Of a stretch of DNA of 35,845 nt, positions 1-35,845 are shown one piece after another. This DNA is from Alphaproteobacteria bacterium (GTDB lineage: Bacteria > Pseudomonadota > Alphaproteobacteria > Caulobacterales > Aquidulcibacteraceae). Position numbers and translations under genes: made by a program. The notes beneath the pieces were generated by a model. It did not search any database, was not told the DNA's origin, and saw only the letters and a list, made by a program, of their open reading frames with translations. Positions within the stretch are counted from its first letter, which is position 1, and every line of letters starts with the position of its first letter. The stretch spans positions 1-35,845 of the forward strand of contig JAGWZH010000021.1 in NCBI GenBank assembly GCA_018971945.1, read 5' to 3'.

Positions 1-32
1 GCATCGACCCCGAACGCGTGCGCGACCTTTAG
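1..32 (+). CDS. 3' end of an upstream gene (partial)
   Basis: The frame starting at base 3 stays open to a TAG at 30-32 and reads as a short hydrophilic tail ending in VRDL. The next gene starts 11 bases later on the same strand, so this is probably the end of the preceding gene of the polysaccharide operon. Too little is left to name it, and a random open frame of this length is possible. Confidence 0.35.
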   Translation, partial: IDPERVRDL

Positions 33-42
33 GGCCGCTGCG

Positions 43-1548
43 ATGGCGCCTCCCGACCCTGCCGAAACCATGACCAACAGCCCTGATCAGCCGTCGCGCC
101 ACGGCGGCGGGGCGATGGTGGGGTCTATCTTGGTGACGGCGGGGCGGGGGATCGCGCAGCTCTCCGCGCTGGTTTTGTTGATCATCGCTGCTCGGATCTT
201 GACGCCCGCCGAACTCGCCGCTTTCGGTCTTGTGTCGATTACTGTGATGGTCCTGCAGCACGCTGCAGAGACCGCCTGGTACGAGAAGGTCAGCGGTTGC
301 CGGCGCGATGCGCCAATTCCTCCCGAGTGTTTCTGGGCCGCCATCGCCTGCGGCGTGGCGGCTTCAGTCCTTGGCCTTTGTATCGCTGCGGGCATCCAGA
401 TCGCCACAGGCTCCGCCCATCACGCCCTGGTCATGGCGCTGCTCAGCCTCGTCGGCGCCCTTGGTCCTTTGGTTTGCGTCCAAACCGGCGTCCTGGCCCG
501 CGAAGAACGAATGGTGGGCTTCGGCGCGGCGAGCATTCTCGGCGAGGCGGCAGGGCTCGCCATCGGCGTCTATGGCCTCTTGAACGGCTGGAACATTTTC
601 GCCCTTGCCGCGCATCGTCTGACCACGATCAGCGTCATGGCCCTGGTGGCCTTCAGCCTGGCGCGCTGGCTGCCGGGGTTTCGCTGGCGCGCAGCCGAGG
701 TGCGCGATGTGTTCCGCTTTTATCTCAACCTCTTGAGCGCCCGAGCGGCCACCTTTGCGCATACCCTCGGGTCCGACTATCTGACCGCATTCTACCTGGG
801 CCTGACCGCCACAGGTCATTATCGAGCGGGAAACCGCATTTCGGGCTCCGCCGCAGAGCTGCTGACCGAGCCCGCAAAGATCATGGCGTGGTCCATCCTC
901 CCCAAGACCCGCCGCGGCGAGAACGCAGCGGCGGACGGCCCCAAAGCCGTCGCTTCTTTCATGCTCATCCTTCTGGCCCTCGCCGGGCCGGTCTTTCTGG
1001 GCTTGATGATGGTGGCCGAGCCGCTTGTTCATGTCATTTTGGGGCCTGGATGGGAGCCTGCTATCCTGGTGCTGGCGGTCTCCGCCGCCGCGCGCTTCGC
1101 GTCGGCCCCCCTTGTCGCCGTCGCCTATGGCGTCATGGGCATGGACAACGAGTTCCGTGCCATGACGCGCTTTACCGGTCTCATGCTGATCTCTTCGATC
1201 GGTTTTTTGGCTGCGGTCGGCTGGATGGGCCTTGTCTGGGTGCTCGCGGCTCAAGTGCTGGCGAGCGTTGTGACGGGCGCTGAGGCTCTGCGGCTCTGCG
1301 TCAAATATGGTAAGATTGACCTTTGCGCCATGGCGCCGGACATAGGCCGAATCGCCGTCTCCGTTGCGGTCATGGCGTTGGCCGTCTGGGCCGCTGACCA
1401 GATCTGGACTGGCCAGAGCGAGACTGTCCGCCTCCTCGCCATGGTCGCCGCTGGCGCCCTCGCCTACAGCGCGGCCCTGCTTGTGGCCCGGCCTGAACCC
1501 GCGCAGCTGGCGCTCGCTGCTTTCACCCGACGCGCCGCCCGGCGCTGA
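43..1548 (+). CDS. Wzx-type polysaccharide flippase (oligosaccharide flippase family)
   Basis: This 501-residue protein is almost entirely hydrophobic, with about 12-14 predicted membrane helices beginning near residue 25 after a short polar N-terminus. Length, helix pattern and the N-terminal GSILVTAGRGIAQL-type segment fit the polysaccharide-transporter (MOP/Wzx) superfamily, which flips lipid-linked oligosaccharide repeat units across the inner membrane. It lies directly upstream of a Wzy-like protein, a Wza-like exporter and a Wzc-like kinase, which supports that role. The ATG at 43 has AGGG about eight bases upstream; an in-frame ATG at 70 is an alternative start. The substrate cannot be read from the sequence. 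Confidence 0.8.
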   Translation: MAPPDPAETMTNSPDQPSRHGGGAMVGSILVTAGRGIAQLSALVLLIIAARILTPAELAAFGLVSITVMVLQHAAETAWYEKVSGCRRDAPIPPECFWAAIACGVAASVLGLCIAAGIQIATGSAHHALVMALLSLVGALGPLVCVQTGVLAREERMVGFGAASILGEAAGLAIGVYGLLNGWNIFALAAHRLTTISVMALVAFSLARWLPGFRWRAAEVRDVFRFYLNLLSARAATFAHTLGSDYLTAFYLGLTATGHYRAGNRISGSAAELLTEPAKIMAWSILPKTRRGENAAADGPKAVASFMLILLALAGPVFLGLMMVAEPLVHVILGPGWEPAILVLAVSAAARFASAPLVAVAYGVMGMDNEFRAMTRFTGLMLISSIGFLAAVGWMGLVWVLAAQVLASVVTGAEALRLCVKYGKIDLCAMAPDIGRIAVSVAVMALAVWAADQIWTGQSETVRLLAMVAAGALAYSAALLVARPEPAQLALAAFTRRAARR

Positions 1549-1772
1549 GGCGAGGCTGCCCCTTCCAACGGTGTCGGTTTCTGGGGCGTTTTTCAACCCA
1601 CGATCCATCCCAGCCTGGCGAACGCGGGTCGCGGCTTTATCCGGCTTCGCGCGCAGCGTTGACGCAGGGGCCGCCAAGAGTGCAGTGCGGAGGACGAAGA
1701 TCCTTCTGGGCGAGCTTGAAGTCCGCCACAAGCCCAAGACGGTGAGGGGCAAGCCGGAGGAAAGACGATTTT

Positions 1773-3191
1773 ATGACCACGATCTGGTTAGGGGTGGGGT
1801 TGGCGCTGGCGGGGATCGTGATGATCGGTCCGCTCCGTTGGGCCATGGCCATCGCCGCCCTGACCCTGCCCATGGCGGCCACCATGGTGTTCGCCATGGG
1901 CGCCGACCCAATCACCTTGCCGGTTCTTACCACCCTGGCCTTTTGTTTGCGACACGCGACGACCCTGGTGACCAAGCCCCAGCGCGAAATCTTTTTGGGT
2001 CTCATCGCCCGCGAATGGCCATTGGTAGCCCTGGTCGGCTACGCCCTGGTCTCGGGAATGTTGTTCCCTCGTCTGTTCGCGGGCATGACCGTGGTGCCGG
2101 CCCAAGACATGGCCCGCGATGGGTTCGCCATTCTAGGACCCCACCTCGTCAGCGTCCCCCAAATGGGCTATTTTTTAGTTGGCGGGTATTTCTACATTGC
2201 GCTCCGCCAGTCGATTACACGGCTTGGCCCGATGCCCCTGGTCGTCGGCGGCGTGATCCAGACCTTGGCTTTCGGCGGCATGGGCTTCATGCAAGCCATT
2301 CTCGGCCTTGTCGGCGTAGAGTTTCCTGTCGATTGGTTGGTGACCAACACCCATTACGCGCTGCTCGCCAATGTTGAGGCTGCAGGCTTTGTCCGCGTGA
2401 CCGCGGGTTTTGTGGAGGCTTCCTCTTGGGCTGGCTGGGCCGCCGGGCCGTTGGCGTTCTGCTACGCGCTCTTCATCAATCGCGTGGCGGCGCTGCCCGC
2501 TTTGCTGGCGGGCGCCGCCCTTGCCGCCGCCATGCTGTTGTCGACCTCCAGCTCCGCCTATGCAGGATTGTTCGTTTTGTCCGTCATCGCGGTCGCCCAT
2601 GTCCTTATCGATCCAAGTCCTGCGCGGCGGTCGCGCGGGCTGATGGTGTTGGCCGCTGGCGCAGGCGTTTTCGGTGCGGCGGCGGGTCTCATTTTGGCTG
2701 CCGACCCCGGCCAGGGTTTCTTGGGCGACCTGCGCATGATGCTGGAGGAAATGACGATCCGGAAGCAATACTCTCTCTCCGCGATCGAGCGGGGCAAGAT
2801 GGCGCAAGTCGGCTTCCAAGCCGGACTCGACACCTTTGGACTTGGCGCTGGCTTCGGCACGGTCCGCGCTTCGGGCATCATCGCCACATTGTTCGGCGCC
2901 GTCGGCTTGCCAGGACTGATCCTCTTCGCCGTCTTTGTAGCGATGGCGGCGCGGATCCTGATCGTACGCCCTCGAACCCGCCAAGACGCCATCCGTTTCG
3001 CGGCAGGCTTCGCTTTTATGTCAGCCCTCGGCCCACTGGTGGTCTCAGGGGTCGGCCTCGATCTCACCAACATGATTTGGGTGTACGCCGCCATTGCCCG
3101 CACCCACTGGACCTCCAACGCCGAAGCCGCCCGCGGCACGGCGCCCTCAATCCCCCCCTCTGACTCAGCGCCCGCCGAAGCCGGCGCCTGA
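1773..3191 (+). CDS. O-antigen polymerase/ligase-like membrane protein (Wzy-like)
   Basis: This is a 472-residue multi-spanning membrane protein with about 10-12 hydrophobic segments and a larger polar loop in the middle to C-terminal half (around residues 305-365), a layout typical of Wzy polymerases and WaaL ligases. Those enzymes polymerise or transfer lipid-linked sugar units on the periplasmic face of the inner membrane. Primary-sequence identity in this family is low, so the call rests on topology and on its place between the flippase and the export genes. The ATG at 1773 follows a GGAGG-containing ribosome site at about 1756. The C-terminus is polar and proline-rich. A second protein of this general type lies at 9456-10673 on the other strand, so which is polymerase and which is ligase is open. 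Confidence 0.65.
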   Translation: MTTIWLGVGLALAGIVMIGPLRWAMAIAALTLPMAATMVFAMGADPITLPVLTTLAFCLRHATTLVTKPQREIFLGLIAREWPLVALVGYALVSGMLFPRLFAGMTVVPAQDMARDGFAILGPHLVSVPQMGYFLVGGYFYIALRQSITRLGPMPLVVGGVIQTLAFGGMGFMQAILGLVGVEFPVDWLVTNTHYALLANVEAAGFVRVTAGFVEASSWAGWAAGPLAFCYALFINRVAALPALLAGAALAAAMLLSTSSSAYAGLFVLSVIAVAHVLIDPSPARRSRGLMVLAAGAGVFGAAAGLILAADPGQGFLGDLRMMLEEMTIRKQYSLSAIERGKMAQVGFQAGLDTFGLGAGFGTVRASGIIATLFGAVGLPGLILFAVFVAMAARILIVRPRTRQDAIRFAAGFAFMSALGPLVVSGVGLDLTNMIWVYAAIARTHWTSNAEAARGTAPSIPPSDSAPAEAGA

Positions 3192-3215
3192 CAAGAGGAT
3201 CCCAAAGCAGCGCCC

Positions 3216-3962
3216 ATGTTCGGCCGTTCCTCCCGCCTCAAGCCGCAAACGCCTTGAGGGCCAGCGCTTGACGCGGTGGGCGATATCCATGGCCGTCCTC
3301 ACCTTTTGGAGCGTCTTTTATGGGCGATCCGCGAAGACCACGAAGCCAATCCGCCGCGCCTGGAGCCTGCTGCGCTCATTGTGTTTGACGACGATATCGA
3401 TCGGGGCCGTCAGTCCGCCGGGGTTGTCGATCGCCTCGTGTGCGATGAATGGACGCCGTTTCGGCCTCGCTTCTTGAAGGGCCACCACGGAACCGCCTTG
3501 CTGAGCTTCTGGAACGGCCAGAGACCGGCCCTGCCGTTATCCCCTTCGGGAGGCGGAGAGCCTGCGCGCCGAAGGGATCGCCGCACCCTCGCTGCCCGCT
3601 CGCGCGCGCGATTAGCGAGGAACAGCCGCCGCTCTGCACACCCCTCTACCCTTCGATCAAGAGCGGTTTTCCAAAGACTAGGGGTCCTATGCTCGTTACG
3701 GCGACGACGTCTTCGATCATGCGGGGCTCAGACCGGGCGAACCTCTGCAGGTCCAGACCGAACGAGACATGCAGCCCATTGGCGAGCCCGTCTGAAAGGC
3801 GCGCTACCCGTTCCCCTTCACAATTGTGCACGGTCATACCCCGTTGACGCCGCCGACGCGAAACACGCCCCTATCGCTCTCGATACGGGCGCATTTGTCA
3901 CCGACCGATTGAGTGCTGTTCGCCTGGAAGGGGAAAACGCGAGCTTTTTGAACACGCGAGGC
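3216..3962 (+). pseudogene. Decayed serine/threonine-type metallophosphatase
   Basis: Pieces of one calcineurin-like (PPP-type) metallophosphatase lie in order but in different frames. An ATG at 3216, preceded by AGAGGA, opens a frame stopped by TGA at 3255-3257. The same frame continues with VGDIHGR near 3276, then IDRG after a damaged GD motif (VFDDDIDRG where the family has LGDxxDRG), then KGHHG where the family has KGNHE. The homology then changes frame and continues in frame 1 with ESLRAEGIAAPS, a TAG at 3613, a TAG at 3679, HAGLRPGEPLQ, a TGA at 3793 and IVHGHTP near 3833. It returns to frame 0 for ALDTGAFVTDRLSAVRLEGE. At least three stops, at least two frameshifts and altered metal ligands show a dead gene. 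It sits between a Wzy-like and a Wza-like gene; related phosphatases elsewhere accompany polysaccharide genes. The 3' end is approximate. Confidence 0.85.
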
Positions 3963-4035
3963 GTTGGCGTGGGCAAATCTGGAAGTAAGGTGTCAAGCGG
4001 GAGGCTGACAGCGACGCTCAAGGGGTGGTTCCGCA

Positions 4036-5142
4036 ATGGACATGAAGACCGACCATACCGACCCAATCTGGATGACCGCGCACCGCGGCTTTGTAATGGC
4101 CTTGTCTGCGGTTTTGGTTTTCCTGACGATGATGTCTTGGGCCAGCGCCCAGCAGACCCGACCTCAATGGCGAGGCTGGCAGGCTACGCAGACCCAGGAG
4201 GATCGCGTGGGCGAACTGCCATCGCCCCCCGCTTCGGACACAGCCTCTTCGGCCTCACCCGCCTTGGCCCCACCCGCCTTGGCCCCACCCCCCTTGGCCC
4301 CACCCGCCTTGGCCCCACCCCCCTTGGCCCCACCCCCCTTGGCCCCACCCCCCTTGGCCTCCGCCCGGGAAGGCGCGGCGAACGGCGCGCTCGTGAGTGC
4401 CGCTGGAAGTCCCGATCCCGCCCTACAATCGCCCCCCATGGTCGAGCCGTCGCGCTTCCAGCCCGGGGAATATGTCCTCGGCGTTGGCGACCGTCTCCGC
4501 ATCATTGTCTTCGGCGAAGAGGATTTGTCGGGCGAGTTCGTGGTCGACTCCACTGGCCGAGTTTCGTTTCCTTTGATCGGCGAAATTCCCGCCGCCCTGT
4601 CCTCGGTCAGCGAGTTCCAATCTCGGGTCGAAGAGGCCTTGCGCGAAGGCTATCTCAACGATCCGCGGGTCAGCGCCGAGGTGTTAAACTTCAGACCGTT
4701 CTACATCTTGGGCGAGGTTCAGCGGCCTGGGGAGTACCCATTCAATAACGGTTTGACCGTGCTGAACGCGGTGGCGACTGCTGGCGGCTTCACCCCGCTC
4801 GCCAACCAAACACGCGTCTTCATCAAACCTGCAGGCGAGGGGCGCGAGGAGGAAATCGCACTTTCACCGGCCACTCCTGTGGCGCCGGGCGACACTATTC
4901 GCATTGGCAAAGGCGCTTTCTATATACTCGGCGAGGTTACGCGCCCTGGTGAGTACCCCTTCAGCGAAGGCATGACCGTGTTGAACGCGGTCGCCACTGC
5001 GGGCGGCTTCACCTACCGCGCCAACCAGGGGCGCGTTTTCATCCAAAGAGAAGGCGCCGACCGCGAGCAGACCCTACGCTTGGAGCCTAATCTGCGTATC
5101 GAAGCGGGCGACACGATCCGGATCGGGGAGCGTTTCTTCTAA
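4036..5142 (+). CDS. Wza-type polysaccharide export protein with two SLBB domains
   Basis: This 368-residue protein has an N-terminal polar stretch, a hydrophobic signal segment (about residues 20-38, ending ASA-QQ), and a proline/alanine linker of seven five-residue repeats (75-109). A Poly_export domain follows from about 145 (EYVLGVGDRLRI, then GEEDLSGEF), and then two SLBB domains at 222-291 and 295-364. Wza-type proteins form the periplasm-to-outer-membrane channel for capsule, holdfast or exopolysaccharide. No lipobox Cys is visible after the signal, unlike E. coli Wza, but many alphaproteobacterial homologues also lack it. The next genes encode an outer-membrane barrel and the Wzc-like partner, matching an HfsD-HfsA-like arrangement. 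The two SLBB copies are 47/70 identical, suggesting recent internal duplication. Confidence 0.9.
   Translation: MDMKTDHTDPIWMTAHRGFVMALSAVLVFLTMMSWASAQQTRPQWRGWQATQTQEDRVGELPSPPASDTASSASPALAPPALAPPPLAPPALAPPPLAPPPLAPPPLASAREGAANGALVSAAGSPDPALQSPPMVEPSRFQPGEYVLGVGDRLRIIVFGEEDLSGEFVVDSTGRVSFPLIGEIPAALSSVSEFQSRVEEALREGYLNDPRVSAEVLNFRPFYILGEVQRPGEYPFNNGLTVLNAVATAGGFTPLANQTRVFIKPAGEGREEEIALSPATPVAPGDTIRIGKGAFYILGEVTRPGEYPFSEGMTVLNAVATAGGFTYRANQGRVFIQREGADREQTLRLEPNLRIEAGDTIRIGERFF
4258..4362 (+). repeat. Seven tandem 15-bp units coding a Pro-Ala-Leu linker
   Basis: Seven consecutive 15-base units of the form CCC-SCC-TTG-GCC-CCA encode P(A/P)LAP repeats, the last ending in Ser. Units differ almost only at one base, which switches an Ala codon to a Pro codon. 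The array lies between the signal segment and the export domain of the Wza-like protein and probably forms an extended, flexible linker. Such in-frame arrays can gain or lose units by slippage without breaking the frame. Confidence 0.95.
4699..5127 (+). repeat. Tandem duplication of an SLBB-coding segment (2 x 210 bp)
   Basis: Bases 4699-4908 and 4918-5127 encode two 70-residue SLBB copies separated by three residues. Hand alignment without gaps gives 47 of 70 identical residues, including an identical run VLNAVATAGGF and identical GDTIRIG ends. The similarity is also clear at the DNA level (for example around GAACGCGGT). The most divergent part is the surface strand around residues 50-60 of each copy. 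Confidence 0.9.
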
Positions 5143-5284
5143 AAAGCTTGCGCCGTTGACCTGAACAGCAGGCTTTCCCCATCGCCGCGTATGCGCTTGC
5201 GTCCCGAGCCCGCGCGTGGCCGATCGGATCGCGAAAGCCGCGCGAGGGCCCTGCCGCACGCGGCGACGTTTTGGGGAACCTGTC

Positions 5285-6559
5285 ATGAAACGCCTTTTGC
5301 TTCTGGCCGCGAGCGTGGCCGCTCTTAATCTGGCCATGGCGCCGTCTGGTTTCGCGCAGGAAGCGTCCCCAGGGTTCGATCGCGGCCGCAACCAGTCTGT
5401 GAACGAGCGTCCCCGCCCCGAGTTCGACCCCATGGGTGTGCAGTTTCGCGCCTGGATGCTGCGCCCTGAATTGGTCGCTGAGGTGGGACAAACAAACAAT
5501 GTCTTTGCTGAAGACAGCAATGAAGACTCCGATACCTATATCAGCCTGCGTCCGCGTTTGCAGGGCGAGACCACGTGGTCGCGACACGGCGCGCGCTTTG
5601 CTGTCGGCGCGGAGCGCGCGGCCTTCAACGACACGACCAATAACAACGAGTTTTCGCCCTATGCCGAAGGCGAGCTCAGGTTGGACATCGGCCGCGATGG
5701 CGCAATTTCGGTTGGCGGTCGCAGAGCCAATGACAGCGAGGGCAGGACCTCGCCCGATCAACCTGCCGCGGCTGAATCGCCGGTGGAGTTTGATGTGAAC
5801 GAGGTGTCCGTGGCGGCCCGCTACACCTTCAATCGCGTCCGAGTGAGCGCGCGCGCCGCGGCCCGCGATCTTGATTTCCAGGACGCGAAGACCCCGGGCG
5901 GCGTGACCCTGGACCAGGACGATCGAGACCGGACCGAACGCGAGTTCTCGGTACGCGGAGAATGGGCCCTCTCTCCGAGCGTCGCCCTTGTCGCTGAAGC
6001 CGGAGCCAATACGCGGGAATATGATCTCAATCCGCCAGCAGTGGCGGTCAATCGTGAATCCAATGGGCGCTCTTACGCGGTCGGCGCGAATTTCGATGTG
6101 ACACGGCTAGCCCGCGGCGAAGTGACCGTGGGCTATCTCGAGCAGGAATTCAAAGACGTCTCTATCGGAGACATCAATGGCCTCGCTCTCAACGCCCGCC
6201 TCGACTGGTTCCCTACGGACCGCACCACTGTGGGCTTCACCGCGAACCGCAGCATCGCCGAAACCGGCCTGACGACGACGGCAGGCGCCGAGCAAAGCAC
6301 GCTCAGCGTACGTGTGGACCATGAATTGAGGCGCAATGTCATCGTCTCGGCCGCACTGTCCGGTGGGTCCCGCGACTACCAAGGCATAGATCGCCAGGAT
6401 GATTTGCGCCGAGGCGAACTCAGCGTTCGCTATCTCGTCAATCGCCGGGCTGAACTGCGCGCGGGCTATGTCGTGGAAAGCCAATCCTCAGGCGGGGCCG
6501 CCCGTGATCGGGACTTCGATGTCGGGACAGGTTTTGTCGCTCTCGCGTTGAGATTGTGA
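5285..6559 (+). CDS. Outer-membrane beta-barrel protein of the polysaccharide locus
   Basis: The ATG at 5285 follows GGGGAA and opens a clear signal peptide (MKRLLLLAASVAALNLAMAP..., cleaved near FAQ-EA), so this start is preferred to an upstream in-frame one at 5216. The mature 400-residue part is rich in alternating polar/hydrophobic stretches with aromatic ends and no hydrophobic helices, and it ends in the beta-strand-like FVALALRL, typical of outer-membrane barrels. It resembles the beta-barrel family (BBP2-like) often found beside polysaccharide export genes in alphaproteobacteria. With its position between wza-like and wzc-like genes, a role in passage or anchoring of the polymer at the outer membrane is inferred, not shown. 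Confidence 0.8.
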   Translation: MKRLLLLAASVAALNLAMAPSGFAQEASPGFDRGRNQSVNERPRPEFDPMGVQFRAWMLRPELVAEVGQTNNVFAEDSNEDSDTYISLRPRLQGETTWSRHGARFAVGAERAAFNDTTNNNEFSPYAEGELRLDIGRDGAISVGGRRANDSEGRTSPDQPAAAESPVEFDVNEVSVAARYTFNRVRVSARAAARDLDFQDAKTPGGVTLDQDDRDRTEREFSVRGEWALSPSVALVAEAGANTREYDLNPPAVAVNRESNGRSYAVGANFDVTRLARGEVTVGYLEQEFKDVSIGDINGLALNARLDWFPTDRTTVGFTANRSIAETGLTTTAGAEQSTLSVRVDHELRRNVIVSAALSGGSRDYQGIDRQDDLRRGELSVRYLVNRRAELRAGYVVESQSSGGAARDRDFDVGTGFVALALRL

Positions 6560-6609
6560 GTTAAGATTTTCTTTATCATGGTGTACGGAGGAGGGGCGGA
6601 GCTTCAAAA

Positions 6610-8808
6610 ATGGCCGACACAGGCGCACGCAGTTTCGACCTGACTGAGCCCTTGTCTCTGGGAGACCAGAACGGCGAGGACAGCGGCGGCCTGAGGCGGA
6701 TCATCGAGGCGTTTCAACGTCGCCTTTGGGTGTTCCTGCTGATCGCCGGAGCGACCCTTTTCGTCGTGTTGCTTTTTACGCTCACCGCGACCCGTCAATA
6801 TACCGCCACCGCCGATGTGCAGCTCGACGTGCGCAACACCCAACTCGTCGAACGCAATATGGAGGTCTTCGAGGGCCTCACCACCGAAAGCGTCATGATC
6901 GACACGGAAACGGAAGTCATGCGCTCGGCCGCACTCGCCGCCAGGGTGGTTGATGCGCTGAACTTGACCCAAGACCCTGCTTTCGCCCCGATCGGCGGGC
7001 CAAGCCTTGGACAACGTGTGCAGAATTTTTTCTTCGGCGGCGGCGAAAGGATGCAGGACGAAGAAGCGATCCGCGCCGTCACCATAGAGAACCTGCGTGA
7101 GCATGTGGACATTCGTCGTCACGGCATGACCTTGATCATCCGTGTTTCCGCCACTTTGCCGGACGCCGCCCGCGCCGCCGAAGTGGCCAATGCGTTTGCT
7201 GAGAATTACCTCACAATGCAGTTGGAAACGAAATACGAGACGATCCGCGCCGCCAACGAATTCATCGCCACCCGCCTCGCGGTCCTGCGCGAAGAAGTGT
7301 TGGAAAAAGAAAGATTGGTGGAGGAGGAACGCGCCCGGGCTGGTCTCCTGTCCGCCGAGGGCGCCACGCTCACAGAGCAAGCGATGACCGGCCTCCAGGC
7401 CGAAGTCGGTCGCGCCGAGGCTGATCTAGCGGCCGCCCAGGCCCGCCTCCAAGGCGTACAGGCGGGCGAAACGTCGGCCGAAGCTTTGGGCAGCGCGGTG
7501 GTGGGCAATCTCCGCGCCCAACAGGCCGAGCTCGCCCGCCAACGTGCGGTGCTCTCCAACCGCTACGGCGCCCGTCACCCCGAGATGCAGCGGGTCGAGC
7601 GCGAGATAGCTGATCTGGACGCACGGATCGCAGAGGAGATCGCCCGTATCACAGAAAATCTTCGCACCGAGGTGCGGATCGCCCAGCAAAGGCTCAATTC
7701 GATCCGCGGAAACATCAATAATCAGCAGACCTCACTGGTTCGCAATAACCGCGACTCCGTGCGCCTCCGTGATTTGGAGCGCGACGCCGACGCCAGCCGC
7801 ACCACCTATGAAGGGTTCCTCGCTCGCTTCAGGCAGGTTGCTGAGACCAGCGGCATCGAGCGGCCCGACGCCCGGGTGATTTCCCAAGCCGCACCACCGC
7901 TTGGTCCTTCCACGCCCAACACCAGGCTGAATCTCCTGATGGGCGTAATCCTCGGCGCAGCCTTGGGCGCTGTCGGGGTGTTTCTGGTCGAGGCGCTCGA
8001 GCAATCCTTGCGGACCCCGGAAGACGTGAAGGCGCGGCTGGGCCTGCCATGGGTCGGCTCAGTGCCTTTTCTCGATCGCCGGGCGCGTACGATCGACGGC
8101 GAGCTTTTGTCGCCCGAAGATTTCGTCGTCAAACGCCCGTTGTCCGCTTTCGGAGAAGCCTTGCGAACCATCCGCGCGAGCGTGTTTTTCGCTAATCCGG
8201 ATCGACGGGTCAAAGTGCTTGCAGTCACCTCCGCTCTGCCTGACGAAGGAAAAACGACCCTTTCAATCGGCCTTGCGCGGATCTCCGCCCTGGCAGGATC
8301 AAAGACAGTGCTTGTCGATTGCGACCTGCGGCGCCGCTCAGCCACGCATTCCTTGGGCCTTGAAGCCGAGAAGGGCCTCACCGAGGTTCTGTTCCGGACA
8401 GCGACCCTTAATGAGGTGATTCAAAAAGACCCCTCCACGGGGGTCGACGTGGTGCCTCTCGCCCAAGCCGAATTTACGCCGCGCGATCTTTTTGGCTCCG
8501 AGGCCATGCGGTCCCTGCTAGACGCGCTCCGCGCCCGCTATGACGTGATCATTCTGGACAACGCCCCGGTCATGCCGATCGCCGACTCCCGTGTTCTGGC
8601 GGGGCAGGCGGACGCGGTCCTCCTCGTCGCCCGTTGGGGCAGCACCCCAGCCTCCATTGTGCGCGCCGCCGCCGAGCGCATCCGAGCCCATGGCGGCCGG
8701 ATCAGCGGCGTTGTGCTGGAAGCGGTGGAGTCCGGCCTCGTTTCCCGGCTTCTCTATGATAAAAACGATTACTACTCCGAACTCTACCACACCTATTATA
8801 TCAGCTGA
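6610..8808 (+). CDS. Wzc-like polysaccharide co-polymerase / tyrosine autokinase
   Basis: This is a 732-residue protein. Residues about 35-60 are the first membrane helix, followed by a Wzz domain, a long coiled-coil periplasmic part with a GNVR-type segment (about 230-430), and a second helix near 440-460. A BY-kinase domain follows: Walker A at about 541-551 (LPDEGKTT), Walker A' near 567 (VLVDCDLRR) and Walker B near 646 (VIILDNAPV). The C-terminus carries a tyrosine cluster (six Tyr in the last 18 residues, YYSELYHTYY), the usual autophosphorylation site. It controls chain length and export with the Wza partner. The ATG at 6610 follows a GGAGGAGG stretch near 6588 and a closer GGAG at about 6598. 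Kinase and co-polymerase domains are in one polypeptide. Confidence 0.93.
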   Translation: MADTGARSFDLTEPLSLGDQNGEDSGGLRRIIEAFQRRLWVFLLIAGATLFVVLLFTLTATRQYTATADVQLDVRNTQLVERNMEVFEGLTTESVMIDTETEVMRSAALAARVVDALNLTQDPAFAPIGGPSLGQRVQNFFFGGGERMQDEEAIRAVTIENLREHVDIRRHGMTLIIRVSATLPDAARAAEVANAFAENYLTMQLETKYETIRAANEFIATRLAVLREEVLEKERLVEEERARAGLLSAEGATLTEQAMTGLQAEVGRAEADLAAAQARLQGVQAGETSAEALGSAVVGNLRAQQAELARQRAVLSNRYGARHPEMQRVEREIADLDARIAEEIARITENLRTEVRIAQQRLNSIRGNINNQQTSLVRNNRDSVRLRDLERDADASRTTYEGFLARFRQVAETSGIERPDARVISQAAPPLGPSTPNTRLNLLMGVILGAALGAVGVFLVEALEQSLRTPEDVKARLGLPWVGSVPFLDRRARTIDGELLSPEDFVVKRPLSAFGEALRTIRASVFFANPDRRVKVLAVTSALPDEGKTTLSIGLARISALAGSKTVLVDCDLRRRSATHSLGLEAEKGLTEVLFRTATLNEVIQKDPSTGVDVVPLAQAEFTPRDLFGSEAMRSLLDALRARYDVIILDNAPVMPIADSRVLAGQADAVLLVARWGSTPASIVRAAAERIRAHGGRISGVVLEAVESGLVSRLLYDKNDYYSELYHTYYIS

Positions 8809-9511
8809 CCAGAACACCGACCGCGTCCTGACGATCGCAGTCGCGTCGCTGGCTCTGGTCTTGGCGGCGGCGGGCGGCGTCGAAGTCTATGGCGCTCTGG
8901 CCGCTCAAAGCGGCCAAAGAGCCTTCGCGAGGGCCGTGGCCTTGCCCAGAGGCGCTGAGCGCGATGACGCGCTCCACATCGCCCAACGCGATCTGGGCGT
9001 GTCCGTCAGACTGTCCTCCGCCGATCCGGCCGTTTGGCTCGCGCTCGCCGAAACGCGCTATCTCCAAGCCGTCGCAGCCGCAGCAGAAGGCGTGTCTCCG
9101 GAGCTGGCCCTCGCCGCTGCGCGCGCAGCCTCCCAAGCCCAAGCCCTTGCCCCTCGCGACCCTCATCCCCCCGCGCTCCTGGCCCGGGCCCTCGCCGCCG
9201 CTGGAGAAAGCCCAGAGGCCATTGCCCCATCCCTGGTTGCAAGTTACGCCCTGGACGCCGACAAAAGCGATCTCGCCGCATGGCGGCCCACTGTCGCGTT
9301 TCAGGCCTGGTCGGCGCTCCCGCGATCGGTGCAGGATATGGCGCTGACCGAAGCCTGCTTTTACAGCCGGGACACACCGGAGCGCTTCTCGGCCCTTGAG
9401 CGCGCCGCAGTCGTGGCCGCGGACCCGGATCTGGCCGCTCGGCTGGAGGCGCTGCTCACAGACGCTGCATGCCAACCCGCGCTGGTTCTGTCGCCGAAAG
9501 CCCTGCCATAG
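8756..9511 (+). CDS. Membrane-anchored protein of unknown function in the polysaccharide operon
   Basis: I do not recognise a family. The ATG at 8756 gives a 251-residue protein with one N-terminal membrane helix (about residues 25-50) after a Thr-rich polar stretch. The rest is alanine-rich and helical with a TPR-like look (WLALAETRYLQAVAAA, ALARALAAAG), so a periplasmic helical-repeat domain is possible. The start lies inside the wzc-like gene (53-base overlap), pointing to translational coupling and a job in the same export machinery. Its last 56 bases overlap the convergent ligase-like gene. Earlier in-frame starts read far into the kinase gene and are unlikely. Confidence 0.7.
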   Translation: MIKTITTPNSTTPIISADQNTDRVLTIAVASLALVLAAAGGVEVYGALAAQSGQRAFARAVALPRGAERDDALHIAQRDLGVSVRLSSADPAVWLALAETRYLQAVAAAAEGVSPELALAAARAASQAQALAPRDPHPPALLARALAAAGESPEAIAPSLVASYALDADKSDLAAWRPTVAFQAWSALPRSVQDMALTEACFYSRDTPERFSALERAAVVAADPDLAARLEALLTDAACQPALVLSPKALP

Positions 9512-10673
9512 AGCGCGCCCGTTTGCGGTCGCCATAGGCCGCGCTGAGACCCAATAGGCAAGCAAACGTCAAAGCTGGCGCCGCATGGGTCAAGGCCGGC
9601 GACGTGATAGCGCTGGTCGCCAGGCACAAGACAAGCCCGCAGCACAAAGCCCCCGCGCGCGAGGGTCGACGCTCCCGATCCAAGGTCATGGCGAGGCCTA
9701 TGGTCCCTGCCGCCGCCGCCGCCGCCCCAAGCCCTGCGCCGATCAGCCCAGTCTCGGCCAAAAGCTGGGCCGCCGCAGCGGCCTCTTTCCCTGCGCTGTC
9801 TAGCGAAAGTCCCTCAAGGCCGATTCCGGTGAAGGGGCGCTGCTCCCACTCCGCCAGCGCGGCCCCAAGCGCCGAGCCGTCGTCAAGAGAGGCATCGTCG
9901 CCGCTCAGGAGCCGCACCATTCCAAACAGCGCAAGCCCCACCCCGATGGGCCCGACCGCAAACGCCAGAACAGCCCTGCGCTCCGCCGCCCGCGCGCGCA
10001 ACCAGCTCATGGCGCCCAAGCCGAGCATTCCCGCCGTGCCCGCTAGAAGCGCGCTCACGTCTTGCGCGGCCGCCAACGCAGAGGCGCACGCCGCGAACGC
10101 AGCCCCCGGCAGAAACAAACGCCGCGCCAGCGGAGCCGGGTCAGCCGCGCTCAAGGCGCTGCGCCGCGCCCGGCGATACCCCTCAAGCCCGGCGAAGACC
10201 GCCAGAACGCTCACGCCAGCCAGCCCCGTCGGCGCCAACAGGACAGCCTCCGTAAAAGGCGCGAACATCATCGTCGCGACGCCAGCAATGACGCCGAACG
10301 CAAGCACGACGTCGATCGCCTCGGCAGCCCCTTGTCGCAGCGCCGCCGCCGCCGTGGCGAGCGCTGCAATCCCCAAAGCGGCGACGACGAGCAGGCTGAG
10401 CCGTCCCCTCGCCCAAGCCAAGCCCCCATCGGGCAAAATCCAGACCTGGACCAGCAACCACAAGAAGAACGCGGCGAACAGCGCCGCTGCGAGCCGATGC
10501 CGAACCAAGGTCTCGCGCAATGTCCAGCGTTCTAAACCGACGATCGCCGCCAGCAGCGCAGCGGCGGCAGCCCCGCACACGACCAAGGCGTCCATCAGCC
10601 GCCCCTCGCCCTGGGGAACGACCAGTGCGGCCATAGCCATAAGCGTGATAAGAGCGGTCAATCCCATGGACAT
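9456..10673 (-). CDS. O-antigen ligase/polymerase-like membrane protein
   Basis: This 405-residue protein has about ten hydrophobic helices. A polar loop around residues 250-300 contains EWEQRPFTGIGLEG, resembling the conserved P-x-x-G-x-G segment before the periplasmic loop of O-antigen ligase/Wzy family members (Wzy_C). It is transcribed opposite to the polysaccharide operon and ends inside the last 56 bases of the plus-strand gene at 8756-9511. Because a Wzy-like protein already exists at 1773-3191, one of the two may ligate the finished polymer to an acceptor. The start ATG at 10673 lies in a 119-base region shared with the divergent thioesterase gene. Confidence 0.65.
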   Translation of the reverse strand: MSMGLTALITLMAMAALVVPQGEGRLMDALVVCGAAAAALLAAIVGLERWTLRETLVRHRLAAALFAAFFLWLLVQVWILPDGGLAWARGRLSLLVVAALGIAALATAAAALRQGAAEAIDVVLAFGVIAGVATMMFAPFTEAVLLAPTGLAGVSVLAVFAGLEGYRRARRSALSAADPAPLARRLFLPGAAFAACASALAAAQDVSALLAGTAGMLGLGAMSWLRARAAERRAVLAFAVGPIGVGLALFGMVRLLSGDDASLDDGSALGAALAEWEQRPFTGIGLEGLSLDSAGKEAAAAAQLLAETGLIGAGLGAAAAAAGTIGLAMTLDRERRPSRAGALCCGLVLCLATSAITSPALTHAAPALTFACLLGLSAAYGDRKRARSMAGLSATEPARVGMQRL

Positions 10674-10792
10674 CCTGGCCTGATGCGGAGGCCTGATGGG
10701 CTAAGCCTTGCCTCTTCCCTGTCAACATTTGTCGCTCGTTGCGTGCGCGGCGACGCTTGCCAGACCGACGCGAGGCTTCGTAAGCAGCCCCG

Positions 10793-11224
10793 ATGGACAT
10801 AACTGATATTCCCGACGGCTATCGTCGCATCGATTGGCGCGCAGGCTTTAGCGCGATTGTTGGACCTTTCTACGAAAAGACAGGCCCCAACGGCGCTTAT
10901 GCCCGCGCCTTCCGGGTGCATCCAAACCAGACGAACGGTCTCGGCAACGCCCATGGCGGCATGCTGCTCACCTTCGCCGACATGGCCTTCGGCCACGCTG
11001 TCAACGCACAACGCAGCCTTTGGTGGGTCACAGTGCGCCTCACCTGCGATTTTCTTTCCGCCGCCAAGATCGGCGATTGGGTCGAGGGCTCCGCCGACGT
11101 CATCGGCGAAGAGGACGATCTGTTCACGGTCCGCGGCCGCATTTGGGTCGGCGAGCGCACCGTCATGACGGGGCAGGGCGTGTTCAAGGGCCTGGCTCCG
11201 AAAGAGGATCCAAACCGCCAATGA
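10793..11224 (+). CDS. PaaI-like hotdog-fold thioesterase
   Basis: At 143 residues this has the size of a single hotdog domain. It contains the family segment N-x-x-G-x-x-HGGMLLTFAD (about residues 47-62), where the Asn/His-Gly-Gly and the following acidic residue form the active-site region of PaaI/YbgC-related acyl-CoA thioesterases. The C-terminal strands (VRGRIWVGERTVMTGQGVFK) fit the fold. It probably hydrolyses an acyl-CoA or aryl-CoA; the substrate cannot be told. It is divergent from the ligase-like gene and 94 bases upstream of a hydrolase on the same strand. Confidence 0.85.
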   Translation: MDITDIPDGYRRIDWRAGFSAIVGPFYEKTGPNGAYARAFRVHPNQTNGLGNAHGGMLLTFADMAFGHAVNAQRSLWWVTVRLTCDFLSAAKIGDWVEGSADVIGEEDDLFTVRGRIWVGERTVMTGQGVFKGLAPKEDPNRQ

Positions 11225-11318
11225 TCAGCCAAGATCCGCGTCCGCCCATCTGAACATTGCTGAGGCGACGGAAACCTCACGCCTTGCGCAGCGCCGCCGT
11301 TTCGCCCCAAGAAGCGCC

Positions 11319-12272
11319 ATGGCGAGCGAACAAATGGACCCTTTGTCGATAGAGGCGGGCGGACAGGGCCTGCTGGCGGCCTTGAACGGTCAGGCGCCTG
11401 AGGCCCCGCCTTGGTTTCGCGCTGCGCTGGCGCACCCGAAGGAGGAGGTTTCCATCTCCGTCCAAGGCGTCGCGCTCCACGTCCTTGCCTGGGGAGATCG
11501 CGGCAAGCCGTCTCTGATGCTCCTGCACGGCAACGGCGCCCATGCTCGCTGGTGGGAGTTCATCGCCCCGTTCTTCGCGCAAGATTACCGCGTCGTTGCG
11601 CCGACCTGGTCCGGCATGGGCGACAGCGGCTGGCGCGCAAGCTATGGCGTGGATCTCTGCGTGGCTGAGGCCCTCGCCGCTGCAGAGGCTTTGGGCGCCT
11701 TCGAGAGCCGCCGCAAGCCCCTGATCGTGGGTCACTCTTTCGGGGGCTACCCCGCGTTAGCCCTGGCCGCCGACCATGGGAATTTATGGCGCGGTGTGAT
11801 CAGCGTAGACAGCCCCGTCCAGCATCCTGGCGAAAAGCTTGGCGGCCCTCCAGCGCGCCACAAGCCGAATAGGGTCTATTCGACTTTCGAGGCGATCCTC
11901 GCCCGTTTCCGTCTCGCCCCGTCCCAGCCATGCGAGAATCTCTTTGCTGTCGACCATATCGCCCGTCATTCGATCAAACCGACAGACGGCGGCTACACTT
12001 GGAAGTTCGACCCCTTCATCTGGAAAGACTTCAAAGATCGCGACTCTTCCAGCTTGCTGCGCGCAGCCCGATGCCCGGTCGCGGTGATGTGGGGGGAGGA
12101 GTCAAAGCTTATGAGCCGCAACACCCTGATGCATATGAAGAGACTTCTGCCCAGCGGTGCGCCTTTCACGTCTGTTCCGAGCGCGGACCATCATGTCATG
12201 CTGGATCAGCCTCTCGCCTTCGTCTCCGCGCTGCGCGGTCTTTTGTCCGCTTGGCCCGGCGAAACCTTTTGA
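11319..12272 (+). CDS. Alpha/beta-hydrolase fold protein
   Basis: This 317-residue enzyme shows the ordered motifs of the fold: oxyanion-hole HGNGAH at about 70, the nucleophile elbow GHSFGG with Ser at about 140, a WGEESKLM strand near 265 that should carry the acid residue, and SADHHVML near 289-294 with the catalytic His. It has no signal peptide and is presumably cytoplasmic. Relatives include esterases, epoxide hydrolases and C-C bond hydrolases; the substrate is unknown. It lies between the thioesterase and the oxidase subunit gene on the same strand. The ATG at 11319 was chosen; an in-frame ATG at 11334 is also possible. Confidence 0.85.
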   Translation: MASEQMDPLSIEAGGQGLLAALNGQAPEAPPWFRAALAHPKEEVSISVQGVALHVLAWGDRGKPSLMLLHGNGAHARWWEFIAPFFAQDYRVVAPTWSGMGDSGWRASYGVDLCVAEALAAAEALGAFESRRKPLIVGHSFGGYPALALAADHGNLWRGVISVDSPVQHPGEKLGGPPARHKPNRVYSTFEAILARFRLAPSQPCENLFAVDHIARHSIKPTDGGYTWKFDPFIWKDFKDRDSSSLLRAARCPVAVMWGEESKLMSRNTLMHMKRLLPSGAPFTSVPSADHHVMLDQPLAFVSALRGLLSAWPGETF

Positions 12273-12354
12273 AGCGCTTCTAAGGCTTGCTTCCAACAAG
12301 CGGCGCGGTCTACACCGCCATTTCAAACGGAATAGCTTGGATCAAAGGTGTTCG

Positions 12355-12669
12355 ATGGGGAATGTTGCGCACGGCGACCATGACGGCGGTATGGACATCG
12401 CCGATCAGAAGACGACGTTTTCAGGGTTCCTGGCGGCGACCATGTGGGGCTCGGCCCTGATCGCCATGGCGGTGGCGGGTCTTGTTGTCGCCTTCGCCTT
12501 GGGCGCGGGCTGGTTCGCTGGCGTCGCCGTCTATGCGGTTTTAGGCGTTCTGGCGGGTGCGGTTCTGCGTCTTCCGGGCGCCTGGTGGGCCTCACTCGCA
12601 GCGGCCGTCCTTTTGTTTCTTATCGGTGGCGGGATCGTCGCCCTCGCCGGCGCCATGACGCCGTCCTGA
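12355..12669 (+). CDS. aa3-type cytochrome c oxidase subunit IV-like membrane protein
   Basis: The ATG at 12355 gives a 104-residue protein starting with a His/Asp-rich polar stretch. It then has MDIADQKTTFSGFLAATMWG, matching the short alphaproteobacterial aa3 oxidase subunit IV signature (MDI-x(5)-TF-x-GF followed by a membrane helix). Two more hydrophobic helices follow, so it is longer than the single-helix form known from Rhodobacter and Paracoccus. Genes of this family commonly precede pntAA in alphaproteobacteria, as here (61 bases). An upstream in-frame start at 12157 would overlap the hydrolase gene heavily and is not favoured. Confidence 0.75.
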   Translation: MGNVAHGDHDGGMDIADQKTTFSGFLAATMWGSALIAMAVAGLVVAFALGAGWFAGVAVYAVLGVLAGAVLRLPGAWWASLAAAVLLFLIGGGIVALAGAMTPS

Positions 12670-12730
12670 CCCTGGAGCTGGACCCTGTGTCCGCCCTCTT
12701 TCCCGCCTTACCCGTCCAGGAGTGCGTTGC

Positions 12731-13879
12731 ATGCGGATCGCGATCGTCAAAGAAACCAGCCCGGGCGAAGATCGGGTCGCTGCAACGCCGGACACGGTGA
12801 AGAAGCTGATCGGCTTGGGCCATGCTGTGACGATCGAGGCCGGCGCCGGTCTCGCCGCCAGCGTGACGGATGAGGCGTTTGTCGCTGCTGGAGCAACGAT
12901 CGCCCCGACTCCCAGCGCAGCGCTGAGCGATGCGGACCTGCTCTTTAAGGTGCGCCGCCCGAGCGCTGCCGAGATCAGCGCGATGAAACCTGGCGCCGGC
13001 GTGGCGGCCCTTCTTGAGCCATATGGCGACAAAGCCTTCGCCGACCAGCTCGCGACAGCCAAGCTGGACGCGCTGGCCATGGAGTTGGTCCCGCGCATCA
13101 CCCGCGCGCAGGTGATGGATGCGCTGTCCTCCCAATCCAATCTCGCAGGATATCGAGCCGTGATTGAGGCTGCGACCCTTTATGGCCGCGCCTTCCCGAT
13201 GATGATGACCGCCGCCGGCACTGTCGCAGCCGCGCGTGTGTTCATCATGGGCGCCGGCGTGGCGGGCTTGCAGGCCATCGCCACCGCGCGGCGATTGGGC
13301 GCGGTAGTGTCCGCCACTGATGTGCGCCCAGCTGCGAAAGAGCAGGTCGCCTCCCTGGGCGCAAAATTCATCGCCGTTGAGGACGAGGAGTTCAAACAGG
13401 CTGAAACGGCCGCCGGTTATGCTAAGCCGATGAGTGCGGAGTACCAAAAAAAGCAGGCTGCTCTGACGGCCGAACACATCGCCAAACAAGACATCGTCAT
13501 CACGACCGCCCTGATCCCTGGCCGCGCGGCGCCCGTCCTGGTCACCGAAGCGATGGTCGCCGGCATGCGCCCCGGCTCGGTAATCGTTGATTTGGCAGCC
13601 GCCCAGGGAGGCAACTGCCCCCTCTCCAGGCCTGATGCTTTGGTCACGGTCAACGGCGTCAAAATCATGGGCTACGCCAATCTGCCCGCGCGCCTCGCCG
13701 CCGACAGTTCAGCCCTTTACGCCAAGAATCTCCTCGCTCTCGCCCCGCTGCTGACCGCCAAGGAGGGCGCCAGCTTCGCTCCGCACTGGGACGATGAAAT
13801 CATTCAAGCAGCGATGCTCACCCGCGACGGCAAGGTCGTGCATCCGAGCTTTGCGTCGGCGGCCGCGCCCGTCGCCTAA
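12731..13879 (+). CDS. pntAA: NAD(P) transhydrogenase subunit alpha, part 1 (NAD-binding)
   Basis: This 382-residue cytosolic dI subunit of the proton-translocating transhydrogenase binds NAD(H) and passes hydride to NADP in PntB. It begins MRIAIVKETSPGEDRVAATP, the alanine dehydrogenase/PNT N-terminal domain, and carries the dinucleotide-binding GAGVAG at about 174-179 followed by ATARRLGA. A mobile-loop-like region with YAKPMSAEYQKKQ lies near 235-250. The ATG at 12731 has AGGAG about eight bases upstream; an in-frame GTG at 12722 overlaps that site and is less likely. The subunit is split as in Rhodospirillum rubrum, with the membrane part encoded separately downstream. Confidence 0.95.
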   Translation: MRIAIVKETSPGEDRVAATPDTVKKLIGLGHAVTIEAGAGLAASVTDEAFVAAGATIAPTPSAALSDADLLFKVRRPSAAEISAMKPGAGVAALLEPYGDKAFADQLATAKLDALAMELVPRITRAQVMDALSSQSNLAGYRAVIEAATLYGRAFPMMMTAAGTVAAARVFIMGAGVAGLQAIATARRLGAVVSATDVRPAAKEQVASLGAKFIAVEDEEFKQAETAAGYAKPMSAEYQKKQAALTAEHIAKQDIVITTALIPGRAAPVLVTEAMVAGMRPGSVIVDLAAAQGGNCPLSRPDALVTVNGVKIMGYANLPARLAADSSALYAKNLLALAPLLTAKEGASFAPHWDDEIIQAAMLTRDGKVVHPSFASAAAPVA

Positions 13880-13916
13880 GCGCCCCCGCGCCGGGGCGGC
13901 CGAAGAGGGAAACGTT

Positions 13917-14279
13917 ATGGACGAGGCTTTCGCCCGCAACTGGTTCGCCGCGTGGAACGCGGGCGATGTCGAAGCGATCCTCGATTTCTACGCCGAGGAC
14001 CTCGAAGCCTCCTCACCCTTCATCGCCGCTCTGGGTTTTGCTCAGGATGGCGTGCTTTTTGGCAAAGCGATGTTCCGCTCTTATCTCGAGGCGGCCTTGC
14101 CGCGGATCTCAGGCTTGAGGCTGGAGCCGGTCTGCGTCTGCGTCGGCGCTCGGGGCCACACGATGGTCTATCGTAATCAAACCGGCGTCATGGTCGCTGA
14201 GACCCATGAACTCGACGGAGAGGGCAAGATTGTCCGCTCCGACACAGCCTACGAGACGACCCCAATGGGCGATCCTTGA
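13917..14279 (+). CDS. NTF2/SnoaL-like protein inside the pnt cluster
   Basis: This 120-residue protein begins with FARNWFAAWNAGDVEAILDFYAEDLEASSP, the typical opening of the SnoaL/NTF2-like cone fold (helix, W-N-x-x-D, then F-Y-x-x-D). The rest gives the curved sheet strands (HTMVYRNQTGVMVAETHEL). Members bind small ligands or act as isomerases or hydrolases; no function can be assigned here. Its ATG at 13917 lies 37 bases after pntAA and has AGAGGGA upstream. It separates pntAA from pntAB, so co-transcription with the transhydrogenase is likely. Confidence 0.8.
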   Translation: MDEAFARNWFAAWNAGDVEAILDFYAEDLEASSPFIAALGFAQDGVLFGKAMFRSYLEAALPRISGLRLEPVCVCVGARGHTMVYRNQTGVMVAETHELDGEGKIVRSDTAYETTPMGDP

Positions 14280-14300
14280 AACCGCCCCTTGTTCTTGCGC

Positions 14301-14343
14301 CCAAGCGGCGCTGCCTAAGCGGCGCTGGCCAAGCGGCGCTGGC
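14301..14343 (+). repeat. Three short direct repeats before pntAB
   Basis: The 13-base unit CCAAGCGGCGCTG is repeated three times nearly perfectly with a period of 13-15 bases (one copy reads CCTAAG...). The array lies in the 126-base gap between the NTF2-like gene and pntAB. It could be a slippage-derived array or fold weakly; no function is evident. Confidence 0.75.
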
Positions 14344-14405
14344 CGGTGGCGCAAGGGGGCGAACTCGATTACAATTCTCCCGGAAATGGAGTGAGACGCA
14401 GCGCC

Positions 14406-14726
14406 ATGGTTGAACCGATCATCTTCTATCTCGCGATTTTCGTGCTCGCCATTTTCGTGGGCTATTATGTTGTTTGGTCGGTGACGCCGGCCCTGCATAC
14501 CCCGCTTATGGCGGTCACCAACGCGATCTCCTCCGTCATCATCGTGGGCGCCTTGATCGCTGCCGCCGCCGGCTCGGCTGCGGGCGCGCCGCTGGACGCC
14601 AACACCTGGATCGCGAAAGGCGCAGGGGCGGTGGCCGCGGCTTTGGCCGCGGTGAATATTTTTGGCGGCTTCCTTGTGACCCAGCGCATGCTTGCGATGT
14701 ACAAGAAGAAAGAGCGTCCGAAATAG
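14406..14726 (+). CDS. pntAB: NAD(P) transhydrogenase subunit alpha, part 2 (membrane)
   Basis: At 106 residues, this has three hydrophobic helices and is the small membrane component (part of dII) that forms the proton channel with PntB. The pattern VVWSVTPALHTPLMAVTNAISSVIIVGAL followed by GGFLVTQRMLAMYKKK is characteristic of the C-terminal PntA membrane region. The ATG at 14406 is used because the protein family starts at this point; an upstream in-frame GTG at 14346 would add 20 residues not typical of the family. Confidence 0.93.
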   Translation: MVEPIIFYLAIFVLAIFVGYYVVWSVTPALHTPLMAVTNAISSVIIVGALIAAAAGSAAGAPLDANTWIAKGAGAVAAALAAVNIFGGFLVTQRMLAMYKKKERPK

Positions 14727-14775
14727 AGGATCCGACGTTTGAACAAAACGGTGCGAGGCGAAGGATAAACGCGCC

Positions 14776-15393
14776 ATGGATGAGGGGCAGTGGCGCGATT
14801 TGATCGAAAGCTACGTGGCCGGACGCTTGAGCGCAGACTCGTTCAAACGCCGCTTTCTTGAGGCGTTTGCCGCCTCGCGGCTGGCCCCGCCGGCTATCCA
14901 GGATCTGTTTTTCACCGTTGACGCCTATGGCGGCGATCCTTTGAGCCGCGGCCATGATGTCGCCGACGACGCCGCTTTGACGATCGCCGCCCGCCGTTGC
15001 CTTCTCCACCTCGCGCCCAGCGCCAATGCCTCCACCCCGCCGCCGCAGCAGCCCGGCGTTGGTTCGCCCCGACCAGCGCTGCGCGCCCCCCCCGGCGTCG
15101 CCGCAGGCCTGGGCCTTGGCTGCCTTTTGATCGCGTTGTGGGCCGCTGTCGGCGTTTTGCAGCTGTTTGCGATCGCTGAACAGGTTGACCGCGTCACCGC
15201 CCTCGGTCCCGTGATTTCGACGCTCTCGGCTTCTGTGCTGACCTTTGTGCCCATCCTAGGCAGCGTCGTCGCTTTCTTCGGGGCCAAGGATGGTTGGCAT
15301 TGGGCGCCGTGGGCCGCGGCCCTCGTCTTTCTCGCGCTGCCGATAACAGCGCAAACCTTGAGTGTTTTGACTTGGCGCGGGAGGCGCCGTTAA
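14776..15393 (+). CDS. Colicin-immunity-like N-domain fused to a membrane domain
   Basis: This 205-residue protein has two parts. Residues 1 to about 85 (WRDLIESYVAGRLSADSFKRRFLEAF, then FFTVDAYGGDP) resemble the helical Colicin_immun-type domain found in many bacterial proteins unrelated to colicins. A Pro/Ala linker (about 86-108) follows, then three hydrophobic helices (about 110-135, 145-170, 175-200). It lies 49 bases after pntAB and 116 bases before pntB, so it is probably co-transcribed with the transhydrogenase. Function is unknown; a chaperone or accessory role for the membrane complex is only a guess. The family match is from memory of the motif pattern. Confidence 0.6.
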   Translation: MDEGQWRDLIESYVAGRLSADSFKRRFLEAFAASRLAPPAIQDLFFTVDAYGGDPLSRGHDVADDAALTIAARRCLLHLAPSANASTPPPQQPGVGSPRPALRAPPGVAAGLGLGCLLIALWAAVGVLQLFAIAEQVDRVTALGPVISTLSASVLTFVPILGSVVAFFGAKDGWHWAPWAAALVFLALPITAQTLSVLTWRGRRR

Positions 15394-15509
15394 ACGCTGT
15401 CTTGACGAAGCGGCTGCGAACGCGTTCTGGTCGCGAAGTTTAAAGCTAACAAGCTGACTCTGGGCTGATTCCTTCAGCACGGACGATACGAGACAAAAAG
15501 GGGCCACGC

Positions 15510-16934
15510 ATGCCGGAAATGAACGCGTCGCTGGCGGCGATTCTGTACCTCGTCTCAGGAGTGTTGTTCATTCTGGCCCTGCGTGGCCTTTCGAGCCCTG
15601 TGACGAGCCGCCAAGGCAATCTTTTCGGCATGATCGGCATGGCGCTGGCGGTCGGGGTGACCTTGCTGCTGGTGCGTCTCGATGGCCTGACGGTGGGTTT
15701 GATCCTCGCCGGCGTCGCCGTTGGCGGCCTTATCGGCGCTGTGATCGCCAACAAGATCCAGATGACGGAGATGCCGCAATTGGTGGCGGCGTTTCATTCT
15801 CTGGTGGGCCTCGCCGCAGTGGCGGTGGCTGTCTCTGCTCTTTACGCCCCGGAAGCCTTCCACATTCTCGATGGATCGAGCGCCATTCCCGGGGCCATCA
15901 AAATCGGTTCCTTGATCGAGCTGGCGCTCGGCGCGGCCATTGGCGCAGTCACCTTTTCCGGCTCGGTCATCGCCTTCGCCAAACTCAACGGCAATATGAG
16001 CGGCGCCCCAATCCTGCTTCCCGCCCGCCACCTCATCAATATCGCGATCGCCATAGCGATTGTGGCGCTCGTCTGGGCGATGATCGCCACTGGCGGCGTG
16101 GAGCGGCATTGGTTCCTGCTGCTGCTGGCGCTGTCATTCCTGATCGGCGTGCTTCTCATCGTTCCCATTGGCGGCGCAGACATGCCCGTCGTCGTCTCGA
16201 TGCTGAACTCCTACTCCGGCTGGGCCGCCGCTGCGTTGGGCTTCACACTTGAGAACATCGCTCTGATTATTACGGGCGCGCTGGTAGGCTCCTCGGGGGC
16301 GATCCTGAGCTACATCATGTGCAAGGGCATGAACCGCAGCTTCATCAGCGTCATCCTCGGCGGCTTCGGGGGCGAGACGTCAGGGGCCGCGTCAGGTCAA
16401 AAAGAAACCCGCCCTGTCAAACAAGGCAGCGCCGACGATGCCGCCTTCATCATGAAAAACGCCTCCAAGGTCATCATCGTCCCCGGTTACGGCATGGCCG
16501 TGGCCCAGGCCCAGCATGCGGTGCGCGAAATGGCGGACATGCTGAAAAAAGAGGGAGTGGAGGTGAAATACGCCATCCACCCCGTCGCCGGGCGAATGCC
16601 CGGTCACATGAATGTGCTCTTGGCTGAGGCGAACGTCCCTTATGACGAGGTCTTCGAACTCGAGGACATCAACAACGACTTCGCCCAGGCGGACGTGGCC
16701 TATGTTATCGGCGCCAACGACGTGACCAACCCTTCCGCCAAGACCGATCCCCAAAGCCCCATTTTCGGCATGCCGATCCTGGACGTCGAAAAGGCCAAGA
16801 CCGTCCTCTTCGTGAAACGCGGCATGGGCTCGGGCTATGCTGGCGTGGAGAACGAACTCTTCTTTCGCGACAACACCATGATGCTTTTCGGCGATGCAAA
16901 GAAGATGACGGAGGAGATCGTGAAGGGGCTTTAG
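15510..16934 (+). CDS. pntB: NAD(P) transhydrogenase subunit beta
   Basis: This 474-residue protein carries about nine membrane helices in the first 270 residues and then the cytosolic NADP(H)-binding dIII domain. dIII shows VIIVPGYGMAVAQAQHAVRE (glycine-rich loop near 326), HPVAGRMPGHMNVLLAEA, and GANDVTNPSA with KRGMGSGYAGVENELF, all hallmark segments of PntB. With PntAA and PntAB it uses the proton gradient to make NADPH from NADH. It is the last gene of the cluster; short GC-rich inverted repeats at 16964-16998 may form a terminator, though no T-run follows. Confidence 0.96.
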   Translation: MPEMNASLAAILYLVSGVLFILALRGLSSPVTSRQGNLFGMIGMALAVGVTLLLVRLDGLTVGLILAGVAVGGLIGAVIANKIQMTEMPQLVAAFHSLVGLAAVAVAVSALYAPEAFHILDGSSAIPGAIKIGSLIELALGAAIGAVTFSGSVIAFAKLNGNMSGAPILLPARHLINIAIAIAIVALVWAMIATGGVERHWFLLLLALSFLIGVLLIVPIGGADMPVVVSMLNSYSGWAAAALGFTLENIALIITGALVGSSGAILSYIMCKGMNRSFISVILGGFGGETSGAASGQKETRPVKQGSADDAAFIMKNASKVIIVPGYGMAVAQAQHAVREMADMLKKEGVEVKYAIHPVAGRMPGHMNVLLAEANVPYDEVFELEDINNDFAQADVAYVIGANDVTNPSAKTDPQSPIFGMPILDVEKAKTVLFVKRGMGSGYAGVENELFFRDNTMMLFGDAKKMTEEIVKGL

Positions 16935-17046
16935 CGGCTGAGGCGAATGTCTTTGGGACGCCGCTCCCGCTTGGCGCTACGCCTTCACGCTTCGGGAGGG
17001 CTTTGGGAGCGACGGCAGGGTCAGTGGCGCGGTAACACGAGCGATC

Positions 17047-18051
17047 ATGTCTATTGCCTCTTGCACGCCAGCGCGATCCGAAACGCCGCTCAAGCAGCAT
17101 AAAAACCTGATCCTTCTGCGCGGCGGGGACAGGTCTTATCACCCAACCTTCTTCTCAGGCTTCGAAGCGGGTGAAGGACCAAACTGGGACCTTCATATCA
17201 GCTATTTCGGTGAAACAGCTCCTTATCTCTCCCAGGCCATGGCGTGCTCCTGGACGATGGACGGCGGCAAGGGAAAGTTCGGGTCGATCCACCGCTTGAT
17301 CGAAGGCCGCAATCTGGATCTTGCCCATTACGACTATATCGCATGCCCCGATGATGACCTGATCATCACCGGCCCCCAATGGAACACGCTGTTCGACTTG
17401 GTCCGGCGTTTCGATTTGGAGGTGGGGGGCGTCTCCCTCAATCCATTCGGCTATTGGGAGTTCAATTATATGCTCTCCCAGCCGGGGCTGTTGTTGCGCT
17501 ACACCAACCAGATCGAGCCCTTCGCTCTGGTGTTTCGCAGGGACATGTTCAAAACGGTGTTTCCCTACATGCGAATGAAAGGCGTCGATTGGGGGATCGA
17601 ACATATTGTCGGCCATCTCTGCACCCACCCAAAAGGCTTGGCCGTTATCGACGCCGTTGATGTGTTCCACACAAGAATGCAAAGAACCGGCGAACTTTAT
17701 GGGGGAATGAAGAATGTCGACGAGGTGTTTTTGGGCGAGGCGGTGGCGCTTCACCAACGCCTGGGGGTTGTCCGACGCCCGCCTCAGATTTTGGGGGCTG
17801 TTGACAAGAACGGTCGTGACGTCAACCCGCGCGACTTCTATCGGACAATCCGACCAGCGCTCCGCGCTCTGAGGAAATGGCGCGGCTTGAGAAAGGTGAC
17901 GAGCCTCTCCGAGATCGATGAGGGCCGTGTGGTGTTGCGAGCGCCCTACCCGATGCGTTACCGAGGAGCCCGCATCAGCCCTTCCTTGCGGAAGGCGGAT
18001 CCGATCATATCCGGCGCGCCTGTGGCTTCCCCACCTTCGAAGGTGGGATAA
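17047..18051 (+). CDS. DUF707-like putative glycosyltransferase
   Basis: This 334-residue soluble protein contains NLILLRGGDRSYH, WDLHISYFGE, GGKGKFGSIHRLIE, and the acidic segment DYIACPDDDLIITGPQWNTLF (about residues 97-118). It continues with an SLNPFGYWEFNYMLSQPGLLLRYTNQIEPFALVFRRDMF region. The order W-D..., K-x-x-x-(I/L), DDDL, QP, VE-type segment matches the DUF707 family, whose members look like GT-A type glycosyltransferases; the DDD may bind a metal-nucleotide sugar. It lies alone after pntB. The substrate is unknown. The start could also lie a few codons downstream, because the first 16 residues look like leader sequence. Confidence 0.6.
   Translation: MSIASCTPARSETPLKQHKNLILLRGGDRSYHPTFFSGFEAGEGPNWDLHISYFGETAPYLSQAMACSWTMDGGKGKFGSIHRLIEGRNLDLAHYDYIACPDDDLIITGPQWNTLFDLVRRFDLEVGGVSLNPFGYWEFNYMLSQPGLLLRYTNQIEPFALVFRRDMFKTVFPYMRMKGVDWGIEHIVGHLCTHPKGLAVIDAVDVFHTRMQRTGELYGGMKNVDEVFLGEAVALHQRLGVVRRPPQILGAVDKNGRDVNPRDFYRTIRPALRALRKWRGLRKVTSLSEIDEGRVVLRAPYPMRYRGARISPSLRKADPIISGAPVASPPSKVG
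18030..18047. repeat. Perfect 18-bp palindrome at a gene end
   Basis: The sequence reads CCCACCTTCGAAGGTGGG, identical to its reverse complement, within the last codons of the DUF707-like gene. A second GC-rich inverted repeat follows at 18051-18061 and 18072-18082 (10 of 11 bases pair). No T-run follows, so these are at best an untypical terminator or mRNA 3'-end structure. Confidence 0.7.
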
Positions 18052-18263
18052 GGCGGCGGCGCCCCGGACAGCGTCGCCGCCTGCGTCTCGATGCGATCTC
18101 CTCAATGACGGCCGCCGCGCGGTCGGACGCCCGACAATAGGCCTCTCCGATACCGGGCCGCTCCAATGCTGCGCCTCTTTCATCCTGAGCCGCCCCAGCC
18201 CTTGACGCCCCCAAAGTTCCGGAGCACCCCTTACCCGCCGGACAGAAAGCGCGGGCAGGGGCC

Positions 18264-19616
18264 ATGTCAGACGCAAACCGAATCGCCATCGTCACAGTGC
18301 ACGGCACCGGGGATACTGCCGCCGAACCAGCGGGCCCTAAATGGTTCCAACAAGGCTCGGTCTTCACCGAACAGGTGAGAGCGCGCTTGGCGATCAGAGG
18401 GTTCGCCGCCGACATCGTGCCGATCTTGTGGAGCGGCGCCAACAGCGCGCGCGCGCGCGAAGCCGGGGCCGACGAACTCGCCGACACGATCAAGCGCCTC
18501 CATGGCCAGTATAAAGGTCAAGTCCACATCATCGCCCACAGCCATGGCGGTAACGTCGCCAACGAGGCCGCCGCCTGGCTCCGCTGGGGGCGTCGCCCTG
18601 GAAAGGAGCGCATCGCTAGCATCACCACCGTTGGCACGCCCTTCTTTAAGCTCCGGACCGGCGCCGCCGAGCGCTTTGCGGGCCTGGCCTTCCTCGGCGT
18701 CAGCGTGCTGTCGACGATCCTGTTTTTGATGGCGAGCCTTGTCATAGCGACGCTGTTTGCGACTGGAGATATGTCGCTGCAGGAGGATGGGCTTTTCCTC
18801 GGCGTTTTAGGCCTCATCGTCGCGGTCTCGCTCTATTTCATGCTTCGATTGTCGTTACAGGGTTATCGGCGCATCACCCGACCCACCCGTCAGACTGAGA
18901 CTGAAGAGGCCATCCAGGCCATCTGGCATCGCAACGACGAGGCGATCGCCTTTCTGCAGAAGATCGAAGCCATGCCCATCAGCCCCTTCCCACGCTGGGC
19001 TTGGCTGCGTCAGTCGCGCAACGCCGCCATCGTGTGGGGCGTGCGCGCCGTGTTGCTCGTCAGTTTCATCGGCATCGTCATGTGCGTTCCCGCCGCGTCC
19101 TCCTCGCCTATGCTGGCTGGTCTTGCCCAGGCTTTCGGCGACGGCGACGCGGCTTTGGCGGGTTTTCTATTATTGTACCTCACCCCGGTCGTCTTTATCG
19201 GCGTTTATCTCGCCTATCGGCTCGTCTTCGGTCTCCTGAGCGACGCTGCTCTGCGTCCCGGCGCCAACAAGCTGGTGGAAGGCGCACTCAAAGGCATGGC
19301 CTTCGGCCGCGACGGCGACGAGGTCCTGAGCGATGTCTCCACCGCCTCTCATATTCTCCCTACCCAAGAGGTGGTCTTGGAAGGGCCCTTGGCCGATCGG
19401 CTCCAGGCCAATGCCGCCCGCGCCGCGGCGGCCCTGATTGAGAAGTATCGCTGGTCGCTCTTTACCGTCGGCGCCGATACCAACGCCGCGCTCACTGATC
19501 TGGCTGCCGATGCGATGACATGGGATAGCCTGATCCACACAACCTATTTCGACCATCAGGAAACCGCCGAGATGATCGCCGACCATGTCGCCGTCCGCGC
19601 CGCTTTGAGGCTGTGA
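18264..19616 (+). CDS. Membrane protein with a lipase-like alpha/beta-hydrolase domain
   Basis: This 450-residue protein has an N-terminal hydrolase-like part with VTVHGTGD near residue 10-16 (oxyanion strand), a WFQQGSVFTEQVRARL helix, and the nucleophile elbow HIIAHSHGGNVAN with Ser at about 93. ITTVGTPFFKL follows, as in lipases and serine hydrolases of the PGAP1/DUF900 type. Four to five hydrophobic helices follow from about residue 140 (two near 140-195, others near 250-330). The C-terminal part contains WDSLIHTTYFDHQETAEMIADHV, where a catalytic His could lie. It may be an inner-membrane hydrolase acting on lipid or peptide. No close family is recognised; the neighbours give no clue. 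Confidence 0.6.
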   Translation: MSDANRIAIVTVHGTGDTAAEPAGPKWFQQGSVFTEQVRARLAIRGFAADIVPILWSGANSARAREAGADELADTIKRLHGQYKGQVHIIAHSHGGNVANEAAAWLRWGRRPGKERIASITTVGTPFFKLRTGAAERFAGLAFLGVSVLSTILFLMASLVIATLFATGDMSLQEDGLFLGVLGLIVAVSLYFMLRLSLQGYRRITRPTRQTETEEAIQAIWHRNDEAIAFLQKIEAMPISPFPRWAWLRQSRNAAIVWGVRAVLLVSFIGIVMCVPAASSSPMLAGLAQAFGDGDAALAGFLLLYLTPVVFIGVYLAYRLVFGLLSDAALRPGANKLVEGALKGMAFGRDGDEVLSDVSTASHILPTQEVVLEGPLADRLQANAARAAAALIEKYRWSLFTVGADTNAALTDLAADAMTWDSLIHTTYFDHQETAEMIADHVAVRAALRL

Positions 19617-19835
19617 GTTCTAAGCTCCAAAGGCGCAAACCTGACAGTCTGGGACATCTGATCAATCGCGCATGCTTTTCACAAACGGGCGTCTGCTTGG
19701 GTCACTCGCACACCCTCCGATATTGTCGTGTCCGCGCCAAACCAGATTGTGAGGAAAGGCGAACCATAGACCCTAAGGAGGGTCCGGTCGGTTCGCGAGC
19801 CATGGAAGGGCGCGTTCGGGCACACTGCTCCTGCG

Positions 19836-20338
19836 GTGGTCAGCCGGCGCCTCGCGCAGGCGACGCCCCCCTATGCTTTCCCACCAAGCACAGAGCCTCA
19901 TCGCTTTGCTCTCGCAGCGCAATTTGACGGCGTCCTAGGCGTCTGCCCCAGCTGCGGCGCCGACCTCGCCCTTGTGGTCTTCCAGATCTCTCGGCCCGGC
20001 GAGACGGCGACATGGCCGTTCCAGGTCCTAGACCGCCACAGCTTGACGCAGAGCAAGCGGGGCGGGGCTTGTGCACCGGATGGGACGTTTCTCAACCCCT
20101 AGAATCCCTCGCGTCGCCAAATGCAAGCTGCCCTCGGAATGTCCCTGAAAGACCAGGACCGCCCCTCCGGCGCCCCCAGCGCAGCTGGTTTGCGCGTCTT
20201 GTCGTCTATGGTTTGCCCGCGATCGCCGCCGCACTCATCCCAGGCTATCAGCCAGGCGAGGCTGGGGAGTCCGCCCGATGGCGTGCCTCTCAAGAAGCGA
20301 TGCAAACCCGCTGCCCAGCCCTTTTCCCGCAAGATTGA
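19836..20338 (+). pseudogene. Probable frameshifted zinc-ribbon membrane protein
   Basis: Two overlapping frames each contain a coherent half of what looks like one protein. Frame A carries RFALAAQFDGVLGVCPSCGADLALVVFQ and WPFQVLDRHSLT (bases about 19890-20050). Frame B, one base shifted, carries QAGRGLCTGWDVSQPLESLASP and then a membrane-helix-like WFARLVVYGLPAIAAALIPGY (about 20045-20260). Joined at about 20045-20060 they give a CxxC zinc-ribbon-like head plus one membrane helix. Neither half alone looks like a complete gene and no ribosome site was seen. A sequencing error or chance frames are alternatives, and the exact ends are uncertain. Confidence 0.4.
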
Positions 20339-20737
20339 AGGCAATGCTCCCGGGCGCTTCTCCCCTTCACACACGATCACACGCCGCTGACCACACACAA
20401 GCCGAGCCGCGGGGGCCGAACAAGAGCGTTTCCCTATCGCCATGGGCTTGGTTGGTCCCAGCAAGCCTCGCGGTTCGCCCTGCTGCAGGCGCCTGGGGGA
20501 AGGCCCGTTGGCCGATCAGCGCCCCGCGCATGTCAAGGGCCGGCGGCGACCGCAAGAGGGGGCTCGCGCCCAAGGCCGGTATATCAAGTGATGATCCCGG
20601 TGGGACGAGCCCCACGATGACCCGCAATGAGCCGCGGCCGTTGACGGATCTCCGAATTGGAGCGATCCCAGCCTGCTTCTCGCTCTGACGAACTTAGCGC
20701 CTTGATCCTGGCTGAAGCGGGCCGTAACGCTCCAACG
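20339..20737. other. Gene-poor stretch before the ABC transporter
   Basis: No convincing coding region, RNA or terminator was recognised here. All open frames look compositionally random (rich in Pro, Arg, Ser and Cys). The promoter of the ABC transporter pair probably lies in its right part, but no clear -35/-10 pair can be named. Confidence 0.5.
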
Positions 20738-21688
20738 ATGGACGCATTGATCGAGGCCAGGGGTCTAACCAAGACCTACGCAGACAGAAGGGCGGTCGAA
20801 GGCTTGACCTTCGCAGTGCCGCGTGGGGCCATTTACGGGATTTTGGGGCCTAACGGAGCGGGCAAGAGCTCCACTATGCGCATGATCGTCGGCGTGATCG
20901 CCCAAACCAGCGGCGAGGTTTTGTTCGATGGAGCGCCACTGACCCGCGCAGCGCAGCGACGTATCGGCTTTCTGCCGGAGGAGCGGGGGCTCTACCGCGC
21001 CATGACCCCCCGCGCAGCCATTGTGTATTTCGCTCGTCTCAAAGGAATGAAGGCCGGGGCGGCGCGTCGTCGCGCTAAAGCGCTGTTGGCGGAGCACGGG
21101 CTCGCCGACCGCGGCCACAAGAGAATAAGGACGTTGTCAAAGGGGCTTGCACAAAAGGTGCAACTTTTGGCGTCCATCGCCCACGAGCCGGACCTTATGG
21201 TTCTGGACGAGCCTTTCTCAGGCCTTGACCCTGTCAACCAGCAATCCTTGGAAGCCATGATCCGGGCGCATGCGGCAGCCGGCAAAACCGTGGTGTTCTC
21301 CACCCATGTGATGGAGCACGCCGAACGCATGTGCGACCGCATCCTTCTCATAGCCAAAGGTCAAATGGCCTTTGAAGGGGCGGTGAAGGACGCGCTGGCG
21401 CATGCCCCGCGTTCCGCGGTGATCGAAACCGAGAACGGCTTTGACCTCGCCAGGGCGCTCGCGCCTGCGGGATTTGGCGTCGCCCGCGAGATCGGGCAGG
21501 GGGCCGCCGCCCGCTGGCGTGTGGATCTCTCTAACGGCGACGACCCCAAGCGCTTGCTTGCCGCAGCGGTTCAAGCCGGCGCGCCTCTCACAGCCTTTGA
21601 ACCCAACCGCGTCAGCCTTCACGAAGCGTTTGTCGCGCTGGTGGGGGCTCCTGCTTCCTCTCTGGCGGGCGGAGGCGGCGATGCGTGA
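20738..21688 (+). CDS. ABC transporter ATP-binding protein (NatA-like)
   Basis: This 316-residue ATPase has Walker A GPNGAGKS at about 37-45, a signature LSKGLAQKVQ (a variant of LSGGQ, as in NatA-type proteins), Walker B LMVLDEPFSGLDP, and the switch His in VVFSTHVMEHAE. A C-terminal extension of about 90 residues is typical of ABC-2 exporters. It pairs with the permease that starts eight bases before its stop. The ATG at 20738 (MDALIEARGLTKTY) was chosen because family members start here; an in-frame TTG lies at 20657. Substrate is unknown; NatA relatives export sodium ions or drugs. Confidence 0.9.
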   Translation: MDALIEARGLTKTYADRRAVEGLTFAVPRGAIYGILGPNGAGKSSTMRMIVGVIAQTSGEVLFDGAPLTRAAQRRIGFLPEERGLYRAMTPRAAIVYFARLKGMKAGAARRRAKALLAEHGLADRGHKRIRTLSKGLAQKVQLLASIAHEPDLMVLDEPFSGLDPVNQQSLEAMIRAHAAAGKTVVFSTHVMEHAERMCDRILLIAKGQMAFEGAVKDALAHAPRSAVIETENGFDLARALAPAGFGVAREIGQGAAARWRVDLSNGDDPKRLLAAAVQAGAPLTAFEPNRVSLHEAFVALVGAPASSLAGGGGDA

Positions 21689-23147
21689 AATATTCTTGAT
21701 CGCCCGACGCGACTATTTCGCCTATGTCACCGCTTGGGGCTTTTGGGTGTCGCTGATCACTGCGCCGCTCCTGGTCGCCGCGATCGGATTCGCGCCCGTT
21801 CTCTTGAGCCAAGCCGAGCCGCCGCGGGTGCTCACGATCCTTGCGGACCACCCTGCAGACGCCGCCGCCGCGGCCCGCGCCATTGACGACGCAGAGCGTA
21901 GCGACGCCCGAGCCGTGGTGCTCGGCTATATTGCCGCCACAGCGCCTCGAGCCCAGGAGGCGGCCTTGGCCGCGTTCGACGCCGCTGCGACCCAACGCGA
22001 AGCGGTCGCTGCTGCACGGGACATAGTGGCGCGCGAGGCGCCCGGCGCGGCTGGCGCTTTCCCCACGCCGGCGCCCCGCTATCTCCTGGCCGATCCGCCG
22101 GCCTCGACTCCGGAAGCGCTCAATCCCTACCTTATCGGCGAACGGACGGTCATGGCTGCGGGTGAAGCCCGGCCGCTCTTCGGCGCCATAGTCATTTCCC
22201 GCAACGGCGAGGGCGCGCAGGTGCGCTACTGGAGCGCCAATTTGGCCGATCTCAGCGCCGCCAACCGCGTGGTCCGCGGCGTCGGTGAGGCCATGCGCGC
22301 CGAGGCCCTCGCCGCCCTGGGGCTGAGCCCTGAAGAGGCTGCAGCCATTCAGGCTCTTCGCCCCACCCTGCAGCAGTTCGATCCCCGCCAAGGAGCCGCC
22401 GCCGCCGCCGTCACAAACGCCGACCGCGCCCCCCTCATCGTGGCTGTGGTTCTGAGCTTCGTGCTGTGGGCTGCTGTGTTCGGCGTCGCGAACATGCTTT
22501 TGACAAGCGTTCTTGAGGAGAAGTCCAACAAGATCCTCGATACTCTTTTGACCAGCGCTTCGCCTCTGCAGATTCTGATCGGCAAACTCGTTGGCGTCGC
22601 TTGCGTCTCCGCCACCTTCTTTCTCTTCTGGGGCCTGCTTGGCGCAGGCATCGGCGCGCTCGCCAACCGCATCAGCCCCTCAAACGCCTTGGCCGAGTGG
22701 GCGGTGCAGGCGCTGACGCCGGAACTCGCGGCTATGTTCCTGGCATGCTTCGTCGCAGGATATATGATGTATGGGGCGGTCTTCTTAGCCTTGGGTTCGC
22801 TGTGCGAGACCAACCAGGAGGCCCAGACGCTGCTGGGGCCGATTTTCTTGATCCTGACGGCGCCGATTTTGCTGCTTGGCCCCGCTTTCGATAACCCAAG
22901 CTCGCCTCTGGTGGCAGGAGCTTCGTGGTTTCCTCCGTTCACCCCATTTCTTATGATGATGCGGGCCCCAGCAGGCCTTTCCTGGTATGAAGTGGCTGGT
23001 CCGGTGGCGCTAATGCTGGCGACACTGGTGTTGGTCCTGTGGGGCGCAGCGCGCGTCTTTCATGCGGGCGTTGCAGGACAATCCGACGCCGCCGCGCTGC
23101 GTCGCCGCCTCAACCCCTTTCGTAAAAGGTCGCAGAAGGCGGGGTGA
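21681..23147 (+). CDS. ABC-2 type permease (NatB-like)
   Basis: This 488-residue membrane protein has a first helix at about residues 20-42, a large periplasmic domain (about 45-250) and a cluster of five to six helices in the C-terminal half. The cytoplasmic segment ANMLLTSVLEEKSNKILDTLLTSASPLQILIGK is the signature of the NatB/YhaP ABC-2 permeases. Its ATG overlaps the ATPase gene by eight bases, so the two are translationally coupled and form one exporter. A longer in-frame reading from 21441 lies inside the ATPase gene and is rejected. Confidence 0.9.
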   Translation: MREIFLIARRDYFAYVTAWGFWVSLITAPLLVAAIGFAPVLLSQAEPPRVLTILADHPADAAAAARAIDDAERSDARAVVLGYIAATAPRAQEAALAAFDAAATQREAVAAARDIVAREAPGAAGAFPTPAPRYLLADPPASTPEALNPYLIGERTVMAAGEARPLFGAIVISRNGEGAQVRYWSANLADLSAANRVVRGVGEAMRAEALAALGLSPEEAAAIQALRPTLQQFDPRQGAAAAAVTNADRAPLIVAVVLSFVLWAAVFGVANMLLTSVLEEKSNKILDTLLTSASPLQILIGKLVGVACVSATFFLFWGLLGAGIGALANRISPSNALAEWAVQALTPELAAMFLACFVAGYMMYGAVFLALGSLCETNQEAQTLLGPIFLILTAPILLLGPAFDNPSSPLVAGASWFPPFTPFLMMMRAPAGLSWYEVAGPVALMLATLVLVLWGAARVFHAGVAGQSDAAALRRRLNPFRKRSQKAG

Positions 23148-23217
23148 GCAGGATCCGCCAAACGCCGCCTTAGGCCGTAACATGCAAGGGCTGGCGACAG
23201 CATCCTGTCCAAAGACC

Positions 23218-23436
23218 CTATTTGCGTGGCAGAAGCCCTTCCCTCTGCGCCCTCTTCCGCGCGAGCTTGCGGGCTCGGCGCACGGCCTCAGCCTTTTCGC
23301 GCGCCCGCTTCTCCGAAGGTTTCTCGTAGTGGTTGCGCCGCTTCATCTCGCGGAAAGTACCTTCCCGCTGCATCTTTTTCTTCAGCGCTTTCAACGCCTG
23401 ATCGACGTTGTTGTCACGCACAAAAATCTGAACCAG
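23218..23436 (-). CDS. rpsU: 30S ribosomal protein S21
   Basis: The protein is bS21: [21 protein letters not shown], then [26 protein letters not shown]. In the small subunit it helps initiation on mRNAs. The family N-terminus ([10 protein letters not shown]) is encoded upstream of the first GTG at 23421. In that frame no ATG, GTG or TTG is available, but a CTG at 23434-23436 stands seven bases after AAGGGAG (23444-23450), so CTG is the likely start, giving 72 residues. If the GTG at 23421 were used, five conserved residues and the Shine-Dalgarno spacing would be lost. The gene is monocistronic and convergent with the ABC permease. Confidence 0.93.
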
Positions 23437-23443
23437 GACCGTT

Positions 23444-23450
23444 CTCCCTT
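23444..23450 (-). promoter_or_regulatory. Ribosome binding site fixing a CTG start for rpsU
   Basis: On the minus strand AAGGGAG lies seven bases before the CTG codon at 23436. No such site stands at a proper distance from the downstream GTG at 23421. This decides the start of S21. Directly upstream are a run of eight T (23455-23462, minus strand) and a perfect 8-base inverted repeat (23474-23490). Confidence 0.7.
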
Positions 23451-23673
23451 GAAGAAAAAAAAGCCAGCCCGCAGCGCGGCGTCGCCGCGCCAGGAGCCGA
23501 GCGTTTCAATTGCAACGGGGCGATAGCAAAAGGCGGAGCCGGAGTCTATGCCGGGCTGCTGTCGCTGAAGGCGTATTTCGCGCCAAATAGGCGCGGTGTC
23601 GTGCCCCCACCCTTTAGGGCTCGCCCAATTTGTCGCAGCAGACCTTGCTGGCGGCCAGGGGGCGGCGCTTTAC

Positions 23674-24378
23674 ATGAGCCTTATCATGACAGCCCCTCCG
23701 CCAAATTCCGAAAAGACGGCCCGCACCCCTTCCGAACGCTATCGCGAGCGCCTGCTTGCAGCCCTTTCCGGCGAAGTCGGAACCAAAGGCTGGACCGCGC
23801 CCGCGCTGAAGGCTGCAGCCCTCGCCGCGGGCCTGAGCGAGGGAGAGGCGCTCTTGGCGTTTCCCAAAGGCGTCGCCGACGCCATAGACGCCTTCGCCGA
23901 CCGCGCCGACAAAGACATGCTGGCGGTTCTGTCGGAAGCCGATCTTGGCCGGCTAAAGGTCCGCGAGCGCGTGATCTTGGCCGTCCAAGCACGGATTGTC
24001 GCTCAAACGCCTCACAAAGAAGCCGCCAGACGTCTAAGCATGGCGCTGGCGCTGCCCACGCGCGTCGGTTTGGGGCCCAAGCTCGTCTGGCGAACCGCAG
24101 ACCGGATCTGGCGCGGATTGGGAGACCCCTCGACAGATTTCAATTTCTATTCCAAACGCGCGATCTTGATGGGTGTGCTGACCGCCACCTACGCCTATTG
24201 GTTTTCCGACGACGACCCTGCGCACGGCCCCACTTTCAGGTTTCTGGACGAGCGCATCGATAACGTCATGCAATTCGAGAAACTCAAAGCCCAGGCAAAG
24301 CCTCTCGTGCAGGGCTTTGAGGAGTGGGCTGGCCTTGCTGGGCGGTTGCGCTACGGACGCGCTGGCGACCCCAAATGA
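23674..24378 (+). CDS. COQ9-family protein, ubiquinone biosynthesis
   Basis: This 234-residue soluble protein ends in the COQ9 C-terminal domain: WRTADRIWRGLGDPSTDFNFYSKRAILMGVLTATYAYWFSDDD, then TFRFLDERIDNVMQFEKLK. The N-terminal half resembles a TetR-like helical fold (GWTAPALKAAALAAGLSEGEALLAFPKG), as known for COQ9, which binds lipid and supports ubiquinone ring modification. It is expected to act with the CoQ enzymes at the membrane. Start at ATG 23674 has AGGGGG about eleven bases upstream; ATG 23686 is an alternative. It is divergent from rpsU. Confidence 0.92.
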   Translation: MSLIMTAPPPNSEKTARTPSERYRERLLAALSGEVGTKGWTAPALKAAALAAGLSEGEALLAFPKGVADAIDAFADRADKDMLAVLSEADLGRLKVRERVILAVQARIVAQTPHKEAARRLSMALALPTRVGLGPKLVWRTADRIWRGLGDPSTDFNFYSKRAILMGVLTATYAYWFSDDDPAHGPTFRFLDERIDNVMQFEKLKAQAKPLVQGFEEWAGLAGRLRYGRAGDPK

Positions 24379-24402
24379 GCTGTGCGCGAAGCGAACTGAC
24401 TC

Positions 24403-24594
24403 TCAGTCCGCCGCCGCCGCGAAATTCGCATTCTCGTTGAGAAAACGCTCGAGGTCCTTGACCGTGATCCGCCATTCCCGACCAAACTTGATAGCGCGCA
24501 ACTTTCCGTGACGGATCCAGGCGCGAATTGTGCTCTCTTTGACTTTGAGTTGTTCGGCCGTCTCATGAACGGTCAACAGCGGCCTGCTCAACAT
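24403..24594 (-). CDS. Excisionase-type helix-turn-helix DNA-binding protein
   Basis: This 63-residue protein is nearly all one HTH_17/MerR-like domain: LLTVHETAEQLKVKESTIRAWIRHGKLRAIKFGREWRITVKDLERFL. Such small winged-helix proteins bind DNA as recombination directionality factors in phages and elements, or as chromosomal regulators. No integrase, attachment repeat or phage gene is in the window, so a regulatory role is more likely. It lies alone between COQ9 (convergent, 24 bases) and purK (same strand, 202 bases upstream). Confidence 0.85.
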   Translation of the reverse strand: MLSRPLLTVHETAEQLKVKESTIRAWIRHGKLRAIKFGREWRITVKDLERFLNENANFAAAAD

Positions 24595-24796
24595 AATCTA
24601 CCCTCACTGCCCAAGGGGCGACGACCAGACCGAGAACGGTCCACGCCCGCCTTCCCCGAAGCGACTCCTATACTTGATTGTCCACTCTTTGGACACAAGC
24701 GCAGCCCGCGTCATAGACGTCGACGGCCCGCAAGGCGCAACCGGGGGTTGCATAGAGCCGGTCTGCAAAACCACCGTGACGAGGTTCATCCATGGG

Positions 24797-25882
24797 TCAG
24801 GATGGATCCGCTTGGAGGTTGATGAGTGTCAGATGGCCCATTTTTCGTCCAGGCCGGTGCGCGCGTTTGCCGTAAAGATGCAACCGGGCCGTGGGCTGAG
24901 CGGCGAGAGCGCGCCAATCGGTCGCATCGTCCCCGATCAGATTAAGCATGACGACGGGCTTGACCGGAGGCGTTGGAGGAACGAGCGGCCATCCCGCTAC
25001 CGCGCGGATATGCTGTTCGAATTGACTGACGGCCCCCGCATCCTGGGTCCAGTGCCCGGAATTATGCACGCGGGGGGCGATCTCGTTGACGCGAAGACGC
25101 CCGTCTGCCTCAAGAAAGAATTCGACCGCCAGAACGCCGATATGGCCAAGACCATTGGCGATGCGCTTGGCCGCTTCTAAGGCCTCCGAGGCGATTTCGG
25201 CGCTGACCGCCGCAGGCGCCTTTGAACGTCGCAGGATCCCGTCGGCATGCACGTTCTCGGTAACGGCGAAAGGCGCGAAAGACCCGTCTTCTGCGCGTCC
25301 GGCGAGCACGGAGAGCTCCCTCTCGAAGGACACAAAGCCTTCGAGGATCGCTGGCGCTCCCCCCAGCGCCGACAAGGCGGCTGCGGCCTCCCCAGGCGCT
25401 CCGATCCGCACTTGGCCCTTGCCGTCATAGCCCAAGCGCCGCGTTTTCAGGATCGCCGGCGTTCCGAGCGCAGCCAGCGCAGCCGTGACATCCGTTGCGG
25501 CGCTCACGTCGGCGAAAGGCGCTGTTTCAAGGCCCAGCCCACGCACGAATTGCTTTTCGATCAGCCTGTCTTGGGTGAATTCGAGCGATCGTGCGCTCGG
25601 CCTCACCGGCGCCTGCGCGGCGCAGGTCGCCAGGGCTTCGAGAGGGACATTTTCAAACTCGAACGTCACCGCATCCACCCCAGCTGCGAAGCGCGTCAGG
25701 CCTTCCGCGTCTTCGTAGGAGCCAACGACAGCGTTCGCCGCAACCCGCGCTGCGGGGCTGTCGGCCTCTGGCGTGTAGATATGGGCGTCGAAACCAAGCT
25801 CGGCCGCAGCCATCGCCAGCATCCGCCCGAGCTGGCCGCCGCCGAGGATCCCGATCCGAGACCCGGGGGGGAGGGGGCTCAT
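24797..25882 (-). CDS. purK: 5-(carboxyamino)imidazole ribonucleotide synthase
   Basis: This 361-residue ATP-grasp enzyme converts AIR, bicarbonate and ATP to N5-CAIR in purine synthesis. It begins with the PurK dinucleotide-like motif [16 protein letters not shown] (about 9-24) and has the ATP-grasp strands ([18 protein letters not shown] and [15 protein letters not shown]). The metal-binding [28 protein letters not shown] follows near 255-285. Its ATG overlaps the purE stop by four bases (ATGA), so purE and purK form one operon. Length matches the family. Confidence 0.97.
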
Positions 25883-26370
25883 GGCGCCTCCGCCACCGCC
25901 GCGGTCTGCGCCGCCCGGAGAGCCGCGAGACGCGCCGCAAGGGCTTTGTCTTCGAGGGCGAGGATAGCCGCCGCCAATAAGCCGGCGTTCGTTGCTCCGG
26001 CTTCCCCGATCGCGAGCGTCCCCACCGGCACGCCCTTTGGCATCTGAACGATCGACAAGAGGCTATCCACACCGTTCAAGGAGGCGCTCTGCACCGGCAC
26101 CCCAAGGACGGGCAGCGCCGTCAGGGAAGCCGTCATCCCCGGCAGGTGCGCAGCGCCGCCCGCGCCTGCAATGAGCACTTTCAAGCCTCGGTCTTGCGCC
26201 TCTCGCGCATAGGCGAAGAGGCGCTCCGGCGTCCGGTGGGCTGAAACGATCCGCACTTCATGTGGGATCTGCAACGTCTCAAGGATTTTCGCGGCGCCTT
26301 CCATCGTGGACCAGTCTGAAGCGCTGCCCATGATCACGCCCACCAGCGGCGAAGAAGAGCCCAACCCCAT
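25879..26370 (-). CDS. purE: 5-(carboxyamino)imidazole ribonucleotide mutase
   Basis: This is a 163-residue class I PurE that moves the carboxyl of N5-CAIR to give CAIR, the step after PurK. Motifs include [13 protein letters not shown] near the N-terminus, [14 protein letters not shown] with the catalytic-region His, [16 protein letters not shown], and [12 protein letters not shown]. The start at 26370 ([15 protein letters not shown]) with GGGAA upstream fits the family; a much longer frame extends to 26721 but its extra residues look random. The four-base overlap with purK shows translational coupling. Confidence 0.97.
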
Positions 26371-26575
26371 AGCGCGCGTTCCCTGTGCGAAAGCCCCAAA
26401 AACAAGCGCGCGCCGGAGCGGAACCCCGGCGCGATAGACATTACTATGCCGTGCGCCGCCCGTCCCGTCCAGCATTCCCCATCCGCCCATACCCCTTAAG
26501 CCTGACACCCCGGCTCGACGCCTCCCGCAGCAGACGCCGCGCCGCGTTGTTGGACCTGCCGCCGCCCCCCGAGCG

Positions 26576-26583
26576 ATGGTTAA
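26576..26583 (-). promoter_or_regulatory. Possible CtrA half-site upstream of the GGDEF gene
   Basis: ATGGTTAA, read as TTAACCAT on the minus strand, matches the half-site bound by the alphaproteobacterial cell-cycle regulator CtrA. It lies about 70 bases before the diguanylate cyclase start, in the divergent region with purE. An 8-base match can arise by chance; this is a weak inference. Confidence 0.3.
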
Positions 26584-26651
26584 GCCGTCCTTTACCCCAA
26601 ACGCCACATAGACATGTGGAAGTCGCAGCCGCTCGAAGAAAGACAACCGCA

Positions 26652-27227
26652 ATGCGATCATGGCAGGACGAGAAAACCCGTCTATTGCAGCGGATTGAGG
26701 AGCTGGAAAGCCGGCTGGCACAGGCCGAAGCTCTTGCCGAACGTGACCCGCTCACGGGCGCTTTGAACCGTCGCGGTTTCATGCGCGCCCTTGAGCAAGC
26801 GATCGCCTTCGCCGACCGCTATCGCGAACCAGCCGCCGTCGTCTTTATCGATTTGGATGCGTTCAAGACCGTCAATGACGCTTTCGGCCATGCCGCAGGC
26901 GACGCTGTCCTGAAACATGTCGCCCGCCTATTGATGAGCCATGTTCGCGAGAGCGACATCGTAGGCCGCCTGGGCGGCGACGAGTTCGGCGTGATTTTAG
27001 CGCGCGCCGCCCCTGACGAGGCGGTCAGGAAGGGTGAAGCTTTGACCGCCTTGATTGCGCAAACCCCTTGCATCTACGCAGGGGTCGCCCACCGGGTCGC
27101 CGCCTCCTGCGGCGCCCGATCGCTGGCGCGCGCCGACGACCCGGAATTGGCCCTCGCCGCCGCTGACGAGGCCATGTACGCTGAAAAACGCGCCCGTCGC
27201 TTGCGTCGAACGGTCGCATTTTTTTAG
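26652..27227 (+). CDS. Stand-alone GGDEF diguanylate cyclase
   Basis: At 191 residues this contains a short N-terminal coiled coil ([20 protein letters not shown], about residues 9-30) and a full GGDEF domain starting [32 protein letters not shown] follows, then the active GGDEF at 108-112. An RxxD product-inhibition site (RESD, 99-102) stands five residues before GGDEF, so an active, feedback-inhibited c-di-GMP synthase is expected. No sensor or membrane domain is seen. c-di-GMP often controls polysaccharide and motility in this group. The ATG at 26652 is used because the longer frame from 26385 encodes a proline/arginine-rich random-looking stretch. Its end overlaps the convergent YdcH gene by four bases. 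Confidence 0.92.
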
Positions 27228-27478
27228 GCTATGATGTCTGGGGTCAGCCGGTCCTCCAGCCAAGACAGCTGATCTTTAAGAGCGAGTTTCTGCTTCTTCA
27301 GCCGTGCAACCTGTAAAGCGTCGGTCCCGGTGGCCTCCTGGAGCGCAGCGATCGCGGCGTCAAGCGCCCGGTGCTCCTCCCGAAGTTCACGGTAGCGCGT
27401 CTTCCATTCCCGCACCTGGGACGAATCAGCTAGCGCGAATTGCGCGATCTCATCGCCCTCAAGGCCGTCCGCCGCCAT
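27224..27478 (-). CDS. YdcH-family (DUF465) protein
   Basis: This 84-residue protein has a C-terminal DUF465 helical hairpin: REEHRALDAAIAALQE, then DALQVARLKKQKLALKDQLSWLEDRL. A polar N-terminal extension of about 30 residues precedes it. The family is widespread in alphaproteobacteria and has no settled function. The ATG at 27478 has AAGGT eight bases upstream and is preferred to the GTG at 27484. A second DUF465 gene is divergent at 27656. Confidence 0.88.
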   Translation of the reverse strand: MAADGLEGDEIAQFALADSSQVREWKTRYRELREEHRALDAAIAALQEATGTDALQVARLKKQKLALKDQLSWLEDRLTPDIIA

Positions 27479-27655
27479 GCCCACTGACCTTCATTGAGAC
27501 CCAAAAGGGTTCGCACGAACGCATGAAACGGTGTTCCTTGTAAAGCAGACGCGATTGGTCCTCAAACGTGGCTATTATGCAACATATTGTGAGCAGACGA
27601 ACGATTTATTTGATGGTTCCATGGGATCGTTTAGGCCCTAGAAAAGGAGGCGCTC

Positions 27656-27832
27656 ATGGCGCTGGACGCGCGGCTTCGCGAACTGAATTCCCGCCATCGT
27701 GATCTGGACGAGGCCATCAAAGCCCAGACCAAACTTCCCGCGCACGACTCTTTGGAACTCAAGGAATTGAAGCGACAGAAGCTCAAGCTTAAAGAAGAGA
27801 TAGAAGTCTTGAGGCAAAGACTTCAGAATTAA
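27656..27832 (+). CDS. Small YdcH-family (DUF465) protein
   Basis: This 58-residue protein (MALDARLRELNSRHRDLDEA..., then ELKELKRQKLKLKEEIEVLR) is a minimal DUF465 hairpin with the family pattern HxxLDxxI and LKxxKLxLKEEI. A strong ribosome site AAGGAGG ends six bases before the ATG. It is AT-richer than its neighbours. It lies divergent from the longer YdcH gene across a 177-base gap that must hold both promoters. An inverted repeat AACGAT/ATCGTT (27600-27605, 27626-27631) lies just upstream. Confidence 0.88.
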   Translation: MALDARLRELNSRHRDLDEAIKAQTKLPAHDSLELKELKRQKLKLKEEIEVLRQRLQN

Positions 27833-28005
27833 TGTGGCGATCGAGAAAATCGTCTCACGGCTGACCGGGGCGGAAGCAAGATTCCGAATGTTTGATGAAA
27901 ACGAGAAAGGACCTTTCAAGCGCTTGTATCAAGAGGCATCGTCTTAGAAAGCAAAGAATGCTTTAGAGAAGCCCGATCTTGATGCTTGGTCTGGACAGAA
28001 CCCCG

Positions 28006-28037
28006 AGACCGCCGCGGGAAACCCCACGGCGGTCTTC
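28006..28037 (+). terminator. Likely rho-independent terminator
   Basis: AGACCGCCG (28006-28014) pairs perfectly with CGGCGGTCT (28027-28035), with a 12-base loop, followed by TTCT. It lies downstream of the small YdcH gene and just past the convergent trcR gene's stop at 28043, so it could end transcription from the plus strand and possibly from both sides. The short T-run makes it moderately convincing. Confidence 0.65.
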
Positions 28038-28042
28038 TGATC

Positions 28043-28687
28043 TCAATCGTCCCCGTCCGCACCGAGGCCGCCATCGTCGGATGCGCGGCTTTCCAGGGGC
28101 GCCCGTGTTGTCTCCGCCGCGGGCCTCAGTCCGGGGCCGTCCTCCGCCGGCTTGCGGCCCCGGCTCCTGGTCTCAGCCGCTTTCGTAACCACGGCGTCGA
28201 GCTCGATTTGCGAGCATAGTCCCAGAGACACCGGGTCCACCGGCTTAATGCTGGCGCTGTTCCAATGCGTCCGGCTGCGCACGCTTTCGATTGTGGATTT
28301 GGTTGTGCCGATCAGCTTCACGATTTGCGCGTCGCTGACCTCAGGGTGGTTGCGCACAAACCAGGCGATGGCGTCCGGCCGGTCCTGACGTCGCGCCACC
28401 GGCACAAACCGCGCGCCCTTCCGCTTTCGCTCGGGCAGCTCCACCCGACGTTGCTCCAGGGCCTGCATGAGATAGGCTGGATCTGCTTCGGCCTTTTGGA
28501 TCTCCTCCCGAGACAGAAACCCGCCCGAGATCGGGTCCACGCCCCGGATGCCACGAGCGACTTCTTCATTGGCTATACCCTGCACCTCCAAAGGGTGCAG
28601 GGAACAGAAAGCGGCAATCTGGTCGAAGGTCAGGGCCGTGTTCTCGATCAGCCAGACGGCTGTCGCTTTCGGCATCAAGACAGGCAT
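28043..28687 (-). CDS. trcR: DUF1013 / TrcR-type cell-cycle transcriptional regulator
   Basis: This 214-residue protein begins MPVLMPKATAVWLIENTALTFDQIA and continues AFCSLHPLEVQGIANEEVARGIRGVDPI, the hallmark start of DUF1013 proteins, annotated as the cell-cycle regulator TrcR in Caulobacter and Brucella. The middle (DAIAWFVRNHPEVSDAQIVKLIGTTKSTIESVRSRTHWN, about 105-145) looks like a helix-turn-helix. The last 40 residues are low complexity. It lies downstream of dapE on the same strand with a 152-base gap. Confidence 0.92.
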   Translation of the reverse strand: MPVLMPKATAVWLIENTALTFDQIAAFCSLHPLEVQGIANEEVARGIRGVDPISGGFLSREEIQKAEADPAYLMQALEQRRVELPERKRKGARFVPVARRQDRPDAIAWFVRNHPEVSDAQIVKLIGTTKSTIESVRSRTHWNSASIKPVDPVSLGLCSQIELDAVVTKAAETRSRGRKPAEDGPGLRPAAETTRAPLESRASDDGGLGADGDD

Positions 28688-28839
28688 TTCGAGGGCTCCC
28701 TGGCGGCTAACGCGTTTCGCCGGCGCTGTCGCCGGGCGAAGAGGGCCCCAGGGCGGGTCAACGGGCTAAACGCGCGAAGATCGGCGTCACAACCGCCACG
28801 GTCTATAAATCGCAGCTTATGATTTGGGAAGGCCGCTTC

Positions 28840-29991
28840 TCATGCGGCGAAGTACCCCGCGCACACCCTTGCGTAGACCCGCGCGAGGGCTCGCACGTCG
28901 TCCACCGCGACATGCTCGTCAACCTTGTGAGCGGTGTCGTTGAGGAGGCCGAACTCCGCGACCGGACACACGTCCTTGATGAAACGGGCGTCAGAGGTTC
29001 CCCCGGTGGTCGATAGCTTTGCCTCCACCCCCGTTTCAGCCCGAGCCGCGTCCTGAATAAGCGCAGTGAAGGCGCTGGGCTGGGTGTAGAATGGCCGCGC
29101 CCCGATGACCGGCGCCAGATGAAGCTTCACCTTCGGGAACTGCTCTTCCGTCGCCGAACGCACCGCTTCGATCCAGGCGATCAGGTCTTCCCCCTGATGA
29201 GCGGTGTTAAAGCGGATATTGAACTTCGCAGCGGCTTTCGCCGGGATCACATTGTGCGCCGGGTTCCCGACATCGAAAGTGGTGACTTCCAGGTTGGAGC
29301 GGGTGAAGCCCGGCGCCCCTTCGTCCAAGCGCCGCGCAAGCAGACCCTGGCAAAACGCGATCAGCGCCGGCGCGGGATTTGCGCTCTTTTCAGGATAGGC
29401 GACATGCCCCTGCACGCCCAAGGCGGTGACGACCACATTAAGGCTGCCCCGCCGACCATTCTTGACCGTATCGCCGAACCGCTCCGTGCTGGTCGGCTCC
29501 CCGACAAGGCAATGGTCGAACCTTTCGCCTAACCTCGCAAGTTCCTCAAGCATTCGTCTGGTGCCGTGGATCGCTGGGCCTTCTTCGTCGGCGGTGATCA
29601 GAAAGGCGATGGCGCCATCAGGCTCAGGATTGATGTTGAAAAAAGCCTCGACCCCGCTCGCCATGGCCGCGATCGCCGCCTTCATGTCCGCCGCGCCGCG
29701 CCCCCAAAGCTGACCCTCCGCCACTTCAGCGCCGAACGGATCCCGTGCCCACCCCGCAGCATCCCCCACCGGCACCACGTCGGTATGCCCCGCAAAACAC
29801 AAGGTCCGTCCTGGCCCTGTGCGGCGGACTGCGTAAAGATTCTCCACCTCCTCAAAGCGCCGCCGATGCAGCGTAAAACCCAGTCGCGACAGGGTCTCCG
29901 ACAGAATGTCCAACGCCCCTGCATCCACAGGCGTGACGCTTGGACGTCGGATCAGGGCTTGCGCCAGCGGCAACGGGTCAGGTGTTTGCAT
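28840..29991 (-). CDS. dapE: Succinyl-diaminopimelate desuccinylase
   Basis: This 383-residue M20-family metallo-enzyme cleaves succinate from N-succinyl-L,L-diaminopimelate in lysine and cell-wall synthesis. Visible metal and catalytic segments are CFAGHTDVVPVGD (His/Asp near 67-69), WGRGAADMKAAI (Asp), ITADEEGPAIHG (Glu pair) and EFGLLNDTAHKVDEHV at the C-terminus. Length fits the family. Its pathway partner dapD is at 31829-32683 on the same strand, with two plus-strand genes between. The start ATG at 29991 fits the family N-terminus (DPLPLAQALIRRPSVTP). Confidence 0.97.
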   Translation of the reverse strand: MQTPDPLPLAQALIRRPSVTPVDAGALDILSETLSRLGFTLHRRRFEEVENLYAVRRTGPGRTLCFAGHTDVVPVGDAAGWARDPFGAEVAEGQLWGRGAADMKAAIAAMASGVEAFFNINPEPDGAIAFLITADEEGPAIHGTRRMLEELARLGERFDHCLVGEPTSTERFGDTVKNGRRGSLNVVVTALGVQGHVAYPEKSANPAPALIAFCQGLLARRLDEGAPGFTRSNLEVTTFDVGNPAHNVIPAKAAAKFNIRFNTAHQGEDLIAWIEAVRSATEEQFPKVKLHLAPVIGARPFYTQPSAFTALIQDAARAETGVEAKLSTTGGTSDARFIKDVCPVAEFGLLNDTAHKVDEHVAVDDVRALARVYARVCAGYFAA

Positions 29992-30187
29992 AAGCCTCTA
30001 CCTACCGTGCGACGCAGCGCTTTCAAGGCCGGACGACCGACCCAAGCCCCCAAGGCGCGCTTTCAGGCGCAGTCTCAGAACGCAATTTCAGGACTTGCTC
30101 CCGACCGAAAGGCGCCGCTAGAAACGACCCGGCGCTCAGGGCCGGCTTGGGCCTGAACAGAGGCGCGTTTTTGGGAGGTTGGCGTCT

Positions 30188-30538
30188 ATGAAAAAAACTC
30201 TCGCTGCTGTTGTGATGGGCGTTGCGCTTTTCGCGGGCGTGGCCTCAGCCGACACATTAAACAACGCCTTCGGCAACACCTTGACCACGACCGGAGCCGA
30301 CGGCGCCTCATTCCGTTGGTTCTTCAACGCCGACAGCACCTATAGCGTGGTGACCCCCGACGGCGCCAGCGTGTCGGGGACCTGGACCCGTGAAGGCGAA
30401 AACCTGTGCGTCACCCCTACCGGAGGCGGCCCGACGCAATGTGCGCTGATCGTCGACGGCAAAGCCGTTGGCGACACCTGGACGGTTGAGACCGGGAATG
30501 GGTCAGTCACCGTGTCTTTAGTGGCGGGCCGTCCCTAA
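30188..30538 (+). CDS. Small secreted protein of unknown function
   Basis: This is a 116-residue protein with a strong signal peptide (MKKTLAAVVMGVALFAGVASA, cut before DT) and GGGAGGT about eight bases before the ATG. The mature part of about 95 residues is all-beta looking, with FRWFFNADSTYSV, GTWTREGENLCVTP and CALIVDGKAVGDTWTV. Two Cys could form a disulfide. It resembles small periplasmic lipocalin-like proteins of no set function. It lies 33 bases before the DUF418 gene and probably shares its transcript. Confidence 0.8.
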   Translation: MKKTLAAVVMGVALFAGVASADTLNNAFGNTLTTTGADGASFRWFFNADSTYSVVTPDGASVSGTWTREGENLCVTPTGGGPTQCALIVDGKAVGDTWTVETGNGSVTVSLVAGRP

Positions 30539-30571
30539 AATAACCCGAAGACGCCGGAGAAGGGCCAGTTC

Positions 30572-31840
30572 ATGACCGAGGCGAACGCCACGCGAACCGC
30601 TTCGCCGCCGCAGCCAGCCCGGATCGATGCGCTGGACCTTCTCCGCGGTTTGGGTGTTTTGGGGATTCTGGCGGTCAACGCCGCTTCCTTCGCCTATCCC
30701 TGGTACGCCTATTCCAACCCGATGATGGGGCCGTTTCCCTTCGAAGGCTTGGAAGCGTCCAGCTGGTTCGTGAGCCACGTCTTTTTCGAGTTCAAGTTTA
30801 TCACCTTGTTCTCGATGCTTTTTGGCGTGAGCGTCTTCCTGGTGGGGGGAGAGCGCGGCGACCCAATAAAGTCGCCGATTCTCCGCCGCCGGCTGGGCTG
30901 GATGATTCTGTTTGGTCTCGTCCACGGCCTGGTTCTTTGGTACGGCGACGTTCTGCTCGCCTACGCCTTATGCGGCTTCATGTTGCTGCTCTGCCGGTCC
31001 TGGCGGCCGTCAAGATTGCTTTTGACTGGCGTGCTTCTGCTCATCCTCGGCGCGGCCAATTGGATCGCCTTGGCGGTCTTAGCCCTATTGCCCGAAGGCG
31101 CTATGAGCCAGGCCGAACTCGACACGCTCGCATCCTCGTTCTGGGCAGTGCCCCAGGCGGCGCTGCTCGAAGCCATCGCCCAGTTTCGTGGCAACGCAGG
31201 CGCTGTAGCCGCCGCCAACGCCGAGACTTGGTTCTTATTTCAGGTCTTTGGCTTTCCTGTGGCCACCGCTTGGCGCACTTTGGGCGTGATGATGATCGGG
31301 CTTGCGCTTTTTAAGATGGGCCCGCTGGCCGGCAAAGGCCGCACCTCTACCTATCTGGTCTGGGTGGGACTCGGCGCAGCCTCTCTGGTCGCGGTTGCCC
31401 TCGCTGCCAAGCAGCAGATCGACATCGGCTTCGCCTTTCCTGCAGCCGCCGGCCTCAATCTATTGCCGAATTATTTTCTGAGCCCTTTGATTACGCTGGG
31501 TTACGCTGCGGTGCTGATCCTTGTGCTACGCGCCAATATTCTCCGCGCCGTCGTCAGGGTATTGTCCGCTGTCGGACGTATGGCGTTCACCAATTATATT
31601 CTTCAAACGCTCATCATGACCAGCCTGTTTTGGGGAGGGCGCGGGCCTACGCTGTTTGCGGAGGTCGACCGCGCAGGTCAGTGGATGATCGTGGCCGCCA
31701 TCTGGTCGGCGCAGCTCATTTGGTCGCCTCTTTGGCTGCGGTTCTTCCAATATGGTCCCTTGGAATGGGTATGGCGCAAGCTGAGCTATGGAGGCGAGGT
31801 TTCCTTCCGACGGCCTGCCGTTCATCCTTCAGTCACGTAG
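30572..31840 (+). CDS. DUF418-domain membrane protein (YeiB-like)
   Basis: This 422-residue protein has about 10 membrane helices. It starts with [21 protein letters not shown], the typical opening of YeiB/DUF418 and related acyltransferase-like membrane proteins. It has the [11 protein letters not shown] and [19 protein letters not shown] segments and a C-terminal DUF418 block ([14 protein letters not shown] ... [26 protein letters not shown]). Function is unknown. Its last 12 bases overlap dapD tail to tail. Confidence 0.9.
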
Positions 31841-32683
31841 CAGGTCGTTGATCCCTGTCTTCGATCGGGTTTGCGCGTCAACGCGCTTGACGATCACGGC
31901 GCAGTAGAGCGACGGCCCACCCTCAGGATCGGGTAGGGCCCCTGGCACGACGACCGCGTAGGCGGGGACCTCCCCCCGAGAGATTGCGCCCGTGGCGCGG
32001 TCGACGATCTTGGTCGACGCGCCCAGATAGACCCCCATCGACAGCACGGCGCCTTCGCGGACGATGACCCCTTCGGCCACCTCCGACCGGGCCCCGATAA
32101 AGCAGCCATCCTCAATAATGACTGGGCTGGCCTGCAGCGGCTCCAGCACGCCCCCGATGCCGGCCCCGCCTGAGATATGCACATTCTTGCCGATCTGGGC
32201 GCATGATCCTACCGTCGCCCAAGTATCGATCATGGCCCCGTCATCGACAAAAGCGCCGATATTTACAAAAGACGGCATCAGAACGACATTCTTGCCGATA
32301 TAGGCGCCACGCCGCACGACCGCCCCCGGAACTAAACGGAACCCGGCCTCCACGAAATCAGGCTCGCCCCAGACGCCGGTTTTCAAAGGCGCCTTGTCAT
32401 AGGCCCGGCCAAACGCCCCGCGGTCCCCATGGTCTGCTCCACCGTCGCTGATCACACGGTTAGGATTGAGCCGGAACGACAGCAGCACGGCTTTTTTGAG
32501 CCAAGGGCGTACAATCCATCGTCCGTCATCATCCCGGCTCGCAACCCGCTGAGCCCCGCGATCCAGAAGATCAAGCGCCTCCAAAACAGCGTCGCGGTCA
32601 ACGCCCTTTGTGGCTGATGAAAGCTCAGCGCGCCGCTCCCAGGCGGCCTCGATGGCGTTGGATAAAGCCTCATGGTCAGTCAT
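31829..32683 (-). CDS. dapD: Tetrahydrodipicolinate N-succinyltransferase
   Basis: This 284-residue enzyme transfers succinyl from succinyl-CoA to tetrahydrodipicolinate, the step ahead of DapC and DapE. The middle is a left-handed beta-helix of hexapeptide repeats ([50 protein letters not shown]). The DapD-specific N-terminal helical domain and a C-terminal [20 protein letters not shown] segment are also present. The ATG at 32683 is chosen over the GTG at 32686. It is the last gene of the minus-strand operon starting with engB. Confidence 0.97.
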
Positions 32684-32724
32684 CACGCACCCCTCTTTGG
32701 CCGCGCCTCTCTGGTCAAACCGTC

Positions 32725-33420
32725 CTAAGCCATCAGCTCCCGCAGAAACGTCTTGAGGCAGTCCGTCAGGTGGTGGACGTGATCCGGCGCATCCGCTGAC
32801 CCCGCCGGCCGCGCGCCTTCCGGCTCGTGACTCCAGTCTTTTCCTGAGCGCACCAGCACCGTAGTGAAACCCAAAGCTGCCGCGGGCTCAAGATTGCGCG
32901 CCAGATCCTCAAACATCATCGCCCGCGCTGGCGAGAACCCGTGCGCTTCGATCAGGCGGTTGAAAGCCTCCTGCTTCGGCTTGGGAGCAAAACCTGAGGC
33001 CACGATGTCGAAATGATCATCAAAAAGCCCCTCAAGCCCCAGCCGCTGTACCACGCGGTCGGCATGCGCCCGACTGCCATTGGTGAAGATGAGCTTCTTG
33101 CCGGGCAGATTCCGCACCAGTTCTTCAAGATCCGGATCCGGATCGACCGGGCTCACGTCAATATCATGCACGTGATGCAGGAAGTCGTGCGGATCGACCT
33201 GGTGCTGCGCCATCAGCCCCGCAAGGGTCGTGCCATAGGCGGCGTAATAGGCTTTCTGCACCCGGCGCGCTTCAACTGGTTCGACCTGCAAAAGCGAGGA
33301 CACATAGGCGGTCATGCGTGCGTCGATCTGGGCGAAGAGATCGCATTCTGCAGGATAGAGCGTGTTGTCGAGATCAAAGACCCATGTGTCGTGCGCGCTC
33401 AGAGCAGGCAGCCGCCTCAC
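32725..33420 (-). CDS. HAD-type pyrimidine 5'-nucleotidase
   Basis: At 231 residues, this shows motif [18 protein letters not shown] (nucleophile Asp), motif II IFTNGS, a Lys region ([11 protein letters not shown]) and motif [14 protein letters not shown] (the family usually has DD here; this has ED). It matches the SDT1/pyrimidine 5'-nucleotidase group often found beside dapD in alphaproteobacteria. It would dephosphorylate nucleoside monophosphates or related phosphates. The GTG start at 33420 overlaps the upstream gene's TGA by four bases. Confidence 0.9.
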
Positions 33421-34655
33421 GGTGTCGCTCCCCGCGCCTGGGAACCTTCAGGCAGGGCGCCTGCGGCCCGTGGCGGCGGCGCCCGCCGCGCCATCATCTC
33501 TTGGATCGAGATCTGCGCTGGCCCTTGCTCTTGAGACGGCGCGTCCGGCCGCCGGGCGACGGTGCGCGGCTCTTGATTGGCGGGGAGAAAGTCTCGTTCG
33601 AAAAATTCGACCACCAAACCCGGCCGCCCTCGGGTCGCGATCGCGCTAAAAAGCGCGGTATTATAATAGCGCTGGGCGCAGCCGTCGTCGCCCAGAATGG
33701 CGAATTTCGCAGGGCTTGTGCAGAAGGGCGCGCCCCCCGCCGCCAGCAGCCGGTCGCCATCGTCAGTGGGCATAGAAGCGTGCACATAATAGACGCCCTG
33801 TACAAGCGTATCGTCGATGACGCGGGCGCAGGCGTTCGCCGCCACCCGCCACCAGCCTCGGCTCTCCCAGCCTTCGCCGCGCCGCCTCGCCATGGCTGTC
33901 CACAAGGGGTTGTCAGTTCTGTTGCAAAGGGTCAGGCCGAGCTCATTGGCCCGGCGCCGCGCCGCCGCTTCGAGGGCGTCCACCAGCTGATCCTCCGTCG
34001 CGTCCGCCGGCAGCCGCGCCAGCGTGCGGAATTGGGCGATCGCCTGCGCCACCCGCCGCGGATCGGTCACGCGCCGTCCAGCGCGGATATCGTATCCGGC
34101 ATCCTCCAAAAGCCGTTGCAGACCTGCCGCTCGCGCCCTGAACAAGGAATAGGGCTCCGCCTCCGCCAGCACAGTCCGCCAGCCGTCCCGCCGCCCTACC
34201 AAAACTTCCCGGAAAGTTCGCGCTTCAAGCCCCATTTCGGCGCAGTTTTCCGGGCTGTCGAAGCTGAACTGCGCGTTTGGATCCACACAGAAAGTCGCAG
34301 CGCCTCCCCATTCCCGACGACCGCCGCGATGCGCGCTTGAGGTGCGGGCGTAGATGAAGTGCGAGGCTCGAGGCAAAGACCCGTCGATCGCCTTTCGGCA
34401 TTCTCCCGGGCGCAACCGCAGCCAGCCCTCGATCTGAACCGCCCCTCCCTGAGGCCGTCCGGTGGCGGCCTCGAGGATGAAGCTCGTCTCGTTGCAGATA
34501 TCCCAGCCGCCAACAGCCCGAGCACGCGCTTGCGCATGCGCGTGGGTCGCCGCCAAAAGCCAGACTGCCGCAATGATCAGAACCGCGGCGGCGATAACGC
34601 CAAACCACTGGCGCTGCTGCAGCGCGACCTTAAGCAATGAGGGTCCCCGCGCCAT
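33417..34655 (-). CDS. Secreted protein with two DUF1036 domains
   Basis: This 412-residue protein has an N-terminal hydrophobic segment (about residues 18-38) acting as signal or anchor. It has two DUF1036 modules: WDICNETS ... [13 protein letters not shown] ... [11 protein letters not shown], and LTLCNRTD ... [14 protein letters not shown] ... [10 protein letters not shown]. The paired Cys suggest disulfides in the periplasm. Between them is a helical stretch ([12 protein letters not shown] ... [15 protein letters not shown]) with a peptidoglycan-binding-like rhythm. The ATG at 34655 lies inside the end of argB (26-base overlap) and the stop overlaps the next gene, so it is embedded in the operon. 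Function is unknown; the role in the cell envelope is inferred. Confidence 0.82.
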
Positions 34656-35559
34656 GTTCGGTGAACAACTCCACAAGCAGGGCGTGCGGTTTACGCCCAT
34701 CTAGAATGACCGCCGCCTGCACGCCCGCCGCCAGGGCGGCGATGCACGTTTCGAGCTTCGGGATCATCCCGCCGGTGGCGACGCCCGAAGCGATCAGCGC
34801 CTTGGCGTCGTCTTTGCTCATCTGCCTTATGAGGTTCTTGTCTCCATCCAAAACCCCATCGATATCCGTCAATAACAGGAAACGTTTCGCGCCCAACGCG
34901 CCAGCGATGGCGCCGGCCGCCGTGTCCGCATTGATGTTGAATGTTTCGCCATTCTCCGCCACCCCAATCGGGGCGATCACAGGAATATAATCTTCTGGCG
35001 CCGAAATCAGGGCGCGCAAAAGCGTAGGGTCGATCGCCGTCGGCTCACCAACAAAACCGAGGTCTGCGATCTGTTCGATCAGGCTGTCGGGATCTTTTTG
35101 GGTCCGGGTCGCTTTGCGACAGGTGATCAGGCGGGCGTCCTTCCCCGAAAGACCCACGCCCCGGACGTCCGCCTCGCGCCCCGCCTCCGTGATGAGATGC
35201 GCAAGCTCTTTGTTCACTGACCCCGACAGCACCATCTCGGCCACCTCCATCGTGGCCGCGTCGGTGACCCGAAGGCCGTCGATAAAAGTGGATTTCACCC
35301 CTGCTTTCTCGAGCATTCGGCTGATCTGCGGGCCGCCGCCATGAACCACGACAGGCTGGATCCCTACGAGTTTCAGGAGCACCACATCCGCAGCGAAGCG
35401 GCGGGCGGTTTCTGCATCGCCCATGGCGTGGCCGCCATACTTTACGACCACGATTTCCCGATCATAGATTTGGATGAAAGGCAGAGCTTCCGCCAGGGTC
35501 TTGGCTGTCAGGAAACCGCTCTCGGGCGGCGCGGTGCGGGGGGACCAAGCAGTGCTCAC
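34630..35559 (-). CDS. argB: Acetylglutamate kinase
   Basis: This 309-residue amino-acid kinase phosphorylates N-acetylglutamate, the second step of arginine synthesis. It has [11 protein letters not shown] near the N-terminus (phosphate-binding Lys-Tyr-Gly-Gly), [13 protein letters not shown], and [31 protein letters not shown]. The N-terminal extension of about 20 residues fits the longer, arginine-inhibited form. The GTG start at 35559 is 59 bases after the engB stop. The gene overlaps the DUF1036 gene by 26 bases. Confidence 0.97.
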
Positions 35560-35618
35560 ATCGCGGGTTTAGGGCTTTCCGCCGATTGCGCCAAGACCTG
35601 CGCTTCAGCCGCCACTTG

Positions 35619-35845
35619 TCAAAGCGCTAGCGCCGCGATTTCCGCCCGGAGGTCCTCAAGCCCCGCCCCTGAATGGGCGCTCGCCGCATGCAACACAGGG
35701 TGCGCCGCAGGCCGCCGTTTGACGGCGTCCGCGCAAGCCTGCAGAGTCGCTTCAAGGGCGGAAGCCTTGGGTTTATCGATTTTTGTCAGGACCAGCTGAT
35801 AGCCCACAGCGCTCTCGTCTAGAATTGTCATAACCTGCAGATCGC
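35619..35845 (-). CDS. engB: Ribosome-assembly GTPase EngB/YihA (C-terminal part)
   Basis: Only the last 75 or so residues are in the window; the gene begins beyond base 35845. Visible are the MTILDESAVGYQLVLTKIDK segment with the G4-type TKID, and HAASAHSGAGLEDLR with the G5-type SA. Together with a location before argB these are typical of the YihA/YsxC/EngB GTPase, which supports 50S assembly. The internal ATG at 35831 is not the start because the frame is open to the edge. Confidence 0.85.
   Translation of the reverse strand, partial: DLQVMTILDESAVGYQLVLTKIDKPKASALEATLQACADAVKRRPAAHPVLHAASAHSGAGLEDLRAEIAALAL

Follow-up and report, generated by a model that had tools for sequence, protein, structure and literature searches.

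A phosphatase encoded next to a tyrosine kinase is usually regarded as its necessary counterpart in capsule and exopolysaccharide export. In the 35,845-nucleotide stretch of alphaproteobacterial DNA analyzed here (hereafter the window), an earlier note made from the sequence alone had described a dead metallophosphatase gene inside an otherwise whole polysaccharide export operon. The locus raises the questions of whether the gene is really dead, whether it was lost in this strain only, and whether export machinery of this type can do without the phosphatase reaction.

A broken phosphatase gene in an export operon

The operon runs in the order Wzx-type flippase, multi-TM-looking protein, phosphatase remnant, wza-type exporter, beta-barrel protein and Wzc-type kinase, with the remnant directly upstream of the wza-type gene (Table 1). 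The multi-TM-looking protein gave no Pfam or NCBIfam match. When full-length relatives from export loci of other genomes were used as tblastn queries, they aligned to the remnant in frame 3, frame 1 and again frame 3, in fixed order and with E values down to 1e-29, over about 3219-3560, 3538-3864 and 3840-3974, respectively. Counterparts of the motifs GDxHG, GDxxDRG, GNH(E/D), HAG and GHT occur in this order across two frames, with GHHG standing for GNHE and DDDIDRG for GDxxDRG, in agreement with the claim that the phosphatase motifs are correctly ordered but spread over more than one frame. A profile made from 16 full-length relatives scored 95.8 and 63.3 bits on two plus-strand frames of the remnant, while the best score among 300 dinucleotide-preserving shuffles, 248 of which gave any row, was 5.5 bits, indicating that the motifs are not due to chance. 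Note that the remnant had no PF00149 match at E 0.001, a cut-off passed by both relatives tested (2/2) and by the paralogue in the same genome; the Pfam search of this genome gave six other places.

Table 1. Features of the export operon, of the phosphatase remnant and of the altered sister-genus copies. Coordinates are window positions except in the last row, where they refer to the named loci.
Feature	Position	Strand	Evidence
Wzx-type flippase	43..1548	+	Pfam PF13440
Multi-TM-looking protein, candidate Wzy-like polymerase (name inferred)	1773..3191	+	tblastn, 41% identity; upstream of the phosphatase in G007 too
Remnant of PPP-type (calcineurin-like) phosphatase gene, whole extent	3216..3959	+	tblastn with syntenic relatives; profile score vs shuffles
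ATG followed by in-frame stop at 3255-3257 (codon 14)	3216..3257	+	translation
N-terminal piece, frame 3: GDIHG, DDDIDRG, KGHHG	3258..3536	+	tblastn, translation
Middle piece, frame 1: HAGLRPG, IVHGHTP; stops at 3613, 3679, 3793	3556..3840	+	tblastn, translation
C-terminal piece, frame 3: LDTGAFVTDRLSAVRLEG	3867..3959	+	tblastn, translation
wza-type polysaccharide export protein (Poly_export, SLBB)	4036..5142	+	Pfam PF02563, PF10531
Outer-membrane beta-barrel protein (BBP2_2)	5285..6559	+	Pfam PF10082, profile 1-368 of 378 matched
Wzc-type chain-length protein and tyrosine autokinase, Walker motifs, C-terminal Tyr cluster	6610..8808	+	Pfam, NCBIfam, motif table
Altered sister-genus phosphatases	L038:8113-8871, L040:8477-9232, L041:8347-9204		residue table

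Four in-frame stops and at least two net frame changes lie within less than 750 bases, and the remnant holds no single open reading frame able to give an enzyme. On translation, the stops were found exactly at the four positions that had been claimed (3255, 3613, 3679 and 3793). The start codon that had been called intact together with its ribosome site is there (ATG at 3216), whereas the ribosome site is uncertain: 17 bases separate AAGAGG (3193-3198) from the ATG, and the only sequence at the usual spacing is a weak AAAG (3204-3207). For the active site, eight residues were numbered by lambda phosphatase through an alignment with 1g5b (D20, H22, D49, R53, N75, H76, H139 and H186), which we take to be metal ligands, with R53 for phosphate. 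The metal-ligand roles agree with the description of PssZ (PMC6071215). Seven of the eight are as in active relatives and the remaining one, N75 (the Asn of GNH), is His, so that the earlier claim of changed metal-ligand motifs holds for one ligand; neighboring positions are also altered (GDY to DDD, and E after GNH to G). Positions 3216-3959 are a pseudogene of a PPP-type protein phosphatase. Such a remnant of a known family is unremarkable in itself, and this gene can almost certainly be counted as dead.

The same DNA also contains a frame-3 ORF of 490 aa (3276-4748) that runs through the remnant into wza, and it might be read as a real, translated new protein made of both ends of the old phosphatase and a new middle. 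The frame indeed has no stop between 3258 and 4745 and includes both phosphatase ends; however, it overlaps wza by ~700 bases in another frame, the phosphatase middle is gone together with two of the eight active-site residues, the first 244 residues had no Pfam match better than E 1.2 when scanned, and long frames often arise by chance in this GC-rich window. We give this explanation hardly any credit and keep to a dead gene.

The export genes beside the remnant are uninterrupted, as had been claimed. From stop to stop, the wza frame encodes 377 aa (296-392 in four relatives), the beta-barrel frame 464 aa (441-530 in five relatives; below four of them, with the Pfam profile covered almost end to end) and the wzc frame 747 aa (747-767 in five relatives). 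The kinase retains DEGKTT, VDCDLRR, the Walker B stretch and six tyrosines in its last 30 residues, features also retained in the genomes G007, G008, G013, G015 and G020. These uninterrupted neighbors bear on whether the gene is in fact intact and its lesions arose in assembly or sequencing. The genome is a draft of 233 contigs, each lesion could in principle be such an error, and in a genome of the same family (G068) both the phosphatase and the kinase are frame-split with the scanned motifs intact, which looks like errors of this kind. However, the crowding of the stops and frame changes in the remnant, the changed metal ligand and an identity lowered in all three pieces, next to flanking genes without interruption, make errors a very improbable source of the lesions, and we continue with true decay of the gene.

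Two minor observations concern the rest of the window. A 15-base tandem unit in 7.3 copies (4251-4359) gives the N-terminal part of the wza protein a Pro-rich stretch, and the wza frames of near relatives are shorter in three of the four compared. Further pseudogenes were sought among ten other unlabelled window ORFs by Pfam scan; eight had no match at E 0.01 and two matched (TrcR, SnoaL-like), with nothing telling among them.

Intact copies in relatives and linkage to export genes

The translated search for an intact gene at the same place was answered by G007, in which the genes from the multi-TM-looking one through to the kinase are arranged as in the window and the phosphatase is uninterrupted, lying 99 bases from wza as counted between stop-to-stop frames. 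Full-length copies were also found in G008, G013, G015 and G020. The gene is thus uninterrupted at the same place in relatives and disrupted in the window, and homology, the shuffle control and the intact syntenic orthologue together confirm a metallophosphatase pseudogene in a polysaccharide export operon; the possibility raised in the earlier note, that no relative has a homologue at this position, is contradicted by G007, among others. Loss "in this strain" holds as far as the loss is concerned, with weaker support for strain-level timing, as the searched set contained no other genome of the window's genus.

Among the 19 order-level loci fetched for their wza relative, the phosphatase lies within the stretch in 14 and is missing in L039, L043, L044, L053 and L056; it is present in 4/4 Robiginitomaculum loci and in 0/2 more distant loci. 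Conversely, wza or wzc lies within 5 kb in 21 of the 34 loci fetched because of the phosphatase, and in a class-wide sample, scanned with profiles made from the order, in 26 of the 79 loci longer than 5 kb. The linkage between phosphatase and export genes is strong close to the window and falls off further away, and export may not be the sole setting of this phosphatase family. In G013 (L093:7838-12631), the beta-barrel and kinase genes follow directly after the phosphatase with no wza between. The phosphatase ORFs of G068 and G069 (L123, L125) each fall into two frames, although the scanned motifs are intact; they were considered as further cases of decay and set aside, assembly error being likelier given the intact motifs and the kinase ORF of G068, which is split too.

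A paralogue search in the window's own genome, likewise proposed earlier, gave a distant paralogue only (contig C184, frame open, at the contig end). No second copy of the remnant-type phosphatase was found in the draft genome, and replacement by such a copy was accordingly rejected. The genome also has one LMW tyrosine phosphatase, on contig C19; replacement by an extra enzyme of this type was rejected as well, because each of the 60 family genomes carries one or more, the window's a single one, which makes no pattern.

Divergence and age of the remnant

Identity between the remnant and the G007 phosphatase is 43.6% over 211 codons. The same two genomes share 58.6% identity in wza and 63.8% in wzc, and second-codon-position differences are 0.351 (remnant), 0.255 (wza) and 0.202 (wzc). 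The fast-evolving beta-barrel gene of the same pair (40.8%) is as diverged as the remnant, and low identity alone therefore proves nothing; it is supporting rather than decisive. In a quick tree, the branch of the remnant (2.31) is four times that of the G007 phosphatase (0.58), while the kinase branches of the two genomes are 0.37 (window) and 0.27 (G007).

Base composition by codon position is 0.70/0.50/0.68 in the remnant pieces against a mean of 0.68/0.49/0.74 in the neighbors, with the third-position value of the remnant just below the lowest of 138 neighbor windows (0.683). Since this is still nearly coding-like, the death of the gene is not very old. In 300 runs of a neutral simulation, four or more stops appeared in 3% at 0.1 and in 10% at 0.2 changes per site; with so few runs reaching this number, the age of the loss is poorly fixed and we give no date.

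Full-length copies without catalytic residues in a sister genus

New here are full-length phosphatase copies that lack key catalytic residues in a sister genus (G008, G015 and G020). Their genes encode 252-286 aa from stop to stop and adjoin wza. Among the 52 order-level loci covering the sites, N75 is Asn in 49 and Lys in three, namely the operon copies of this one genus (for G015, the copy in the operon); H186 is His in 50 and Asn in two (G015 and G020); and R53 is Arg in 46, Cys in two (G015 and G020), Lys in three and Gly in one. The other five active-site residues are constant in 52/52. At class level, where 90 rows (89 distinct, one genome being entered twice, from 89 of 120 listed places) were compared, all eight residues are present in 89/90 and one row has His for N75. 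As a separate observation, this class copy (G268, L170:4905-5720) is full length and has GHHE for GNHE, which repeats the Asn-to-His change of the window remnant; the position is therefore not absolutely fixed. Changes at the DRG motif were also seen elsewhere: DKG in three copies of genus g6 (L100:7986-8765, L101:8017-8796 and L102:7989-8771) and DGG in one copy of G074 (L126:6923-7822).

The dN/dS values of the three sister-genus pairs are 0.166, 0.193 and 0.253, close to those for wza (0.196-0.298) and wzc (0.171-0.222) of the same genomes; note that dS is near 1 in these pairs, so the figures are rough. Judged from these ratios, the sister-genus phosphatase is under purifying selection, and because Lys is common to all three copies, the simplest reading is that they were under constraint once the change had occurred. 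Full length, lost catalytic residues and purifying selection occur together in these copies, which makes them candidate pseudophosphatases. G015 has a second, unaltered phosphatase copy elsewhere (L121), and G008 and G020 have distant matches only besides the operon copy.

The possible retained pseudophosphatase of the sister genus is of more interest than the pseudogene of the window. One reading, which we put forward tentatively at somewhat less than even odds, is that the sister-genus phosphatase would be a conserved non-catalytic protein of the export operon acting by binding, e.g., by capping the tyrosine tail of Wzc, and that the window would represent full decay reached independently. 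If true, this would be a bacterial pseudophosphatase regulator of polymer export.

Apparent independence of the two losses

In a kinase tree of 15 of the 42 collected rows, the window pairs with G007 (support 100/99), a genome whose copy looks active, and the altered genus is placed separately (100/100). A tree in which the window was forced together with the altered genus was rejected (AU p 0.00143; post hoc, as the grouping was chosen after an earlier tree), and a single ancestral loss common to the window and the sister genus was rejected on this ground. The phosphatase tree does not place the remnant, which sits on a long branch at an open fork, and the reading of independence takes the kinase tree as the operon tree. 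With the kinase tree splitting the window from the altered genus, the decay in the window and the residue loss in the sister genus are most simply two events, and the latter was apparently independent of the former.

This pattern points to an operon type that can do without catalysis, rather than to the rewiring of one strain. In one operon type, catalytic function was seemingly lost twice with the kinase retained, and the neighboring genera form a graded series of active-looking (G007, G013), altered but retained (G008, G015, G020) and broken (window) copies. It offers a natural test of whether phosphatase activity, or the mere presence of the protein, matters to export.

The kinase motifs and the Tyr tail are conserved both in the genome with the dead phosphatase and in those whose copies have lost catalytic residues. 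Together with the apparently independent catalytic loss in the sister genus, this would also fit an adaptive loss, in which the kinase without its phosphatase stays phosphorylated and polymer length or amount changes. However, relaxed constraint accounts equally well for the window, other phosphatases are present in the genome, and mutation of pssZ in Rhizobium abolished polymer production according to PMC6071215, so loss need not help export. We therefore consider adaptive loss unlikely and prefer simple dispensability of catalysis.

Proposed function and comparison with known systems

It is plausible, as suggested earlier, that the intact enzyme may have counteracted the kinase or had a precursor as its substrate. 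The best solved relative is RLPH2 (5vjv), with a profile E value of 1.5e-21 and, in a fold search with the model of a Robiginitomaculum relative, an E value of 5.5e-7; these tests used relatives and not the remnant, and the predicted structure, with a mean pLDDT of 66 (four sequences), is a low-confidence one and serves as a lead only. Tyrosine-specific cold-active phosphatases also match by profile (E 3e-10) and weakly by fold (E 0.01), and further profile matches are lambda phosphatase, metallophosphoesterase 4j6o and Ap4A hydrolases. RLPH2 is described as a plant tyrosine phosphatase in PMC12817480, and with such a nearest solved relative and the frequent tyrosine autokinase neighbor, the tyrosine tail of the kinase would be the likeliest substrate; note that, according to PMC535813, the specificity of such PPP enzymes is not predictable without experiment.

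As a whole, we hold it highly probable that the window carries a pseudogene of an RLPH-related PPP phosphatase beside uninterrupted export genes, with apparently independent residue loss in a sister genus, and that the intact enzyme would dephosphorylate the export machinery. It would remove phosphate from an export protein, most likely from the tyrosine tail of the neighboring Wzc-type kinase, and in this operon lineage the step would have become dispensable; the C184 paralogue or the LMW phosphatase on C19 may perhaps cover it.

The Wzb-type LMW tyrosine phosphatases are similar to the proposed enzyme in that they would take phosphate from a Wzc-type kinase beside wza, but they have another fold and chemistry than the PPP type. 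The three ORFs over the remnant had no LMWPc domain match at E up to 10 (HMMER filters drop most weak matches), and the one LMW match of the genome lies elsewhere.

PssZ of Rhizobium leguminosarum, a 263-aa PPP-type phosphatase from an exopolysaccharide cluster with GDYVDRG, GNHD and a two-metal site, is similar by description, the basis on which it was compared here, rather than by sequence (PMC6071215, accessible part). It differs in that a stand-alone gene is reported, with loss of polymer production on mutation, whereas here the gene is dead in the window, or stripped of residues in the sister genus, and the export genes are uninterrupted; in the same text its authors suggest several possible targets and demonstrate none. 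A PssZ-like first motif (SDxHG) was not found in the 90 class rows and the L037 reference. The literature searched, as far as its text was accessible, held no report of this pseudogene or of a pseudophosphatase in a polysaccharide operon, which is no proof of absence.

Finally, the plant Rhilph group, with RLPH2 as the closest solved structure to this phosphatase family, has alphaproteobacterial PPPs as its nearest relatives according to the accessible part of PMC535813, where the word exopolysaccharide does not occur. There, the inserts of the alphaproteobacterial enzymes are described as much shorter than the plant ones. The insert motif LXXAXPXXH, as defined in the same part of that paper, is present in strict form in 13 of the 55 rows compared here (52 loci, two of them in two pieces, and the paralogue of the window's genome) and in 16 of 91 class rows including the reference.
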